DNA of 64,000 nt, taken from contig JALHNM010000006.1 in the NCBI GenBank assembly GCA_022843485.1, positions 1 through 64,000 on the forward strand. The letters run 5' to 3'. Under the pieces are notes generated by a model. The model was not told the DNA's origin and ran no database searches. It was given only the letters and a program-made list of their open reading frames with translations. Made by a program: the position numbers and the translations under genes. Of the stretch, positions 1 through 64,000 are shown piece after piece. Each line of letters starts with the position of its first letter. The first letter of the stretch is position 1. The stretch comes from Fimbriimonadaceae bacterium (GTDB lineage Bacteria; Armatimonadota; Fimbriimonadia; Fimbriimonadales; Fimbriimonadaceae).

Positions 1-369
1 GTCGTCGCGACCCCGGCCGCCGCCACCGCCGCCGTAGCCGCCGCCACCGCCGTAGCCGCCACCGCCGCCACCACCGTAGCTCCGGCCGCCGCCACCGCCA
101 CCGCCGTAGCCGCCGCCTCCACCGCCGCCGCCCGCTCGGGGCTCACGCGGGCGAGCCTCGTTCACGGTCAGGGTCCGACCGCCGTAGGGCTTGCCGTGGG
201 TGGCCTCGATCGCTGCCTCGAGGTGATCCCCTTCGACGTCGACGAAACCGAAGCCGCGACCTTCGATGATCCGGGCGTTCGAGCCGCCATAGGGGGCGAA
301 GAGTTCGATCAGAGCCGACTCGGTCGTCGAATAGGGGAGATTGCCCACGTAAAGGGACTTCGTTGCCAT
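1..369 (-). CDS. RRM-type RNA-binding protein with glycine-rich tail (C-terminus cut by window edge)
   Basis: The protein starts at ATG 369 and stays open to base 1, so 123 residues are visible and the stop is outside the window. Residues 5-11 hold the RNP2 motif (SLYVGNL) and residues 37-45 the RNP1 motif (GRGFGFVDV), the two RNA-contacting strands of an RRM. From about residue 80 it is almost pure glycine with Tyr, Arg and Ser, like the glycine-rich RNA-binding proteins of cyanobacteria and other bacteria, which are often cold-induced. The segment between helix 1 and RNP1 is about nine residues shorter than in typical bacterial RRMs. It probably binds single-stranded RNA in the cytoplasm; a cold-shock role is inference. 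The GGX tail is a simple-sequence tract prone to length variation. Confidence 0.9.
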   Translation of the reverse strand, partial: MATKSLYVGNLPYSTTESALIELFAPYGGSNARIIEGRGFGFVDVEGDHLEAAIEATHGKPYGGRTLTVNEARPREPRAGGGGGGGGYGGGGGGGRSYGGGGGGGYGGGGGYGGGGGGRGRDD

Positions 370-584
370 TCTGTGTATGTTCCTGGACGGACTTCTGAAG
401 GCGCCGCGCGACCTACAAGGCTCGGAGCTGAGGGATTCGGAGAAGGGGAAAGCGTCGTCGGCTAGGCCCAGCGAACGTGCAGACTCGAAGCAGTGCTCGG
501 CCAGTATAGCCGGTCCCACCACGATTTCCAAACGTGGCCTAGCGGGTACGGTTACCAGAGGGGTCATCAGGCCCTGACTTTGCG

Positions 585-1451
585 ATGAACGACCCGAACC
601 GAACCGTCCTCGGCGGAGCCCCGGTCGCCGACCCGAACCGCACCGTGATGGGAACCGCCCCGTCGCTCAACACGACCGTCACGATCAAGCCGGTCCAGTG
701 TCCGGTCTGCAAGTCGTTCAACCCCCCCGGCCTCATGTTCTGCAACGACTGCGGCCTGATCTTCGAGCTGGCGCTGGACGGCAACGCCTTCGGTGCCCCT
801 GCTGTCCAGCTCCCCGTGCTGATGGAGCCGGGCGGCCGCGAGCACCAACTCCGACCCGGCGCCAATGTGGTCGGACGCCAAGGGGACGTGGTCGTCGAGG
901 ACACCCGGGCGAGCCGCCGCCACTGCCAAGTCACCCTCAACCCTGACGTGATCACCGTCGAGGATCTCGGGTCGACGAACGGGACCAGCGTCAACGGCGA
1001 ACGTCTCGGCGTGGGCGAGAAGAGGCCCGTCGGCGCCGGGGACAAGGTCTCACTGGGCGGGTTCGAGCTCGCACTCGTTCTGCCGGGCGAAGCGAGCCGG
1101 ACCGTGCAAGCGATGGGCGGGCGCACGACGAGCCTCGCCGCACCCCCGACGGTCGATCAGACCGTCGCTTGGCTCGTGCTCCCGGACCGTGAAGTCCCCT
1201 TGCCCTTCGGATCGGTCGTCTTCGGCCGCCGCGACGGGAACGACGTGGTCATCGCCGACCCCTACGTCAGCGGACGGCACGGGCAGATCGACGTCACCGA
1301 CGAGGGGGTCTTCTTGACCGACCTCGGATCGACGAACGGCACCGTCCTGAACGAGGTCAAGCTCGTGCCGCAGGTGCGCACCAAGCTCGGACCGGACGAC
1401 GTCGTCAAGCTCGGGGCCGTCGAGATCCGATTCCGCTTCCGGACCCCCTAG
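585..1451 (+). CDS. Zinc-ribbon, double FHA-domain protein
   Basis: 288 residues. The N-terminus repeats DPNRTV twice (residues 3-8 and 16-21) and continues with more Thr-Val pairs, followed by a zinc ribbon (CPVC..FCNDC, about residues 39-58). Two FHA domains follow, at about residues 85-160 and 205-285, each with the phosphothreonine-binding pattern: GR, SRRH or SGRH, and LGSTNGT. FHA domains read phosphothreonine made by Ser/Thr kinases. The next gene, 15 bases downstream, is a PP2C phosphatase, so the pair likely belongs to one Ser/Thr phosphorylation circuit; no kinase is in the window. The Thr-rich N-terminus could be the phosphorylated tail that the FHA domains bind within the protein, as in GarA-type switches (inference). 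The ATG start has no clear Shine-Dalgarno. Confidence 0.9.
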   Translation: MNDPNRTVLGGAPVADPNRTVMGTAPSLNTTVTIKPVQCPVCKSFNPPGLMFCNDCGLIFELALDGNAFGAPAVQLPVLMEPGGREHQLRPGANVVGRQGDVVVEDTRASRRHCQVTLNPDVITVEDLGSTNGTSVNGERLGVGEKRPVGAGDKVSLGGFELALVLPGEASRTVQAMGGRTTSLAAPPTVDQTVAWLVLPDREVPLPFGSVVFGRRDGNDVVIADPYVSGRHGQIDVTDEGVFLTDLGSTNGTVLNEVKLVPQVRTKLGPDDVVKLGAVEIRFRFRTP

Positions 1452-1466
1452 AGCCACCGCCCCGCC

Positions 1467-2291
1467 ATGGACGACACCACCGCCGAGTACGAAGTCTCCA
1501 CGCTCGCCCCGAGCGTCCCTCTCACCGTCCGCCCCCGGGTCACCGTCGCCGCGAAGACCGACCTCGGTCGCGTCCGTGAGAACAACGAGGACAAGTACGA
1601 GTTCTTCCTGCCCGAGGACGAGGCCAGGCTCGCGGCGAAGGGGCTCGCGTTCGTCGTCTGCGACGGGATGGGCGGGCACGAGGCCGGGCAGATCGCGAGC
1701 GAACTCTCGACGAAGACCTTCCTGGACGTCTACCTGAACCTGCCCTCGACCGACGTCGAGTTCGCGCTGCGGACGGCGGTGGCGGCCGCGAACCGGTTCG
1801 TCCTGGACGTTGCCCGGGCCGTCCCCTCGCGCCGTGGGATGGGGACGACCTTGAGCGCCCTCCTCCTCGTGCAGGGCCAGGGCTACATCGCCCAAGTGGG
1901 CGACTCGCGGGTCTACCGGCTCCGAGGCGGTCAGCTCGAACAGCTCACCCACGACCACACCTGGTGCGAGGACATGGTGCGCATGGGGGCGCTCAGCCGC
2001 GAGGCCGCCGAGGTCCACCCGAACCGGCACATGCTCACCCGCGCCCTTGGGGCCGAGGAAGCCGCCGACCCGGACGTCTTCACGTTCGCCCTGCAGGAAG
2101 GCGACACCTTCCTGCTCTGTTCCGACGGGGTGACGAACCACGTGGACGACGCCGCGATCCGGGACCTGCTCTCCGGCCACAGCCCGGCCGAGGCGTGCTG
2201 GAAGCTCGTCGGCGCGGCACTCGTTGGCGGGGGGAGCGATAACGCGACCGCCCTCGTCGTCCGCCTCGACGCCCTCGAACCGGTGCCCTAA
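1467..2291 (+). CDS. PP2C-family serine/threonine protein phosphatase
   Basis: 274 residues, the usual size for a soluble bacterial PP2C (PPM family, Stp/PrpC/PstP type). Metal-binding and catalytic motifs are all present: RENNEDKYEF near residue 38, VCDGMGGHEAG near residue 67, GMGTTLSALL near residue 129, VGDSRVYRLRGG, HDHTW, LLCSDGVTNHV and GGGSDNATALVV. It removes phosphate from Ser/Thr using two divalent metal ions. There is no signal peptide or membrane segment, so it is cytoplasmic. It follows the FHA gene closely and is probably co-transcribed with it, which suggests it reverses the phosphorylation that the FHA protein reads. Confidence 0.95.
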   Translation: MDDTTAEYEVSTLAPSVPLTVRPRVTVAAKTDLGRVRENNEDKYEFFLPEDEARLAAKGLAFVVCDGMGGHEAGQIASELSTKTFLDVYLNLPSTDVEFALRTAVAAANRFVLDVARAVPSRRGMGTTLSALLLVQGQGYIAQVGDSRVYRLRGGQLEQLTHDHTWCEDMVRMGALSREAAEVHPNRHMLTRALGAEEAADPDVFTFALQEGDTFLLCSDGVTNHVDDAAIRDLLSGHSPAEACWKLVGAALVGGGSDNATALVVRLDALEPVP

Positions 2292-2370
2292 CCTTTCGCT
2301 GCCCCATCTCGAGGACCGGCGCACGCCCGGGCCGGTGGTCCCGCACGCCCCGCCCGAACGTCCATCTCCC

Positions 2371-3057
2371 ATGAGCCGTCGTCGTTACCTCGGGCTTCTC
2401 GCCGTCGCTTTCGCCGGGTGCTTCGGGGGCACCTACCTCGCCCGCCTACACCCCGATTCGGCCCACGCCCAAGTCCCGCCGGGCCGCCAGCGCATCCCAG
2501 GGGTCGTCAACCAGGACGTGCTCTTCGTCCCGACCGGGGGCCTCCGGATGGTCACCGAGCAGAACCGTACGATCGGGGTCCTCTTCGAACAAGGCGGCAG
2601 CGGGGGCCTCGTGCTGTTCGACGGCGGCGGCCAGCCGTCCGTCCTTTTGCAGGCCGGGCCCGGGGGCAAGCTCGACGTCAACCTGACCGCCGAGGCGACC
2701 CTGCGGCTCGGGCGCCAGGGCGAGCGGACTGCCGTCCGCCTGCAGGTCACGGACGCCCAGAGCACGGTCCGCCTCGGCCAATCCTTCACCGCGACGACCG
2801 GGCCTGACGGCGGGCGGCTCACGCTCTCCGACGCCCGCAACACGTCGACCGCCCGGCTGGACGGCACCCCCGACGGCGGACGGCTCACCATGTACGACCG
2901 TGCGGGCCAGGCGGTGTTCGCGACCGCCGTGGGCAAGGACGGGGCGAGTCTCGAGGTGAGGGACGCCAAGGGCGAGCTCGGCTTCCGTGCCGCGCCGGGT
3001 CGGCTCACCGTCCAATCGGGCGAAGAGGTCTTGTTCGCCGTGCCCAAAGCCCCTTGA
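2371..3057 (+). CDS. Secreted hypothetical protein with beta-rich repeats
   Basis: 228 residues from ATG 2371. An N-terminal signal (MSRRRYLGLLAVAFAGCFGG) has twin Arg residues and a hydrophobic core, ending near AHAQ. The rest is short, evenly spaced beta-strand-like units with recurring phrases (VRLGQSF, GGRLTLSDARNT, GGRLTMYDRAG), which suggests a repetitive beta-solenoid or beta-sandwich. I do not recognise the family. It lies 79 bases after the phosphatase gene and converges on the GHL10 gene, with only 7 bases between the stops. Export is well supported; function is unknown. Confidence 0.75.
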   Translation: MSRRRYLGLLAVAFAGCFGGTYLARLHPDSAHAQVPPGRQRIPGVVNQDVLFVPTGGLRMVTEQNRTIGVLFEQGGSGGLVLFDGGGQPSVLLQAGPGGKLDVNLTAEATLRLGRQGERTAVRLQVTDAQSTVRLGQSFTATTGPDGGRLTLSDARNTSTARLDGTPDGGRLTMYDRAGQAVFATAVGKDGASLEVRDAKGELGFRAAPGRLTVQSGEEVLFAVPKAP

Positions 3058-3064
3058 GGCCCGG

Positions 3065-4837
3065 CTAGAACCCCGCCCCGGGGAGGCCCTCGAGGATCGG
3101 GAAGGGGCGGTCACGCCCCCCACGGGCGTCCCAATCTCGGCGTAGCGTCCGCACCCGTTCGAGCAACCCGGGCTCGGCGTGGGGAGGGCGGACAGGGCTC
3201 TTGAACGCACGGGCGAAAATGGGCCAGACCTCGTCGATCCGGTGGGACAGGTCGAACACCATGACGCCCTGCGACCCTGCGGCGGCGGCCTGGAGCGCGC
3301 GCTCGAGGTCCTGCGGCCGCCCCCAGTAGTCGGCGAGTTGGATCCCAGCGTAGACCCACGTCTGGTCGCGGGCCACGCGGGTACTCACGACGGCCCCGGC
3401 CTCGACCGTCTGCCCGGGCGGGGCCCCGCGCTCCATCGCGTCGACGATCGTCGCCGACCGATAGTAGCACCCGGTCACGAGAAGGTCGAGCGAGCTCGCG
3501 AACCCGGCTGCCCGGTAGGCCCGGGTCAAGAACGGGAACCCCGCGTCGAGCGCGTCGGAACCGTAGTTGACCCCGAACTTGGGATAGTCGCCGAACCAGG
3601 ATCCGGCATAGACCCCGAACAGGGTGCCCGGGGCCGCCGCCTGGACCTCGCGCCGCGCCCGCGCCACCCAAGTCGCCATCGTCTCAGCCCGGAACGCCAG
3701 CCATGCGTCGTAGTAGGGGCCTGGGCGGACGCCGCGGACGAGCCGGTCGGTGAAGGTGAACGCGAAGACGTCGTCCGGCCACCGGAGCGGCTTCCCGACC
3801 CGGCTCTCGAACTGGGCCCGGGTCGGCTCGCTGAAGTCCGTGTCGAGCCCGCCGAACCGCAGGCGGTCGTCGTAAAGGAAGCCGTCTGGTCGGTACCGCG
3901 AGACCGCCTCCCGGGCAAAGGCGAGGGCACGCTGCTGGACCTGCTCGTCGTGGGGGTTCATCATGAGCGGGATCTGGTCCTGCTCGACGGCGGCCGGGAG
4001 GAACTCGTGCTCGGCGCCGATCTGGAACCGGCGCCCGACGAGCCCCGAGAGGGCTGCCGCGTGCTCCGGTGGGGCGAGGACAAGCAACGTCGCCTCGCCC
4101 ACGAACGGCGTCGGGCCCGAGTCGGCGACCCGGCCATCGGCCCCGACCGCGGCGTAGACCATGCCGGGTTCACGGGCGGCGGCGGGGACGCGGTCGTAGA
4201 GCGTCGCGGGGGCACCGGGGACTGGGGCATTCACGCGCGGTGAGAGCCGGACGCGACCTCCGGGGCCGGTGATGGTCGGCCGAGGGACGGCGCGGACCGT
4301 CTGGAGGTCCGGGCGCCCGTACCCCCACCCCGGGTCGCCGAACTCGCTGTCCGCCTTGCCCTCGTCGCGCTTGGCGAACGAGTGGCCCTCGCTGAAGGCG
4401 TTCATGGCGAGCAGGAAGGACAGCCCTCGCCGCCGGGCCTCGCGGGCAACGATCACGACCGGGTCGTAGCCCGCAGGGAGCGTCTGCCCGCGCCAACGAG
4501 TCATCTGGGTCGCGAGGTCGGTCGGGTAGACAGGGCGGCCCACGATCGGCTTGACGTCGTACACGACCGTGTTGAACCCGACATCGGCGACCTTGACGAT
4601 GAGCGCTTCGATACGCTCGGGGGTCGAGACGGCAGTGAGGTTGGCCGTTGCGTCGATCCACAGCACCCGGCCCTGCAGGCCAAGACGACGGGCCTCGTGC
4701 TGGGCGAACCCTCGGGGCTTCACGTTGCCGTCCACGCGCACCCACGCCAGGGCCGGGAACGGAGCGGCGTGCTCGAACCGGGTGCCCTCGACCGGGCGGG
4801 TCTGGACGAGACAGGCGAGGACGGCAGCGGTCACCAC
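3065..4837 (-). CDS. Glycosyl hydrolase-like 10 (GHL10/DUF187-type) family protein
   Basis: 590 residues from GTG 4837 (a second GTG follows at 4834), with a short hydrophobic N-terminus (MVTAAVLACLVQT) that may be a weak signal peptide. The core resembles the (beta/alpha)8 barrel of the GHL10 family: a strand with FNTVVYDVKPIVG near residue 90, a YDPVVIVAREARRRGLSFLLAMNAF segment read in two parts (YDPVVIVAREA, LSFLLAMNAFSEGHS), NPHDEQVQQRALAFAREAVSRY split around residue 295, and a late VMVFDLSHR. Members are predicted carbohydrate-active enzymes, and some act on extracellular polysaccharide. The substrate cannot be told from sequence. It is divergent from the YfhO-like gene across a REP-containing gap. 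Confidence 0.75.
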   Translation of the reverse strand: MVTAAVLACLVQTRPVEGTRFEHAAPFPALAWVRVDGNVKPRGFAQHEARRLGLQGRVLWIDATANLTAVSTPERIEALIVKVADVGFNTVVYDVKPIVGRPVYPTDLATQMTRWRGQTLPAGYDPVVIVAREARRRGLSFLLAMNAFSEGHSFAKRDEGKADSEFGDPGWGYGRPDLQTVRAVPRPTITGPGGRVRLSPRVNAPVPGAPATLYDRVPAAAREPGMVYAAVGADGRVADSGPTPFVGEATLLVLAPPEHAAALSGLVGRRFQIGAEHEFLPAAVEQDQIPLMMNPHDEQVQQRALAFAREAVSRYRPDGFLYDDRLRFGGLDTDFSEPTRAQFESRVGKPLRWPDDVFAFTFTDRLVRGVRPGPYYDAWLAFRAETMATWVARARREVQAAAPGTLFGVYAGSWFGDYPKFGVNYGSDALDAGFPFLTRAYRAAGFASSLDLLVTGCYYRSATIVDAMERGAPPGQTVEAGAVVSTRVARDQTWVYAGIQLADYWGRPQDLERALQAAAAGSQGVMVFDLSHRIDEVWPIFARAFKSPVRPPHAEPGLLERVRTLRRDWDARGGRDRPFPILEGLPGAGF

Positions 4838-4970
4838 CCCGCAGGTTTACCCCCGACATTGCGGGGCTCCTCGGTGCGGGCGGCACTTCTCTGCGTGTCG
4901 CGAGCAAGCTCGCTACTCCAGAGCGACTGCGAGCAGTCGCACTCCGGGGCGACGGCTCGCAGTCGCTGCA
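4838..4970. repeat. REP-like cluster of three short palindromes (family B)
   Basis: The gap between two divergent genes contains three consecutive hairpins: GCGAGCAAGCTCGC (4900-4913) followed by CTACTCC, GCGACTGCGAGCAGTCGC (4923-4940) followed by ACTCC, and GCGACGGCTCGCAGTCGC (4949-4966). On the minus strand the first reads GGAGTAG followed by the hairpin, the GTAG-plus-stem layout of REP elements mobilised by RAYT transposases. The related hairpins at 31480-31525 also carry this head. The block could also affect expression of the two flanking genes, because both promoters must lie here. Confidence 0.7.
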
Positions 4971-5020
4971 CGGAAGAGGAGGGCGGGAAGTTGCGGGGGG
5001 TTTCCGAACAGAATGCACGC

Positions 5021-7318
5021 ATGTCCCGCGCCGCTCGGCTCTGGCCGGTGCTCCTCCTCGCCTTGCTGCCCGCGCTGCCTCTGTGGCGGGCGGTGGTTCT
5101 CGGCGAAGGGCTCGGCCCCTGGGACCAGGTGCGCCAGATGGCTCCTTGGAACGGCCCCCCCGCCCCGGGCGCCTGGGACGCCCTGCAAGCGGACGGGGTC
5201 CTCCAGACCTATGCGTGGCGCGACCTCGTCTTCGAGGCCTGGCGGACCGGGCAACTGCCGCTCTGGAACCCGTACCCGCTCGCCGGGACCCCTCTGCTCG
5301 CGAACTCCCAGAGCGGGGGCTTCTACCCACCGCATATCCTGCTGGGCGCCCTAGGGATACCAACGACCCCGGGGGTCACGCTCCTCGCCTGGCTCCACCT
5401 CGCTGTCGCTGGGATCGGGGCGTGGGCCCTCGCTCGGCGGCTCGGGGCACCGGAAGAGGGCGCGGTGCTCGCGGGGGCGCTGTTCGGGGTGTCGCCGTTC
5501 CTGGTCTCCTGGGCGGCTTTGGGGAGCGTCCCTTCGACGGTCGCCTGGTTGCCCTGGGGGCTTCTTGCGGCCCTGGGGCTCTTCGGGGCCTCGGCTGGCT
5601 CCCCTTCCTCGGTCGCGAGGGCGACGGCGGGGCTGGCCGCGGCGACGGCGATGACCCTCCTTGGGGGGCACCTGCAGTTCGCGGCGTACTCGCTCGGCGC
5701 CTTCCTGGTCATGGCCGGGGCGATCGCCATCGCCCAGCGGGCTGGGCGTGGGCTCGCGCTCGCCACGGCGGGGGTGGGCCTCGGTGTCGCGCTTGCAGCA
5801 GTCCAGGTCGTGCCTGTCCTGCAGTACGGTCAGCAGTCGCACCGGCGCACGCCCCCGACGGCAGAGGGGTGGCAGGCTTACTCGGCCGGGGCCTTCGGTC
5901 CGATCGAGCTGGTCGGGGTCGCCTTCCCCGTGGTGACGGGCCTCCCGGGCCAGCCTCTGGCGGCGGCCCCGGAGGAGCGGCTGCCCGGCTACTGGCCCGG
6001 GTACGCCAAGCGGGGCGCGAACTTCGCGGAAGCCGCCGTTGGGATAGGACCGGCTCTGGGGCTGCTCTTCGCGCTGCGCCGCCCTCGTCCCGAGCCGCGG
6101 CAGGGGGAGGGGCAGGCGTCGTTGGACGCGCGGGCAGCGGGGTTCTGGGGCCTCGTCGCCGTGCTCGCAGTCGGGTTGGGGTTGGCGCTAGGGCCCTTGA
6201 GTGCCCTGCTCTACTTCGGCGTACCTGGCTGGGCGGCGACCGGGAGTCCGGGCCGGGCCGGGGTGCTCGTGGTCCTGGCAACGGCCGTGCTCGCGGGGTT
6301 GGCCTGGCCCAGGGACGAGGCGGCGGCGAGGCGAGCCTGCATCGGGATTGCGATCCTCCTCGCCCTGACCCTGCTCGGCGTGTTCGCCCTGGCCCCCGCG
6401 TCGTCGAGCTGGGCCGGGGCCCTGCCGATCGGGGACTTTGCGTCGGCCCAATTCTCCGAGTCGATGCCGGCCGTCCTCGCGGGCGGGGTGCTCGTGGCGG
6501 TGGCGGCCCTGCTCGCGAGTCGGGGCCGCCACGGGTTCGCGCTCGCGAGTCTCCTGGCGGCCACGCTGGCCTGCGGGCCGCTCGGGGCCGCGACCACCGG
6601 GCAGGTGTTCCTCGCCCGCGAGGGTCAGACTGACCCGAACGTGCGGCGAGCCTACGTGAACTCCGCCTGGGACATCTTCCGCCCTGCGCCGGCCCTGATG
6701 CCCCCGAACGCATCGACCGTCCTTCGCGTCCCGGAGATCGGGGGCTACGACTCGCTCGTGGACCGGGAGACGGTCGACCTTCTCAAGTCGGTGAACGGCC
6801 GCGACCCCGCGCCGCCCGTGAACGGCAACATGATGTTCGTCAAGCCCGGGTTCGACGCCGTGCGACTCAGCGGGGCCGGGGTGACGGAGGTCTGGTCGCG
6901 AGAGCCGCTCGAAGGGCTCGGCCCAGGCGAGTCAAGACCGGGGGGCGTGTGGGTGCACGCCCTCTCGGGCCCCGGCCGGGCGAGCCTCCCCGGCGGGACG
7001 GCGCGGATCGTCGAGGACCGCTTCGACCGGCTCAGCGTCGAGGTCACCGGTTCGGGCCCCCTCACCGTGCGCGACCGCAACATGCCCGGCTGGGTCGCGA
7101 GCATCGACGGCAGGCCGGTGCCACTCCCCGCCGGGTTGTGGAGGACGGTGATGGTCCCGAAAGGGTCCCGGAGGGTCACCTTTCAGTACTTGCCCCCCGG
7201 GCTCGGGCTAGGGGCAGGTTTGAGTGCGGCGGCCCTATGCGCCGTCGGGGCCCTGATCCTCGTCGGTAGGATCGGGGCAGGGCGCAAGGTCGCACCAATA
7301 GGCCCAGAAAAGGTGTAG
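5021..7318 (+). CDS. YfhO-like multi-pass membrane protein
   Basis: 765 residues from ATG 5021. The reading frame is open far upstream, but MSRAARLWPVLLLALL is the first credible start and opens with a membrane helix. About a dozen hydrophobic segments follow, then a soluble C-terminal part ending in a beta-rich region with PLTVRDRNMPGWVASIDG, VPKGSRRVTFQYLPPG and a last membrane helix. This is the architecture of bacterial YfhO-family proteins, which resemble lipid-linked-sugar glycosyltransferases (GT-C fold) and act in cell-surface glycosylation. The N-terminal GPWDQ and GTPLLANSQSGGFYPPH segments match the periplasmic loop that carries the catalytic acidic residue in that group. Its stop is immediately followed by the first ClpS-like gene. 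Confidence 0.85.
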   Translation: MSRAARLWPVLLLALLPALPLWRAVVLGEGLGPWDQVRQMAPWNGPPAPGAWDALQADGVLQTYAWRDLVFEAWRTGQLPLWNPYPLAGTPLLANSQSGGFYPPHILLGALGIPTTPGVTLLAWLHLAVAGIGAWALARRLGAPEEGAVLAGALFGVSPFLVSWAALGSVPSTVAWLPWGLLAALGLFGASAGSPSSVARATAGLAAATAMTLLGGHLQFAAYSLGAFLVMAGAIAIAQRAGRGLALATAGVGLGVALAAVQVVPVLQYGQQSHRRTPPTAEGWQAYSAGAFGPIELVGVAFPVVTGLPGQPLAAAPEERLPGYWPGYAKRGANFAEAAVGIGPALGLLFALRRPRPEPRQGEGQASLDARAAGFWGLVAVLAVGLGLALGPLSALLYFGVPGWAATGSPGRAGVLVVLATAVLAGLAWPRDEAAARRACIGIAILLALTLLGVFALAPASSSWAGALPIGDFASAQFSESMPAVLAGGVLVAVAALLASRGRHGFALASLLAATLACGPLGAATTGQVFLAREGQTDPNVRRAYVNSAWDIFRPAPALMPPNASTVLRVPEIGGYDSLVDRETVDLLKSVNGRDPAPPVNGNMMFVKPGFDAVRLSGAGVTEVWSREPLEGLGPGESRPGGVWVHALSGPGRASLPGGTARIVEDRFDRLSVEVTGSGPLTVRDRNMPGWVASIDGRPVPLPAGLWRTVMVPKGSRRVTFQYLPPGLGLGAGLSAAALCAVGALILVGRIGAGRKVAPIGPEKV

Positions 7319-7319
7319 A

Positions 7320-7634
7320 ATGGCGGGTGCGATGAGTGCGAGCGTCGAAAGAAGTCCGGTCCTGACGCCGGATCTGGTCGAAACCGGGCAGAAGCTCGGG
7401 CGCTTCCGCGTCGTGATCTTCAACGACGACGTCACCCCGTACTCGGACGTCGTTACGATCCTCATGCAGGCGACTGGCTGCGACCTCGAGGAGGCGGCGA
7501 TCGAGACCTGGGAGGCCCACCATTTCGGACAGGCGGACGTCCACTTCGCCGACGAGGCCCGGTGTCAAGAGGCGGCCCGAACCATCCGATCTATCGGTGT
7601 GAGGACGGACGTCCGCAAGGAGTGGGATGACTGA
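7320..7634 (+). CDS. ClpS-like adaptor protein, first of a tandem pair
   Basis: 104 residues from ATG 7320, with a second in-frame ATG at 7332 that could be the real start. The ClpS fold is clear: FRVVIFNDDVTPYSDVV corresponds to the substrate-pocket strand with its Asn-Asp-Asp, and the helix with WEAHHFGQ supplies the pocket His. ClpS proteins bind N-degron substrates and deliver them to ClpA/ClpC unfoldases for ClpP degradation. The gene starts one base after the YfhO-like stop and overlaps a second ClpS-like gene by 8 bases. No clp unfoldase or protease gene is in the window. Confidence 0.85.
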   Translation: MAGAMSASVERSPVLTPDLVETGQKLGRFRVVIFNDDVTPYSDVVTILMQATGCDLEEAAIETWEAHHFGQADVHFADEARCQEAARTIRSIGVRTDVRKEWDD

Positions 7635-7932
7635 CCTGCGGTGGTTCAACGCTGGGGTCGAGGCCCCGCAGCGCGAGACGACGGCCCAGCCGGGACACGG
7701 GGTCCACTGGATCGTGACGGTCTACAACAACGACGTCAACACCTACGAAGAGGTCATGACGGTTGTGATGATCGCGACCGGCTGCACCGCCGACGAGGCC
7801 TACATCGAGGCGTGGGAGATCGACCACTTCGGGCAGTGCGTCGTCCACCGGGCCGACGAGGACGAGTGCCAGAGCGTGGCCGAGATCATCTCCACCATCG
7901 GAATCCGCGTCGAAGCCACCCCCGAGCCCTAG
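7627..7932 (+). CDS. ClpS-like adaptor protein, second of a tandem pair
   Basis: 101 residues from ATG 7627, overlapping the previous gene by 8 bases, so the two are translationally coupled. The fold is again ClpS (WIVTVYNNDVNTYEEVMTVV, then WEIDHFGQCVVH). The pocket triplet is Asn-Asn-Asp rather than Asn-Asp-Asp, and the Thr-Pro of classical ClpS is Asn-Thr. In classical ClpS the first Asp of that triplet contacts the substrate alpha-amino group, so this copy may have altered N-degron specificity or another ligand (inference). The two copies differ enough to be an old duplication. Confidence 0.85.
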   Translation: MTDLRWFNAGVEAPQRETTAQPGHGVHWIVTVYNNDVNTYEEVMTVVMIATGCTADEAYIEAWEIDHFGQCVVHRADEDECQSVAEIISTIGIRVEATPEP

Positions 7933-7946
7933 ACCTACCCCACGCC

Positions 7947-9326
7947 TCAGACGACGGCGGACGTCGGGTGGGCGATCCGGTGGGCCACGTCCGCTTCGAG
8001 GGTGTCGAACCGGGCAAATGATCCGTCCGGCCACCAGACCTCGACCGGTGGGACGGTCTGCTCGAGGCCAAGACCGAAGTGGGCCCAGGGCTCCATCTGG
8101 CAGAGGTAGCCGCTGCCCCCGTCGACGAAGCGCGTCATCGGGCGGTCGGCCAGGACCCGCACCCTCGCCCCGATGGCCGGGGCCCCGGCCGGGGTAAGCG
8201 GCAGGACCCGGAGCCAGTGGTGGCCGTTGCGCGAGCAGCCCAAAAGCCGGTTGCGCTGGGGCATCGACTCGCCGTGGGAGATGTAGATTTCGAGGAACCC
8301 GTCCCCGTCGAGGTCGCCGCAGCTCGCCCCCGTCCCGGCACCGTCCGGGAGCAGCAAGGGGCCCGGGTCGATCTCGACGAGGCGGTCTTCGACGATTCGG
8401 AAGAGCCGGTTCGGCTCCTCCATCGTGTTGAGGAACACTTCCTCCCAGCCGTCGTTGTCGATGTCGGCCACCACGACGGTGCGGGCCTTAGCTTGCCGGG
8501 CCCAGTCGTCGCCAGCCACGTCCTCGAAGGCCCCCCCCGACCCCCGGCGCATCCAACGGTTCGGGCCCTCCCAGTTCGCCCAGAGGAGCTCCATCTGGCC
8601 GTCGCGGTCGAGGTCGCAGGCCTGGAGGCCCCGCCCGTGCTCTCGCGGGTCGTCCAGCCCAAACTCGGCCGCCACCTCGTCGAACCGGCCGTCGCCAAGG
8701 TTCCTGTAGAGCAGGTTCGGGCCGTTCTCGTTGAGAACGAACACGTCCATCGAGCCCTTGCCGAAAAGGTCTTGGCTGACCGCGGCCCGACCGCCCAGGA
8801 TGACGCCGAGCCCGTGGCCGACGGCGGCCATGTTCCGGAACGACCCGACTCCGCCGCCGTTCACGAAGAGCCGGTTCGGCGCCCCGTAGTTGCAGACATA
8901 GAGCCCGGGGCGGAGCGTGCCGAGCGGGTCAGTCCAGACCGCGCTGCGCCCGGCCCCGATGTTCCGGTCGGGGTGGGGCTCCATGACGTCCTCGAACCGG
9001 AACCCGCCGTGGTTGACGTAGAGCCGGTCCGGTTCGGTGATCGGGCCCATAAAGACGCCGGTGTTGACGACGTAGACGTCGGGGAGGCCGTTGCCGCTCA
9101 TGTCGGCGGCGCACACGCCGATCGCGCTGCACCCTTCGTCCCGGACTTCTTCGGGGGCCACGTCGATGAAGACCCCATCGATGCGCTTGTACAGATGGTT
9201 GGCCCCGCCCTGCGTGGCCACGAAGACCTCGAGTTCACCGTCGCCGTCGAAGTCTTGGATCGTGACGCCGTAGCTCAGGTCGATCGGGTTCGAACCGAGC
9301 AGGTGGGTCTTGTCCACGATCTCCAT
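7947..9326 (-). CDS. FG-GAP/VCBS repeat protein with ASPIC/UnbV C-terminal domain
   Basis: 459 residues. Repeated units with calcium-binding loops (IQDFDGDGELEVFVA, CDLDRDGQMELLWA, VADIDNDGWEEVFLN, CGDLDGDGFLEIYIS) describe a seven-bladed FG-GAP/VCBS beta-propeller. The C-terminal ~90 residues match the ASPIC/UnbV domain (HHWLRVLPLT, GARVRVLADRPMTRFVDGGSGYLCQ, HFGLGLEQTVPPVEVWWPDGS). This is the bacterial CRTAC1-like architecture, usually extracellular, with no established enzymatic role. No signal peptide is visible at the chosen start, which is unusual for the family; either an upstream start is missed or the protein is cytoplasmic. It converges on the ClpS pair. Confidence 0.9.
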   Translation of the reverse strand: MEIVDKTHLLGSNPIDLSYGVTIQDFDGDGELEVFVATQGGANHLYKRIDGVFIDVAPEEVRDEGCSAIGVCAADMSGNGLPDVYVVNTGVFMGPITEPDRLYVNHGGFRFEDVMEPHPDRNIGAGRSAVWTDPLGTLRPGLYVCNYGAPNRLFVNGGGVGSFRNMAAVGHGLGVILGGRAAVSQDLFGKGSMDVFVLNENGPNLLYRNLGDGRFDEVAAEFGLDDPREHGRGLQACDLDRDGQMELLWANWEGPNRWMRRGSGGAFEDVAGDDWARQAKARTVVVADIDNDGWEEVFLNTMEEPNRLFRIVEDRLVEIDPGPLLLPDGAGTGASCGDLDGDGFLEIYISHGESMPQRNRLLGCSRNGHHWLRVLPLTPAGAPAIGARVRVLADRPMTRFVDGGSGYLCQMEPWAHFGLGLEQTVPPVEVWWPDGSFARFDTLEADVAHRIAHPTSAVV

Positions 9327-9352
9327 CGCGGCCCGATCCTACCCACCCGGGG

Positions 9353-10258
9353 TCACTCGTCGGCCCGGGCGGCGGTGCGGGCCTGGGCGGCGGCCCGTTC
9401 GGCCCGAGCGGTGAGGGCGAGGGAGCGGTCCTCGAGCGCGACCAGAGCGGCGGAGGCCTCCCGCCCGGCGGAGACCAGGGCGTCGAACCGGGCCCTCGTC
9501 TCGGCGGGCGTGGCCGGGGTGGGCTCGGCCAGGCCGTGGTCGCGCTGCAACCCGGCCAGTTCGTCCGTCAGGCCCCGGAGCCGGTCGAACCGGTCGAACG
9601 CGGCCTGGAGCGGCTTGAGAGCGTCCTCGACGTCGATCTCGAGCGCGATCAGATCCGCTTCGAGCGCCTCGAGGGCCCGGGCAGCAGCCCCGGCCTGTTC
9701 GAGACGGCTCGACACCGCGGCCCTCAGGTCGGCCTCGGTGGCGAGTTGGAGTTCCTCCTCGAACCCGGCCTGGACCCGCCGCAGGGCCTCGCGCGAGCGT
9801 CCGACGGCCCGTCGCTCCCGGGCCAAGCGCTGGACGATCGCCCGACCCTCGTCCAGCGGGCCGTGGGCCAAGTGGTCGATCACGGCGATGAGGACTTCGG
9901 GGTCGGTCGGGTCGACCTGGCGCTGGGCGGCCTCGCCGAACTCCCCGGCAAGCCCGAGCTTCCCGAACAGCCCGGCCGGGCCGGAGACGCCCAGCACGGC
10001 CAGCGAGACCCAGATCGCGAGCCCGAGAAGCGCAACGGTCTGGGCGAACGCGATCGGCCCCCGAACGACCCCGAGGCCAAGGGCCACGGCCGCTCCAACG
10101 AGCCACAGTCCGAGGTCGATCCGACCCCAGAGCGCCCGGGTGCGGCCCTCGACCTCGTCGGCGAAGGCGCGTCCTGCTTCGGTCGCCGTCACGTAGAGCG
10201 TGCGCACCTCGGCCTCGCTCAGCCCCGCCCCTTCCGCCATCGGCCCGCGCTCGGTCAT
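9353..10258 (-). CDS. Membrane protein with coiled-coil C-terminus, unknown function
   Basis: 301 residues from ATG 10258; a second ATG lies six codons in. After about 45 soluble residues come two adjacent hydrophobic segments (LGLWLVGAAVALGLGVV and ALLGLAIWVSLAVLGVS). The remaining ~200 residues are charged, Ala/Leu/Arg-rich and heptad-like (LERLAREREAV-type runs, LEALEADLIALEIDVEDALK split across helices), predicting a long coiled coil. Proteins of this shape often act as membrane-anchored scaffolds or polar-localised factors, but no known family is recognisable. It is divergent from the redoxin fusion gene at 10378. Confidence 0.7.
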   Translation of the reverse strand: MTERGPMAEGAGLSEAEVRTLYVTATEAGRAFADEVEGRTRALWGRIDLGLWLVGAAVALGLGVVRGPIAFAQTVALLGLAIWVSLAVLGVSGPAGLFGKLGLAGEFGEAAQRQVDPTDPEVLIAVIDHLAHGPLDEGRAIVQRLARERRAVGRSREALRRVQAGFEEELQLATEADLRAAVSSRLEQAGAAARALEALEADLIALEIDVEDALKPLQAAFDRFDRLRGLTDELAGLQRDHGLAEPTPATPAETRARFDALVSAGREASAALVALEDRSLALTARAERAAAQARTAARADE

Positions 10259-10377
10259 GCCCCGCAGAGTCTGCTCCAGGGCGTCCGAGTTCCCCGGTCT
10301 GGGCCTACCGGCTCGGACTCGCCGTCCCAGTGAACTGACCGGTCGAGGGCGGCGTATTCCCTAGCGGACGTGACCCG

Positions 10378-12348
10378 ATGAAGCTCGCTCAGTGTGCCCT
10401 CCCCCTCCTCGCCGTCGCCTCGATCTCGGCGGGGGTGCTCGTCCCCGGCCCGAGCGACGATCGGACGGCTCAGCCGGTCGACCCGGCGTCGGCCGGGGTC
10501 GGTCGCACGCCCACCCTACCCGCCATCTCGGGCATCGACGGGTCGCCGGTCTCGATCCCCTGGCCAGGGTCGAAGGCCACTGTTTTGGCCCTCACGAGCC
10601 CGGACTGCCCCGTCTCGAAGCGGTATGGCCCCACCCTCGCCGGGCTCGAGCGAGAGTACGCAGGCAAGGGCGTCCGGTTCGTACTCGTGGACGCCGCCGA
10701 GGGGGCAAACGGGACGGACCTGCGGGCCATGGCCACTGGACTGGGGCTCAAGGGGGCGCTCGCCGTGGACCGAACTTGGGCTAGGGCGCTGGGGGCGACG
10801 ACCACGGCGGAGACGTTCGTGTTCGACGGTCGGGGCCGAGTGGTCTACCGCGGGGCCGTGGACGACCAATACGGCATCGGTACTGCCCTGCCGTCCCCTC
10901 GCAACCGCTACTTGGCGGACGCCCTCGGGGCCGTCCTCGCGGGTCGCGAGCCGAAAGTCGCGGCGACGACGGCCCCGGGCTGTCTCCTCGGCGACTTCGA
11001 GGCCGGGGCCGGGGACACATTGACGTTCCACAGGACCGTCGAGCCGATCCTCCAGCGGGCGTGTCTGCCTTGCCACCATGACGGTGGGGTCGCCCCGTTC
11101 GCCCTCGACAGCTACGAGCAGGTGAAGCGACGCGGACCGATGATCCGCTACGTGGTCGAAGACGGGATCATGCCGCCCTGGTTCGCGGCGAAGTCCGGCT
11201 CGGGGCCGAGCCCTTGGAAGAACGACCGCTCCCTCTCGCCCGAGGACAAGGCGGCCCTCTTGGCCTGGATCGACGGGGGCATGGCCCAGGGTGACCCGGC
11301 GGAGGCCAAACCCGCGCCCACGTTCCCGGCGGAGTGGTCGATCGGCGAGCCGGACCAGGTCTTCGCGCTCCCCCGCCCGGTGTCGGTCGCGGCGAGCGGG
11401 GTCATGCCGTACGTGGACGTCGAGGTCGAGACCGGCTTCACGGAGGATCGATGGGTCGAGGCGGTCGAGGTGCTCCCCAGCGCCCGCCAAGTCGTCCACC
11501 ACGTGCTCGTCTTCGCGGTGCCGCCCGGTGAAGGCCGAGGGCTCGACGAGTTGGACGGGTTCTTCGCCGCTTATGTCCCGGGGACAAGCGCGCTGGTCTA
11601 CGGTGACGGCCGGGCGAAGCGCATCCCGAAGGGCTCCCGGCTTCGGTTCCAGTTGCACTACACCCCGGATGGGACGGCGACCACCGACCGCACCCGCATC
11701 GGGCTCGTGTTCGCGAAGGGCCCGGTGCGCCAGGAGGTCCACACGACGGCCGTCCACAACCTGCTGTTCTCGATCCCGCCCGGGGCAGAGCGCCACCCGG
11801 TCGTCGGCCGGCTGGCCGTCCCGTTCGACGTCGAGATCCTCAGCTACCTGCCCCATATGCACGTCCGCGGGGCGGGGGCCCGGTACGAGCTCATCGCCCC
11901 GGACAGGTCGCGGACGACGCTCCTCGACGTGCCGCGGTACGACTTCAACTGGCAGCTCCAGTACATCCTGCGTGAACCGAAGCGGGTCGAGGAGGGGAGC
12001 GAGATCGTCTACACGGCCTGGTACGACAACAGCGCCAAGAACCCCTCGAACCCGGACCCGACTCGCCGCGTCGGCTGGGGGCTGCAGACGACCGACGAGA
12101 TGCACCTCGGCTACCTGGAGTACGTGGTGCCGGGCGAGCGACCGGGCTCGGGCGAAGGCGACCTCCGACGCAGCCGACGGATGGGGGCGGCCGCAGTCGA
12201 ACAGGCCTTCCGCCGCCTTGACCGAGACCGCGACGGCGGGGTGACCGAAGCCGAGGCGGGGACGATGTGGGGGGCCGTTCGAGAGGCGGACACCGACGGC
12301 GACGGGCGCATCACCCTGGACGAGGCGAAGGCCCGGTTCGGACGGTGA
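10378..12348 (+). CDS. Redoxin / CxxCH / copper monooxygenase-like / EF-hand fusion protein, exported
   Basis: 656 residues with a signal peptide (MKLAQCALPLLAVASISAG). Modules in order: a thioredoxin-like domain (residues ~45-190) with SPDCPVSKRYGP where thioredoxins have CxxC; a short haem-binding-like segment (RTVEPILQRACLPCHHDGG, residues ~217-235) followed by MPPWF, as in planctomycete-type cytochrome modules; a copper type II ascorbate-dependent monooxygenase-like region with VVHHVLVF (~375) and LPHMHVRGAG (~495); and two C-terminal EF-hand loops (DRDRDGGVTEAE, DTDGDGRITLDE). A periplasmic oxidative role on an unknown substrate is inferred. The redoxin site has only one Cys of the usual pair, so it is more likely peroxiredoxin-like or non-catalytic. 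Confidence 0.85.
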   Translation: MKLAQCALPLLAVASISAGVLVPGPSDDRTAQPVDPASAGVGRTPTLPAISGIDGSPVSIPWPGSKATVLALTSPDCPVSKRYGPTLAGLEREYAGKGVRFVLVDAAEGANGTDLRAMATGLGLKGALAVDRTWARALGATTTAETFVFDGRGRVVYRGAVDDQYGIGTALPSPRNRYLADALGAVLAGREPKVAATTAPGCLLGDFEAGAGDTLTFHRTVEPILQRACLPCHHDGGVAPFALDSYEQVKRRGPMIRYVVEDGIMPPWFAAKSGSGPSPWKNDRSLSPEDKAALLAWIDGGMAQGDPAEAKPAPTFPAEWSIGEPDQVFALPRPVSVAASGVMPYVDVEVETGFTEDRWVEAVEVLPSARQVVHHVLVFAVPPGEGRGLDELDGFFAAYVPGTSALVYGDGRAKRIPKGSRLRFQLHYTPDGTATTDRTRIGLVFAKGPVRQEVHTTAVHNLLFSIPPGAERHPVVGRLAVPFDVEILSYLPHMHVRGAGARYELIAPDRSRTTLLDVPRYDFNWQLQYILREPKRVEEGSEIVYTAWYDNSAKNPSNPDPTRRVGWGLQTTDEMHLGYLEYVVPGERPGSGEGDLRRSRRMGAAAVEQAFRRLDRDRDGGVTEAEAGTMWGAVREADTDGDGRITLDEAKARFGR

Positions 12349-12360
12349 GCCAAGCCGCGC

Positions 12361-13521
12361 TCAGCCCCGGAGCCACACGCACTTGAGGTAGAGCGACTCG
12401 GGGAACTGGGCGAGGGCGGGGTGGTCCAGATCCTGGAGGGTCACGCCCTCCAGATAGATCGGGCGCGCCCGGTCGCTCGCCGCCAAGCGGCAGACCTCGA
12501 TCGTCTCATTGAGGTTGAGCTGGTACGAGCAGTTGCAGACCACGATGCGCCCGCCCGGCTTGAGCAGAGGGAGCGCCTCGTGCACAAGGCGCCAGATCGC
12601 CCACTTGAGCGAGTCTCGCTTGGACTCGGTCTTGGCGATGGCAGGCGGGTCGAGGACGATCCAGTCGTAGGGGCCGAGGGCGTCGGTCGTGAGGTACTCG
12701 AAGGCGTTGGCCTCGACGAACACGGCCTCGAGCCCGTTCACCGCGGCGTTGCGGCGGGCGACCTCGATCGCGTCCCGGTTGATGTCGATCCCGTAGACGG
12801 TCGCTCCCGCCCGGGCGGCGTGGAGGGCGAACGAGCCCGTGTAGCAGAACCCGTCGAACACCTTCTGTCCCGGCCTGATCCGGGCGGCGAGGGCGCGGCG
12901 GGTGTTCCGCTGGTCGAGGTAGAAGCCGGTTTTGAGCCCCGTGTGGAGGGGGACCAGGAACTTGAGCCCGTCCTCGTGCATCGTCACCTCGGGCGGGACG
13001 GCGCCCGCGAGCAGCCCCGCTTGGGGCCCGAGGCCTTCTTCCTCCCGGCCCGCCATCTCCGACCGTTCGTAGGCCCCCTCGGCACCGGTCGCGGCCATGA
13101 GCGCGGGAAGCCACAGCGCCTTCATCCCCTCCATTCCGAGCGACCGCACTTGGACGACGAGCCAGCGGTCGTAGCGGTCCACGATGAGCCCGGGCAGACC
13201 GTCCGCCTCGCCGTGGACGATCCGCAGCGAGTCCGTCCCTTCGATCAGGCCCTCGCGCCGGGCGAGGGCCTCGCGGAACCGTCGGTGGAAGAACGCCTCG
13301 TCGATCGGCTCGTTCGCGGTGGAGAGCACGCGGAAGTGGAAGCGGCTCTTGGCGTTGTAGTGCCCCCAGGCGAGGAACTTGCCCTCGTGGTCGACGAGCT
13401 GGGCAAGGGCCCCGTCCTCGACCCCCTCGGCCCGGCACTCGCCGCGCTGGATCCAGGGGTAGAAGTTGCGGACCTTCCGCTCCTTGCCCTTCTTGAGGTG
13501 GACGACGCCCGTCGCGGTCAT
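12361..13521 (-). CDS. rlmI: Class I SAM-dependent rRNA large-subunit methyltransferase, RlmI-like
   Basis: 386 residues. An N-terminal PUA domain (residues ~1-75: HLKKGKERKVRNFYPWIQRG) is followed by the methyltransferase core: LDQRNTRRALAARI, the SAM-binding motif VFDGFCYTGSFALHAA, the acidic motif IDINRDAIEVARRNA, and the catalytic motif DWIVLDPPA. This matches RlmI (YccW), which makes 5-methylcytosine at position 1962 of 23S rRNA. RlmI and RlmK/L-type homologues are hard to separate without alignment. The start overlaps the stop of the GT39 gene by 4 bases (ATGA), so they form a two-gene operon. Confidence 0.9.
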   Translation of the reverse strand: MTATGVVHLKKGKERKVRNFYPWIQRGECRAEGVEDGALAQLVDHEGKFLAWGHYNAKSRFHFRVLSTANEPIDEAFFHRRFREALARREGLIEGTDSLRIVHGEADGLPGLIVDRYDRWLVVQVRSLGMEGMKALWLPALMAATGAEGAYERSEMAGREEEGLGPQAGLLAGAVPPEVTMHEDGLKFLVPLHTGLKTGFYLDQRNTRRALAARIRPGQKVFDGFCYTGSFALHAARAGATVYGIDINRDAIEVARRNAAVNGLEAVFVEANAFEYLTTDALGPYDWIVLDPPAIAKTESKRDSLKWAIWRLVHEALPLLKPGGRIVVCNCSYQLNLNETIEVCRLAASDRARPIYLEGVTLQDLDHPALAQFPESLYLKCVWLRG

Positions 13522-15023
13522 CCCCGCACGTTACCTGGGGGCGGTCCCTTGGCCCAGAGGATGAGTTCGTAGCGGGCGGAGCGAGGGGCTTCTGCGGGGG
13601 TCTGGTCGGAGTAGCCTGCCCGGGCCAGCGCGTCGATGTCGTCCGGGGCGAGGCGCCCAGCACGTTTGAGCATCCAGAACCGGTCGCCCGCCGCGAGGGC
13701 CCCGGCGACCGTCTCGGTCTGGACCGCGGGGCGGCGGACGTAGAACAGGACAGAGGGGTGGCTCGTGTCTTGGAGTCGGGTCCCGATCTCCATGGGTTCG
13801 TCGCCCCGGCCGATGCGAAAGACCACGAGCGGTTCGGGCCGGTCGCGCACCCAGATCGCCTTGCGCTGGACGTCGGCCATTCGGTTCTGCCAGTCGAGTT
13901 GGAACACCGCGTTCGCGAGCCCAGCCACGAGGAGGCACCAGGCGCAGGCCCAGCCGAGGGCTCGGCCATCGGACCACCTCCGGGCAAGAGCTACCCCCGC
14001 GAGCGCCGCAAGGGCGGGCATGCAGGGCAACACGTAGTGGACGAGCTTCGACCCGCTGAGCGTGAAGAAGGCCAGGGGCACGAGCCCCCACGCCCACAGG
14101 AACCGGAGAGCCCACGCGCCCTCCGGGTCACCACGGAGGGCCCCGACCGCGCCGACGACTGGCCTCGCCACCCAGGGGAGCCACGGGAGTACCGCCAGCG
14201 CGAGCACCGCCGGGAAGAAGACCGGGTGCAGCCACCACGGGACCGCGTGCGCCCGGTCACCGCCCGCGAACCGACCGACGTTCTGCTCGATGAGGAACCC
14301 CTGGACGAAGGCCTGCCCGTTCGCCAGGTAGCACGGCACGTACCAGACCGAAAGGACGGCGAGGCAGACCACGAGTCCGAACCCCCACTCGCCGAACCGC
14401 TGGGGCCGGGGGCGGTCAGCGGCCGAACGGCTCCGGCCCACGAGCGCGAAGACGACCACGCTACCGATGAAGAGCACCCCCGCCACCGGCCCCTTCGCCA
14501 GGACCCCGAGCCCGAGGCAGGCCCCGACTCCGGCCGCCAGTGGCCAGTCGGGCTCGGGCCGCTCCATGAGCCGGTACGCCCCCAGGAGGGCCAGCGTGAG
14601 GCAGAGCACCAAAGGTGCGTCGGTCATCATGAGCCGGCCGACGCCGACGACCAGGAGGCTGCCGCAGAAGACGAGCGCGGTCAACCGGGCGGCGAGGAGG
14701 CCGAACCGCTCCCGCACGAACCGGGCGAGGACCGCCGCCGTGCCCAGGGTGCAAAGGACGCTCGGCAGCCGCGGGCCCACCCACTCCCCGAACGCGAGCA
14801 CGCTGGGCATCGCGAGCCAGTAGGCGAGGATCGGCTTCTCGAACCACGGTACGCCGTTTAGGGTGGGGGTCACCCAGTCGCCGCGGCGGAGCATATCGAC
14901 GACGACGGCGGCGTAGAACCCCTCGTCGAGGTCGAAGAGGCCGTAGGTCCAGAACCCGAGGAACGGGAGGAGACAGGCGAGCGGCACCAGCCAACGCCAC
15001 ACTCGCTCGGCCCGGTCGGTCAC
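13518..15023 (-). CDS. GT39-family (ArnT/PMT-like) glycosyltransferase, membrane protein
   Basis: 501 residues with about eleven membrane segments. Near the N-terminus the first periplasmic loop reads FDLDEGFYAAVVVDMLRRGDWVTP and VPWFEKPILAYW (each quoted as separate motifs), the acidic DxDE/E signature of GT39 lipid-linked-sugar transferases such as ArnT, which use undecaprenyl-phosphate sugars to modify surface glycolipids or proteins. A soluble C-terminal tail ends at 13518. The acceptor cannot be predicted. A lipid A-type acceptor would fit the LpxB-like gene elsewhere in this window (inference). It is translationally coupled to rlmI, although the functions appear unrelated. Confidence 0.85.
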   Translation of the reverse strand: MTDRAERVWRWLVPLACLLPFLGFWTYGLFDLDEGFYAAVVVDMLRRGDWVTPTLNGVPWFEKPILAYWLAMPSVLAFGEWVGPRLPSVLCTLGTAAVLARFVRERFGLLAARLTALVFCGSLLVVGVGRLMMTDAPLVLCLTLALLGAYRLMERPEPDWPLAAGVGACLGLGVLAKGPVAGVLFIGSVVVFALVGRSRSAADRPRPQRFGEWGFGLVVCLAVLSVWYVPCYLANGQAFVQGFLIEQNVGRFAGGDRAHAVPWWLHPVFFPAVLALAVLPWLPWVARPVVGAVGALRGDPEGAWALRFLWAWGLVPLAFFTLSGSKLVHYVLPCMPALAALAGVALARRWSDGRALGWACAWCLLVAGLANAVFQLDWQNRMADVQRKAIWVRDRPEPLVVFRIGRGDEPMEIGTRLQDTSHPSVLFYVRRPAVQTETVAGALAAGDRFWMLKRAGRLAPDDIDALARAGYSDQTPAEAPRSARYELILWAKGPPPGNVRG

Positions 15024-15055
15024 CCCGGCATTGTGACCGGACCCCAGTCACGAAG

Positions 15056-15080
15056 GACGGCCCCGGGGGTAGGGGCCGTC
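15056..15080 (-). terminator. GC-rich hairpin, likely terminator of the 15123 gene
   Basis: GACGGCCCC (left arm, ending 15064) pairs with GGGGCCGTC (15072-15080) around a 7-base loop. It lies about 45 bases past the stop of the secreted protein read from the minus strand and is followed on that strand by CTTCGTG, so the U-tract is weak. It separates that gene from the GT39/rlmI operon. Confidence 0.55.
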
Positions 15081-15122
15081 AGAGGCAAGTCGGGGCCTGG
15101 GCTGACGCCCAGGGGGCGGAGG

Positions 15123-15713
15123 TCAGGGTCGCGAGGCCGGCTCGATCTTCGTCTGTAAGGCGACGAGGATCTCTTGTTCGGCCAGAGTGAGGAGTTGCAG
15201 GGCGCGGGTTCGGAAGCCGCCGTAGTCGTGGGGAGCACGGGCGAGGGCGGTCTTCGCCTTTCGCACGTCCTCAAGGGCGGCGCTCATGCGCTTGTTGCTC
15301 GCGTTCACCTCTTCTTGCGTGTAACGCCGTGCCGGGTTCTCGGTCTGTTTCGGCATTTGAGCGACGAGGGATTGGGCGCTTTGCATACCGGTTTGCGGTC
15401 GGGTGGACTTGCCGTACTTAAGCCCTAAACTGATGTCTTGGACGGCGAGCCGGCAGATGCCGATCGCGTTGACGCGGTGGCCTTGGTAGATCGGCAAGGC
15501 CCGCTGCATGTGACGGATCGCGGACTGGGTCGAGCGGCGGGCGGCGACCATCGCCGCGTTCTCGCGCTGGGAATCGGACCTCGGCGCGGGCCGTTGGATC
15601 TTTTGCCCTTGCTCCTTCCCGCGAGTTGGGTTGTTTTGAGCGATAGCCTGGCCGAACGACCCCAGAGCGAAGACGAGGGTCAGCAGCAGGGCGCTCCATC
15701 GTAAACCTTTCAT
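15123..15713 (-). CDS. Secreted small protein, unknown function
   Basis: 196 residues with a clear signal peptide (MKGLRWSALLLTLVFALGSF..AIAQ). The start is supported by a GGAGG Shine-Dalgarno 6 bases upstream. The mature part is basic and helical, with an HMQRALPIYQGHRVNAI segment and an ALEDVRKAKTALARAPHDYG segment whose spacing suggests paired helices. It is likely periplasmic or outer-surface, perhaps a four-helix metal- or nucleic-acid-binding protein, but I recognise no family. Confidence 0.75.
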   Translation of the reverse strand: MKGLRWSALLLTLVFALGSFGQAIAQNNPTRGKEQGQKIQRPAPRSDSQRENAAMVAARRSTQSAIRHMQRALPIYQGHRVNAIGICRLAVQDISLGLKYGKSTRPQTGMQSAQSLVAQMPKQTENPARRYTQEEVNASNKRMSAALEDVRKAKTALARAPHDYGGFRTRALQLLTLAEQEILVALQTKIEPASRP

Positions 15714-15731
15714 GTTTTCCTCCTATCCGAT

Positions 15732-15749
15732 CGGCACGACTCCTCGTGC
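15732..15749 (-). promoter_or_regulatory. 5'-leader hairpin before the 15713 start
   Basis: On the minus strand GGCACGA-GGAG-TCGTGCC forms a perfect 7-bp stem with a GGAG tetraloop, 19-36 bases upstream of the ATG at 15713. The loop is a second Shine-Dalgarno-like sequence held in a hairpin next to the true GGAGG. It could affect ribosome loading or mRNA stability; there is no direct evidence. Confidence 0.35.
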
Positions 15750-15845
15750 CTTCATAACCGCTAGACGCCGAGGCGGTCGAAGAGTTCAGTCTCTCGCGCC
15801 GGTGCAGCGCCCGCACCGGGACTTCCCGGTAAACTCACCCCCGGC

Positions 15846-16511
15846 ATGAGGTCTGCGCTGATCGTGTGGGGCGGGTGGGACGGCCACGAGCCGGAGGGGG
15901 TGGCCCACCTCTTCCGAGAGTTGCTCGAAGCCGAGGAGTTCGCAGTCACGGTGAGCCCGACCCTCGACGCCTTCAAGGAGCACGACCTCACCGCCCTCAG
16001 CCTCATCGTGCCGATCTGGACGATGGGCACGATCGCGCCCGACCAGCGCGACCCCGTCCTGAGCGCGGTGCGCGACCATGGGGTGGGCTTGGCCGGGTGC
16101 CACGGGGGAATGTGCGACGCCTTCCGGACCGACACCGAGTGGCAGTTCATGACGGGCGGCCAGTGGGTGGCGCACCCGGGTAACGACAACGTCCGCTACA
16201 CGGTCGAGATCGTGCCCGGCCTCGACCACCCGGTCACGGCGGGACTCGCCGACTTCGAGGTCGAGAGCGAGCAGTACTACCTGCACACCGACCCGGCCAA
16301 CACCGTCCTCGCGACGACGCGGTTCCCGAACCCCACCCTCCCGGCCGAGGTCAACGTGCCGGTCGAGCCGTGCGCCATGCCCCAGGTCTGGGTGCGGCGG
16401 TACGGGCGGGGACGGGTGTTCTACTCGGCCCTCGGCCACCAGCGACGGGTCGTCGAGTCCGGCGTGCCCCGCGAGTTGCTCCGTCGGGGCTGCGTCTGGG
16501 CGGCCCGCTAG
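15846..16511 (+). CDS. ThuA-like (trehalose-utilisation family) protein
   Basis: 221 residues. It has the class I glutamine amidotransferase-like fold of the ThuA family: RSALIVWGGWDGHEPEGV at the start, LTALSLIVPIWTMG, HGVGLAGCHGGMCDAF with the positionally conserved Cys-His, then EWQFMTGGQWVAHPG, HPVTAGLADFEVESEQYYLH and RVFYSALGH. ThuA proteins are linked to trehalose and disaccharide catabolism in Rhizobium, and homologues are widespread with unproven chemistry. Its stop shares the bases CTAG with the stop of glgA on the other strand. The glycogen link is positional only. Confidence 0.9.
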   Translation: MRSALIVWGGWDGHEPEGVAHLFRELLEAEEFAVTVSPTLDAFKEHDLTALSLIVPIWTMGTIAPDQRDPVLSAVRDHGVGLAGCHGGMCDAFRTDTEWQFMTGGQWVAHPGNDNVRYTVEIVPGLDHPVTAGLADFEVESEQYYLHTDPANTVLATTRFPNPTLPAEVNVPVEPCAMPQVWVRRYGRGRVFYSALGHQRRVVESGVPRELLRRGCVWAAR

Positions 16512-17959
16512 GCTTCGGCTCTAGCGACGTGAAGCCGCCGCCCCTCGACGGCGTCCCGGTACATCGCGACGTACTCGGGGGCGCGGTGACGCCAGCTGTA
16601 GTCGCCTCGCATCCCGGCCTGTACGAGTTGGGTCCAGCGGGGTCGGTCGCGGAAGGCCATCACGGCCCGGGCCACGGCCGCCACGAGGTCGCCGACGTTG
16701 CGCGACTCGAGGACGAACCCGTTCCGCCCTTCGAAGACGGTGTCGGCGAGCCCGCCCGTGCGGCGGACGACCGGAACCGTTCCGTAACGCATGGCGAACA
16801 TCTGGCCAAGGCCGCAGGGCTCGAACGAACTCGGCATCAGGAAGGCGTCGGACCCGCCGTAGATGCGTTGGGCGAGGTCGGCGTCGTACTTCTCGAAGAG
16901 CCGGACCCGCCCGGGGTGCTTCGTCTCGAGTCGCCTGAGTTCGCGGGCGGCCCAGGGGTCCCCTGTCCCCAGCACGACGAGCGCCGTGTCGAGCGACAGC
17001 ATCCCGTCGCACCCCGCGACGATGAGGTCGAAGCCCTTTTGGTCGCTCAGGCGACTGACGACACCCATGACCATCGTGTCGGGCCCGGTCTCGAGCCCGG
17101 CTTCGGTGACGAGGGCCTGACGGCACCGCCCCTTGCCGCCGAGATCCTCTCCCGTGAAGTGGGCCGGGAGGCGGGGATCGGTGGCCGGGTCGTGGTTCTC
17201 GGTGTGGATCCCGTTCAGGATGCCCCGCAGCCGACCCTCCCCGGCCAGGAACCGCATGAGCCCCCACTGGCGGCACCCGAACTCCTCGGTCTGGATCTCC
17301 TCGGCGTAGTTCGGGCTCACCGTGTTGACCTGGTCGGCGAACACGCAGCCGGACTTGAGGAAGTTGACCCCGCCCCAGGTCTCGAGTTGGTGGGCGTTCC
17401 AGAGCCTCTCCGGGAGGCCCGCCGCAGCGAGGGTGTCCTTGGCGAACTCGCCTTGGTAGGCGAGGTTGTGGATCGTGAAGCAGGTGCCGACCGCGTCCCA
17501 GCCTCGCATGCGCTCGCGGACGAAGACGGGGGCGAACCCGGTGTGCCAGTCGTGGGCGTGGACGACGTCGGGCCGCCAGTCCATGAGGTCACAGGCCGTC
17601 AGGGCGGCGAGGGAGAAGAACAGGTAGGCGTCCCGGCCGGGGGTGTAGACGTCCTGGCTTCGCTCGACGCCCCCGAAGAAGTCGTCGCCGTCGATGAGCC
17701 ACAGGGTCACGCCCTCGTGCTCGACCCGGTAGAGGTCGGCGAGCACCGTGGTCTTCGGGTTCACGGCGACTGGGAACTGCGCCCGGACGAGCTCGGCCCC
17801 CCAGCGCGGGTCGCGGACGACCATGCCGTAAGCGGGCATGACCACCCGGACGTCGTGGCCGAGCTCGAGCAGGGCCCGGGGCAGAGACCCGATGACGTCG
17901 GCGAGGCCACCGACCTTGGCGAAGGGCTCGACTTCGACGCTCAGGAAAAGCAGGCGCAT
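16508..17959 (-). CDS. glgA: Glycogen/starch synthase (GT5)
   Basis: 483 residues from ATG 17959 (MRLLFLSVEVEPFAKVGGLADV); the longer open frame upstream lacks family sequence. The KVGGLADV motif at residues 15-22 binds ADP-glucose, and the C-terminal GT-B half holds SFEPCGLGQMFAMRYGTVPV and RRTGGLADTV, the usual GlgA signature. It elongates alpha-1,4-glucan from ADP-glucose in the cytoplasm. Length is typical (470-500). No glgB/glgC is nearby, so the glycogen genes are dispersed. It converges on the ThuA-like gene with overlapping stops. Confidence 0.95.
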   Translation of the reverse strand: MRLLFLSVEVEPFAKVGGLADVIGSLPRALLELGHDVRVVMPAYGMVVRDPRWGAELVRAQFPVAVNPKTTVLADLYRVEHEGVTLWLIDGDDFFGGVERSQDVYTPGRDAYLFFSLAALTACDLMDWRPDVVHAHDWHTGFAPVFVRERMRGWDAVGTCFTIHNLAYQGEFAKDTLAAAGLPERLWNAHQLETWGGVNFLKSGCVFADQVNTVSPNYAEEIQTEEFGCRQWGLMRFLAGEGRLRGILNGIHTENHDPATDPRLPAHFTGEDLGGKGRCRQALVTEAGLETGPDTMVMGVVSRLSDQKGFDLIVAGCDGMLSLDTALVVLGTGDPWAARELRRLETKHPGRVRLFEKYDADLAQRIYGGSDAFLMPSSFEPCGLGQMFAMRYGTVPVVRRTGGLADTVFEGRNGFVLESRNVGDLVAAVARAVMAFRDRPRWTQLVQAGMRGDYSWRHRAPEYVAMYRDAVEGRRLHVARAEA

Positions 17960-18162
17960 AACGGGGGGTTCCATACCGGGTCGGCCCAGACCGGGGCGGC
18001 CCCATTGCGGCCTCGCCCTGCGCCCCATCACCCTACCCCGATCCCCCCGGGCCCTTTCAGGCCCCGAAGAGAGGGGCCGCCCGATGAACCTTCAATCGCC
18101 ACGGAGCCGAGAGGGGGTCTTTCTCGACTTCGAACCAAAACCAGAGCACAATAGCCTTGAGG

Positions 18163-19143
18163 ATGCTGTTCGCGGACCGACCGTCCCTGGTGCTGGCCCC
18201 GATGGAGGGGGTGACGGACGCCCCGATGCGGGCGTTGATGGGGGCGACGGGGTGCTTCACCCACTGCGTGAGCGAGTTCGTGCGGGTGAGCGACCGGGTC
18301 GTGCCGGCGAAGGTGTTCCTACGGGACGTGCCGGAGTTGGCGGAGGGGGCGCGGACGCCCACCGGGCTGCCCGTGCAGGTGCAGATCCTCGGGGGCGACC
18401 CGGAGCGGCTGGCGGCCACGGCCCTGGTGGCGGTCGAGTGCGGGGCACTCGGGGTCGACCTCAACTTCGGCTGTCCGGCCCCGACCGTGAACCGCCACGA
18501 CGGCGGTGCGACCCTGCTGAAGCACCCCACCCGAATCCGGGAGATCGTCCGGGCCGTGCGGGAGGCGGTGCCGGGAGGGGTGCCTGTCTCGGCGAAGCTG
18601 CGGCTGGGGTGGGACGACATCGCGGCGATCGACGAGAACGCGGCGATGGCGGTCGAGGGGGGCGCGGACTGGCTGACCGTCCACGCCCGTACCCGCACCC
18701 AGGGGTACGCCCCGCCGGTCTATTGGGAGCCGATCGGCCAGCTGCGGAGGCTCGGCGTCCCGGTCGTGGCGAACGGCGACATCTGGACGCTGGACGACTT
18801 CCGGCGGTGCCAGGACGTGACCGGCTGCCGCCACTTCATGATCGGGCGCGGCGCCCTCGCCGACCCGGCCCTGCCCTACCGGGTGGCCCGCGAGCTCGGC
18901 CTGCGGGAGGGGCCGGTGCCAGAGACGGACTGGCCCTGCCTCCTGACCCGGTTCCTGGCGTGGACGGACCGGTACTTCCCGCCCTCCCCCGGGTTCCGGC
19001 TGAAGCGGGTCAAGCAGTGGCTCTGCCTCGCCCACCGCCACGGCGACTTCGACCGCTTCGACCAGGTCAAGCGGGCGGGGACGGTCGAGGAGGCGTTGTT
19101 CGCCTTGGGTGGGGACGGTGGCCCCGCCCCAGTCCCGTTATAG
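18163..19143 (+). CDS. tRNA-dihydrouridine synthase
   Basis: 326 residues from ATG 18163; a TTG two codons upstream is a less likely start. FMN TIM-barrel motifs are present: LVLAPMEGVTDAPMR at the N-terminus, then VDLNFGCPAPTVNRHDGGATL with the catalytic Cys and the Asn-Arg site, VSAKLRLGWDD, DWLTVHARTRTQGY, VVANGDIW and FMIGRGALADP. It reduces uridines in the tRNA D-loop with NADPH. The NRHDGGATL stretch resembles the DusC subgroup. It is divergent from glgA. Confidence 0.93.
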   Translation: MLFADRPSLVLAPMEGVTDAPMRALMGATGCFTHCVSEFVRVSDRVVPAKVFLRDVPELAEGARTPTGLPVQVQILGGDPERLAATALVAVECGALGVDLNFGCPAPTVNRHDGGATLLKHPTRIREIVRAVREAVPGGVPVSAKLRLGWDDIAAIDENAAMAVEGGADWLTVHARTRTQGYAPPVYWEPIGQLRRLGVPVVANGDIWTLDDFRRCQDVTGCRHFMIGRGALADPALPYRVARELGLREGPVPETDWPCLLTRFLAWTDRYFPPSPGFRLKRVKQWLCLAHRHGDFDRFDQVKRAGTVEEALFALGGDGGPAPVPL

Positions 19144-19218
19144 CGGGTGACGGGCGAGGTTTTCGTCTCGGAGTGACGGCCCTGGGGCGACCGGCACACA
19201 GAACTGGGAAAGCGTCCC

Positions 19219-19250
19219 TTGACAACCCTCGACCTAGGCCAGTGTATACT
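19219..19250 (+). promoter_or_regulatory. Candidate sigma-70-type promoter
   Basis: TTGACA (19219-19224) is a perfect -35 hexamer, and TATACT (19245-19250) is a good -10 with a 20-base spacer, longer than the usual 17; TGTATA two bases earlier would give 18. The predicted start site is near 19257, only about 10 bases before the ATG at 19267. This would be one of the few standard promoters visible in this GC-rich window. Confidence 0.5.
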
Positions 19251-19266
19251 TTACGAACCTATCCAG

Positions 19267-19935
19267 ATGGATCCCGTCGTCCCTCCCCCGCTCCCCAGTG
19301 TCCCGCGCAGCGGTCCCGCCAAGGCCCCGAAGCAGACCTGGGTCATCGTGGTTCTGGCCCTCCTCGGGTTGGCCCTCGTCGTCGTGATTGCCCTGGGGGC
19401 CCTCGTCGCCTTCATCGTGACCGGCGAGCGGACGATCCAGATGCCACGGGAGGTCAAGGCCATGTTGCTCACGGAGAAGGACGTGGACGATTGGTCGGGC
19501 GGGACCGTCGAGCCGGGAGAGCGAGAGCAGACGCTGGTCGTCGACCGGACGGGACACCACATCGCCACGTACACCTGGGACAGCCCTGACCTCTGGATCT
19601 TCAGCGAGGTCACGTACGGCGGCCTGTTCGCGACCAGGGAGGACGAGTTCGCGGAGACGGCCGCGATCCTGAAGGGGGGCAAAGACCCTTACGGCGAGGG
19701 AGTGGTCGGCAAGCGGGACGACCAGTTCCTCAAGTGGGGGGAGCGGAGCGCGTTCTCGCACCTCCTCGACGAGAAGGGAGAGCGGACCGGGTTCCACTTC
19801 TACACCCACTACAAGAAGCACGACCTCGAGTTCCGGGTCATCGGTGTCCGGTATCAGGAGGCGGAGTCGCTAAAGTGGCTCCTCTCGCGCCGGATGAAGG
19901 CGTTCAAGGAGTTCGTCGACCGGCCGAAGCGTTGA
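19267..19935 (+). CDS. Single-pass membrane protein, unknown function
   Basis: 222 residues from ATG 19267. The N-terminus is proline-rich (VVPPPLPSVPRSGP), then a strong membrane helix (VIVVLALLGLALVVVIALGALVAFI) runs from about residue 29. The rest is soluble and charged, with VDDWSGGTVEP, YTWDSPDLWIFSEVTYGG and a C-terminal FHFYTHYKKHDLEFRV. It is probably anchored in the inner membrane with an extracytoplasmic domain. No family is recognised. The frame is open upstream to TTG 19219, but that TTG is part of the -35 hexamer, which argues for 19267. Confidence 0.75.
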   Translation: MDPVVPPPLPSVPRSGPAKAPKQTWVIVVLALLGLALVVVIALGALVAFIVTGERTIQMPREVKAMLLTEKDVDDWSGGTVEPGEREQTLVVDRTGHHIATYTWDSPDLWIFSEVTYGGLFATREDEFAETAAILKGGKDPYGEGVVGKRDDQFLKWGERSAFSHLLDEKGERTGFHFYTHYKKHDLEFRVIGVRYQEAESLKWLLSRRMKAFKEFVDRPKR

Positions 19936-19938
19936 CGG

Positions 19939-20865
19939 CTAGGCCAGGCCCTCGGCGCGGAACCAGGCGATCGTGCGTCGGAGACCGTCCTCGAGAGGCA
20001 CGGTCGGTTCGTAGTCCAGCTCCAGCCGGGCGCGGGTGAGGTCGGGGCGGCGGCGGCGGGGGTCGTCCTCGGCCGCCTGGACGTGGACGACCTCGCTGCT
20101 CGACCCCGTCAGCCGGATCACGGCCCGGGCCAGATCGATGAGCCGCACCTCATGGTCGGAGCCCACGTTGACCGGCCCCTCGACCCCGCTCGCCAGGAGC
20201 CGCAGCGTGCCCTCGACCGAATCGTCCACGTAGGCGAAGGACCGGGTCTGCTGGCCGTCGCCTTGCACCGTCAGCGGCTCGCCCCGGAGCGCCTGGACCA
20301 GGAACGTCGGCACCGCCCGCCCGTCGTCGGCCCGCATCCGGGGGCCATAGGTGTTGAAGTACCGCACCGTACGCACCTCGAGCCCGGTGACCCGGTGCCA
20401 GGCGGTGACGAGCGCCTCGCCGTAGCGCTTCGACTCGTCGTAGGGCGACCGGGGGCCGATCGGGTTCACGTTCCCCCAGTACGACTCCGGCTGGGGCGAG
20501 ACGGCGGGGTCGCCGTAGACCTCGCTCGTCGAGGCGAACAGGAACCGGGCGCCTTTGCGCTCGGCGAGCCGGAGGGCGTTCTCGGTGCCGATAGAGTTGA
20601 CCCGCAGCACCTCCAGTGGGATGCGCAGGAAGTCGATGGGGGAGGCGGGGCTGGCGAGGTGGGCGACCACGTCGAGCGGGCCGTCCACGTCGAAGGGCGC
20701 GACGGCGTCCTGATGGAGCCGAGTGAGCCGAGGGTGGTCGGGCAGGTTCCCCCACCGGCCGGTGACCTCGTTGTCCAGCGCTACGACCTCGTCCCCGCGC
20801 TGGAGGAGCCGCTCGACGAGGTGGGAGCCAATGAAGCCCGCTCCCCCCGTGACCAGCGCCCGCAC
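19939..20865 (-). CDS. NAD-dependent epimerase/dehydratase, UDP-glucuronate decarboxylase-like
   Basis: 308 residues, the extended SDR length. It has the NAD-binding GGAGFIGSHLVERLL at residues 7-20, AHLASPASPIDF, FASTSEVYGDP, the catalytic YDESK triad (Tyr-x3-Lys), and RYFNTYGPRM, all close to UXS-type UDP-xylose synthases. These make UDP-xylose from UDP-glucuronate for surface polysaccharides. The SPxSP and NTYGPR phrasing favours UXS over GalE or RmlB, but the substrate is inferred. The stop is 3 bases from the stop of the gene at 19267 (convergent). Confidence 0.9.
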   Translation of the reverse strand: MRALVTGGAGFIGSHLVERLLQRGDEVVALDNEVTGRWGNLPDHPRLTRLHQDAVAPFDVDGPLDVVAHLASPASPIDFLRIPLEVLRVNSIGTENALRLAERKGARFLFASTSEVYGDPAVSPQPESYWGNVNPIGPRSPYDESKRYGEALVTAWHRVTGLEVRTVRYFNTYGPRMRADDGRAVPTFLVQALRGEPLTVQGDGQQTRSFAYVDDSVEGTLRLLASGVEGPVNVGSDHEVRLIDLARAVIRLTGSSSEVVHVQAAEDDPRRRRPDLTRARLELDYEPTVPLEDGLRRTIAWFRAEGLA

Positions 20866-20916
20866 GCCCGAACTTTACCTGGGGGGGCCTGGGGGTGGCC
20901 CTGGTATAAGGGCAGT

Positions 20917-21531
20917 GTGGCGGTGCGGGCGGTGGTGTTCGACCTGGGGGGCGTGATGGCCCGGATCTGCCACACCTGGGAGGCGGCCCTGGCCGAGGCC
21001 GGGCTCCCCGCCCCGGGCCGCCCGCTCGGCCGGCTGCAGGACTTCCCCCTCTTCGACCCCTACCAGGGCGGCGAGGTCGAGGAAGCGGCCTATCTGGAAG
21101 GGCTCGCGGCGTACCTGGGCGTGGCGGGGGTCGAGGACGCGCGGAAGGCCCACAACCACATCCTCGTCGAGCCCTATCCGGCGACGGAGGACGTGGTCGA
21201 CTCGGTGCGGCGGGCGGGTCTGGTCACCGGATGCCTCTCCAACACGAACGCCCTGCACTGGGACGAGCTCGTCTGGAACGGCCGGTTCCCCGCCCTGGTC
21301 GGGCTGGACGTGAAGGTGGCCTCGCACCTGGTGGGCTGCAACAAGCCGTCGCTGGAGATCTATCGGGCGTTCGAATCGGCGGCGGGTGTCGATGCCCACG
21401 AGTGCCTTTTTTTCGATGACGTCCCCCGGTACGTCGAGGGGGCGCTCGCCGCCGGCTGGCAGGCCGTCGCCATCGACCCCCACGGCGACCCCGCCCACCA
21501 GATGCAAGCGGCCCTCGCCCAACTGCTTTGA
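20917..21531 (+). CDS. HAD-superfamily hydrolase (haloacid dehalogenase-like phosphatase)
   Basis: 204 residues from GTG 20917. The four HAD motifs are in order: VVFDLGGVMA (nucleophile Asp), TGCLSNTN (Ser/Thr), GCNKPSLEIY (Lys) and FFDDVPRYVEGA (acidic pair). A small alpha-helical cap lies between motifs I and II, as in the HAD-IA group that includes the alpha-glucose-1-phosphate phosphatase YihX. The physiological substrate is unknown. The long upstream open frame is antisense to the epimerase and is not coding. Confidence 0.85.
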   Translation: MAVRAVVFDLGGVMARICHTWEAALAEAGLPAPGRPLGRLQDFPLFDPYQGGEVEEAAYLEGLAAYLGVAGVEDARKAHNHILVEPYPATEDVVDSVRRAGLVTGCLSNTNALHWDELVWNGRFPALVGLDVKVASHLVGCNKPSLEIYRAFESAAGVDAHECLFFDDVPRYVEGALAAGWQAVAIDPHGDPAHQMQAALAQLL

Positions 21532-21560
21532 GTCTCTGGGTGCCTTAGAGTCACTGCACT

Positions 21561-21594
21561 GGGTGGCCCGGCCTGACCCGAAGGGCAGGCCGGG
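21561..21594 (+). repeat. RAYT-linked REP copy (family A) immediately downstream of the transposase gene
   Basis: GGGTGGCCCGGCCTGACCC is followed by a 3-base linker and GGGCAGGCCGGG. CCCGGCCTG and CAGGCCGGG form a 9-bp stem. This copy lies 11 bases beyond the RAYT stop and points toward it. Other family A copies lie at 22136, 22221, 22261 (partial), 23264, 23306, 23352, 23398 and 28523. Confidence 0.85.
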
Positions 21595-21604
21595 AAGGGG
21601 GCCC

Positions 21605-22093
21605 CTACCACACGTCTCGCTCGATCGCCTTCGACCCGGCGGACGACCATCGATAGTCCTGGGGGCGTTCGACGAGCCCGGCTCGGACGGGGTTCTGTTC
21701 AATGTAGGAGAGCTTCTCCGAGAACTCGTGCTCCGACCAGACGTTCCTGTCGTAGCCCCCGCCGGCCTGCCAGAACGCCCGAGGAGCGGCACCGCACCCG
21801 CGGAGGCGCGCGAGGGCCTTCGTCGCCGTCCGCGTCTTGAGGGCGAGCAGGATCCTCTGCGAGCTCGCGACGGAGTGGTCTGGTGCGAGCAAGAGGTGAA
21901 CGTGGTCTGGCATCAGCACCCATGCGAAGAGCCAGCAGCCCAACCGAGATCTCGTCTGGGCCAAGTGATCGACGACCATGTCCGCTGTCCACGGATCGGC
22001 CAGGAGCGGCAGCCGGCTGTCGCAGCCGAACGTCAAGAACCGAATGCCGTTGGGGTCTTCGAATCTGCGGTTGCCACTGGGGCTGAGTCTCAC
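21605..22093 (-). CDS. REP-associated tyrosine transposase (RAYT, IS200/Y1-type)
   Basis: 162 residues from GTG 22093. The HUH metal-binding motif is MPDHVHLLL near residue 61, and YIEQNPVRAGLVERPQDY near residue 130 is the RAYT/TnpA_REP signature that follows the catalytic Tyr region. Single-domain Y1 transposases of this kind are not flanked by ordinary IS ends; they are linked to REP repeats, which they nick at GTAG-stem-loop sites. Here at least five REP copies lie within 700 bases on both sides. The gene is intact, with no frameshift. Its start has no good Shine-Dalgarno. Confidence 0.92.
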   Translation of the reverse strand: MRLSPSGNRRFEDPNGIRFLTFGCDSRLPLLADPWTADMVVDHLAQTRSRLGCWLFAWVLMPDHVHLLLAPDHSVASSQRILLALKTRTATKALARLRGCGAAPRAFWQAGGGYDRNVWSEHEFSEKLSYIEQNPVRAGLVERPQDYRWSSAGSKAIERDVW

Positions 22094-22135
22094 GGGAGGA
22101 TTTTCCCCTCTTTGACTGCCCTAACGCCCTGCTCC

Positions 22136-22283
22136 CCGGCCTGCCCTTCGGGTCAGGACGGGCCACCCTACATGGCTTCCTTGCCTACCCAGATTGCCCT
22201 CGTTGAACCGCACCGAGCCCCCGGCCTGCCCTCCGGGTCAGGCCGGGCCACCCTACTCGCACTCCGGGTCAGGCCGGGCCGCC
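22136..22283 (-). repeat. Two full and one partial family A REP copies upstream of RAYT
   Basis: Copies at 22136-22171 and 22221-22256 lie in inverted orientation relative to 21561; a partial copy spans 22261-22283. Read on the minus strand the full ones begin GTAGGGTGGCCCG, i.e. a GTAG head followed by the stem CCCGGCCTG. The GTAG head is what RAYT proteins of E. coli recognise. Together with 21561 they bracket the transposase in inverted orientation, a REPtron-like arrangement. Confidence 0.85.
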
Positions 22284-22346
22284 CGGCCCTGGCCCCTTCC
22301 TCACCGCCCACCCTCCCTTTCGGTGGCGAGAGGGGCACGAAAAGGC

Positions 22347-22370
22347 GCGGGCCCCGGTGGGGGCCCGCGA
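22347..22370 (-). terminator. Intrinsic terminator of the PEP-CTERM gene at 22409
   Basis: CGCGGGCCCC pairs with GGGGCCCGCG around a 4-base loop, and on the minus strand it is followed by CCTTTTCG. It lies about 40 bases beyond the stop of the PEP-CTERM gene. Confidence 0.65.
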
Positions 22371-22408
22371 GGGTCAAGCAAGAGAGGACAAGCGGACGGT
22401 GCGGGGTG

Positions 22409-23080
22409 TCAGGCGCGGAGGCGGCGTCGGCGGGCGACGGCGGCCAGGCCCGCGCCCAGGGCGAGCAGCGTCGCCGGTTCGGGCACCACCTCGGCCCGGA
22501 CGGAGTCGACGAACCCGAACTCGCCTTGGGGCACAGTCTGGTTCACGTAGTAGACCTCGGCGACGATCCAGCGCGTCCCGGCCAGGAGCGTCTTCGACGC
22601 CTGCGCCGCCTGCCAGCTCGGAGCACTGCCGTCGAGCGTGACGCTCCCGGCGAAGTAGTCCGTGTGGCTGCCCCACTGGTTCGGCCCGGTGAAGGTGTAG
22701 ACGCCGACGCCGCCGATGGCCCCTGCGAACCCAGCCTCGATGTTGAAGAGGGCCGAGAGGTTCAGCACGGCCTGCCCGCTATCGATGAGGGCGCTGTAGG
22801 CGGTGAGGTCGATGACCTGCCCAGCCTGCGAGCTGACCCCGGCGATCCGGTCGAGCTTGAGCATCTGGACACCCTGGGCCGGGGTCACGCCGGACATAGC
22901 TCCGACGATCGCGCCCTGCTCAGCGCCCCAGGTGTTGGGGATCCAGTTGCCGAGGACGTTGCCCCAGGTGTCGAGCGGTTGCGTCTCATAGCTGGGGTCG
23001 GTGACGAGGGCGGAGGCACCGGCACCAAGGGCAGCGGCGGCGAGAGTGACTAGGGTCTTGAGAGTCATGTGAGTGTTCAT
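22409..23080 (-). CDS. PEP-CTERM sorting-domain protein
   Basis: 223 residues from ATG 23080 (MNTHMTLKTLVTLAAAALGAGASA signal, quoted in part). The C-terminal tail has VVPEPATLLALGAGLAAVA then RRRRLRA: the PEP motif, a membrane helix and a basic end, as required for exosortase-dependent sorting. The mature domain is beta-rich with a carbohydrate-binding-like layout (YSALIDSGQAVLNLSALFN, WQAAQASKTLLAGTRWIVAEV split across strands). Exosortase substrates are surface or exopolysaccharide-matrix proteins. No exosortase gene is in the window. A REP cluster lies upstream and a terminator downstream. Confidence 0.9.
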   Translation of the reverse strand: MNTHMTLKTLVTLAAAALGAGASALVTDPSYETQPLDTWGNVLGNWIPNTWGAEQGAIVGAMSGVTPAQGVQMLKLDRIAGVSSQAGQVIDLTAYSALIDSGQAVLNLSALFNIEAGFAGAIGGVGVYTFTGPNQWGSHTDYFAGSVTLDGSAPSWQAAQASKTLLAGTRWIVAEVYYVNQTVPQGEFGFVDSVRAEVVPEPATLLALGAGLAAVARRRRLRA

Positions 23081-23263
23081 GGCGTTTCTCGGTGCACCCG
23101 GCGGGTGGAGACTGGCTCCCTCCTCCTGGCGGCCGGGCCATTGCCCGACGAGAGGACTGTACAGGCCCCAGAGTGACGAGTCCGTCACCGATCCGGCCCC
23201 TTCCAGGCCCGTTTGCGTCACCTGTCGTGACGAGAGCGTGACGGCGACGGCCACGGGGCAGGA

Positions 23264-23461
23264 GGGTGGCCCGGCTGGACTAGACGAACAGGCCGGGAGT
23301 GAAGGGGGTGGCCCGGCCTGACTCGAAGAGCAGGCCGGGAACGGGAGTGACGGGTGGCCCGGCTGGACTCGAGGAGCAGGCCGGGTGGCCCGGGAACCCG
23401 GCCTGCCCTACGGGTCAGGCCGGGCCACCCTACTTGCCCTTCGGGGCTGGCCGGGCAACCC
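23264..23461. repeat. Array of four to five family A REP copies
   Basis: Copies at 23264-23297, 23306-23339 and 23352-23385 are direct (GGGTGGCCCGGC head), 23398-23433 is inverted (ending GGGCCACCCTAC) and 23434-23461 is a degenerate inverted remnant. Two of the direct copies have CTGGACT in place of CCTGACC, so sub-variants exist. The array sits in the gap between the two PEP-CTERM genes, and its 8-12 base linkers are irregular. Confidence 0.85.
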
Positions 23462-23638
23462 AACGGGGGGAGCAGGCAGGGAGAGAGGGGCGTTCGTCCA
23501 AGGGTGGGCACGTAAAACTGCCTGATGTGGCTGGGTTAACGTTCCCTTAATCTCAAACGGGCCCCCTGGCGCGAAGAGGAGATGACCCCAAGCGGGCCCC
23601 CATTCGGGCCGGTCTTGGTCTCGAGAGGGACACACACT

Positions 23639-24652
23639 ATGCGAAACGTTCTTTTCCTCGCCTTCGCGGCTTCGGCCACGACCGCCTTCGCCCAATTCTC
23701 CGCGGGCAACCTCGCCGTGGCCGTGGTCGGCGACGGCCAGACCCCGACGACGAGCAACATGGCGGTCTCGATCCGCCAGTACACGACGACCGGCTCGCAG
23801 GTCGGCAGCGACCTGAGCCTCAACAACCTCGCCGGTGGCCGCAACATCACGACCACCTACGGCGAGACGAGCGAGGCGAATCTCTCGCTCAGCGGCGACG
23901 GCCGGTACTTCACGATCGGCGGCTACGACCTCGCCGTCCGCGGTGCAGGGTTCAACACCATCACCACGAACCGCGCCGTCGGCCGGGTCGACATGAACGG
24001 TAACGTCGAGGTCGGCGCTGCCTTCCAGGCCAACGGCGGCGACGGCGTCCGTGCGGTCTGGTCGAACGACGGGACCGACTACCTTCTGACGGGCGGCGAC
24101 ATGGGCGTGCTCCGCGGGAACTTCCCCGGCTCCCCGAGCCGGGTCGTCTCGACCGCCTACAGCACCCGCACGATCAAGGCGTTCGGCAACGGGTTCATCT
24201 TCAACGGCTCCAACGCGTTCGGCGGCGAGAACGGCTTCGCCCTGTTCGACGGCACGACCGTGACTGAGCTCTTCGCCACCCCAGGCGGCGCCAGTGCCCG
24301 CGACTTCGTGGTCGTGGACGCGAACACACTCTACGTCGCCACCAGCACCGGGAGCGCGGGCCTCATCAAGATGACCTTCAACGGCACGAGCTGGGTCGAG
24401 GCCTACCGACTGGGCGGTACCGGCATCTCCGGCGTCGCCTTCGACGGCAGCAAGGTCTACGCCACCGCCTCGAACGGCACGACGATCCTCTCGACGGTGG
24501 ACAACGGTTCCGGCTTCGGCAGCTGGACCACGCTCGCCACGGCGGCCGCCAACACCCGCTTCCGCGGGATCGAGGTCGTCCCCGAGCCGGGCACGATGCT
24601 CGCCCTCGGCGCGGGCCTCGCCGCCCTCGCCGCCCGCCGCCGCCGCAAGTAA
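23639..24652 (+). CDS. PEP-CTERM protein with beta-propeller-like repeats
   Basis: 337 residues from ATG 23639 with a textbook signal peptide (MRNVLFLAFAASATTAFAQ). The body is a series of strand-rich units about 45 residues long with repeated NLAGGRNITT-type, FNTITTNRAVG and IKMTFNGTSW phrases, suggesting a beta-propeller. The tail VVPEPGTMLALGAGLAALA then ARRRRRK is the PEP-CTERM sorting signal. It is the second exosortase substrate in this region and shares its tail design with the divergent gene at 22409, but not its mature domain. An ACGTTCCCTTAA motif lies about 90 bases upstream. Confidence 0.9.
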   Translation: MRNVLFLAFAASATTAFAQFSAGNLAVAVVGDGQTPTTSNMAVSIRQYTTTGSQVGSDLSLNNLAGGRNITTTYGETSEANLSLSGDGRYFTIGGYDLAVRGAGFNTITTNRAVGRVDMNGNVEVGAAFQANGGDGVRAVWSNDGTDYLLTGGDMGVLRGNFPGSPSRVVSTAYSTRTIKAFGNGFIFNGSNAFGGENGFALFDGTTVTELFATPGGASARDFVVVDANTLYVATSTGSAGLIKMTFNGTSWVEAYRLGGTGISGVAFDGSKVYATASNGTTILSTVDNGSGFGSWTTLATAAANTRFRGIEVVPEPGTMLALGAGLAALAARRRRK

Positions 24653-24664
24653 GGCGACGGCTCT

Positions 24665-24692
24665 GCCCCCGGGTGCCTAGGTGCCCGGGGGC
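24665..24692. terminator. Symmetrical hairpin between convergent genes
   Basis: GCCCCCGGG (24665-24673) and CCCGGGGGC (24684-24692) form a 9-bp stem around TGCCTAGGTG. It lies between the PEP-CTERM stop and the rtcB stop, so it can serve both strands. There is no U-tract on either side. Confidence 0.5.
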
Positions 24693-24708
24693 TCGCTTGG
24701 GGTCGGGG

Positions 24709-25887
24709 TCAGTCTTTGTAGGGGTCGAACGTGTCGGCCCCGGCCATGGCGACCCCGATCGGCGTGAGGGTGTGGAGCACCCGCACCGACGCCCCGTGGT
24801 GTTCGAGCACCTCCGGCAGCCGCTTGTAGCACTGCGGCGCCTCGTCCGTGCCCGCCCCGCGCAGCTCCACCCCGACCCGCTTCACCCAGCTCTTCATCAT
24901 CGACTCGGTGATCGTCCCGCCCGTCCGTTCGCCGGTCTTGCGGTTGAGCTTGCCTGCCGCCTGGGTGCGGCTGAGCACCCGCCCCGCACCGTGCACGGTC
25001 GAGTTCAGCGCCCGCTGCGACTCCTCCGACTCCACGCCCTCAAGGATCACGCTCACGTCGCCCATCGAGCCGCCCACGAACCCCCGTTGGCCCGGGAACG
25101 CCGGGGTCGCCCCCTTGCGAACGACCCACAGGTCCTCCCCGCCGTGCCGCTCACGCCAGGCGAAGTTGTGGTGGTTGTGCACTTCCTCCTCGACCCGCCC
25201 CCCGAGGATCGAGGCCACCTTCCCGCACACCCAGTCCCGGCCCGCATAGGCGTAGCGCCCGGCCAGCTCCATGAGCGCGAGGTAGTCGTCCCCGAGCGGG
25301 GTGCCGAGGTCCAGCACGACCGGGTCGACGAACATCCCGTCCTTGCCCCCGCCCTCCTTGATGAACCGGGTCGCCGTGCGGTGCCCCAGCCCCCGCGAAC
25401 CGAAGTGCACCCCCACCCACACCCGGTCGAGCTCGTCCACGAACACGTCCACGTAGTGGTTGCCGCTGCCGACCGTGCCGAGCTGGTTCCGGGCGGTGTC
25501 GCGGGTGCTCTGGTCGTGGAGCGACCAGGCCGGGTCGTCGAAGAGGGGGTGGTCGACCCGCTCCTCGTTCCGCCTCCCGACCCCGAAGCTGACCTGCGAG
25601 AACACGTCGTCCATGATCGTCCGGATGTTTTTGCGGACCTCCTCCGCGGGCAGGTCCAGGCGTACCGCCTTGTTGCCGCAGGCGATGTCGTAGCCCACAC
25701 CGCTCGGGCTCAGCGCCCCCCGGTAGGCGACCACGCCGCCGATCGGCATCGAATAGCCGACATGGTGGTCGGCCATCAACGCCGCCCCCGCCACCCGCTC
25801 GTCCTTGGCGCACGTCTGGATCTGCCGCACCGCGTCCTTATCGACCGGGCTCCCCCAGACCGCCACCCCTCCCGTCTCCGACTGCAC
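24709..25887 (-). CDS. rtcB: RtcB-family RNA ligase
   Basis: 392 residues from GTG 25887. The open frame continues another 21 codons to GTG 25950, but that stretch does not look like family sequence. Active-site motifs include ADHHVGYSMPIGGVV, GVGYDIACGNKAV with the manganese-binding Asp-Cys, GTVGSGNHYVDVF, GVHFGSRGLGH and the late HGAGRVLSRTQAAG holding the guanylylated His. RtcB joins 2',3'-cyclic phosphate and 5'-OH RNA ends with GTP and manganese. The KNIRTIMDDVFSQVSFGVG spacing is close to the bacterial subgroup. No archease or RtcA is adjacent. Confidence 0.93.
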   Translation of the reverse strand: MQSETGGVAVWGSPVDKDAVRQIQTCAKDERVAGAALMADHHVGYSMPIGGVVAYRGALSPSGVGYDIACGNKAVRLDLPAEEVRKNIRTIMDDVFSQVSFGVGRRNEERVDHPLFDDPAWSLHDQSTRDTARNQLGTVGSGNHYVDVFVDELDRVWVGVHFGSRGLGHRTATRFIKEGGGKDGMFVDPVVLDLGTPLGDDYLALMELAGRYAYAGRDWVCGKVASILGGRVEEEVHNHHNFAWRERHGGEDLWVVRKGATPAFPGQRGFVGGSMGDVSVILEGVESEESQRALNSTVHGAGRVLSRTQAAGKLNRKTGERTGGTITESMMKSWVKRVGVELRGAGTDEAPQCYKRLPEVLEHHGASVRVLHTLTPIGVAMAGADTFDPYKD

Positions 25888-26039
25888 GACCTCAGAGTAC
25901 CGTCCCCCCCAGCCCAGACTCGCACCTTCCGCCCGGTCCTCTAAGGCCACCTTGCGCGTAAGCCCTGGACCACACCCCGGTCCACCCAGTCCACTCGACC
26001 CCGAACCTCCCCCACCCTCCCCGGTAAACTCTAGGCACC

Positions 26040-27218
26040 ATGCCCGACGTCGTCGTCCTTTCCGGAGTCCGCACCCCCATCGGGGCCTTCCAAGGCGCCC
26101 TCGGTTCGCTCACGGCGCCGCAGCTCGGCAGCGTCGCCATCAAGGCCGCGCTCGAGGCGGCGGGGGTCGAGCCCGGCCAGGTGGACGAGGTCCTCATGGG
26201 CTGCGTCCTCCAGGGCGGGATCGGCCAGGCCCCTGCCCGGCAGGCGGCGAAGGGCGCGGGCATCCCTGACAGCGTCCCCTGCACGACCGTCAACAAGGTC
26301 TGCGGCAGCGGCATGAAGACGGTCATGATGGCGGCCCAGGCGATCAAGGCGGGCGACGCCCAGGTCGTCGTGGCGGGCGGGATGGAGTCGATGACCAACG
26401 CCCCCTACGCCCTCCCGACCGGCCGCGCGGGCTTCCGGATGGGCCATGCCACCGCCGTCGACCTCATGATCCACGACGGGCTGTGGGACCCCTACGACAA
26501 CGTCCATATGGGCAACTGCGGGGACCTCTGTGCCGCCGAGGAAAAGTTCAGCCGCGAAGAGGTCGACGCCTACGCCGCCGAGAGCTACCGCCGGGCCCTG
26601 CACGCCCAGGCCGAGTGCTGGCTCGGCGCCGAGATCGCCCCCGTGGCCGTGCCCCAGCGCAAAGGCGACCCCGTCATGGTCAGCGCCGACGAGGAACCCG
26701 GGCGAGGCAACCCGGCCAAGCTCCCCGAGCTCCGGCCCGCCTTCGGCAAGGAGGGGGTCACGACCGCCGGCAACGCGAGCTCGATCAACGACGGCGCCGC
26801 CGCCCTGGTGGTGGCCTCGGCCGAATGGGCCGCCTCCCATCGTATAAGTCCTATAGGACATATCAAAGCCTATACCCAGCACGCCCAAGAGCCCAAGTGG
26901 TTCACCACCGCGCCCGCCTTCGCCATCGAGAAGCTGCTCGAGAAGGCCGGGCTCGCGGTGGGCGACGTGGACCTGTTCGAGATCAACGAGGCGTTCTCGG
27001 TCGTGCCGATGTTCGCCATGCGCAAGCTCGGGCTGCCGCACGAGAAGGTCAACGTCAACGGCGGGGCCGTCTCGCTGGGCCACCCCATCGGGATGACCGG
27101 CGCCCGCCTCGTCCTCACCGCCCTCCACGAACTCCGCCGCCGCAACGCCACCCACGCCATCGCCACCCCTTGTATCGGTGGGGGGGAGGCGACGGCGGTG
27201 CTGCTTGAGCGGGTTTGA
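26040..27218 (+). CDS. Acetyl-CoA C-acetyltransferase (thiolase)
   Basis: 392 residues, the standard length for a biosynthetic-type thiolase. The acyl-enzyme Cys is in VNKVCGSGMK (near residue 88), the histidine in GGAVSLGHPIGMTG and the second catalytic Cys in TPCIGGGEATA. It condenses two acetyl-CoA or cleaves acetoacetyl-CoA, for beta-oxidation or PHB/ketone pathways. Residues encoded at 26841-26876 (HRISPIGHIKAYT) come from an AT-rich stretch with codons rare in the window (ATA, AGT, GGA), although the length matches the family (see repeat entry). No start Shine-Dalgarno is evident. Confidence 0.93.
   Translation: MPDVVVLSGVRTPIGAFQGALGSLTAPQLGSVAIKAALEAAGVEPGQVDEVLMGCVLQGGIGQAPARQAAKGAGIPDSVPCTTVNKVCGSGMKTVMMAAQAIKAGDAQVVVAGGMESMTNAPYALPTGRAGFRMGHATAVDLMIHDGLWDPYDNVHMGNCGDLCAAEEKFSREEVDAYAAESYRRALHAQAECWLGAEIAPVAVPQRKGDPVMVSADEEPGRGNPAKLPELRPAFGKEGVTTAGNASSINDGAAALVVASAEWAASHRISPIGHIKAYTQHAQEPKWFTTAPAFAIEKLLEKAGLAVGDVDLFEINEAFSVVPMFAMRKLGLPHEKVNVNGGAVSLGHPIGMTGARLVLTALHELRRRNATHAIATPCIGGGEATAVLLERV
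26842..26877 (+). repeat. AT-rich palindromic element inside the thiolase gene (family E)
   Basis: This 36-base stretch contains the perfect palindrome GTCCTATAGGAC (26848-26859) and TATAAGTCCTAT (26843-26854), a 12-mer also found at 39791-39802 beside rnpB. It is much more AT-rich than the gene around it. It is translated in frame, and the protein length is normal, so it replaced or overwrote sequence rather than adding to it. Confidence 0.55.
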
Positions 27219-27224
27219 GCCTGA

Positions 27225-28481
27225 ATGGCTTCGATCTATAGCAAACCGATCGAGCAGATCGAATACGATGACCTTCGGGCTTTGCTCGACACGGGGGCGA
27301 CCGAAAACCTTCGCCTAGAGTTCAAGAGCCTGCCCCCGAGCCGAGACGAACTCCTCAAAAAGGTAAGCGGCATGGCCAACGCCTTCGGAGGAGTACTCAT
27401 CGTAGGGGCTGAAGAACAGCGTGGGACGCTGTCAGGGCTACCCGGAGTCCCGCTCAAAGAGAACTATCCGCAGACGGTCGAGCAATGGTGCTCGACCTCT
27501 TTGGATCCGTGGCTGCGCTGTGAGACGAGCCCTGCTATCCCCAACCCCTCGTCTTCCGATGGAGACGAGAGGTTCCTTTACGTGATTCGAGTACCGGAGA
27601 GCCCTCTAGCTCCTCACTTCCTCGTTGGCCGGAAGGGAGTGTACGTTCGAGTGGTGGAGACGTCGGGGCAGGTTCAGACGTCACTGGCTGAGCACTCCGA
27701 ACTGCTCCGCATGGTAGATCGCCGCAAGGCCGTGTTAGAGAGAAAGCACGCGGCCTACAAGCGGTTTCTGACTCGCGCGGATCACTTCTTCGGGGAGGTG
27801 CCAGGTACACCATATAAGGTCACGGAGCCACGCCTGACATTCTCGATCTCCCCGATGTACCCGATGAATGACGTGTGTGCGGAGGTCGATCTGTTGAAGT
27901 CGGTCGAGGAGGCCTCTCTCATCGCGCGCGGTGAGTCTTACCCTGGCAGTAGGTCGGACGCCGCTTCTCAGGTGCAAAGTATCATCTACACGCGTGAGCA
28001 TTACCTCCGTCGCTTGATCGAAGTCGCAACGACGGGCCAAATCTCGATGGGACTGTCGCTATCACGTCAGGACTCGCCCGCTAACGCTAGGGGAGCGAAG
28101 AACCCTTTCGGGATCGACATTTCATCGTTGCTAGGCGAACTCTTTCTGCTTATCTCGTTAGCTTCGAAGTGGTACTCAGGGCGAGCTCAGGGCACCCAGT
28201 TCAGCGTTCTTCTGCAGTTGCGTTCGATAAGGGTCGTGCCAGTGGTCTACTACCCTTACGGTAACGGGGTCCACGAGAACGTACCCGGCTCTCCGATCGA
28301 TGACTCCTGCGAGATCTCCGAGGATCTCTACTTTCCGGAGGGGTTCGACCCAGACGCGACCATGCGCCAGGTCGTCAAGAGGGTTCTCTACAGTCTTAAC
28401 TTGCGCAGCTGGGTTGGGAGCGATGAAGCAGTCGAGAAGCGCGTAAAGGCCGCTTCTGATTACGCTATGATTCAGCGTTGA
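27225..28481 (+). CDS. AlbA_2 (Schlafen-type) domain protein, likely accessory or defence-related
   Basis: 418 residues. Residues ~20-130 hold the AlbA_2 pattern: LDTGATENLRLEFKS, VSGMANAFGGVLIVGAEE and FLYVIRVPESPLAPHF, with the expected E.. and K residues. AlbA_2 domains occur in transcriptional regulators and in defence or toxin-like proteins. The remaining ~280 residues, with little hydrophobic sequence, are not assigned. Base composition is visibly lower in GC than the neighbours and codons are less biased, consistent with recent acquisition. It follows the thiolase closely (7 bases) on the same strand but is probably a separate unit. An HNH gene lies downstream. Confidence 0.8.
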   Translation: MASIYSKPIEQIEYDDLRALLDTGATENLRLEFKSLPPSRDELLKKVSGMANAFGGVLIVGAEEQRGTLSGLPGVPLKENYPQTVEQWCSTSLDPWLRCETSPAIPNPSSSDGDERFLYVIRVPESPLAPHFLVGRKGVYVRVVETSGQVQTSLAEHSELLRMVDRRKAVLERKHAAYKRFLTRADHFFGEVPGTPYKVTEPRLTFSISPMYPMNDVCAEVDLLKSVEEASLIARGESYPGSRSDAASQVQSIIYTREHYLRRLIEVATTGQISMGLSLSRQDSPANARGAKNPFGIDISSLLGELFLLISLASKWYSGRAQGTQFSVLLQLRSIRVVPVVYYPYGNGVHENVPGSPIDDSCEISEDLYFPEGFDPDATMRQVVKRVLYSLNLRSWVGSDEAVEKRVKAASDYAMIQR

Positions 28482-28522
28482 CGCCTGAGCAGCTCAGGCT
28501 TGCTGGATGCGCTAGCCAAGAT

Positions 28523-28556
28523 GGGTGGCCCGGCCTGACCCGGAGGGCAGGCCGGG
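28523..28556 (+). repeat. Outlying family A REP copy
   Basis: A full copy of the RAYT-linked repeat (GGGTGGCCCGGCCTGACCC .. GGGCAGGCCGGG), 42 bases after the AlbA_2 stop and about 5 kb from the main cluster. It marks the 3' border of the lower-GC accessory gene. Confidence 0.8.
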
Positions 28557-28789
28557 GTGGGGCGTACCTGTGGGGGTCTGCGTCGCGGATCGGTACCTTC
28601 TCGCTGTCCCAAGGAAGTGCAGGGTCGTCTCGGATGTGACCTGATCCGGAGCCCCTCACTCTCGTCTCTTCACGCCCAGGGGCGTCCCGGGCGGACTTCC
28701 CTCGCCGCAACAGGAGGCGGAACGACGCCGCAACGCCAGGGCACCCTGCCCTCTCCCCCCCGTCTCCCGGCCCTGTGCGTGGGGTCGAG

Positions 28790-28833
28790 CGCACGGACAC
28801 CGCACGGACACCGCAAGGACACCGCACGGACAC
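28790..28833. repeat. Tandem repeat of an 11-base unit
   Basis: Four direct copies of CGCACGGACAC (28790-28800, 28801-28811, 28812-28822 with one change to CGCAAGGACAC, and 28823-28833). The rest of the 477-base gap 28482-28958 holds no credible coding sequence: the open frames there lack family motifs and are probably chance, although a long minus-strand frame spans it. Confidence 0.75.
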
Positions 28834-28958
28834 TCCTAGTTTCGGCCTCGGTGGGGCTGGGAATCGGCCCGGAGCCCTCGCCTTTGGGCAAGAGTCGGCT
28901 ATGATGGGACGCTCTGCGCCCCTCAAGCTGTGAACGGCGGAGCAGAGCGAGGAGTCGG

Positions 28959-29741
28959 ATGAGCCTGCGTCCTGGCAACGACGGCCTCCCTTGGGGCCGC
29001 GATGACCTGATCCTGGCCTTCGAGTTGTACTGCCGGATCCCCTTCAGCCGGACCAAGGCGAACGAACCGCGGGTGCAGGAACTGGCCTCGCTCATTGGTC
29101 GCACTCCAGCGTCCGTCGCCCGAAAACTCGGCAACTTCGGGGCCTTCGACCCCCATCTCGCCGCCCGGACCGTGTCCGGTTTGACGCATGGGAGCAAACT
29201 CGACCGGGAGGTTTGGGACACGTTTCACGCCGACTGGAACAGCCTGAGCGTCCTCGCCGACGAGCTACGGCGCTCGCGTGACGAGGATCGGAGAGACCCC
29301 CGTCCGATCACGGCTCCAGGCGGGCCATCGGAGACGGCCGCAGTAGCGAAACGGCGGTTGCACCAAACGTTCTTCAGAGAGGCCGTCCTGAGCAGTTACA
29401 ACGGTCGGTGCTGTGTCACGGGCCTCCCGCTGGTGGAGTGCTTGGTCGCCGGCCACATCGTGCCTTGGAGCGTGGACGAAAGCCGCCGCGCGGATCCGAC
29501 CAACGGTCTTTGCATGTCGGCGACCTTCGACCGGCTCTTCGAGCGCGGCCTGCTCACGATCCAGGATGACCTGACCCTCACCGTGAGCCAGCGGCTGCTG
29601 GACTCGAAGGATCAGTCCGTCGCCGAGTGCGTCGCCACCCACCACGGACAGAGGATCGTGCCACCTGCCAGGTTCTTCCCTGACCCCGCCTGCCTCCGGT
29701 GGCACCGGGACAACCGATTCGAGTCTGACCGGACTCCGTGA
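28959..29741 (+). CDS. HNH endonuclease, restriction-type
   Basis: 260 residues from ATG 28959, preceded by GGAG. Residues 1-70 resemble the helical N-terminal domain of this group (DLILAFELYCRIPF, LASLIGRTPASVARKLGNF), which carries a helix-turn-helix-like element. The C-terminal HNH nuclease has CCVTGLPLVECLVAGHIVPWSVD with the first His, then NGLCMSATFDRLFERGL, where some relatives have a His after the Asn. Members are annotated as putative restriction endonucleases or phage-defence nucleases. No partner methyltransferase is in the window. Together with the AlbA_2 gene it makes a small accessory patch. Confidence 0.85.
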   Translation: MSLRPGNDGLPWGRDDLILAFELYCRIPFSRTKANEPRVQELASLIGRTPASVARKLGNFGAFDPHLAARTVSGLTHGSKLDREVWDTFHADWNSLSVLADELRRSRDEDRRDPRPITAPGGPSETAAVAKRRLHQTFFREAVLSSYNGRCCVTGLPLVECLVAGHIVPWSVDESRRADPTNGLCMSATFDRLFERGLLTIQDDLTLTVSQRLLDSKDQSVAECVATHHGQRIVPPARFFPDPACLRWHRDNRFESDRTP

Positions 29742-29806
29742 GCGAAAGGGGCAGGGTCGGGATGAAGAAAGGCTCCCTAGCGGGAGGGGGTGGGTAGGAT
29801 TGGGGG

Positions 29807-30250
29807 GTGCAGGGGGCGGGTTTGACTCCGGACCACGCGTGGTTGGCGCAGCTGGCGGGGGAGTGGGTGGCGGACGGCGAGGGGCTGCAGGCCCGGGAGA
29901 CGGCGCGGTGCCTGGAGGGCCGGTGGCTCGTCATCGAGGGCGAAGGGCCGGCCGAGGAGGGCACCCACCGGTACGTCTTCACGATCGGGTTCGACGACGC
30001 CAAGGGTCGGTACGTGGGGTCGTTCGTGAGCTCGATGATGTCGAGCCTTTGGGTCTACGAGGGCTGGCGAGAGGGCGACACGCTGACGCTGGAGTCCTTG
30101 GGGCCGCGGTTCGACGGGGAGCCCGGCACGGCCATCTACCGCGACACGATCACGCTGGACGGGGCCTCTCGCACCCTCGTCTCGACGGTCGAGACGCCGG
30201 ACGGGGGGTGGCACGAGTTCATGCGCGCCACCTCGACCCGGGTCGGCTAG
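29807..30250 (+). CDS. DUF1579-family protein
   Basis: 147 residues from GTG 29807. The start (PDHAWLAQLAGEWVADGEG) and the following strands (RYVFTIGFDDAKGRYVGSFVS, YEGWREGDTLTLES, YRDTITLDGASRTLV) match the lipocalin-like beta-barrel of DUF1579, normally 130-160 residues. The biochemical role is unknown for the family. It has no signal peptide, so it is likely cytoplasmic. The gap after it (30251-30534) holds the first copy of the 53-base repeat. Confidence 0.85.
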   Translation: MQGAGLTPDHAWLAQLAGEWVADGEGLQARETARCLEGRWLVIEGEGPAEEGTHRYVFTIGFDDAKGRYVGSFVSSMMSSLWVYEGWREGDTLTLESLGPRFDGEPGTAIYRDTITLDGASRTLVSTVETPDGGWHEFMRATSTRVG

Positions 30251-30307
30251 GGCCCTGACCCTGGGGTGGGGGTTTTGGGCTGGGGGTGCGTGGGAGGAGC
30301 CAGGCGA

Positions 30308-30360
30308 CCGGAGCACGGCTCCGGGGTCCGGGGAGCGGGTCATGGAGCCGCGCTCCGGGG
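30308..30360 (+). repeat. 53-base repeat, copy 1 (family C), upstream of the SDR gene
   Basis: CCGGAGCACGGCTCCGG (hairpin) followed by GGTCCGGGGAGCGGG, then GGAGCCGCGCTCCGGGG (second hairpin). The same sequence with three to four changes occurs at 31375-31429, so the two copies flank the SDR gene about 1.07 kb apart in direct orientation. Each copy contains two palindromes, as in BIME-type REP pairs. Confidence 0.8.
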
Positions 30361-30534
30361 GGGCGGGTGGGTTTGGGGGGTAGGCGGGGTCGCCGGGTTC
30401 GGGCGCGGGCCTGGTCGGGAAGGATTCCCCGGGGCCACCGGGCGACGGCATAGCGGCCCCTACACACGGTATTCTTGACACTGGGCGTCGAGCCCGACTC
30501 AGAGCCTGGCCCGGCGCCGATTCAAGGAGGCACT

Positions 30535-31290
30535 ATGAACCGGGTCCATGGGAAAGTCGTTCTCGTCACCGGCGGGGCGCTCGGCATCGGCCGAGCCACC
30601 TGCGAGAGGCTCGCTCAGGAGGGAGCCAAGGTCGCCGTCACCGACGTCCTCGTCAGAGAGGGCATGGACCTTGCCGAAGCCATCGGCGGGTCGTTCTGGA
30701 GGCTGGACGTCTCCGACGAGGCCGAAGTCAAACGGGTCGTCGACGACGTCGTCGCCAGATGGGGGCGGCTGGACGCCATCGTCAACAACGCCGGGATCGC
30801 CGGGGCCAACAAGCCGACCCACGAGATCACGGAAGAGGAATGGGACCGCGTGCAGGCGGTGAACGTCAAGGGGGTCTTCTTCTGCACCAAGCACGCCGTG
30901 CCCTGGCTCAAGGCCGCCGGCGGGGGGAGCGTGGTCAACGTCTCGAGCATCTATGGGATCGTGAGCGCCCCCGACATCCCGCCCTACCACGCGAGCAAGG
31001 GGGCCGTCCGCACGATGAGCAAGACCGACGCCCTGATCTACGCCCCGGACAAGATCCGGGTGAACTCCGTGCACCCCGGATTCATCTGGACGCCGCTCGT
31101 CGAGGGGTTCCTGACCGAGGCGGGGCTGGAGACGGACGAAGGGCGCAAGGGCCTGGACGCCCGGCACCCGCTCGGCCACGTCGGCGAGCCCGACGACATC
31201 GCGTGGGGCATCGTGTACCTGGTCTCGGACGAGTCCAAGTTCGTCACCGGCGCCGAGCTCGTGATCGACGGCGGCTACACCTGTCGGTGA
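30535..31290 (+). CDS. SDR-family oxidoreductase
   Basis: 251 residues from ATG 30535 with a strong AAGGAGG Shine-Dalgarno 5-11 bases upstream. Classical SDR motifs: VLVTGGALGIGRATC (NAD(P)-binding), IVNNAGIAGANK, VVNVSSIYGIVSAP with the catalytic Ser, and YHASKGAVRTM with the catalytic Tyr-x3-Lys. Typical length for classical SDRs; substrate unknown. The gene is flanked by direct repeats of family C. Confidence 0.95.
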   Translation: MNRVHGKVVLVTGGALGIGRATCERLAQEGAKVAVTDVLVREGMDLAEAIGGSFWRLDVSDEAEVKRVVDDVVARWGRLDAIVNNAGIAGANKPTHEITEEEWDRVQAVNVKGVFFCTKHAVPWLKAAGGGSVVNVSSIYGIVSAPDIPPYHASKGAVRTMSKTDALIYAPDKIRVNSVHPGFIWTPLVEGFLTEAGLETDEGRKGLDARHPLGHVGEPDDIAWGIVYLVSDESKFVTGAELVIDGGYTCR

Positions 31291-31374
31291 GGACAGGGCG
31301 TCGGCAAGGGGCGTGGGATCGGGTCAGGACGCAGAGACGGGGGGAGGAGAGCCGGTGCGACCGAGGCGGGGGTG

Positions 31375-31429
31375 CCGGAGCACGGCTCCGGGGTCCGGGG
31401 AGCGGGCGATGGATCCGCGCTCCGGGGGG
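31375..31429 (+). repeat. 53-base repeat, copy 2 (family C), downstream of the SDR gene
   Basis: Same element as 30308-30360 with changes such as GGCGATGGATCC in place of GGTCATGGAGCC. It begins 85 bases after the SDR stop. Direct orientation relative to copy 1. Confidence 0.8.
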
Positions 31430-31479
31430 TGGTGGGGGCGGTAATGGGCGGTCGGGACCGCGTTTCGGGGGGAGGGGAA

Positions 31480-31525
31480 CAGGCTGGAAGCCTGGGGGCA
31501 CCATCGGCTGAAAGCCGATGCTACG
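31480..31525. repeat. Two GTAG-headed hairpins (family B)
   Basis: CAGGCTGGAAGCCTG (31480-31494) and CATCGGCTGAAAGCCGATG (31502-31520) followed by CTACG. On the minus strand the latter reads CGTAG-CATCGGC.., the GTAG plus stem layout of REP elements. It is close to the pyk stop, where it may also act as an RNA 3'-end structure. Confidence 0.7.
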
Positions 31526-31533
31526 GGTCGAGG

Positions 31534-32937
31534 CTACGCGCGGAGGACGAGGATCATGTTCGTGTTGCCGCGGCTGCCGGTGGGGTAGCCGGCGGTGACG
31601 ACGTACTGGTCGCCGGGGCTGAGGACGCCGCGTTGGCGGAAGCTCTCGACCAGGAAGGCGACGGCCTCGTCGGTGTTGGTGGTCGGGGGCATGCGGACGG
31701 ACTCGACCCCCCAGACCAGGGCCATCTGCTGTTGGGTGCGCTCGTCCCATGCGGCGCAGAGGATGGGGACGGCGGGGCGGTACTTACTCACGAGGCGGGG
31801 GGTGGTGCCGCTCGCCGACGTCGTCAGGATCGCCCGGACGCGGAGGGTGTTGGCGATGGTCACGGCGGCGAGGGCGACGGCTTCGGTCGGGGCCCCACGG
31901 TCGGGGTTCTCCTCGGGGTCGGCCAGGCGCTCGTTCGGGTCGAGGGTCGATTCCGTCTTCTCGGCGATGCGGGCCATGGTGCGCACGGCCTCGACCGGGT
32001 AGGCCCCGCTCGCCGTCTCGCCGCTCAGCATGAGGGCGTCGGTGCCGTCGAGGATGGCGTTCGCGATGTCGGTGGCCTCGGCACGGGTGGGGCGGGCGTT
32101 GACGATCATGCTCTCGAGCATCTGCGTCGCCGTGATGACGGGCTTGCCCGCGAGGTTGGCCTTTCGGATGATGATCTTCTGCGCGATCGGCACGTCCTCG
32201 ATATCCATCTGGAGACCGAGGTCGCCACGGGCGACCATGACGGCGTCGCTCGCCTCGATGACGTCGTCGATGAGGTCGAGCGCCTCGGGGGTCTCGACCT
32301 TGGCGACGAGGCGGACGGTCGGGTCGAGCCGGTCGACGATCTCCCGCAGCCGCCGCATGTCGTCGGGGTGGCGGACGTAGCTGAGGGCGATGTAGTCGCA
32401 CCCGTAGCGGACGGCCTCTTCGACGTCCTCGAGGTCCTTGTCGGTGATGGCGGGGGCGTCGAACGACTTGCCGACCAGGGTTACGCCCTGGCGAGACTTG
32501 ACCTTGCCGCCAGTGAGGGCCTCGGCCTTGAAGACACCGTGGTTACAATCGCCGAGCCGGACTTCGACGTCCCCATCGCCGAAGAGCACACGGTCGCCGG
32601 GGGCCATTGCGGCCCAGACCTCGTCGTCGGCCATCGGGAGCATCGCGCCGTGGCCGTGGCCGATGGTGAGGGTGTCGCCGGTCTGAAGCTCGACGAAGCC
32701 TCCCTCGATCTGCCCGATGCGGAACTTGGGGCCCTGCAGGTCCGCGAGCACAGCGATCGGGGACAGGCCCGTGTTGAGCTCGCGCACCCATCGGACTAAG
32801 TCGCGCTTGCCGTCCCAATCGCCGTGCGAGCAATTGAGCCGGGCGACGTTCATGCCCGCGCCAGCGAGGGCCTCGACCCTTTCGGCCGAGGCCACAGCCG
32901 GGCCGAGCGTGGCGACGATCTTCGTTCGGCGACGCAT
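31534..32937 (-). CDS. pyk: Pyruvate kinase
   Basis: 467 residues, standard for the tetrameric enzyme. Landmarks: KIVATLGPAVAS at the start, VARLNCSHGDW, IAVLADLQGPKFRIG, VARGDLGLQMDIEDVP with the metal-binding pair, and ITATQMLESM. It transfers phosphate from phosphoenolpyruvate to ADP in glycolysis. The C-terminal domain is complete (LTTSASGTTPRLVSKYRP). LNCSHG replaces the common LNFSHG. It converges on the SDR gene across a repeat-bearing gap. Confidence 0.96.
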   Translation of the reverse strand: MRRRTKIVATLGPAVASAERVEALAGAGMNVARLNCSHGDWDGKRDLVRWVRELNTGLSPIAVLADLQGPKFRIGQIEGGFVELQTGDTLTIGHGHGAMLPMADDEVWAAMAPGDRVLFGDGDVEVRLGDCNHGVFKAEALTGGKVKSRQGVTLVGKSFDAPAITDKDLEDVEEAVRYGCDYIALSYVRHPDDMRRLREIVDRLDPTVRLVAKVETPEALDLIDDVIEASDAVMVARGDLGLQMDIEDVPIAQKIIIRKANLAGKPVITATQMLESMIVNARPTRAEATDIANAILDGTDALMLSGETASGAYPVEAVRTMARIAEKTESTLDPNERLADPEENPDRGAPTEAVALAAVTIANTLRVRAILTTSASGTTPRLVSKYRPAVPILCAAWDERTQQQMALVWGVESVRMPPTTNTDEAVAFLVESFRQRGVLSPGDQYVVTAGYPTGSRGNTNMILVLRA

Positions 32938-33018
32938 CGCTCGGGGTCGTACCTCCCCGGGAGACGACGCCGGGGACTGGTAGGTCTTCTAGGCTCTAGG
33001 GAGCGGGCGGTGGGGCGC

Positions 33019-33510
33019 TCAGTCCTCCATCCAGTGGAACTTCCCGTCCCCGTGGCAGCTCTGGAGGTAGTTGACCTGGCCATCGTGGTACCACATGTGC
33101 GAGACGGCCATCTCGGCGAGGGCGTGCTTCGGCATCGCCTCGCCCCACGGCGCGGTGGTGGTGTCCTGGAGGCCCTCGGTCCCGGCCGCCTTGATCGCGG
33201 CGATCAGGGCGTGGGTGCCTTCGTTGAGGAGGGCGACGGCCTTGTCCTTGGTGTCGATCGCGGCATAGGCGGCGGTGCGCTCTTCGGTGCTGGGCATGGC
33301 GACCGTCTCCCCGCTCACGAGGCGGGCGGCCATGCCGTTGAACCAGCCAACCTCGGCGGTGAACTCGAGGGCGGTGCGGGCGCAGCCCATCGGCGAGGCG
33401 CCGAGCTGCTCTTCGCTGAGGTGGCCCATGTCGGCGACGTACATCTGGAGGATCGTCTCGGCCCGGTGGGCGAGCGAGGCGGCCAGGTCGAAGGCGGTGG
33501 AGGTGCTCAT
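33019..33510 (-). CDS. DinB-family (four-helix bundle) protein
   Basis: 163 residues from ATG 33510, with AGAGGG just upstream. The four-helix DinB/YfiT-like layout is visible: LAASLAHRAETILQMYVADM, then ALEFTAEVGWFNGMAARL, ALLNEGTHALIAAIKAAG and AEMAVSHMWYHDGQVNYLQ. The last helix has the HxxxH pair expected of the metal site; the first His of the usual triad seems to be replaced (EVGWF), so metal binding may be altered. Family members include thiol transferases with bacillithiol or mycothiol; the role here is unknown. Confidence 0.8.
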   Translation of the reverse strand: MSTSTAFDLAASLAHRAETILQMYVADMGHLSEEQLGASPMGCARTALEFTAEVGWFNGMAARLVSGETVAMPSTEERTAAYAAIDTKDKAVALLNEGTHALIAAIKAAGTEGLQDTTTAPWGEAMPKHALAEMAVSHMWYHDGQVNYLQSCHGDGKFHWMED

Positions 33511-33578
33511 GGCACCCTCTTTATACCGGCGGGACACGCGGGGTCCGAGTGTCCGTCCTTGCTCTTCTCCACCCTTTT

Positions 33579-35402
33579 TCAGGCCCCCTTCTGCCGGGCC
33601 CAGAGCGCTTCGAACTCGCCGACCATCCGTTCGATGACCGCGAAGCCGCCCAGCCAGAACGCCTTGTCCTTGAGGTCGATGCCGATGAGGCCCATGAGCT
33701 CGTGCGGGGTCTTGCTGCCACCGAGCCGGAGGACTTCGACGTACCGGTCGACGAAGGAGGGCCCTTCTGCCTTGGCCTTCTCGTACACGCCGAGCGAGAG
33801 GAGCTCCCCGAAGGCGTAGGCGTAGACGTAGAACGGCGCGAAGACGAAGTGGCCCACGTACTGCCACCAGCACCGGTGCCCCTCGCCGAGGGCGACGGAG
33901 TCGAGGAACATGGACTGGATCTCGTCGTGCCAGAGGGCCTCGAAGTCCTCCGCACTCAGTTCGCCCTCTTCCCTGCGCTTGGCGTGGCAGCGCTGCTCGA
34001 ACCGGAACATGGCCGCCTGGCGGTTGACGCTGGCGAAGATGCCCTCGATCTTTTGGGCGTAGAGGGCGAGCCGGTCGCGGTCATCGGCCTCGGAGACGAG
34101 CCGCTCGAAGGTGACCATCTCGGCGAAGATCGAGGAGAGCTCGGCGAGGGGGAGGGTGCCGTCGAAGTTGAAGGGGGTCTGCGACCGGCTGAGGGAGGCG
34201 TGGACGCCGTGGCCCATCTCGTGGGCGAGGGTCATGACGTCGTCCATCGAGCCTAGGTAGGTCTGGAGGAGGACGGGGTGGGTGTCCGGTGTGTTGTAGC
34301 TGCAGAACGCGCCGCCGGACTTCCCTGGCCTCGGTTCGGCGTCGATCCATCCCTTCTCGAAGAACTCGCGGGCGCGGGTCTCCATGTCTGGGTGGAGACG
34401 GGCGAAGGACTCGGTGACGATCGTCTGCGCCTCGGGCCACCCGACCTTGCGCTTGGCCTCGAAGAGCGGGGCGTAACGGTCGTACTCGGTGAGTTGGTCG
34501 ACGCCCAGGATCTCTCGCTTGACCCGGTAGTAGCGGGCGACGATGTCCGACCGGTCGCGACAGAGGCCGGTGACGAGGTCGACGGTCTCCTTGTCGAGTT
34601 CGTTGGCCAGGTGTCGGCTGCTCTCGGGGTGCTCGAACTTGCGGAGGCGGTCTTCGAGGCGCTTGTCGGCGAGGAGGGTGTTGTAAAGGAAGACGCTCAC
34701 CCGGCGGGTCTCTTGGAGCCCGGCGGTGAAGGCTTCGGCCCCGGCCTTGCGGACGGCCCGGTCGGAGCCTTTCATGGTGTCGAGCACCTCTTCGATCGAG
34801 AGGTCCTGGACTTCGCCGGTGTGCGGGTCGGTGTAGTGGAAGGTGTGGTTCGCGTAGACCTCCTCGTGGAGGCGCTGCCAGGCCCGGCTCCCGGTGTTGG
34901 CGACCTCTTCGAGCAAGACCTCCTCGGTTTCGCTGAGCTTGTGGGGGCGGTAGGCGAGGCGGGTGTGGAGGAAGTGGGCGTAGGCCTGCAGGTCCGGGCT
35001 CGCGAGGGCAGCGGCGACGACGGCGGGTTCGAGCTCCTGGAGCTCGAGCTCGAAGAACATGAGCTTGACGCGGAGTTCGCTCGCTCTCTCCATTTGGGCC
35101 TGGAGGAAGGCGCCGTGCTCGGCCTTCGAGACGTCGGCGGCGAAGACCAGGTTCGCGAAGTGGACGGGCTTCGAGGCCTCGTTGCTGAGGGACTCGTACT
35201 CGCGGATGGCCCCGGCGAGGGCATGGCCGTCCTGGGCGAGGGTGGCCACGCGGCCGCGATTGGCGGTGGCGAAGGCGTCGGCCCTTCGATGGGCCTCGGC
35301 CCAGGTGGCCTCGATCCGGGGGTCGTCGAGGCCGGCGAAGAGGGCGGAGAGGTCCCAGTTGACGCCGACAGCGGCGGTGGGCTCGAGCGCACTGGTGCTC
35401 AT
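33579..35402 (-). CDS. pepF: M3-family oligoendopeptidase (PepF-like)
   Basis: 607 residues from ATG 35402. The catalytic zinc site is LAHEMGHGVHASLSRSQ near residue 390, followed by the Glu-containing helix (LSSIFAEMVTFERL). The N-terminal all-helical half covers the active-site channel, as expected for M3B enzymes. It cleaves short peptides in the cytoplasm. Length is typical (560-610). The frame upstream of the chosen start is open for a long way but has no family sequence. Confidence 0.94.
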   Translation of the reverse strand: MSTSALEPTAAVGVNWDLSALFAGLDDPRIEATWAEAHRRADAFATANRGRVATLAQDGHALAGAIREYESLSNEASKPVHFANLVFAADVSKAEHGAFLQAQMERASELRVKLMFFELELQELEPAVVAAALASPDLQAYAHFLHTRLAYRPHKLSETEEVLLEEVANTGSRAWQRLHEEVYANHTFHYTDPHTGEVQDLSIEEVLDTMKGSDRAVRKAGAEAFTAGLQETRRVSVFLYNTLLADKRLEDRLRKFEHPESSRHLANELDKETVDLVTGLCRDRSDIVARYYRVKREILGVDQLTEYDRYAPLFEAKRKVGWPEAQTIVTESFARLHPDMETRAREFFEKGWIDAEPRPGKSGGAFCSYNTPDTHPVLLQTYLGSMDDVMTLAHEMGHGVHASLSRSQTPFNFDGTLPLAELSSIFAEMVTFERLVSEADDRDRLALYAQKIEGIFASVNRQAAMFRFEQRCHAKRREEGELSAEDFEALWHDEIQSMFLDSVALGEGHRCWWQYVGHFVFAPFYVYAYAFGELLSLGVYEKAKAEGPSFVDRYVEVLRLGGSKTPHELMGLIGIDLKDKAFWLGGFAVIERMVGEFEALWARQKGA

Positions 35403-35584
35403 GGTGAAGAGTATGGCCCGGGCGTCCTGGCCCTGCCGAGCCTCCGACACTCGCCTTGAGCGCCTCGTCCGTGGTGTCCGTGCCGACAGCACAGGCCGCC
35501 AGCGGCCAACCCCAGGGCCGGTGGCGACCCCCTCAGTAGGGCGAACTGCTGGAAACTGTGAGCCCGGTGGCGCGGCGTGGATGC

Positions 35585-36502
35585 TCAGACAGGGTCGCCG
35601 TGCACCCGACGGCGGTGCTCCGTCTCGGCCTGGAAGGGCTCGTAGTGGACGGTCACGACGGCCCCACCCAGGGCTCGGCTCAGGTCTGCCTCCACTTCCT
35701 CCGCTAACTCGTGCGCCCGGACGAAGGTCAGGTCGTCGTCCAGAAGGACGTGCAGCATGACGATCCGTAGCTGGCCCGTGAAGCGGGTTCGCAGGTTGTG
35801 GTGCCCGCGGACCTCCGGCTGTGCCGCCAGGGTGCGCTCGATCACTTCGATCTCCTCCGGCGGCAGCGACCCGTCCATGAGCGGGTGGACGACCCTCGTC
35901 AGCTGCCGGATCGCGAACCCGGCACCGAGGGCGGTGAAGACCAGGGCCACAAGCGGATCGAGGGGTGCCCACCCCGTCGCCAGGTAGGCGAGCAGGCCCC
36001 CGAACACCCCGAGCGAGGACAGGACGTCGCCCATGAGGTGCTGGGCCTCGCCCGTCAGGGCCGCCGACTCCGTGCGTGCCGCCGCCCGGCGCAGGATCGA
36101 GATGACGACCAAGTTCGCCACGACCGCGTAGCCCATCGCCGCGAGCCCCCAATCGGCCTGGATCGGTCGGGGGTCGTGGAGCCGGAGCGCGGCCTGCCAC
36201 GCGATGACCGCCGCCGTGAGAACGACGAGCACCATCTGGAGCGCGCTGAGCAGCAGCTCGGCCTTACCGTGGCCCCACGGGTGGTCAGGGTCGGGTGGAG
36301 CCGCCGCGAGCCTGACGGTCGCGAGGACGGCCAACGAGAGGACCACGTCGAGGAGCGACTGGAGGCCCTCGGCGAGCACGGCCACGCTCCCGCTGAGGGC
36401 GGCCGCGACAAGCTTGAACGCCACCACGACCACGGTCGAGACGACCGAGACCGTGGCCGCTCGCGTCGCGATCGCCGTGCGGGACGGGTCCGCCGTGCCC
36501 AT
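35585..36502 (-). CDS. Cation diffusion facilitator (CDF) transporter
   Basis: 305 residues with six membrane helices and a cytosolic C-terminal domain. Metal-site residues: EGLQSLLDV in helix 2 and GEAQHLMGDVLSSLG in helix 5 (HxxxD). DPDHPWGHGKAELL is the typical loop. It exchanges a divalent metal (Zn, Mn, Fe or Co) for protons. Helix 2 has Glu-x5-Asp rather than the canonical Asp/His-x3-Asp spacing, so metal preference is uncertain. The C-terminal domain has the usual small alpha/beta metal-sensing fold with MLHVLLDDD and VVTVHYEPF. Confidence 0.92.
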   Translation of the reverse strand: MGTADPSRTAIATRAATVSVVSTVVVVAFKLVAAALSGSVAVLAEGLQSLLDVVLSLAVLATVRLAAAPPDPDHPWGHGKAELLLSALQMVLVVLTAAVIAWQAALRLHDPRPIQADWGLAAMGYAVVANLVVISILRRAAARTESAALTGEAQHLMGDVLSSLGVFGGLLAYLATGWAPLDPLVALVFTALGAGFAIRQLTRVVHPLMDGSLPPEEIEVIERTLAAQPEVRGHHNLRTRFTGQLRIVMLHVLLDDDLTFVRAHELAEEVEADLSRALGGAVVTVHYEPFQAETEHRRRVHGDPV

Positions 36503-36543
36503 TGCGGCGATTCTGGCACCGCTCGGCCGTCAAGAGATGTGGG

Positions 36544-38208
36544 ATGCTGCTCGAACTCACCGTCGAGAACGTCGCGATCATCGATCGGGCCGCGCTGTCC
36601 CTGGGCCCGGGGTTCACCGCCCTCACGGGCGAGACGGGGGCTGGGAAGTCGCTCCTCGTCGACGCGATCCAACTCGCTCTCGGCGGGCGGGCGGACTCAG
36701 ACCTCGTCCGGGCGGGGGCGGCGAAGGGCTCGGTGGCCCTCCTCGCCGACGTCTCGAGGTGCCCGGCGGTCCTCACACGGTGCGCCGAGCTCGGCGTCGA
36801 CGTCGAGGACGGACAACTCGCCGTCCAACGGGACGTCAGCGCTGAAGGCCGCTCGACCGTCCGGCTCAACGGGCGCCCGGCCGCCGTGGGGGTCCTGCGG
36901 GAGATCGGCGCTTTGCTCGTGGATCTCCACGGCCAGCACGACCACCAGGCCCTGCTCGTGCCCGAGCGCCAGGTCGAATTCCTCGACTCCTGGATCGGCG
37001 ACGAGGCTCGGCGGGCTCTGGCGGACGTGGCCGAGGCCTGGGCGGCCGCCGAGGCCGCACGCCGCCGCCTCGCCGCCTTGAGGGGATCTCGCCGTGAGCG
37101 AGAGCAGCGGGTCGATATGCTCCGGTTCCAGGTCGAGGACATCGAAACGGTTAACCCTTTGGTCGGCGAAACTGACGGACTGCTCGCCCAGATCGAACGG
37201 CTGAAGCACGCTGAACGACTCATCATGAGTTCGCAGGCGGCCCTCGGGCTTGTCTCCGATGGCGAAAGCTCCGTCACCGACCAACTCGGGGCGGCTGTCC
37301 GAGAACTCGAGACCGTCAGTTTGATCGACCAAACGGTTGAGGACATCCTCACGTCGCTGAGGGAGGCGCTCATCGCTGTGCAGGAGGGGGCGCGAGGCTT
37401 GCGGGCGTACCTCGAGGGCCTCGAGGCAGACCCGGAGGCCCTCGAGCGGGCGGCCCAACGACTCGACGCCCTCCGCCGACTCGCCCGGAAGTACGGGGAC
37501 ACTGACGAGGCCGTGCTCGAGTTCTTGGCCCGGGCGAAGGCCGACCTCGAAGCGCTCACCGGAGACGGCGAGGACGAAGAGGCCCTCGCCGCGCGGGTCG
37601 AAGAGGCCGAGGGTGTCCTCTCCGCCCGGGCCACTGCGCTGACCGACCTCCGAAGGGAGCGTGCAGGGGTCTTCGCCGGGTTGGTGCAAGCGGAGGCCCG
37701 TCAACTCGCCCTCGAGAAGGCCGTGTTCTCCGTCGAGATCGAGCCGAAGCCCGTGGGCGCCGACGGGGCCGACACCGTGGCCTTCATGTTCTCGGCGAAC
37801 CCAGGAGAACCCGCCAGGCCGCTCAGCAAGGTCGCGAGCGGGGGCGAGATCAGCCGCGTCATGCTCGCGATCAAGGTCGCCTCAGCGGGCCGGGCTGGGG
37901 TGCCCACCCTTGTGTTCGACGAGGTCGACTCTGGGCTCAGCGGCCGGGCCGCGGCCGTGACCGCCCGGAAGCTGGCCGAGCTCGCCCGGCACTACCAGGT
38001 CCTCGCGATCACCCACCTCCCCCAGATCGCGGGCCAGGCGGACGCCCACTTCCGCATCGAAAAGGCCGAGGCCGACGGGCGCACCCGGACCGACGTCCGC
38101 CTCCTCGACCCGGACGAGCGCCTCCAGGAGGTCGCACGACTCCTCGCGGGCGAGGAGGTCGGCGAGTCCGCCCTCGCCAACGCCCGCGAACTGCTCGCCC
38201 GGCCTTAG
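36544..38208 (+). CDS. recN: DNA repair protein RecN
   Basis: 554 residues from ATG 36544. SMC-like ATPase with Walker A FTALTGETGAGKSLLVDAI, the C-loop signature VASGGEISRVMLAIK and Walker B VPTLVFDEVDSGLSG, with a coiled coil (residues ~160-370) between. RecN gathers double-strand break ends for RecA repair. The length equals that of other RecN proteins. It converges on cysS with overlapping stops (TTAG). Confidence 0.95.
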   Translation: MLLELTVENVAIIDRAALSLGPGFTALTGETGAGKSLLVDAIQLALGGRADSDLVRAGAAKGSVALLADVSRCPAVLTRCAELGVDVEDGQLAVQRDVSAEGRSTVRLNGRPAAVGVLREIGALLVDLHGQHDHQALLVPERQVEFLDSWIGDEARRALADVAEAWAAAEAARRRLAALRGSRREREQRVDMLRFQVEDIETVNPLVGETDGLLAQIERLKHAERLIMSSQAALGLVSDGESSVTDQLGAAVRELETVSLIDQTVEDILTSLREALIAVQEGARGLRAYLEGLEADPEALERAAQRLDALRRLARKYGDTDEAVLEFLARAKADLEALTGDGEDEEALAARVEEAEGVLSARATALTDLRRERAGVFAGLVQAEARQLALEKAVFSVEIEPKPVGADGADTVAFMFSANPGEPARPLSKVASGGEISRVMLAIKVASAGRAGVPTLVFDEVDSGLSGRAAAVTARKLAELARHYQVLAITHLPQIAGQADAHFRIEKAEADGRTRTDVRLLDPDERLQEVARLLAGEEVGESALANARELLARP

Positions 38209-39731
38209 CCGCCGGGCCGGAGCGCCCAGGTCGTGCCCTCGGGGCTGTCCCGCAGTTCGACGCCCGCCTCGGCCAGCCGGGCCCGGATCGCGTCCGCCGC
38301 GGCATAGTCTTTGGCCCGCTTCGCCTCGTCCCGCAAGCCGACCCACGCGTCGACGGTCCGCCCGTCCACGGTCGGTGTCTCAGCCGCGGGGGGCGGCCCA
38401 GAGGGCTCGTGCTCGCTCCGAACGACTCCGAGGAGACCGTTGACCTGGTCGAGGTAGGTTGCGGCGGCCCGGGCTTGCGCCGGGGTCAGCGATGGCTCGC
38501 GGAGGATCGCCTTCGCCCCCTCGAGGGACTTCGCGATCGCGACCGACGTGTTCAGGTCGTTCGCCATCGCGTCGAGCGCCCCCTCGTAGAGGCGCTGGAG
38601 TTCGTCTCCGAGGGCCACCCGCTCGGTATCTTCGAAGGGGTTCGTGCCCGGCGAAACTGAGGGGGGGGTAGACCCGCCTGCCACCGCCACCCGCCGCTCG
38701 CACTCCCGGAACCGCTCCACGTGCCCCTGGGCGTCGCGAAGGAGTTGGAGCGTGAAGTTCATGGGCTTCCCGTACGGCACGCTCATGAGCGCGAACCGAA
38801 GTGCGAGCGGGTCGAACCCCTTCTCGAGCAGGTCGCGCACGGTGAAGAAGTTGCCCGCCCGCTTGGCCATCTTCTCCCCTTCGACTTGGAGGAACCGCAC
38901 GTGCATCCAGTGGTTGCTGAACGGCTTGCCGGTGAAGGCCTCGCTCTGCGCGATCTCGCACTCGTGGTGGGGAAAGGCATTGTCCTCGCCGCCGCTGTGC
39001 AGGTCGATCGTGTCGCCCAGATAGGCACGGGCCATCGCGCTGCACTCGATGTGCCACCCCGGGAAGCCCCACCCCCAAGGCGAGAACCACTGCATGAGGT
39101 GCTTGTCGTCCTTCTTCCAGAGCGCGAAGTCGGCCTGGCGGCGCTTGTTCTCGTCCAGCACGACGTCGCGCACGGCCTCCTGGAGCTTGTCGCGGGTGTT
39201 CCCGCTCAGCTTGCCGTAGTCCGGCTGGCTCTCGACGTCGAAGTAGACGCCGGTTGGGGTCTCATAGGCGTTGCCCTTTTCGACGAGGGCCTGGGCCATC
39301 AGGATCTGCTCGCGCACGTGCTGGGTGGCCCGTGGGCGGACCTCGGGCTCGGTCAGGTTCAGCCGTTGCCAGTCCTCGAGGTAGGCCTGGGTGTAGTACT
39401 CCGCAAGGTCCCAGACGTTAGCGAACTGCTCGCCCTCTTTGCTGTGGAGGGCCTTTTCCATCCGGTCCTCCCCGCCCGCGTCGGCGACGTCGTCTTGGGT
39501 GAGGTGGCCGACGTCCGTGATGTTGCTCACCCAGGTCACGCGCCACCCGAGGGCCCGGGCCGTCCGCACCACCAGGTCCGCCGCGAGGAACGATCGGAAG
39601 TTGCCGATGTGGGCGTAGCTATACACCGTCGGCCCGCAGGTGTAGAACCGTAAGTGGCCGGGTTCGGCGGTCTCGATCGGCTTGACTTGCCGACTCAGCG
39701 TGTCGTAGAGCTTGAACTCGCTAGGGGGCAT
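38205..39731 (-). CDS. cysS: Cysteinyl-tRNA synthetase
   Basis: 508 residues from ATG 39731. Class I motifs: YTCGPTVYSYAHIGNFR (HIGH equivalent HIGN, zinc Cys), WHIECSAMA, FPHHECEIAQSEA, and EGEKMAKRAGNF in place of KMSKS. The DALR and C-terminal helical parts are complete. It makes Cys-tRNA from cysteine and ATP. A PPSVSPG peptide (encoded at 38646-38668) sits in a loop just after the KMSKS-containing domain and matches an inserted palindrome seen also in the GT2 gene. It is divergent from rnpB. Confidence 0.95.
   Translation of the reverse strand: MPPSEFKLYDTLSRQVKPIETAEPGHLRFYTCGPTVYSYAHIGNFRSFLAADLVVRTARALGWRVTWVSNITDVGHLTQDDVADAGGEDRMEKALHSKEGEQFANVWDLAEYYTQAYLEDWQRLNLTEPEVRPRATQHVREQILMAQALVEKGNAYETPTGVYFDVESQPDYGKLSGNTRDKLQEAVRDVVLDENKRRQADFALWKKDDKHLMQWFSPWGWGFPGWHIECSAMARAYLGDTIDLHSGGEDNAFPHHECEIAQSEAFTGKPFSNHWMHVRFLQVEGEKMAKRAGNFFTVRDLLEKGFDPLALRFALMSVPYGKPMNFTLQLLRDAQGHVERFRECERRVAVAGGSTPPSVSPGTNPFEDTERVALGDELQRLYEGALDAMANDLNTSVAIAKSLEGAKAILREPSLTPAQARAAATYLDQVNGLLGVVRSEHEPSGPPPAAETPTVDGRTVDAWVGLRDEAKRAKDYAAADAIRARLAEAGVELRDSPEGTTWALRPGG
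38646..38668 (-). repeat. C-rich palindrome arm inside cysS (family D)
   Basis: GCCCGGCGAAACTGA followed by eight G; on the coding strand it reads CCCCCCCCTCAGTTTCGCC. The same arm occurs twice, in inverted orientation, in the GT2 gene at 53104-53157. It is translated as PPSVSPG in an apparent surface loop between the catalytic and DALR domains of CysS. Confidence 0.6.
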
Positions 39732-39773
39732 CGAATCGATAGGGTACCGGCGGAGCCACAGCCCCCTCGACTG

Positions 39774-39811
39774 ATAGGACAGATAGGCCCTATAAGTCCT
39801 ATCTGTCCTAT
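39774..39811. repeat. Perfect 14-bp inverted repeat (family E) upstream of rnpB
   Basis: ATAGGACAGATAGG (39774-39787) and CCTATCTGTCCTAT (39798-39811) pair perfectly around CCCTATAAGT. It shares TATAAGTCCTAT with the element in the thiolase gene. It lies between the divergent cysS and rnpB genes and overlaps the expected -35 area of the rnpB promoter (a possible -10, CATACT, lies at 39820-39825). Confidence 0.75.
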
Positions 39812-39829
39812 CGAGAGCCCATACTTGGT

Positions 39830-40146
<317 letters not shown>

Positions 40147-40171
40147 TCGATTCAAATCCCAAAGCAAGGCC

Positions 40172-41857
40172 CTACGCGGCGAGCGACAGGCCCTCGCCGC
40201 CTTGGTATGGGTCGAGCCCGATCACCCGTCGCACCTCCTCGAGCGTCGTCTCTCCCGACTGGGCCAAGCGAAGGGCAGGCTCGAGCATCCGGCGGTACCC
40301 GGCGCGCGCCCCGGCCGCCGCGATCTCGTCGACGGGGGCGCGGGCTGCGATCAGCCGTCGGACTTCCTCGGTCACCGGGAGCGCCTCGTGGACGGCCCGG
40401 CGGCCCCGGAAGCCCGTCTCTTGACAGGTGGAGCAACCGGCGGTGCCCCCGCCTTCGACGCGGCACCGCGGGCAGCACAGCCGCACGAGCCGCTGGGCCG
40501 TGACCCCGACCAACGAGGTCGAGAGGAGGTACGGGTCGACCCCGATGTCCAGCATCCGCGGCACGGCGGACGGGGCGTCGTTCGTGTGGAGCGTCGAGAA
40601 CACCAGGTGGCCGGTCATCGAGGCGCGAAGAGCAGTCTCCGCCGTCTCTCGGTCGCGGATCTCTCCGACTAGGACGACGTCCGGGTCCTGTCGCAAGATC
40701 GCTCGGAGCTGGGCCGCGAACGTGAGCCCGACCTTCTCGTTGACCTGCGACTGGTTGACACCGTCGACGTCGTACTCGATCGGGTCCTCGCAGGTCATGA
40801 CGTTGTTCCGGCCGGTCCGCACCCGCGCGAGCGCCGAGTAGAGCGTCGTCGTCTTCCCGCTACCGGTCGGACCCGTCACGAGGACGAGGCCGTGCGGGCG
40901 GTGGATCATCCCCTCGAAAAGGGCGAGAGCGTCGGGATCGAACCCAAGTCGAGGCAACGGCCGGAGGGACATCGCTTTGTCAAGGACCCGCATCACGATC
41001 CGCTGGCCGTACCGGGTAGGGATCGAGCTGACCCGGAGGTTCACCTCCCGATTCTTGACCTCGACCGTGATATGCCCGTCTTGCGGCAGGCGGTACTCGA
41101 CGATGTCCATCTCCGCCATGATCTTCACGCGGGTCGTGAGCGCCGGGGCCAGGCGGGCGGGCACGTCCATCGCCCCGACGAGCTCGCCGTCGATCCGGAA
41201 CCGCACCTCGACCCGGTCGAGTCGGGGCTCCAGGTGGACGTCGCTGGCCTGGCGGGCGATGGCCGTCGCGATGATCTGGTTGACGAGTTCGACGACCGGC
41301 CGGCTGTCCGCCTCGTCCAGGTCGGGGCGCTCGGCGAGGCGAGCGTGGTCTTCACCGAACCCTTCGACGGCCTCCCGGACCAGTTCCTCGACCCCGTGCA
41401 TCCGGTTACTGACCACCTGCTCCTCGAGCTGGTCGAGCCGCTCGGCTAGGAGACGCGGGTCGACCAGGGCCGGCTCGATCCGGTTCCCGGTGAGCGTCCG
41501 CACAAGGTCGATCGCCTCGGTGTCGTGCGGTTGCACCATACCGAGGGTCAGAAGGTTCCCTTGGCGGCGGAGCGGGATCAGGTAGTGCGCCCGGCAGACC
41601 TCGATCGGGACGAGCCCTGCGAGACGTAAGTCGGGCGAGTCCTCTTCGAGGTACCAGGCCGAGACCCCGATCTGGGCGGCAAGGGCCTGCAAGAGCCGGC
41701 GCTCGGTGAGCCAGCCCTTGTCGATCAAGACCCGGCCGAGCGGCTTGAGCACCGTCTTCTGGAGCTCGATGGCCTCCACGAGCTGGCTCTCGGTGATCAA
41801 CCGGTTCGCCAGCAGGACGGCCCCCAGCTTGCCCGCCTCCGTTCGCTTCTGTAGCAT
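40172..41857 (-). CDS. GspE/PilB-family secretion or type IV pilus ATPase
   Basis: 561 residues. The N-terminal MshEN-like domain has LGAVLLANRLITESQLVEAI and LGRVLIDKGWLTERRLLQAL (shown separately). The ATPase core follows: GPTGSGKTTTLYS (Walker A), NVMTCEDPIEY (Asp box), PDVVLVGEIRDRETAE (Walker B) and GHLVFSTLHTNDA (His box). A tetracysteine zinc site (LCCPRC .. CSTC) is in the C-terminal part. It powers pilus assembly or type II secretion. No other pilus genes are adjacent, so assignment to PilB or GspE is open. The start is near 41857, which would be 5' of the DAACS gene in divergent orientation. Confidence 0.93.
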   Translation of the reverse strand: MLQKRTEAGKLGAVLLANRLITESQLVEAIELQKTVLKPLGRVLIDKGWLTERRLLQALAAQIGVSAWYLEEDSPDLRLAGLVPIEVCRAHYLIPLRRQGNLLTLGMVQPHDTEAIDLVRTLTGNRIEPALVDPRLLAERLDQLEEQVVSNRMHGVEELVREAVEGFGEDHARLAERPDLDEADSRPVVELVNQIIATAIARQASDVHLEPRLDRVEVRFRIDGELVGAMDVPARLAPALTTRVKIMAEMDIVEYRLPQDGHITVEVKNREVNLRVSSIPTRYGQRIVMRVLDKAMSLRPLPRLGFDPDALALFEGMIHRPHGLVLVTGPTGSGKTTTLYSALARVRTGRNNVMTCEDPIEYDVDGVNQSQVNEKVGLTFAAQLRAILRQDPDVVLVGEIRDRETAETALRASMTGHLVFSTLHTNDAPSAVPRMLDIGVDPYLLSTSLVGVTAQRLVRLCCPRCRVEGGGTAGCSTCQETGFRGRRAVHEALPVTEEVRRLIAARAPVDEIAAAGARAGYRRMLEPALRLAQSGETTLEEVRRVIGLDPYQGGEGLSLAA

Positions 41858-41949
41858 GCGTCCCCTCCCCTCCTTGAGGGTCGGTCGGACCGCCGCCCTC
41901 GCGCACGGGAAGATTGCTAGACATCGGCCGGACCGGCATAATGGGACCG

Positions 41950-43260
41950 ATGTCCGACCGCCGCAAGACGCCGCTCCACACCAAGGTCTTCATCGGCCTG
42001 GTTCTCGGCGCGGTCCTCGGGGGCCTGTGCCAGGTGCTCCTCGCCGACGGGTCGAAGAACGCCGGTCTCAAGTGGGTCAACGACACGCTGATGACCCCAG
42101 TCGGGAACGTGTTCTTGACGATGATCTTCATGATCGTCGTCCCCCTGCTGTTCTCGGCGCTGGTGCTCGGGGTGGCCGAGATCGGGACAGCGGCCAAGGT
42201 GGGTCGGATCGGCATTCGGGCCCTGGTCTTGACGGTGGTGCTGAGCTCGATCGCCGTAGGGATCGGGGTGGCAGGGGTCAACCTTGTCCGCCCGGGCGAC
42301 GGCCTCTCCCCCGAGTCCCGCCAGGAACTCCTCGCCCAAATCGACGAGGGGGAGGCCACCAAGCGAGGGGCATTGGAGACCGCGCCCCAGGACCCACCCG
42401 TGCTGGGGATCGTGCCGCGGAACCCGCTCCTCGAAGCGACCCGGGCACTGAGCGGCGGGATCATGCCGCTCATGTTCTTCGCCCTCGTCTTCGGGATCGC
42501 GTTGAGCCAGATCGAGGCGGAGAAGGCCCTTCCTTTGCGGCAGCTGATGGAGGGCCTGTTCGCGGTGTCGCTCCGGATCATCGAGTACGCGATGGCCCTC
42601 GCCCCTCTCGGGGTCTTCGCACTCGTGTTCCGGACGGCCTCGATCCTAGGGGTGGACGCCCTCGCCGCCTTCGGCAAGTACGTCCTCCTAGTCCTCGCGG
42701 CGCTGGCCGTGCACATGTTCGTGACCTATCCGCTGGCCTTGCGGTTCGTGGCCAAAAGGAACCCGTGGCAGTTCTTCCGGCAAGTGCGGTCCGTGATCCT
42801 CACCGCCTTCGCGACGAGTTCCTCGAACGCCACGCTCCCCGTGGCGCTCAAGGTGGCGGAGGAGGAGGCCGGGATCCCGAGAGACATCGCCAACTTCGTC
42901 CTGACTGTCGGCGCTACGGCGAACCAGAACGGGACGGCACTCTTCGAAGGGATCACGATCCTGTTCCTCTGCCAGTTTTTCGGGGTGCCGATGTCGCTCG
43001 GCGACCAGTTCGCGGTGATGGGCCTGAGCATCGTCGCCGGGATCGGTACGGCGGGCGTGCCGGGCGGGGCGTGGCCGATGATCGCCTCGATCATCGTACG
43101 TTTCGGCGTGCCCGGGACGGCGATCGGGCTCGTGCTCGGGATCGACCGGATCCTCGACATGAGCCGGACGACGCTGAACGTGGTCGGCGACATGACCATC
43201 GCCGCCTGCGTCGCCACGATGGAGGGCAGGCCCATCGAGACCCCCGAAGAGGCCGCCTGA
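41950..43260 (+). CDS. Dicarboxylate/amino acid:cation symporter (DAACS family)
   Basis: 436 residues from ATG 41950; an ATG at 41941 would add three residues. Eight membrane helices with two re-entrant loops. The hairpin loops are ATSSSNATLPVALKVAEEE and GATANQNGTALFEGI. DAACS members carry glutamate, aspartate or C4-dicarboxylates with sodium or protons. The canonical NMDGTA motif has an Asp that coordinates sodium; here it is NQNGTA, so the cation coupling may differ. Otherwise the sequence and length match GltP/DctA. Confidence 0.9.
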   Translation: MSDRRKTPLHTKVFIGLVLGAVLGGLCQVLLADGSKNAGLKWVNDTLMTPVGNVFLTMIFMIVVPLLFSALVLGVAEIGTAAKVGRIGIRALVLTVVLSSIAVGIGVAGVNLVRPGDGLSPESRQELLAQIDEGEATKRGALETAPQDPPVLGIVPRNPLLEATRALSGGIMPLMFFALVFGIALSQIEAEKALPLRQLMEGLFAVSLRIIEYAMALAPLGVFALVFRTASILGVDALAAFGKYVLLVLAALAVHMFVTYPLALRFVAKRNPWQFFRQVRSVILTAFATSSSNATLPVALKVAEEEAGIPRDIANFVLTVGATANQNGTALFEGITILFLCQFFGVPMSLGDQFAVMGLSIVAGIGTAGVPGGAWPMIASIIVRFGVPGTAIGLVLGIDRILDMSRTTLNVVGDMTIAACVATMEGRPIETPEEAA

Positions 43261-43346
43261 CGCCCGCTTGCCGGTAGTGGCAAGGCCGTCCACGGGGGCC
43301 GTCGTTGCGACCTGGGGAATGGGGCCTTCTGCCACAATGGCGCTGG

Positions 43347-44273
43347 ATGCGGACGCAAGGGCCCGAGGCTTGGGTAGAGCGGTGGCGGTACGGCCGGATC
43401 GACGAGGCCGTGGCCTGGGACGCGGCCATGCGCTTCTACTTCGAGGACCGGCTCGACGCCGCGCTGCGGGCGGCCGAGGAACTCGCCGGGGCCGCGATGG
43501 GCGCCTACCTCAGCCAATACCGGGTCATCGAGGCCGAGCAAGCGACCAGGCTCGTCAGCCGGTCCTGGCGGGCGGCCGAGTGGCTCACGGTCGAATCTCC
43601 GCCGAACGAGTCCGTCCTCGATGAGCCCGCCCTCGCTGCCGAAGTGCTCGACGCCTGCGACGACGTCGCCGAGACGTTCGGTTGGCGGCACGGCCCGCAG
43701 ACCTGGGTCACGTTCCTCACCGCCGAGGTCGACGGCCCGTGGCTCCCGACCCGCCACGGCTACTGCATCGACAAGAACCGGTTCACGAAGATCTGCCTCC
43801 CAGTGGCGCTCACCGGCGACCGGGAGGAGCTGGCCGAGGCCGTCCGCCACGAGTACGCGCACGTCATGACGGGGCACCGCACGGCCGGCCGGTGCCCGCG
43901 GTGGCTGGACGAGGCCGTCGCGATGACGGCGGAACGGGCCGACCTCTCCTTCCGCGACTTTGCGACGGGCCACGCCGCCTGGCGCGGCCCGCGGGACCTC
44001 GACGCGGCCTTCCGCGAGGACCGGGAGTCGGTGGAAGGGTCGCAGGTCGTACGCCAGGCCTACCGGCAGGCCGCGGCGCTCGGGGCCACACTCGTCGGGC
44101 GAGGGGGCCCCGCCAAGCTGGGAGCCCTCCTCGACGCCTTCGCCGACAACTCGTTCCTGACCGAAGTCGCGCTGCGGTTGACGGGTCAGGACTACGCGGG
44201 TGAGGCCCTGCGCCAAGTCTACGGGCTTTCTACCGACGGGCTCTTCGCCGAGGCGCGGAAGGGGATCGATTAG
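43347..44273 (+). CDS. Gluzincin-like zinc metallopeptidase (peptidase MA-type)
   Basis: 308 residues from ATG 43347. The site RHEYAHVMTGHRTA (HExxH, near residue 176) is followed by PRWLDEAVAMTAE, whose Glu is the third zinc ligand, a gluzincin/MA-clan arrangement. The N-terminal half is helical and has no signal peptide. Substrate unknown. It converges on the spermidine synthase gene with overlapping stops (TTAG). Confidence 0.75.
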   Translation: MRTQGPEAWVERWRYGRIDEAVAWDAAMRFYFEDRLDAALRAAEELAGAAMGAYLSQYRVIEAEQATRLVSRSWRAAEWLTVESPPNESVLDEPALAAEVLDACDDVAETFGWRHGPQTWVTFLTAEVDGPWLPTRHGYCIDKNRFTKICLPVALTGDREELAEAVRHEYAHVMTGHRTAGRCPRWLDEAVAMTAERADLSFRDFATGHAAWRGPRDLDAAFREDRESVEGSQVVRQAYRQAAALGATLVGRGGPAKLGALLDAFADNSFLTEVALRLTGQDYAGEALRQVYGLSTDGLFAEARKGID

Positions 44274-46450
44274 AGCGAGCCCCGGATCGCGGTGAGCACG
44301 GGCGCGTAGTCGTCGGTCCAAGGACGGCGGCCCGGCTCGGGGAGCAGGGGCTCCCACCCCGGGGCCGTCGCGAGCCCGCGAGTGTCCTCTTCCCTCTCGG
44401 TGACGATGACCCACACCGACGCGGTCTTGCCGTCAAGGAGGTCTCCCGGGGAGAGCCCGACGTCCCGGTTCACCCAGGCCCTCAGCCCGAGGCTGGCCGT
44501 GATCGAGGCCACGACCGGGCGAAGTTCGAGGAACCGGTTCGAGACATGGACGGCCAGGATCCCCCCGGGTTCGAGGCGGCTCCGATAGAGTTCGAACGCC
44601 TCCCTGGTCAGGAGATGAACGGGGATCGAGTCGGAGGTGAACGCGTCCAGCACGAGCAGTCCGAACCGCCGCGGGGACCGGGCCAAGGTCAGCCGGGCGT
44701 CGCCGATCACGATCTCGACCGGACAGCGGGCGTCCCGCAGAAAGGAGAACCATCCCCGGTCTCGGGCGAGGGTCACGACGTAGGGGTCGATCTCGTACAC
44801 GGTGAGCCTCTGGCCGGGGCGGCCGTAAGCCACCAGGGAGCCGACGCCGAGGCCGACCAAGCCCACTTCACGGGGCGGCCCGGTCTCGGCGAGCCGCTCG
44901 AACACCTGCCCGATCGGCCCCGTGGGGTGGTAGTAGGCGAGCGGGGTGCGGCGCCGCGCCTCGTCGGTCCACTGGCGCCCGTGCATCGTGTCCCCATGGA
45001 GGAGCGAGTGCATCGTGCCGTCGTCGTTCCTTTTGACCCGGTGGACCCCGAAAAAGCTGCGGCCGACCTCTAGCAGTCCCCAATCGGAGGGCAACCCGAA
45101 CGAGACCGTGACCGAATAGACGGCGGCAAGGGACAACGCGAGCCGAGGGGGCCGAGCGAGCGCGAGCAGAGCCAGCGCCCCCGGGATGCCAAGGCCCAAC
45201 GCGGTGCGAAGCGGGCCCGACTCGACCCCGGAGACCTGGAACGCGAAGAGGAGCGCCGCGGTCGCCACCGCAATCCCGAGGGGCACGAGGGCGTCCCACC
45301 GATCCGCGGGGCCCGAGCGCGGCCCAGGCGCGAGAAGGAGGCACGCAAGGCCCAGCCCGATCGGGTACTCGAGCACGGTCGGGAATACGAGCGGGGCGAC
45401 GAGGGCGTTGAACGCGCCCCCGAGCATCCCGCCGAACGAGAGCCACAGATAGAACTCGGTCAGGCGCCCCGACGGCGGTCGCAAGGAGGCAAGGCGGAGG
45501 TGCAGCGCCAGGGCGAGGCCCGTGAACACGGCGAGGTGAAGGGCAGCCACGGCGAACAACGGCTTGGTCGTCCCCGTCAGCAGCACACCCCCCAACGCCA
45601 CGACGAGGAACGGCACGGCCCGTGCCACAGCCACCGGGCCCACTAGGGTGCGACGGGCGAACGCCGCGACGAACGTGAGCAGGTACAGCGCCAGGGGCAC
45701 GACCCAGAGCAAGGGGACCGGGGTGAGGTCGGTCGTGAAGTAGGTCGTGACCGACATGAGCAGGCTGCTGGGAACCGCGGCGAGAGCTACCCAAAGCAGG
45801 CGCTCACGGGCCGAGCCCGACTCGGTCGAAGCGGGCGGGGGTTCCTCGGTCGGGATCGGCCGCCGCGCGACGGCCAGGCCACAGAGAGCCATGAGGACGC
45901 CCACCGCCGCCGCCCCGAAGGTCACAAGGTTCGCCTGCTCAGCGAGCGTCAACCGGGGCTCGACGACGAACGGGTAAGCGAGGAGCCCAAGGAGCGACCC
46001 GAGGTTACTGGAGGCATAAAGGAAGTAGGGGTCGCCGCCGTCGCGGTCGCCCGTCAGCGCGAACCACCGTTGCAGCAGGGGCGACCCGGCCGCGAGCACG
46101 AAGAAGAGCGGCCCCGCCGCCAGCCCAAGCGTCGCCAGAACGGACAGGACGGACACCTCGCCCCGCTCCGCCCCACCGATGAGTCGCACCGTCAAGGGGG
46201 CGCACGCGAGTACCCCACCGGCGAAGAGCCCGACATGGAGCCACGGCTGGACGCGAGGACCGAACCGCCTCAGGCTGAAGTGGGCGTAGGCGTAGCCCGC
46301 GAGCAAGAGCACCTGGAAGAACAGGAGGCTCGTCGTCCAGACCGCCGGCGCACCGCCGAACGCAGGCAACATCATCCGCCCGACGATCGGTTGGATCACG
46401 AACAGGAGCGCCGAGCTCGCGAAGATCGTCAGGGTGAAGAGCGGGCGCAC
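44270..46450 (-). CDS. Membrane-fused spermidine synthase-like protein
   Basis: 726 residues from GTG 46450. The N-terminal two-thirds has about thirteen hydrophobic segments (MRPLFTLTIFASSALLFVIQ, ..). The C-terminal ~230 residues hold a class I methyltransferase-like polyamine aminopropyltransferase domain: VGLVGLGVGSLVAYG, TVYEIDPYVVTLARD, VEIVIGDARLTLA, LLVLDAFTSDSIPVHLLT and LAVHVSNRFLEL. The fused architecture is widespread in bacteria, and its reaction is unproven because the substrate-binding residues of true SpeE are partly absent. It lies convergent to the peptidase gene. Confidence 0.9.
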   Translation of the reverse strand: MRPLFTLTIFASSALLFVIQPIVGRMMLPAFGGAPAVWTTSLLFFQVLLLAGYAYAHFSLRRFGPRVQPWLHVGLFAGGVLACAPLTVRLIGGAERGEVSVLSVLATLGLAAGPLFFVLAAGSPLLQRWFALTGDRDGGDPYFLYASSNLGSLLGLLAYPFVVEPRLTLAEQANLVTFGAAAVGVLMALCGLAVARRPIPTEEPPPASTESGSARERLLWVALAAVPSSLLMSVTTYFTTDLTPVPLLWVVPLALYLLTFVAAFARRTLVGPVAVARAVPFLVVALGGVLLTGTTKPLFAVAALHLAVFTGLALALHLRLASLRPPSGRLTEFYLWLSFGGMLGGAFNALVAPLVFPTVLEYPIGLGLACLLLAPGPRSGPADRWDALVPLGIAVATAALLFAFQVSGVESGPLRTALGLGIPGALALLALARPPRLALSLAAVYSVTVSFGLPSDWGLLEVGRSFFGVHRVKRNDDGTMHSLLHGDTMHGRQWTDEARRRTPLAYYHPTGPIGQVFERLAETGPPREVGLVGLGVGSLVAYGRPGQRLTVYEIDPYVVTLARDRGWFSFLRDARCPVEIVIGDARLTLARSPRRFGLLVLDAFTSDSIPVHLLTREAFELYRSRLEPGGILAVHVSNRFLELRPVVASITASLGLRAWVNRDVGLSPGDLLDGKTASVWVIVTEREEDTRGLATAPGWEPLLPEPGRRPWTDDYAPVLTAIRGSL

Positions 46451-46525
46451 CGGGCCGCCATCTTACACACTCCGTCGCCGAGGTGGCCCGGGGCAAGGGG
46501 CCGGAAGCGGCCATAATCCGGAGCC

Positions 46526-46669
46526 GTGAACCGGCCGGCGCCGAAGAGCCCCTGGCGGGTGCTCGTACCGCTCCTGCTGCTCGTCGCGACGGCGCTCCTC
46601 TTCTGGGCCCTGCCGCGGCAATGGGAGCGCGACCCGGTGCACGTCGAGTTCGAGGGTTCAGTCCGATGA
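46526..46669 (+). CDS. 47-residue membrane protein coupled to ychF
   Basis: GTG 46526 to TGA 46667-46669. The sequence is short, basic at the N-terminus (VNRPAPKSPWR), then a single membrane helix (VLVPLLLLVATALLFWALP) and a charged tail (RQWERDPVHVEFEGSVR). The stop overlaps the ychF ATG by 4 bases (ATGA), which makes translation real and coupled. It is N-in/C-out by the positive-inside rule. No known family. Too short for most automated gene callers. Confidence 0.7.
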   Translation: MNRPAPKSPWRVLVPLLLLVATALLFWALPRQWERDPVHVEFEGSVR

Positions 46670-47724
46670 AAGTCGCGGTCGTGGGGTTCAGTCAGGCGGG
46701 GAAGAGCACGCTCTACCGGGCCGCAGCACAAGGTCAAGCCAAGGGTGAGGTCACGGCCGTGCCCGTGCCCGACGAGCGGTTCGACACGATCGTCCAGCAA
46801 GTGCAGCCGAAGAAGGCGACTCCGGCCACCGTCATCCTCCAGGACGGCCTCGACCCGGTCGCCGGCGGGAGCGGCAAGATGTTCAGCCAGCGCTTCCTAG
46901 ACGAGGCGCGCAAGGCGGACCTGCTCCTCCACGTCGTCCGCGCCTTCGACAGCCCGATGGCGCCCTACCACGACACGATCGACCCCGCCCGCGACCAAGA
47001 GGCGGTCGAAGTCGAGATGATCCTGACCGACCTTCAGATCCTCGAGAACCGGCTCGAGCGCCTCGCCAAGTCGCAGAACGTCAAGACCAGCGGTCACCCG
47101 GACTACCTGGAGAAGGCGCTCTTCGAGCGGATCAAGGAGCCCCTCGAGAGCGGGACCCCGATCCGGGCGATGGACCTCGACGAGGAGGAGCAGAAGGTCG
47201 TCAAGAACTACCAGTTCCTGAGCGCCAAGGAGACCGTCGTGGCCTTCAACGTGGACGAGGCCCACGCCTCGGCCCCGCCCGCTCACGTCGCGGATCGAGT
47301 CGCCGTTCTCACCGCCGGGGGCACGCAGGCGTTCGCGGTCTGCGCGACGATCGAAGAGGAGATCGCAGGGCTCGACGCCGCGGACCAGCCGGAGTTCCTC
47401 GAGTCGCTCGGACTGACGGAGCCCGCGAGCCACCGACTTGTCCGCGCCGTCTACGACGCGCTCGGGCTGATCACCTTCTTCACGGCGGGCGAGAACGACA
47501 CCCGGGCCTGGCCGCTCCGCCGAGGCTCCAGCGCCCTCAAGGCGGCGGCCACGATCCACAACGACATCGCCAAGGGCTTTATCCGGGCCGAGGTCGTCGC
47601 GTACGGGGACTACCTCGAGGCCGGCTCGCTCGATGCGGCGTACAAGGCGAGCAAGATGCGCCTCGAGGGCAAGGAGTACGTGGTCGCCGACGGGGACTTG
47701 CTCCACATCCGCAACAAGAGCTGA
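46666..47724 (+). CDS. ychF: YchF-type GTPase/ATPase (Obg family)
   Basis: 352 residues. P-loop VVGFSQAGKSTLY at residues 4-16 (usual YchF is GLPNVGKST), the specificity motif NVDEA in place of NKxD, consistent with ATP preference, and the C-terminal TGS-like region with ITFFTAGENDTRAWPLRRGSSA and EYVVADGDLLHI. YchF proteins are linked to translation and oxidative stress control. Slightly shorter than the 363-residue E. coli protein, and its P-loop is atypical. It overlaps the small membrane protein gene. Confidence 0.9.
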   Translation: MKVAVVGFSQAGKSTLYRAAAQGQAKGEVTAVPVPDERFDTIVQQVQPKKATPATVILQDGLDPVAGGSGKMFSQRFLDEARKADLLLHVVRAFDSPMAPYHDTIDPARDQEAVEVEMILTDLQILENRLERLAKSQNVKTSGHPDYLEKALFERIKEPLESGTPIRAMDLDEEEQKVVKNYQFLSAKETVVAFNVDEAHASAPPAHVADRVAVLTAGGTQAFAVCATIEEEIAGLDAADQPEFLESLGLTEPASHRLVRAVYDALGLITFFTAGENDTRAWPLRRGSSALKAAATIHNDIAKGFIRAEVVAYGDYLEAGSLDAAYKASKMRLEGKEYVVADGDLLHIRNKS

Positions 47725-47753
47725 CGAGGGCTTCCGGCGCAAAGCGAACCTCG

Positions 47754-48329
47754 TCAGGTGGTGAACCGGTACGCCGGGCCCGCTTCCCAGGCTTCCCGCT
47801 CGAGCGCGAGCAGCACCTCGTCGCGGAAGGCCCCGCGCTTCCAGTACCGCTTCGGCCAGCGCCCGACCTCGCGGTAGCCCGCCTTCTCACTCATCCGCCG
47901 GCTCCGCTCGTTTCCTTCAAGGTAGGCGGAGCACAAGAGCCGTAACCCCAGCACGTCGAAGCAGTACGCCGCCCGCACCAGGGAAGAGTCGGTGCCGTAG
48001 CCCCGGCCCCAGAGCCCCTTCTCGCCGATGTAGCTGCCCGTGTGGGCGACCCCGTTGGCGTAGTCGATGTGGTGGATCCCGCTCGTGCCGATGTGGGCGC
48101 CGTCGAGGGTCTCGATCGCGAACACGACGTTGGTCGCGCCCATCCGGCTCGACTCCGCCGCGGTCGCCTCGAGCCATTCGCGCTCGGCACCGCGGGCCAT
48201 CGGAGTGTCGCCGATCAGGAGCCAGCCGGTCACCTCGGGGTCGTTCACCCAGCGCAGGGCGTTCTCAAGGTGCCGCTCGGCGTCGAGCGGTACCAGCCGG
48301 ACCAAGTCGCCCTCCCAACCGTGCGCCAT
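47754..48329 (-). CDS. GNAT-family N-acetyltransferase
   Basis: 191 residues from ATG 48329. The acetyl-CoA binding loop is GLWGRGYGTDSSLVRAA, and the order of strands (LVRLVPLDAERHL, VVFAIETLDGAHIGTSGIH, RLLCSAYLEGNERSRRMSEKAG, each quoted in part) matches RimJ/RimL-like acetyltransferases of the GNAT superfamily. The substrate, probably a protein N-terminus or small molecule, is unknown. Convergent to ychF. Confidence 0.9.
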   Translation of the reverse strand: MAHGWEGDLVRLVPLDAERHLENALRWVNDPEVTGWLLIGDTPMARGAEREWLEATAAESSRMGATNVVFAIETLDGAHIGTSGIHHIDYANGVAHTGSYIGEKGLWGRGYGTDSSLVRAAYCFDVLGLRLLCSAYLEGNERSRRMSEKAGYREVGRWPKRYWKRGAFRDEVLLALEREAWEAGPAYRFTT

Positions 48330-48557
48330 ACGAACACTAAAGGGCGCGTCCGCCCAGGCTCCTTGTCCCACTCGCGTCGAGTTCGTTGCCCAGCTTGCTT
48401 CTGGCCCGAAGACGATGATCGGCCGTCTGGCCGACGCTATCGTTGGTGTCGCTGACTACGAACCGGAGCCCCATGGGGCGGATCATGTCCTCGCCACGGT
48501 CTGATAGGTAGGTCCGTATCCGATCGGCCGCTTTGGCCGTCGCCCTCGGTCGACAAT

Positions 48558-48601
48558 AAAAAAGGCCCGCTCGGACGGAGAGGACAGATCCGAACAGGCC
48601 T
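48558..48601 (-). terminator. Intrinsic terminator (second of two)
   Basis: On the minus strand AGGCCTGTTCGGA pairs with TCCGAGCGGGCCT (13 positions, with G-U pairs) and is followed by TTTTTATT. The GNAT gene starts about 230 bases further on. Confidence 0.75.
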
Positions 48602-48751
48602 AACTTGCTTGCGTTGTGGTTCTCACCGCCGGTGCCCGGTAGTCAAGCCGACCCGGTACCCGAAGGCTTATGTACTCCAGTGATCGGCAGACTTCGCCGG
48701 AACTGAAGGCCTGATAGAGCCACGTTTCTCCTGAAGACGTCGAATGCGGGC

Positions 48752-48794
48752 AAAAAAGTGGCCGAGCCGATGGTATGACCCTCGTGCTCGGCAC
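48752..48794 (-). terminator. Intrinsic terminator (first of two), downstream of lpxB
   Basis: On the minus strand GTGCCGAGC pairs with GCTCGGCCAC (one bulge) around an 18-base loop, followed by TTTTTT. It is 158 bases past the lpxB stop, and can end either the lpxB operon or a short RNA beginning near 48888. Confidence 0.75.
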
Positions 48795-48951
48795 CATACT
48801 CGCTTGTTCTCTCTTGCTTCGCCTGACTTCTCGGAGCGGCTCACTTTCCTCGATTCTTCGAGGGGGCCACTCTCTTCTCAGGAGGATCGTAGATAGTGAC
48901 AGCACGAGGGGTCGTTTACGTTCCCTTAACTGGGACCTCCAGGACTTTTTT

Positions 48952-50265
48952 TCACGGTCTCGTCAATCGGCGGGCCAAGTCGGCGGTTTGACGGAAGCAC
49001 TCGGGGCCGCCAAGGTCCAGTGCGAGCTCCCTGAACCCTGCGAGTTGCGCCTCGCGTTCGGACCCGTCGACGAGAAGCGGGCTGAGTTCGGCCTCGATGC
49101 GGTCCGAGGTCGCCTCCCACTGGAGCAGTTCCGGGACGAGGGGGCGTCGCAAGAGGATGTTGGGCAGGCTCACGTACTCGAACCGGGGCTTGCGCAGGCG
49201 GAACTCGAGCTCCATGAGCTTCGAGCCCCGGTAGACGACGACCGTCGGGCACCCGCAGAGTGCGGCCTCGAGGGTCGCCGTGCCGCTGCAGACGACCGCC
49301 GCGCGGGCGGCCTTCAGAGCGGGCGCGGCCCCGTCGTACGCCTGGGCCGGGGGCCCGCCCGCCCGGTGCCAGGCCTCGAGGAGCGCGGTTCCGTCCAGGG
49401 TCGGGGCGACGGCGAAGTGGACAGGACCCCCGGTCCGCTGCACTGCCGGCAGGATCACTTCGAGGTTGCGCAGGACCTCGTGCTCCCGGCTCCCGGGAAG
49501 CACCGCCACCCCCGTGCGCTCTGGTGGGTCGGGGACGCGGGCCACCATCGCCTGTAGCGGGTGCCCGAAGAAGTGGGCGTCCGCGCCGGCGGCCCGGAGG
49601 AGGTCGCGGCTCCATGGGAACGGAGTCACGATCGCGTCCGTGACAGCCGGGAGGTCCGCCCCCTGCTTGTCCCTTCGCCAAGACCCGGGGGGACTGAAGT
49701 AGAGCACCCGCCACGCACGGCGCTTGGCCTCGCGGGCGAGTCTAACGTTCACGTACCCGAAGTCGATCGGGACGAACAGCCCGGGCGTTCCGGACCGAAG
49801 CTCCCGGAGGGCCCGGTGGTAGCCGCCCCAAACCCGAGGCACGACCTTGAGCGACTCGAGGATCCCGATCGCACCCCAGGGCGACGAATCGGCGATGAGC
49901 CGTATCCCCGCGTCGCGCGACCGTCTCGCGCCGACGCCGACGGCCCCCGTGTCGTCTGCCCCCCAGAGCGGGCCGTGACCGCACCGACTGGCCGCGGCCA
50001 GCGCCGCTTCGGCCTCCGCAAGCGTCTGCGCACCCTCGACCACCGGCAAGAACTCCGGGTGCCAGGCCCGGAGTCCCGCTCGCAGGTCGTCGATCCCAGG
50101 CTCACCGTCCCCCTCGACGTAGCCCCGAGCGTCGGCGACGCAACCCTCCACGAGCTTTCTGGCGACCTCGTCGGGGTCGATGACGCCCTCCGCCACGAAG
50201 GCCCGGGCGAGCTCGGCCGCGTAGGCGTCCCCGCTCGCCTCGCCCGCCGAGAAGAAGACCCTCAC
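48952..50265 (-). CDS. lpxB: Lipid-A-disaccharide synthase-like (LpxB) protein
   Basis: 437 residues. GT19 landmarks: FFSAGEASGDAYAAELARAF at the N-terminus, WRVLYFSPPGSW, FFGHPLQAM, VAVLPGSREHEVLRNLEVI and CSGTATLEAALCGCPTVVVYR near residue 335. LpxB joins UDP-diacylglucosamine and lipid X in lipid A synthesis, supporting a diderm envelope. The region between residues ~25 and ~95 (rich in Ala, Glu and Asp) is not part of standard LpxB, and the motif VSPSVWAW reads FSPPGSW. It overlaps the downstream-oriented gene at 50262 by 4 bases. The acceptor may differ from E. coli lipid A. Confidence 0.8.
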   Translation of the reverse strand: MRVFFSAGEASGDAYAAELARAFVAEGVIDPDEVARKLVEGCVADARGYVEGDGEPGIDDLRAGLRAWHPEFLPVVEGAQTLAEAEAALAAASRCGHGPLWGADDTGAVGVGARRSRDAGIRLIADSSPWGAIGILESLKVVPRVWGGYHRALRELRSGTPGLFVPIDFGYVNVRLAREAKRRAWRVLYFSPPGSWRRDKQGADLPAVTDAIVTPFPWSRDLLRAAGADAHFFGHPLQAMVARVPDPPERTGVAVLPGSREHEVLRNLEVILPAVQRTGGPVHFAVAPTLDGTALLEAWHRAGGPPAQAYDGAAPALKAARAAVVCSGTATLEAALCGCPTVVVYRGSKLMELEFRLRKPRFEYVSLPNILLRRPLVPELLQWEATSDRIEAELSPLLVDGSEREAQLAGFRELALDLGGPECFRQTADLARRLTRP

Positions 50266-51305
50266 TCAGGGGCCCTGCGGGGCGCCACCGGGGCCGGGCG
50301 TGGGACCGAGCGCGGGGCCGTCCACTTCGCCAGGACCCGGAAGCTCCCGTCGTAGAGCGTGGCCGTTGTCGGGGTCGACGCCGGTTGCCAGGAGAGCAGG
50401 CCGAGCGGGGTGGCGCGTTGGCGGCTGGCCGCGGGGAGCGCGGCCTCCGCTCCTGTGTTCAGGTTGACGAGCACGGTCTCAGTCCCCCGGCGGTAGCGGA
50501 AGAAGGAGGGGGCCATGAACCCGAGCGGGGCGCCGCGGACCTCGGCCACCGTGCGGTGCGACCCTTCGGCGGGAACGGTGGCCACCCCGACCATCACCGT
50601 CCCATGAGGCGTGCGCTGTAGCGTGAAGACCCTCGATCCGTCCTCCGACGGCAACGCGCGCTCCGCGCGCGGCCCGAGGCGCACCCCGATCCCCGTCCCG
50701 TCCGGGGCGATTTCGAGCAGGGTCAGCCCGTCCTCCCGGTTCACGGGCATCGCGACCCTCCCCGCCCGGACCGTCACCACCGAATCGACGAAGCCCCGGG
50801 CCGTGGTCGTCCCCTCGACGCGCCCGACGAGCACCGGCTTCGGCCGCACCTCCCGGGGGTCGAGCTTCATGAGCGCCTCGAGCCACGTCACCCCATCGCG
50901 GTCCGCCCAGCGGGCTACGAAGGCGACGTCGGGGCCGAGCACCGCGACCCCGGACAGCCCCGTCACGGTGAGCGACCGCTCCCCGGCGCGCACCCGCTTC
51001 ATGAGGGCCTCGTTCGACGCCTTCGTCGCGATCCGGCCGCTCACCGGGATCTCGGCAAGGGTCGTCTGGATCGAGCCCTCGGCCGTCTGAATCCGCAGCC
51101 CCCTCGCCGACGCGACGAGCGTCACCCCTCGGGCCGTGGCCCGGCCCTCCGTCGGACCGTTCTCGACGGAGACCTCCGATCCCGCCTCCTCGAGTTGGAC
51201 GACCACCGGAGCCCCCGGACCGGATAGGATGAACTGTCCGTCCTGAAAGGTGAGTCGGGTCGCGGCCTGCGCCTGCGCGGCGCCGAGAAGGGCGAGGCTC
51301 CACAT
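50262..51305 (-). CDS. Secreted protein, unknown function, upstream of lpxB
   Basis: 347 residues with a short signal (MWSLALLGAAQAQAATR). The body is beta-rich with repeating phrases (VTGLSGVAVLGPDVAFVARWADRDG, LTLLEIAPDGTGIGVRLGPRAER, VLVNLNTGAEAALPA in parts), consistent with a beta-propeller. The start is 14 bases from a divergent gene, so both promoters overlap. It ends overlapping lpxB by 4 bases (ATGA), so translation is coupled. No family is recognised. Confidence 0.75.
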   Translation of the reverse strand: MWSLALLGAAQAQAATRLTFQDGQFILSGPGAPVVVQLEEAGSEVSVENGPTEGRATARGVTLVASARGLRIQTAEGSIQTTLAEIPVSGRIATKASNEALMKRVRAGERSLTVTGLSGVAVLGPDVAFVARWADRDGVTWLEALMKLDPREVRPKPVLVGRVEGTTTARGFVDSVVTVRAGRVAMPVNREDGLTLLEIAPDGTGIGVRLGPRAERALPSEDGSRVFTLQRTPHGTVMVGVATVPAEGSHRTVAEVRGAPLGFMAPSFFRYRRGTETVLVNLNTGAEAALPAASRQRATPLGLLSWQPASTPTTATLYDGSFRVLAKWTAPRSVPRPAPVAPRRAPE

Positions 51306-51319
51306 TACGGTTTCAGACG

Positions 51320-51526
51320 ATGCACTGTCCAGATTGTCCGCGATTCGACCCCGAGGGCCGGGCCTGTCGGGACGGCAAGGTCAACCCCCATCGGTGGGGC
51401 GAGGCGGTCGACGTCGCCAACCTTTTGGGCCTGCGGGCCATCTGTGTGTTCAACGACCATCGGGAGCGCCTCGTCCGGGCCCGTGGCAGACCTCTGCCCG
51501 GGGTTGACCCCCATAATATCCGTTGA
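51320..51526 (+). CDS. 68-residue cysteine-containing protein
   Basis: Starts at ATG 51320 with MHCPDCPRFDPEGRACRDGK: Cys at 3, 6 and about 16 suggest a small zinc or iron-sulfur site. The rest (NPHRWGEAVDVANLLGLRAI .. VFNDHRERL) is a single alpha/beta unit. The stop (TGA 51524-51526) overlaps the next ATG, so the small protein is coupled to the zinc-ribbon coiled-coil protein. No family assigned; it may be a short partner of that protein. Confidence 0.7.
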   Translation: MHCPDCPRFDPEGRACRDGKVNPHRWGEAVDVANLLGLRAICVFNDHRERLVRARGRPLPGVDPHNIR

Positions 51527-52239
51527 TGGCCGACTCAGGACTCTTCGCCCTCTACAAGCTGCACCTAGTCGATCGAGAACTCTTCGCGATCAAGCAGCGG
51601 GCGGCCAACCTGGACGTAGGGCAATCCGACCGGAAGGACCTTCAGGACGCCCAGGCCGAGTTCGACCGCGTCGACGCAACCGCAGCCGCGTTAGAGAAGG
51701 AACTCGCCGACCTCGAGGCGGAGAACAAGCGCCTGGGCGACCGCGCCAAGAAGCTCCACAAGGACCTCTACGGGGGCGGGTTCGTCGGGGCCCGTGACGC
51801 CGAGACGATCGAGCAGGAGATGGCCTCGATCAAAGAGCAGACCGCTGCCCACGACGAGCGCATTCTCGCCCTCTACGAGGAAGCCCCGGCCGCCCGCGAG
51901 GTCGCCGACCGGGCTGCCGAAGCCCTGAAGGCGGTCAAGGTGCGCATCGTTAAGAAGCAGACCGCGGCCAAGGCCGAGCACGAGAAGCTCCAGGCCGCCT
52001 ACAAGGCGAAGGCGGCCGAACGGGGGCCCCTACTGCCGAAAGTGCCCCGCCCCGTGCTCGACCCTTACGAAAAGCTGCGCGAGAAGATGGGGACCGGGAT
52101 GGCGCTCGTTACGGACGAACACCGGTGCGAGGCGTGCGGGATGCACGTGCCGGAGAAGGCGTTCGAGTTCATCGTCGCCGACCGTGTGACCCCGTGCGAG
52201 AACTGTCGGCGCGTCCTCTTCCGTCTCCAACAGTCATGA
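51526..52239 (+). CDS. Coiled-coil protein with C-terminal C4 zinc ribbon (CT398-like)
   Basis: 237 residues from ATG 51526 (a TTG one codon earlier is not needed). Residues ~5-170 are one long coiled coil (VDATAAALEKELADLEAENKRL, quoted in part). The end has HRCEACGMHVPEKAF .. TPCENCRRVLF, a C4 zinc ribbon. The layout equals the CT398/zf-RING_7 family, whose proteins interact with the transcription or flagellar machinery in some bacteria. The function here is unknown. It forms an overlapping operon with the genes before and after (TGATG and ATGA). Confidence 0.85.
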   Translation: MADSGLFALYKLHLVDRELFAIKQRAANLDVGQSDRKDLQDAQAEFDRVDATAAALEKELADLEAENKRLGDRAKKLHKDLYGGGFVGARDAETIEQEMASIKEQTAAHDERILALYEEAPAAREVADRAAEALKAVKVRIVKKQTAAKAEHEKLQAAYKAKAAERGPLLPKVPRPVLDPYEKLREKMGTGMALVTDEHRCEACGMHVPEKAFEFIVADRVTPCENCRRVLFRLQQS

Positions 52240-52937
52240 CGCGCGCGGTCGCCGCCCTCGCCCTGGCCTTGCTGGCCGTCGGGTGCGCCCGGTTCCCCGA
52301 CCAGGGGTCGAGCCAGTTCACCAAGCGCCTCCTGTTCACCGTGACCGTCGACGGCAAGATCCGGACTGGGCGCGAAGAAGGCAGCCTCGGGCTCCCCTAC
52401 ATCTACATCGTCGCGCTCCGGCTCTCGACGGACCCAGACCCGATCGACGACGGGCCCCTGCCGGTCGTCGTCCCCGGGGGCAACGGCTTCGTCGCCGGGA
52501 ACGCGACCCACTATGTCCTCTACAACCCCTTGGCCAGCCCCGCGTACCAGATCTACCAGTTCCGCGACGCGAGCCTCAACGAGTCGTTCCTGACTGGGAC
52601 GCCCATCAACTTCGTCGAGCCGCTCCTGGGCGAGCGCGTGCTCCGGTTCGAACTCGACATGGCCCAACTCGTGGCCCGCGACCAGGTCGATTCGATCCAG
52701 AGCATCCAGGTGAACGTCCTCACGATGAACAACAGAGACCCGCAAGGCTCCGGTCGACTGTGGGACGCCCTCGGCGACGGACGCGACGCGGGGCAGGTGA
52801 ACACCTTCCTCGAGTTCCAAACCCGGCAGAACCGGACGTTCACGAACGCGAACCAAGGCAACATCGAGCCCACCGGCGACGTGGCCGACCCGGACCTTGA
52901 CATCAGCGACTGGAGCGTCGAGCTCCGCCTGCCGTAG
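52236..52937 (+). CDS. Lipoprotein, unknown function
   Basis: 233 residues from ATG 52236. A signal peptide with lipobox (ALALLAVGC, Cys at residue 17) shows it is a lipoprotein. The mature part is beta-rich (RLLFTVTVDGKI, GLPYIYIVALRLSTD, YVLYNPLASPAYQIYQF). No family recognised. It overlaps the zinc-ribbon gene by 4 bases, and the GT2 gene starts 9 bases after its stop. Confidence 0.75.
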   Translation: MTRAVAALALALLAVGCARFPDQGSSQFTKRLLFTVTVDGKIRTGREEGSLGLPYIYIVALRLSTDPDPIDDGPLPVVVPGGNGFVAGNATHYVLYNPLASPAYQIYQFRDASLNESFLTGTPINFVEPLLGERVLRFELDMAQLVARDQVDSIQSIQVNVLTMNNRDPQGSGRLWDALGDGRDAGQVNTFLEFQTRQNRTFTNANQGNIEPTGDVADPDLDISDWSVELRLP

Positions 52938-52946
52938 GAGCCCCCG

Positions 52947-53942
52947 GTGCCCCGCGTCTCGATCCTCCTCACCTGCTACAACCACCTGGCCTACCTCCCG
53001 GCTTGCCTCGAATCTGTCTGGGCCCAGACGTTCGACGACTTCGAGGTGATCGTCCTCGACGACGGCTCGACCGACGGCACCCGCGAGTGGCTCACGTCCG
53101 GAGCCCCCCCCTCGGTTTTGCCCGGATGCATTGTGCCGGGCGAAACTGAGGGGGGGGTTGGGGGGGGAGACTCCGGGCGCCCCCGGCCCCCGCTCCGGAT
53201 CGTGTTCAACGAACGCAACCTCGGCACCTACGGGACCCTCAACGTCGGCCTGGGCCTGGCCACGGGCGAGTTCGTGGCCGTGCTGAACGACGACGACCTC
53301 TGGGCCCCGACCAAGCTCGAACGGGAGATCGCGATGCTCGACGCCCACCCCGAAGTCGGCCTCGTCCACACGGACGGGCACTTCATCGACGGCGACGGCC
53401 GGAGGACGGAGGGCAACCCGCTCGGGTTCGCTTTCCCCCGCACCGAGACCGGCGACGTGCTGCTCGCCCTCATCGGCGCGAACAAGATCATCGCGAGCGC
53501 CGTACTCGTCCGCCGCCAGTGCTTCGACGAGGTCGGGGTCTTCGACGAGGCGTACTTCGGCTCCGGCGACTGGCAGATGTGGCTCCGGGTTGCCGAGCGG
53601 TGGGCGGTCGGCTACGTGGACGAACCGCTGACCTTCTACCGCGTCCACGGCGCCAACGCCTCGCACAAGCTCGAACGCATCTGGCGCGATGACGAGCGGC
53701 TCAGGGAGTGGCTCGTGGAGCGCTCGCCCTCCTACCGCGGCCGCTACCCGGACGCCGAGCTCGACGCCGCCCTCGCCCACAACTGGGCCTGCCTCGGCAC
53801 CGTGCGCACCCTGAACGGCGACCCCGCCGCCGGTCGCCGGGCCTACCGGGAGTCGCTACGGCTCGCGCCGGGGCGCTGGCAGAGCCGACTCCGGATGGCC
53901 GCGACCTACCTACCGGCGCCGCTTTTCCGGCGGCTTCTGTGA
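52947..53942 (+). CDS. Family 2 glycosyltransferase
   Basis: 331 residues from GTG 52947. GT2 motifs: VSILLTCYNHLAYLPACL, VIVLDDGSTDGTREWL (DxD-like acidic pair), AVLNDDDLWAPTKLER (DDD metal site) and GSGDWQMWLRVAERWAVGY. A stretch encoded at about 53098-53173, APPSVLPGCIVPGETEGGVG, is not seen in GT2 proteins and is exactly a C-rich palindrome (family D), placed in the loop after strand 2. It transfers a sugar from a nucleotide sugar to an unknown surface acceptor. Its 3' end overlaps the lysozyme-like gene by 33 bases on the other strand. Confidence 0.9.
   Translation: MPRVSILLTCYNHLAYLPACLESVWAQTFDDFEVIVLDDGSTDGTREWLTSGAPPSVLPGCIVPGETEGGVGGGDSGRPRPPLRIVFNERNLGTYGTLNVGLGLATGEFVAVLNDDDLWAPTKLEREIAMLDAHPEVGLVHTDGHFIDGDGRRTEGNPLGFAFPRTETGDVLLALIGANKIIASAVLVRRQCFDEVGVFDEAYFGSGDWQMWLRVAERWAVGYVDEPLTFYRVHGANASHKLERIWRDDERLREWLVERSPSYRGRYPDAELDAALAHNWACLGTVRTLNGDPAAGRRAYRESLRLAPGRWQSRLRMAATYLPAPLFRRLL
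53104..53157 (+). repeat. C-rich palindrome inside the GT2 gene (family D), full copy
   Basis: Eight C then TCGGTTTTGCCCGG (53104-53125), loop ATGCATTGTG (53126-53135) and CCGGGCGAAACTGA then eight G (53136-53157): 22-bp arms with two mismatches that would still pair as G-U in RNA. One arm, without its partner, occurs in cysS at 38646-38668. In both genes the arm is translated as PPSV-x-PG. Confidence 0.8.
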
Positions 53943-55319
53943 GCCCCGGCCCGTCCGGGTGCCCCGTCGGTCGGCCGAGGCGGCGTCGACCGTGCGCGGC
54001 TGGCGGAGGCTCGCCACCAGGAGATAGTCCTTGCGGTACGTCATCGCCCGCACGAGTTCCTGCTCGTATTGGGCCAACTCGGCGACCGTTCGCAGCCCCG
54101 CCTGATCGACGACCGCCTGCATCCGCTCCGCGAGCGGCCGGAGGTTGCCGGTGTTCACCTTCCGGTCGGTCAGGGTCGCCATCCCCGCCTGCGAACGGAA
54201 CACGTCCCCGACCCGGACGGACGTCTCGACCCCGTCGAACACGACGGTCACCCTGTCGTCCGCCGGGTAGAACGAACGGTAGGCGGACTTGACCTGGGCC
54301 ACCCGGAACGCCCGGCACGCCGCGCCGGCCCGCTGGAAGACGGCGGTCAGCCGCTTGTCCTGGATGATCGCCATGTTCGCCGACGGCCCAGCCAGTTCCT
54401 CACCGGTCGAGGGGTCGACCACGACCAGGAGCCCGTCCTGGCCCACGTCCACACCGAACCGGCGGAACTCCGAGTCGAAGGTCTGCGGGGCGTCCTCCTT
54501 CATGACGAGCATCATGCGCCCCAGCGACCCCCCGCCCTGGCTCAGCGAGGCGAACTGGATGAACCCCACCGAGACGAACCCGGTGTCGTAGGTGTTCACC
54601 GAGTCGAAGCCGCCCTCGAGGAGCGAGACGGCCGCCATGACGACCCGGGCGTCGCGGTCCACCCCCGCCTCGTCGAACAGGGTCTCGAGGTCCTCCCTCG
54701 CGAGCCGGACCACCGGCGTCCCCGCCGCCATCACGCCCTCGTGGAACCGGTAGTAGGCGTACTTCGGCCGGACCGCGACATGATCGAGGTAACGGAACTC
54801 CGTCCCATCGTGGAACCGCACGGTGTGGCGGACCGGCCGCACCACCCCCGCGAACCGGGGTGGCTCGCCGAGCCGGAGGGCCATGTCCCCGGGGGCCGGG
54901 CCGGGGTCGGGTGGGCCGGGGTCCAACCCGGGGGCCGGGCGTCCGGCGTCGGCCGCGTTCCGTTCGGCCGCCGCCCGGCGGGCGGCCCAGTCGTCGAAGG
55001 CGATCCGGGCGTCCAGCCACCCCTGCCAGGCCTGGCCCTCGGCCGTCGGGGCGGTGGGGTCAGCGGTGGGCACGACCTTCGCGTTCGTGAACGTCCGGTA
55101 GAACTCCCGCAGGTAGACCGAGCCCTCCGGCGTCAGCCGGGCGACCCACTGCTCGCCCACCGCCCCCGCCACCTCCTGACGGATCGAGCCCTGCTTGAGC
55201 CAGTACTCCTGAACGGCCGCCCGCTCCTGCTCGGAGAACTGCGCCGACGACGCTCCCGCCGCGGCCAAAGCGACCGCGAGCGCCCCTAACCGCCCCGTCC
55301 CTGAGATGCGTCTCCCCAT
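53910..55319 (-). CDS. Secreted lysozyme/transglycosylase-like protein
   Basis: 469 residues with a signal peptide (MGRRISGTGRLGALAVALAAAGASSA, in part). The central part has VVMAAVSLLEGGFDSVNTYD, GFVSVGFIQFASL and FDSEFRRFGVDVG: the EGGFD-x-NTYD-x-GFIQFA pattern of lysozyme-like (phage-lysozyme fold) proteins, with the candidate catalytic Glu in LLEGG. It may cut or bind peptidoglycan. A disordered Pro/Gly stretch (PGLDPGPPDPGP) precedes it, and the C-terminus is basic. The 3' end overlaps the GT2 gene by 33 bases (convergent). Confidence 0.75.
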   Translation of the reverse strand: MGRRISGTGRLGALAVALAAAGASSAQFSEQERAAVQEYWLKQGSIRQEVAGAVGEQWVARLTPEGSVYLREFYRTFTNAKVVPTADPTAPTAEGQAWQGWLDARIAFDDWAARRAAAERNAADAGRPAPGLDPGPPDPGPAPGDMALRLGEPPRFAGVVRPVRHTVRFHDGTEFRYLDHVAVRPKYAYYRFHEGVMAAGTPVVRLAREDLETLFDEAGVDRDARVVMAAVSLLEGGFDSVNTYDTGFVSVGFIQFASLSQGGGSLGRMMLVMKEDAPQTFDSEFRRFGVDVGQDGLLVVVDPSTGEELAGPSANMAIIQDKRLTAVFQRAGAACRAFRVAQVKSAYRSFYPADDRVTVVFDGVETSVRVGDVFRSQAGMATLTDRKVNTGNLRPLAERMQAVVDQAGLRTVAELAQYEQELVRAMTYRKDYLLVASLRQPRTVDAASADRRGTRTGRGSQKPPEKRRR

Positions 55320-55393
55320 GCCGTCCTCATTGACACTTCTACAGACGCCCGGCCGAGCCGTTCCTCACACGACCACGCCCGGCCTGGGGGCCT

Positions 55394-56326
55394 TTAGAAC
55401 CCGTCGCACCACCGGTAGGCCTCGATGAGCGCCGCTTCGCCCTCCTTGCCCCCACGGGCCACGCCGTGCTCCATCCCGAGCACCCCCTTGAAGCCTTTCC
55501 CGTGGATGTGGCGGAAGACGTTGCGGTAGTTGACCTCGCCCGTGGTGGGCTCGTTGCGGCCCGGGTTGTCGCCCACCTGGAAGTAAGCCACCTCCGACCA
55601 GGCCAGATCGATGTTCGGGATGAGGTTGCCTTCCTGGATCTGCTGGTGGTAGAGGTCGAACAGGATCTTACAGGCCGGGCTGTCCACGGCGCGGCAGACC
55701 TGGTAGGCCTGGGCGATCTTGGTGAGGTAGAGGTTCGGGTGGTCACGGTAGTTGAGGGGCTCGAGCACCATCACCAGTCCGTGCGGCTCGAAGACCTCGG
55801 CCCCCCGCCGGAGCGCTTCGACGACGTTCGCCGTCTGGTAGGCGGGCTCGAGTCGGGGCTCCACCGTCCCCGGCACGACCGTCATCCACGTCGCGTTGAC
55901 CCGCTTGGCCACCTCGACCGCGGCCCGGCACTCCGCCACGAACTTGTCCCGGGCGTCGTCCTTGCCGGTCGAGAGGGTGGGGCCCCAAGCCGTGCCCATG
56001 TTCACGACGAACACGCCCATCGTGAGCCCGAGCCGTGACATCGTCTTGGCGATGAGCCCCTGCTCCTCGACGGAACGCCCGGCCATGCCGTTGTCCTCGA
56101 GCGAGCGGAAGCCCTGGTCGGCAATGAACTCGAGCTGCTCGACGAGCCCCTCGCCCGCCGAGTCGCGGAACATGCCGAAGTGGGGGGCGTAGTTGAGTCG
56201 GAACGGAGGCGCGGCCATCGCCCCCGAGTCTGCCTCGCCGGGGCCTGCCTTCGCCAGCCCCGTCGCGAGCCCCGTCGCCACCGCCCCCATCGCCGCCGTC
56301 TTCAACACCTCGCGCCTGGTCACCAC
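55394..56326 (-). CDS. Sugar-phosphate isomerase/epimerase (xylose isomerase-like TIM barrel), hydroxypyruvate isomerase-like
   Basis: 310 residues from GTG 56326 (the next codon, 56323, is also GTG). The N-terminus (MTRREVLKTAAMGAVATGLA) resembles a twin-arginine signal. The TIM-barrel part has LNYAPHFGMF, DNGMAGRS, VFVVNMGTAWGPT, VMVLEPLNYRDHP, ILFDLYHQQIQEGNL with the metal-binding Asp-His, GDNPGRNEPTTGEVNY and LGMEHGV. The pattern fits hydroxypyruvate isomerase (Hyi)-type members of the xylose isomerase-like family. Exported enzymes of this kind are common in organisms rich in secreted sugar-degrading proteins. Substrate inferred. Confidence 0.85.
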   Translation of the reverse strand: MVTRREVLKTAAMGAVATGLATGLAKAGPGEADSGAMAAPPFRLNYAPHFGMFRDSAGEGLVEQLEFIADQGFRSLEDNGMAGRSVEEQGLIAKTMSRLGLTMGVFVVNMGTAWGPTLSTGKDDARDKFVAECRAAVEVAKRVNATWMTVVPGTVEPRLEPAYQTANVVEALRRGAEVFEPHGLVMVLEPLNYRDHPNLYLTKIAQAYQVCRAVDSPACKILFDLYHQQIQEGNLIPNIDLAWSEVAYFQVGDNPGRNEPTTGEVNYRNVFRHIHGKGFKGVLGMEHGVARGGKEGEAALIEAYRWCDGF

Positions 56327-56628
56327 GCCCGGATCATACTCCCGTCGGCGGCTCCCGATGCCCGCTTCGGCGTCGTCGGCAGCCCCGCGGCCTCTGGGCC
56401 CCAGGGCGCCCCAACGACCCAGGTCTTGCGGTCCGCTCTGCAATACTTGCGGCTCGTCACATGGGACTCTTTTTCCGACGGCACGATATCCCAGCGGTCT
56501 CCGCCTAGAGCGGCGGGCCCCGTCGTCGGACGTCCCCACCCCGTGACCCCGCCGCCCTGAGCGGCCCCACTCCCAGCCCCCCTGCGCACGCTCGCGTGTG
56601 CGGCCCGACCGTAAGGAGCCACCTCACC
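56327..56628. other. Intergenic gap between divergent genes
   Basis: About 300 bases without a credible gene. It is GC-rich, with CTGGGCCCCAGG-type palindromes and a CACACGCGAGCGTGCGCA-like stretch near 56585. Open frames here are unlinked to any family. Promoters of the AAA+ gene and of the isomerase gene must lie inside. Confidence 0.5.
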
Positions 56629-57831
56629 ATGTACAAGATCACCGAGGCGCTCGAACGGGCGCTCCACATGCCGTACCCCGCCGGGGCCTACCTCCTCAGC
56701 CGCGTCGTCGCGGCCGAGTGGGGCCCCCTCGCGCTGCTCGAGACCGAGGACTGCGACTTCGACCTGCTCGCGTTCGCCGAGGAAGGGCGGTGCTCGCTGT
56801 TCCTGATCGACACCCTCGCCCCCCTGCTCACCAAGTTCTGGAAGTCGGGCGAGGGGCGCCTGGTGTCGCACCCGGAGACCGCCCTGTTCGAGGTCGCCTG
56901 GGGCGGCGCCCGCTATCGGGTGCTCAACGCCTCGGTCGGGTTGAAGGGTCGGGAACGGTGGTACGTCGGCGGCGAGTCCGAGGCGGCCGTCGACGCCCTC
57001 TTCGCCGCGGTCTGCACGTGGAAGACCGCGGGCGAGGGGGCAGTCCAGACCCTCCAGTCGGGCTACTTCGACCGGGACAAGCGCCTGGCGGCGGCGATCC
57101 AGACCGCGAGGCTCGACGACCTCGTCCTCGAACCGCACGTGCGGGCCGAGCTGGCCCGGTCGTGCCTCGGGTTCTTCGAGGCCCGCGAGACCTACGAGGC
57201 GCACGGGGTGCCGTGGCGCCGGGGCGTCCTGCTGCTCGGGCCCCCAGGCAACGGGAAGACCCACGCGATCCGGGCGGTCGTGAACGCCGCGGGCCGGCCG
57301 TGCCTCTACGTCCGCGACTTCGACGGCGACGACGAGGCGGCGGAAAACGTGCGGGCGCTCTTCGAGCGGGCCCGCGAAGTGGCCCCGTGCGTCATCGTCA
57401 TGGAGGACCTCGACTCGCTCGTGCCGCCGACCGCCCTCTCGACTCTGCTGAACGAGCTGGACGGCTTCGCCCCGAACCCGGGCGTGCTGACCATCGCGAC
57501 GACGAACCACCCCGAGCGCCTTGACCCCGCCCTGGTCGAGCGCCCGTCGCGGTTCGACCGGAAGGTCACGTTCGATCCCCCCGGTCGGGGGCTGCGGCTC
57601 GAGTTCCTCCGCCGCCAGACGGAGGGCTGGGGCGAAGGGTCCCGGCCGGACGAGCGGCAGCTCGGGGCCCTCGCCGACGGCACCGAGGGCTTCACCTTCG
57701 CCTACCTCAAGGAGCTCTGCATCGGCGCCCTCACGACCTGGTTCTACGCCGACCGGGAACGGCCCATGGCGCAGGTGCTGACCGAGGAACTCGCGACCCT
57801 CCGCCGCCAGATCGCCACTCCGGCGTCCTAG
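56629..57831 (+). CDS. AAA+ ATPase
   Basis: 400 residues from ATG 56629, with AAGGAG 11-16 bases upstream. The first ~190 residues are unfamiliar (TKFWKSGEGRLVSHPETALF, RYRVLNASVGLKGRERWYVGG). The AAA+ core follows: LLLGPPGNGKTHAIRAV (Walker A), CVIVMEDLDSLVPPTALSTL (Walker B), TTNHPERLDPALVERPSRFD (sensor 1 and arginine finger region). It resembles the FtsH/ClpX-type classical AAA clade used in protein remodelling. No peptidase motif. The partner or substrate is unknown. Confidence 0.9.
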   Translation: MYKITEALERALHMPYPAGAYLLSRVVAAEWGPLALLETEDCDFDLLAFAEEGRCSLFLIDTLAPLLTKFWKSGEGRLVSHPETALFEVAWGGARYRVLNASVGLKGRERWYVGGESEAAVDALFAAVCTWKTAGEGAVQTLQSGYFDRDKRLAAAIQTARLDDLVLEPHVRAELARSCLGFFEARETYEAHGVPWRRGVLLLGPPGNGKTHAIRAVVNAAGRPCLYVRDFDGDDEAAENVRALFERAREVAPCVIVMEDLDSLVPPTALSTLLNELDGFAPNPGVLTIATTNHPERLDPALVERPSRFDRKVTFDPPGRGLRLEFLRRQTEGWGEGSRPDERQLGALADGTEGFTFAYLKELCIGALTTWFYADRERPMAQVLTEELATLRRQIATPAS

Positions 57832-58051
57832 CGCTCCCACGCCCCTCAGGAAACCCCTGGGGGGCCGGCATCGATCGCCGTGGCTCGGCGGCGGTAGATC
57901 GGGTTCCCGCATGACTCTCGCGCAGCCTGCCGCGAGGGGAACGATCACTTCCAGGTTGAGTCTGACCGAAAGCCAACCCACTGGAGGGTACATGTCGTTC
58001 GCGGCCACGCCTCCCAACCCGCGCACCTCGGACAGGAGACCTTGCCCGATC

Positions 58052-58546
58052 TCATCCCTTGATATCGATAGTGACGGTGCCACTCTCGAGGGTTGAAGTG
58101 ACGTTCGCCGGATCGTCAGCCAAGACCATGCCGTGCTTATGGGGCTCGAACTCGGCCGACACGACGTAGCGGCCTGGCGGGACCGGCAGGGACATTCGTA
58201 TCTGGTAAAAAACCTTGGTCGCGACGGGCGAGAGGGTGTCGAGGAGCGGTGGGTCGCTGCCGGCCGCGAAGAGTCGGCGCGCACGGGGGAGAGGCATGCC
58301 CAAGCCCGCAATACTCCAGTCTTCCGGAGACTTGCGAAACACCAACGATGGGGTCTTGTGCCCGGACAGGGCGTCACCGATGCAGACCCTACGCTTATCG
58401 GGAGACCCGTTCTTCATGAGGACAGAGATCGCGAAAACTCCGGGCCTCTCTTCCCAAACCGCGAGCCCGAGCGAGACACCGTTTACCGGAACGCCCCAGC
58501 TCGCACTGGCCCCGATCACGGCGAAGACGGCGAAGGTCTGCAGCAT
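58052..58546 (-). CDS. Secreted protein, unknown function
   Basis: 164 residues with a signal (MLQTFAVFAVIGASASWG). The mature domain has an immunoglobulin-like strand pattern (LGLAVWEERPGVFAISVLMKNG, FYQIRMSLPVPPGRYVVSAEF, VTSTLESGTVTIDIKG in parts). It is less GC-rich than its neighbours. It lies 9 bases beyond the sufB stop on the same strand, but read-through coupling is doubtful. The 220 bases downstream (57832-58051) hold nothing recognisable. Confidence 0.7.
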   Translation of the reverse strand: MLQTFAVFAVIGASASWGVPVNGVSLGLAVWEERPGVFAISVLMKNGSPDKRRVCIGDALSGHKTPSLVFRKSPEDWSIAGLGMPLPRARRLFAAGSDPPLLDTLSPVATKVFYQIRMSLPVPPGRYVVSAEFEPHKHGMVLADDPANVTSTLESGTVTIDIKG

Positions 58547-58555
58547 TCTGGCCCC

Positions 58556-60088
58556 TTAGCCCACCGAGTGTTCGAGGCTGACGGCCAGCAGCTTCTGTGC
58601 TTCGACGGCGAACTCCATGGGGAGTTCGCGGAAGACGTCTTTGCAGAACCCGCTCACGATCATGTTGACGGCGTCCTCTTCGTTGATCCCGCGTTGGGCA
58701 AGGTAGAAGAGTTGGTCCTCGCCGATCTTGGAGGTCGTGGCCTCGTGCTCCATTTTCGCCGTGCTGTTCTTGACCTCGATGTAGGGGAACGTGTGGGCGC
58801 CGCAGCGGTCGCCCATCAGCATGGAATCGCAGACGCTGTAGTTCCGGGCCCCGTCGGCGCCGGCGTTGATCTTGACGAGGCCGCGGTAGGTGTTTTGCCC
58901 GTTGCCGGCCGAGATGCCCTTGCTCACGATGGTCGAGCGGGTGCGTTTGCCGATGTGCACCATTTTGGTCCCGGTGTCGGCCTGTTGCTTCCGGGCGGTC
59001 AGGGCGACGCTATAGAATTCGCCCACGCTGTCGTCTCCCTTGAGGATGACGCTGGGGTACTTCCAGGTGATGGCGCTGCCGGTCTCGACCTGGGTCCAGG
59101 TGATCTTGGCCCGTTCGCCGCGGCAGATGCCCCGCTTCGTGACGAAGTTGTAGATCCCGCCCTTGCCGTCCTTGTCGCCGGGGTACCAGTTTTGGACGGT
59201 GCTGTACTTGATGGTCGCGTCGGCGAGGGCGACGAGCTCGACGACGGCGGCGTGGAGCTGGTTCTCGTCGCGCTTGGGGGCGGTGCAGCCCTCAAGGTAG
59301 CTCACGTAGGCCCCTTCTTCGGCGACGATCAGGGTCCTCTCGAACTGGCCGGTGTTCTCGGCGTTGATGCGGAAGTACGTGCTGAGCTCCATCGGGCAGC
59401 GCACGCCTTTGGGGACGTAGACGAAGCTGCCGTCGCTGAAGACCGCGCTGTTGAGCGTGGCGTAGAAGTTGTCGCTATAAGGGACGACGGAGCCGAGGTA
59501 CTCCTGGACGAGTTCTGGGTGCTCCTGGACGGCCTCGCTGATCGAGCAGAAGATGACACCCGCCTTTCGGAGTTCGTCTTTGAACGTGGTGACCACGCTC
59601 ACCGAGTCGAACACCGCATCGATCGCGACCCCGCCGCTGGGGGCTGCCCCGCCGGCATGGGCCTCGGCCGCGCCCTTGACGTTCAGGAGGATCTCCTGCT
59701 CGCGGAGCGGGATGCCCAGCTTCTCGAAGGTGCGCAGGAGTTCGGGGTCGGCGTCCTCCAGCGAGTCGAGGACGGGCTTCTTCTTGGGCTCTGAGTAGTA
59801 GCTGATCGACTGGAGGTCGGGCTGGGGGTACTCGACGTTCGGCCACTTGGGGTAGGGCATCGTCTGGAGGTGGCGGAACGCCTTCAGCCGCCATTCGAGC
59901 ATCCACTCCGGCTCGTTCTTCTTGGCGCTGATCGCGCGGACCGTGTCCTCGCTGAGCCCGATCGCGAAGGTGTCGGACTCGACGTCGCTCACGAAGCCCC
60001 ACTCGTACTCCCGGTCGGCGTAGTGCTCGAGCAGTTCGTCGTCCGTCTTGGCCTCGAGGGCCGGGTTCGTGGGGTCGGTCAGCGGCAT
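58556..60088 (-). CDS. sufB: Fe-S cluster assembly protein SufB
   Basis: 510 residues from ATG 60088; a GTG two codons upstream (60094) is an alternative. SufB landmarks: [48 protein letters not shown] in parts, [22 protein letters not shown], and the late [20 protein letters not shown] with the conserved Cys used for cluster building. It is the scaffold of the SufBCD complex. No sufC, sufD or sufS is in the adjacent sequence, so the operon is split or lies beyond the region. The upstream gap is 167 bases. Confidence 0.96.
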
Positions 60089-60204
60089 GGGCACCTTGTT
60101 CTACGCGGGAGTGGCCGGAAAGTGGATGATCCTGTCCGGTCTTGGTTCGTTTGTACCCGTCAGGCCCGGGCGGCCCCGGGGCCCAGGCGACCGGGCTCAC
60201 GAAG

Positions 60205-60234
60205 AAGGCCCCCCTGCATCGCAAGGGGGCCCTT
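60205..60234 (-). terminator. Terminator of the 60256 gene
   Basis: AAGGCCCCCC (60205-60214) pairs with GGGGGCCCTT (60225-60234) around a 10-base loop. On the minus strand TTCTTCG follows. It is 22 bases past the stop of the gene at 60256. Confidence 0.65.
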
Positions 60235-60255
60235 GGACTGGCCGTTAGCCTAGCG

Positions 60256-61602
60256 TCAGCCGCCGATCGTCCAGCGGACGAGGGTCGTCTCTTTGCAGAC
60301 GTTCGGGTTCGGCACGGGGCCGACGATGCGGAACGTCTGCTTGGCGCGCAGGGCGCCGCCGCCGCCGACGAGGCGGGCGACCGAACCGGTGCCCGTCACG
60401 GTGCGGGTCGTGAGGGTCGTGTTGACGTTGACCTGGTTGAAGTCCGTCGTGTCGAAGGCGTTGGTCTGGTAGTTGAAGACCTGGAGGGTCTGCTGGACCA
60501 GGCCGCCGACCGTCGAGCGGCTGCGCACGTCGAGCTTGAAGCTCGTCGGCGAGGCGATCGTCGTCGCGCCGATGTAGTCGACTTCGATGATGCGGTTCGG
60601 GTCGTTCGGGACGATGAACCGGCACACGCGGAGTCGGTTGTTGTCGTCGCCGCGCAGGCTGTTCACGTCACCGGCGTCCACACGGCCGCGCAAGCGGTTG
60701 AAGCTGGTCGGGAAGATCTCTTCGTTCGAGGCGAGCGGCGGGACCGTGAAGAACTGGTCGTCGCCGATCGTCGAGAAGTTGACGAGGCGCGGGTCGGCGA
60801 GGTTATCGCCGCCGCCGATGCCGCCGAGCACCTGGTTCGACAGGAAGTCGTAGCCGTCGCTGAAGACGAAGCTGTTGACCTTGATCGGACCCGTCGGGTT
60901 GCCAATCTGGGCGAGCGGGATGGCGATCTCGATACCCGTGGCGACGAGGTCGGCCACGTTCGGGTCGAAGGTGCCGGTGCCGCCGTCGACGCCCGCGATG
61001 TTCGAGTTGTTGATCGTGCCCCGGACGTTGTTCGGGTTGTTGCCGCCCATGAGCGTGCCGTCGCTACCCGGGCTCGACATCCCGAGGTAGGCCGCGGTGC
61101 CGCCGTTCGCGACTGTCTCGACCTGCGAGTAGTTCACGAAGACGCCGACCGGGTTACCGCCCGCGACGAAGGCGATGAAGTGCGTCGCGTTGAAGCCGGT
61201 GTCGAAGGTGAGGCCGTTGCCCGTGCCGTCGTCGCCCATCCGCTGGAAGCGGTTGAAGTCGATGTCGGGGAGGCCGGCCGGGAGCCGGTTGTAGCCGCCC
61301 GCGCCCGTGTCGAAGAACAGGGCGAACTTGTTGAACACGCCCGCGTCGGCCCCGAGGTTGCCGCCGATGAAGAGGTAAAGCGTGTCGTTCGTGCGGACGT
61401 AGTAGATGTTGTCCGCTTCCGAACCGTTCGAGAGGTCGATGACGCCGAGGTTGTTGTCACCGAAGTTGGTCTGGGTGTTCTGGGCGCCGAGCTTGATGTA
61501 CTGGGCGTCGCGCTGGCCGTCGATGGTCGGGACCTGCGCAAGGGCGGCCCCACTGAGGGCGGCCGCAAGAGCCAGCCCGATCAGGCGAGTGGTGTTGGTC
61601 AT
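60256..61602 (-). CDS. Secreted protein with a shared C-terminal module
   Basis: 448 residues from ATG 61602, with AGAGGAG 10 bases upstream. Signal peptide MTNTTRLIGLALAAALSGAALAQ. The N-terminal ~290 residues are beta-rich with FIGGNLGADAGVFNKFALFFDTGAGGYNR (in parts) and asparagine/glycine-rich loops. Residues ~300-448 form a separate module with RLRVCRFIVPND and VGPVPNPNVCKETTLVRW, recognisably the same as the end of the neighbouring protein at 61878. The function is unknown. It may be a surface protein with a domain for cell-surface retention. Confidence 0.85.
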   Translation of the reverse strand: MTNTTRLIGLALAAALSGAALAQVPTIDGQRDAQYIKLGAQNTQTNFGDNNLGVIDLSNGSEADNIYYVRTNDTLYLFIGGNLGADAGVFNKFALFFDTGAGGYNRLPAGLPDIDFNRFQRMGDDGTGNGLTFDTGFNATHFIAFVAGGNPVGVFVNYSQVETVANGGTAAYLGMSSPGSDGTLMGGNNPNNVRGTINNSNIAGVDGGTGTFDPNVADLVATGIEIAIPLAQIGNPTGPIKVNSFVFSDGYDFLSNQVLGGIGGGDNLADPRLVNFSTIGDDQFFTVPPLASNEEIFPTSFNRLRGRVDAGDVNSLRGDDNNRLRVCRFIVPNDPNRIIEVDYIGATTIASPTSFKLDVRSRSTVGGLVQQTLQVFNYQTNAFDTTDFNQVNVNTTLTTRTVTGTGSVARLVGGGGALRAKQTFRIVGPVPNPNVCKETTLVRWTIGG

Positions 61603-61835
61603 GATGTCTTCTCCTCTTTGAGTCCCCAGGCGGGTCGTCACCGGCCAGTCCTGAGAATACGAATTTTCAAGCACATGGTACATCAGAGATGCGCCCGGCA
61701 CAACAAACCGCAGGCACTCTTCGGCCCGCTTTTTTGCCGGATTCGCCGCTGTTGAACTCAGGGGCTGCACGAAGGCACCGCGCTCTCCCGGAGTAGAGTG
61801 GGACCTTAGGCCCAACCCCTTCCACAGGGAAAGGG

Positions 61836-61866
61836 GCCCGGCCCCGCAGAAGTTGCGGGGCCGGGC
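61836..61866 (-). terminator. Terminator of the 61878 gene
   Basis: GCCCGGCCCCGCA pairs with TGCGGGGCCGGGC around a 4-base loop. On the minus strand the stem is followed by CCCCTTTCCC. It is about 11 bases past the stop of the gene at 61878, so it fits an intrinsic terminator with a weak U-tract. Confidence 0.65.
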
Positions 61867-61877
61867 TCTATCGGCAG

Positions 61878-64000
61878 TTACTGCCGGACCAGGAAGGTGG
61901 CCTGGTCGGTCTCAACGCACCACGCCGGGTTTGCGACCGGACCCGTTGTCCGGACTCGGTACCGGGCCCGTAGCTCGTTGTTCGGACCCCGGAACTGGCC
62001 CGGGTTGGTGCCGACCACGAGGTCAACGGTCTGGTAGCCGGTGGTGAGGGCGTCGGTCCGCGTCGCGGTCGCGCTCCACTGGTTGAGCGAGTAGTCGAAC
62101 AGGTCGAGGCTCTGGCCGAACAGGCCGTTGAGCGTCGCCCGGGACGTCGACCGGAACGTGAGCTCGCTGAGCGTGTTGCCCGGCGCAGTCGAGGTGACCT
62201 CGACGTTCACCGGGTCGACCTGCTGGTTCGGAACCACGAACCGGCAGACCCGCAGAGCGTCCCCGTCCACGGTCGTCAGGCTGGCGAGGTTGCCCGCATC
62301 GCGCCGCCCGAGCGCGACCTGGAAGCCGGTCGGCGGCACGAGCGTCTGCGGCGGCTGCATGCGGAGCCGCCACATCCCACGGCCCCAGGTCGAGGCCGTC
62401 ACGTACCCGGTGCCCGGCATCGCGGTCATCCAGTAGACGGGGACCCGCGGTTTGCCCCGGCTCGCCGAGACCTCGCTCCAGCTGCCGCCCGCGTCCCTGG
62501 TCATGTAGACACCGACGTCGGTGCCCACGTACCAGGTGGTCTCAGGCGAGGTCGTGTCGCGGACGATGCAGTTCGCGCCCACGGCAGGAAGGGCGTTCGC
62601 ACCAGACCCGCTGACGGGCACCCACTGGGGCGTCGCGGCCGTGACGTCGAAGCACCGGTACGCCTTGGGCCCGCTCGTCCCGCTCATGACGACGACGACA
62701 TCGTTCTTGTTGGAGGGGCTGAGCGAGGCGCCGGTGACGGCGCGGTTCGGAAGTCCGCCCTGCTGGCCCTGGCGGTCGATCCGGGTGAAGGTCGCGCCGA
62801 AGTCGCTCGAGAGCTGGACCCGGCCGTCGCCTGTGCCGACGACGATGCGGTTGCTGTCCCCTCGGGCGGCGTCGTAAGTAAGCACGATGTTGCCGAGCGG
62901 CTGGCCGCCCAGCCGGAGCGACCACTGCCCCGTCTGAACGTCGTAGCGGTTCAGGAAGTTCGTGTTCGCGTACATGTACCGCGACGTGTTCGGGTCGAAC
63001 CAGAGGTAGCCGATGAACGGCACGCTGTGGCCACTCCAGTTCGGGGTGACGCTGCGCTGGCTCCCGTAGGCGTTGTCCGTCCGCGAGATGTTCTGGCCCT
63101 GGTAACTGTTGAACTGGAGGTTCGGGTTCTCCGGGCTGATGAGACAACCGGCACCGTCGCCCGCACCGGGGTTCCGCCAGTTCTGGAGGTCGCCGAACGA
63201 GTGGGGAGTCGCGTTGTCCTGCGTCCCGCCCTTCAGGATGTCCGGGTTGGTGGGGTGGGCGGCCATCGTGTAGAACTGGGTGACGCCCAGGTTCTTGTTT
63301 AGGATGTCCCAACTCACGGTGTCGTTCGCACCGTTGTAGCGGCCGAGGTAGACGCCACCGTCCCCTGCCGAGATCCACGTGCTCGGATCGATCGGGCTCA
63401 CTCGGACGCCGTGCTGGTCATTGTGAACGATCGCCGCGCCGTTATAGGTGGCGGTGTAGTTCTCGCCGCCGGTGTTCCTCCAGCTCTGGCCGCCGTTCAC
63501 CGAGACCGCGATGTCGATCAGGCCGACGAGGACCATGTCTTGCGGCTGTCCGCCCACCGTCGCCACGCCCACGTCGATCGCGTAGTCGTACCAGGCTTGG
63601 CTCCAGTTGTAGCCGCCCGGGAAGTTGTTCGTCACGTCGGACCAGGTGCCGCCGCCGTTCGTCGTCTTGACGATTCGCTGCGACCCGCCCGCCAGGACGT
63701 AGAGCGTGTCCGGGAAGACCTTCGAGGCCGCGATGTCCGTCGTGCCGTTGTAGCCCGAGAGCCCTGTGATCGTGACGACCTGCCACGTGGCCCCCTTGTC
63801 GTCCGTGCGCAGGAGCGTCGGCGGGTTGCCGCGACCGATGGCGTAGACCGAGCGCACGCCGTTCTTCGGCACCGTCACGGCCAGACCCTGCCAGTTGTCG
63901 AACCAAGGCCAGGCCTCGGCCCAGGTCTCGCCGCCGTCCGTCGAGCGGAACACCTGGTTCCGGGAGCCGCCGAAGCCGCACACCGTGGCGAACACGACGT
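61878..64000 (-). CDS. Secreted BNR/sortilin-like (VPS10-type) beta-propeller protein (5' end cut by window edge)
   Basis: The reading frame continues to base 64000 without a stop, so the N-terminus is missing; about 707 residues are visible. It repeats the BNR/Asp-box unit (FRSTDGGETWAEAW, LRTDDKGATWQVV, KTTNGGGTWSDV, VSVNGGQSWRN, YMTRDAGGSWSEV), the blades of a sialidase/sortilin-like propeller. The last ~160 residues are the module shared with the gene at 60256: ALRVCRFVVPNQQ, PVANPAWCVETDQ. Propellers of this kind are often extracellular and can be carbohydrate-active, but no sialidase residues are evident. Confidence 0.9.
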   Translation of the reverse strand, partial: VVFATVCGFGGSRNQVFRSTDGGETWAEAWPWFDNWQGLAVTVPKNGVRSVYAIGRGNPPTLLRTDDKGATWQVVTITGLSGYNGTTDIAASKVFPDTLYVLAGGSQRIVKTTNGGGTWSDVTNNFPGGYNWSQAWYDYAIDVGVATVGGQPQDMVLVGLIDIAVSVNGGQSWRNTGGENYTATYNGAAIVHNDQHGVRVSPIDPSTWISAGDGGVYLGRYNGANDTVSWDILNKNLGVTQFYTMAAHPTNPDILKGGTQDNATPHSFGDLQNWRNPGAGDGAGCLISPENPNLQFNSYQGQNISRTDNAYGSQRSVTPNWSGHSVPFIGYLWFDPNTSRYMYANTNFLNRYDVQTGQWSLRLGGQPLGNIVLTYDAARGDSNRIVVGTGDGRVQLSSDFGATFTRIDRQGQQGGLPNRAVTGASLSPSNKNDVVVVMSGTSGPKAYRCFDVTAATPQWVPVSGSGANALPAVGANCIVRDTTSPETTWYVGTDVGVYMTRDAGGSWSEVSASRGKPRVPVYWMTAMPGTGYVTASTWGRGMWRLRMQPPQTLVPPTGFQVALGRRDAGNLASLTTVDGDALRVCRFVVPNQQVDPVNVEVTSTAPGNTLSELTFRSTSRATLNGLFGQSLDLFDYSLNQWSATATRTDALTTGYQTVDLVVGTNPGQFRGPNNELRARYRVRTTGPVANPAWCVETDQATFLVRQ

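Follow-up and report, generated by a model that had tools for sequence, protein, structure and literature searches.

An apparently new family of RPE-like protein-coding palindromic elements in Fimbriimonadaceae (Armatimonadota)

Introduction

MITEs such as Correia/NEMIS, ERIC and RUP are short, non-autonomous, hairpin-forming repeats that sometimes give rise to in-frame gene fusions. A rare means for mobile DNA to extend working enzymes by a stretch of peptide is the protein-coding palindrome. In the account given in PMC2229807 (also reviewed in PMC10969869), the Rickettsia palindromic elements (RPEs) of Ogata and Claverie measure 105–146 bp, and the RPE insert in R. conorii gmk is translated while the enzyme remains active; the same source cites protein-coding palindromic repeats of Wolbachia (Ogata 2005). 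In-frame REPs inside genes have already been reported in several phyla, with GTAG- and CGTC-tagged REPs lying inside ORFs of Opitutus terrae, Thauera and R. conorii; stems of the GTAG REP superfamily span 6–13 bp, and RPE-4 and RPE-6 terminate in CGTC (PMC3733652). Armatimonadota are not mentioned in that paper, and we found no earlier report of such elements in this phylum in a search of mainly open-access literature.

We analyzed a stretch of 64,000 nucleotides from a Fimbriimonadaceae genome, referred to below as the window. A first-pass annotation of this DNA had likened a C-rich palindrome, located within a glycosyltransferase gene and cysS, to the RPEs and held that a wider family in this genome would be a new intragenic selfish element. 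Our results make it quite probable that the palindrome belongs to a family of short, non-autonomous mobile elements of the REP/RPE type, carried as tolerated passengers in protein loops and not as adaptive domains.

Results

Relatives of the palindrome were searched for with a covariance model (Infernal) built from six copies. The R strand is defined as the + strand at position 53104, and the T strand as its complement. In the window, model R1 detected a full element at 53098–53171 (+, R strand; 99.9 bits, E = 1.1e-18) inside a glycosyltransferase family 2 (GT2) gene (52947–53942, +), the Pfam domain of which is interrupted at the insert. The palindrome described previously is present at 53104–53157 and consists of a 5' arm (53104–53125) and a 3' arm (53136–53157) of 22 nt each, whose pairing is backed by covariation across copies, separated by the 10-nt loop ATGCATTGTG (53126–53135; family consensus ATGGTTCGTG). 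The element is longer than this palindrome, to which the earlier description had confined it, and runs on the + strand from a head, CCGGAG (53098–53103), to a tail, TTGGGGGGGGAGAC (53158–53171; family form TTGGGGGtGGAGA followed by C, T or A). The exact left border of the head is uncertain, and the neighboring T at 53097 and TCCGG at 53172–53176 may also be part of the element. As DNA, the arms are 91% complementary, with two mismatches that are both G.U on the + strand, so that + strand RNA pairs at 22 of 22 positions; its folding energy is −60 kcal/mol (z = −7.2 vs shuffles). The arm pattern has five matches in the window at up to three mismatches, three of them perfect, compared with 0.63 expected, and 13 matches in the whole genome at up to two mismatches, compared with 0 for a reversed control. 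No Rfam family reached its gathering threshold at the window copy, and weak matches to microRNA precursors, far under the cut-offs, were dismissed as reflecting a generic hairpin. GT2 homologues in genomes G001, G028 and G046 lack the insert by orthologue comparison. A single-sequence AlphaFold model of GT2 (pLDDT 41) was discarded as unusable; alignment suggests that the insert lies in a loop, as had been proposed.

A decayed copy was found at 38609–38673 (+; model R1, 29.4 bits, E = 4.5e-4), conserved at ~38639–38673, within cysS, the cysteinyl-tRNA synthetase gene (38205–39731, −; Pfam tRNA-synt_1e; probable start at 39731). This copy had been read as a single arm. An arm does lie at 38647–38665, but it is not an isolated one: the sister species G001 carries a full-length, doubled element at the same site (L045), which is worn in the window genome, explaining the earlier reading. 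Both inserts keep the frame of their host gene, Pfam supports the identity of both genes, and the encoded peptides conform to the predicted PPSVxPG, as PPSVLPG in GT2 and PPSVSPG in CysS. The contention that this peptide is foreign to both proteins is borne out by orthologues from other genera, which do not have it. Among 76 CysS homologues covering the site, the ~40 alignments displayed contained no PPSVxPG and showed a variable linker at the position of the insert. In an AlphaFold model of CysS based on 40 sequences (mean pLDDT 88.8), the insert, at approximately residues 351–372, is a coil (pLDDT 60–65) between helices 328–350 and 373–390, which places it in a loop. By its CysS relatives the organism belongs to Armatimonadota, close to Fimbriimonadaceae; the closest named record, from the MAG Fimbriimonadaceae ACE_ARM1, has 76% identity. 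The cysS spans obtained by tblastn in ACE_ARM1 (L248) and CRAIB_MAG79 (L251) extend ~500–700 bp beyond the query, with extra upstream matched stretches.

Two findings had been named as speaking against a mobile element, an absence of further copies and the presence of the same peptide in close homologues from other genera; we looked for both, and found the anticipated wider family together with orthologues that lack the peptide. The window genome (G000, 2.96 Mb) contains ~17 copies, most in coding genes, and G001, a single contig and the only other genome of the genus, contains ~23. The four genomes of genus g11 (G033–G036) have 4–18 copies each, G063 has 48, and G008, a single contig of 5,231,762 bases, has 43. 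In the family survey, 12 of 85 genomes had a match at E = 1e-5 or better and 73 had none; four other family genomes had one match each. Since only top candidates were scored, these family-wide copy numbers are lower bounds. The 251 genomes sampled from the phylum yielded no match outside the family that reached 1e-8. Further copies encode PPSVSEG, PPSVLGG or PSSFSP. The suggested family marker PPSV[SL]PG thus fits GT2 and CysS but represents one sub-variant, and counting by PPSVxPG alone underestimates the family.

Codon-usage classification assigned 12 of 17 copies in G000 and 10 of 24 in G001 to coding sequence, as well as 3 of 6 in G033, 3 of 4 in G034, 3 of 14 in G035, 3 of 21 in G063 and 1 of 16 in G008, with many intergenic copies in the last two genomes. 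The G000 count takes in L033, a copy of a shorter related palindrome (CCCCACCCCCAACCCCCTCCCC..., L033:1501–1548, G000 C2:2050) that is translated as NPTPNPLPPERGRG inside a gene which in our reading is Cas4-like, and which suggests a broader class of C-rich coding palindromes. The hosts confirmed by Pfam, many of them essential enzymes, are GT2, NadA, an amidohydrolase (NagA-like), ArgS, IspG (GcpE), AhcY, an MqnC-like radical SAM protein, DXS, aconitase, GluRS/GlnRS, LeuRS (LeuS), a class II synthetase of the D/K/N (Asp/Lys/Asn) type, class II ribonucleotide reductase, GlyRS alpha (GlyQ), a MurC-Ddl-like fusion, UvrA, an S9 peptidase, MetRS (MetG), CysRS (CysS) and an eIF2B-like protein. The peptide is absent from orthologues of GT2, NagA, the S9 peptidase and AhcY; in AhcY the insert seemingly replaces ~7 native codons instead of merely adding to them. 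LeuS of G001 has five insertion sites, and the inserts are absent in G000, G064, G028 and G037. UvrA, CysS and IspG carry the insert at an identical site in both species of the window genus, whereas the NadA insert, complete in G000, survives in G001 as no more than a short remnant. Measured against the divergence of the two species, then, insertions are old; they also form dimers and degrade where they stand.

Several copies and a second palindrome deserve separate mention. An element lies ~35 bp from an SAH riboswitch aptamer in both species (L027:1501–1572, G000 C13:39700; L140:1519–1590 in G001), and the G000 copy, located between the aptamer and the ahcY start, might be part of the expression platform. 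At L017:1501–1573 (G000 C1:729882), the element ends in GGAGAC with an ATG directly after it, and this copy could provide a ribosome-binding site for the gene that follows. A second palindrome of 38 bp, CCGGGYTGAGCGGGCACGATCCATCCCGCTCAACCCGG, has nearly the same loop and occurs in a dozen or so copies in G000, some of them clustered (L041–L043 and other places in C2, C5, C7, C8 and C16).

The coding copies strongly prefer a single frame per orientation, used by 15 of 16 R-oriented and 18 of 22 T-oriented copies (38 scored). In the favored frames the 5' arm is translated as PPSV or PSSF; the codon phases of the two orientations differ by one base, and the 5' arm is read alike in both. The predicted peptides are ~20–25 residues long, stop-free, neutral to acidic, mostly hydrophilic and rich in P, S, T, G and E. 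Stop codons alone fail to explain the frame bias, because most of the other frames are also open, and selection among insertions for tolerable peptides would be its simplest account.

On the R strand, the family follows the order (T)CCGGAG head, 5' arm, loop, 3' arm and TTGGGGGtGGAGA with a final C, T or A, often followed by TCCGG. Directly before the stem, 92 of 95 copies have AG, 53 have GGAG and 6 have GTAG. Element size ranges from 57 to 75 bp across subfamilies: ~74–75 and 71–72 nt in the window genus, ~71 nt in g11, ~59–62 nt with a short loop in G063 and ~57–58 nt in G008. The longest form has the 10-nt loop ATGGTTCGTG, and the stem comprises 22 bp in the 74-nt alignment (A4) and 14+4 in the 71-nt alignment (A5). 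CCGG or TCCGG is found near both ends of many copies; among the orthologous loci compared, no closely related, clean empty site displayed a target duplication. The same borders and loop recur in unrelated genes, and copies of 74 or 71 nt align without gaps.

Covariation was counted on the two alignments that need no gaps, a 74-nt set (14 copies, window genus) and a 71-nt set (g11). In the former, 92.9% of cells were paired vs 82.4% after shuffling, 28 cells were double-changed vs 8.9, and shifting the partner by one base lowered pairing to 64%; in the latter, 98.3% were paired vs 91.3%, and 15 were double-changed vs 4.3. The inner stem is the most variable region, with pairing nonetheless kept. 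Mismatch cells on the R strand were of the G.U type in 121 cases vs 22 of the A.C type, and the R strand gave the more stable fold in 96 of 102 copies; because the copies are akin to one another, the P values attached to these counts are not independent tests, but every genome shows the same direction. The covariation of the arms, together with wobble pairs favoring one strand, indicates that a single-stranded hairpin has been maintained.

A covarying stem with an R-strand wobble preference, and one copy between an SAH riboswitch and ahcY in G000 and another beside an SAH riboswitch in G001, would also fit an element kept for its RNA or DNA structure, as an mRNA hairpin, translational pause or binding site, with an incidental coding role. 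We consider this explanation unlikely. Of the coding copies, 16 are R-oriented and 22 T-oriented, which makes the structured strand antisense just as often as sense; moreover, no Rfam family reaches threshold at the window copy, the host genes are not related to one another, and sister genomes have lost copies or hold them in decayed form.

Aminoacyl-tRNA synthetases account for 7 of ~22 host gene types, a share apparently far above that in the genome, although this excess was noticed post hoc. Together with the five sites in G001 LeuS and the open, mostly hydrophilic peptides of the favored frames, it could be taken to mean that the inserts are adaptive and serve as a disordered linker that enzymes, and synthetases especially, have recruited time and again. 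We regard this as very unlikely, given that the peptides decay freely between the sister species in NadA, UvrA and CysS and that many G063 and G008 copies are intergenic. Finally, the fragmented state of several assemblies and the C-richness of the sequence could point to an error of assembly or gene calling, or to C-rich loops that expanded independently as low-complexity sequence. Such an origin is scarcely credible and is refuted by the shared gapless anatomy (common borders, loop and 74- or 71-nt alignments across unrelated genes), along with the paired covariation, the copies in the single-contig genomes G001 and G008 and the identical sites common to two species.

The GGAG head led us to consider a linked RAYT as the mobilizer. 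Y1_Tnp genes were found in all element-rich genomes. Of 46 Y1_Tnp loci, matches to the element lay near only two, L119 (~0.8 kb away) and L123 (short variants), with no clear flanking pair; the RAYTs examined are flanked by repeats other than the element. Mobilization by a linked RAYT was rejected because the element does not flank Y1_Tnp genes in G000, G001, G033–G036, G005, G008 or G063. An autonomous parent transposon was likewise rejected: in six genomes, almost every left end has its right partner no more than ~75 bp away, with no transposase between split ends and no long version. Thus, no mobilizing enzyme linked to the element was found in these genomes. The window itself contains a RAYT-like Y1 transposase gene (21695–22021, −; 171-aa frame) with palindromes of its own on its flanks, which are unrelated to the element and include GTAGGGTGGCCCG-type ends.

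Discussion

The interpretation offered by the first-pass annotation, a mobile palindrome tolerated within coding genes, holds, and a mechanism of spread can be proposed by analogy. Every unit consists of a strong hairpin preceded by a GGAG-like head on the R strand. Its head, its strand asymmetry and its similarity to REPs lead us to infer that it may move as a single-stranded R-strand hairpin, possibly via a Y1/RAYT-type transposase acting in trans, and that it probably inserts both between and inside genes. Copies retained in genes keep the frame, nearly always the one per orientation that yields the stop-free peptide described above; as in the CysS model, they presumably lie in loops or linkers elsewhere too. 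They outlast speciation, form dimers and decay slowly. Counting against the proposal, no mobilizing enzyme was found linked to the element, and many copies are old; present-day movement would be hypothetical. A bolder reading, which we find doubtful, is that of a mobile single-strand hairpin with no transposase dedicated to it, which invades genes of essential enzymes again and again, most of all those of aminoacyl-tRNA synthetases, and drives loop evolution there, its inner stem being rewritten in each copy by arm-to-arm copying with pairing always restored.

With several copy-rich genomes, and with two species of one genus between which insertions are variously shared, lost or decayed, this Armatimonadota family provides a natural series for the study of how such inserts arise, become tolerated and fade.

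Like MITEs, the element is short, hairpin-forming, non-autonomous and found in frame in genes; unlike them, it has no ends matching an autonomous transposon in the six genomes searched. At the orthologous loci compared, no target-site duplication was demonstrated. With the GTAG and CGTC REPs it shares a hairpin that leaves four nucleotides unpaired at one end, stem changes that are matched on the opposite arm, dimer formation and insertion within uvrA and tRNA synthetase genes, whereas its head is GGAG or NNAG and its loop is 10 nt in the window genus. It further departs from the GTAG superfamily in that GTAG occurs in only 6 of 95 copies, the stem reaches 22 bp vs 6–13, and no RAYT gene is flanked by the element (46 Y1_Tnp loci), and from the CGTC superfamily in lacking the terminal CGTC tag. 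By their defining tags and stem lengths, the element is outside both superfamilies. The Wolbachia repeats are likewise protein-coding palindromes, of another lineage. The likeness to RPEs lies in palindromic repeats that occupy intergenic positions as well as in-frame sites within numerous conserved genes of unrelated function, translation being predicted here; going by published descriptions, the element differs from RPEs in its length of 57–75 bp, GC-richness, GGAG head and phylum, and its consensus lacks the terminal CGTC of RPE-4 and RPE-6. It is a dispersed palindromic hairpin repeat, and sequence comparison places it in frame in several unrelated conserved genes whose orthologues lack it, as in RPE-like protein-coding palindromes. 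The proposed RPE-like behavior therefore stands, any homology to RPE being conjectural; the kind of element itself was already known (PMC3733652), and what we describe appears to be a new family of this known but uncommon kind.
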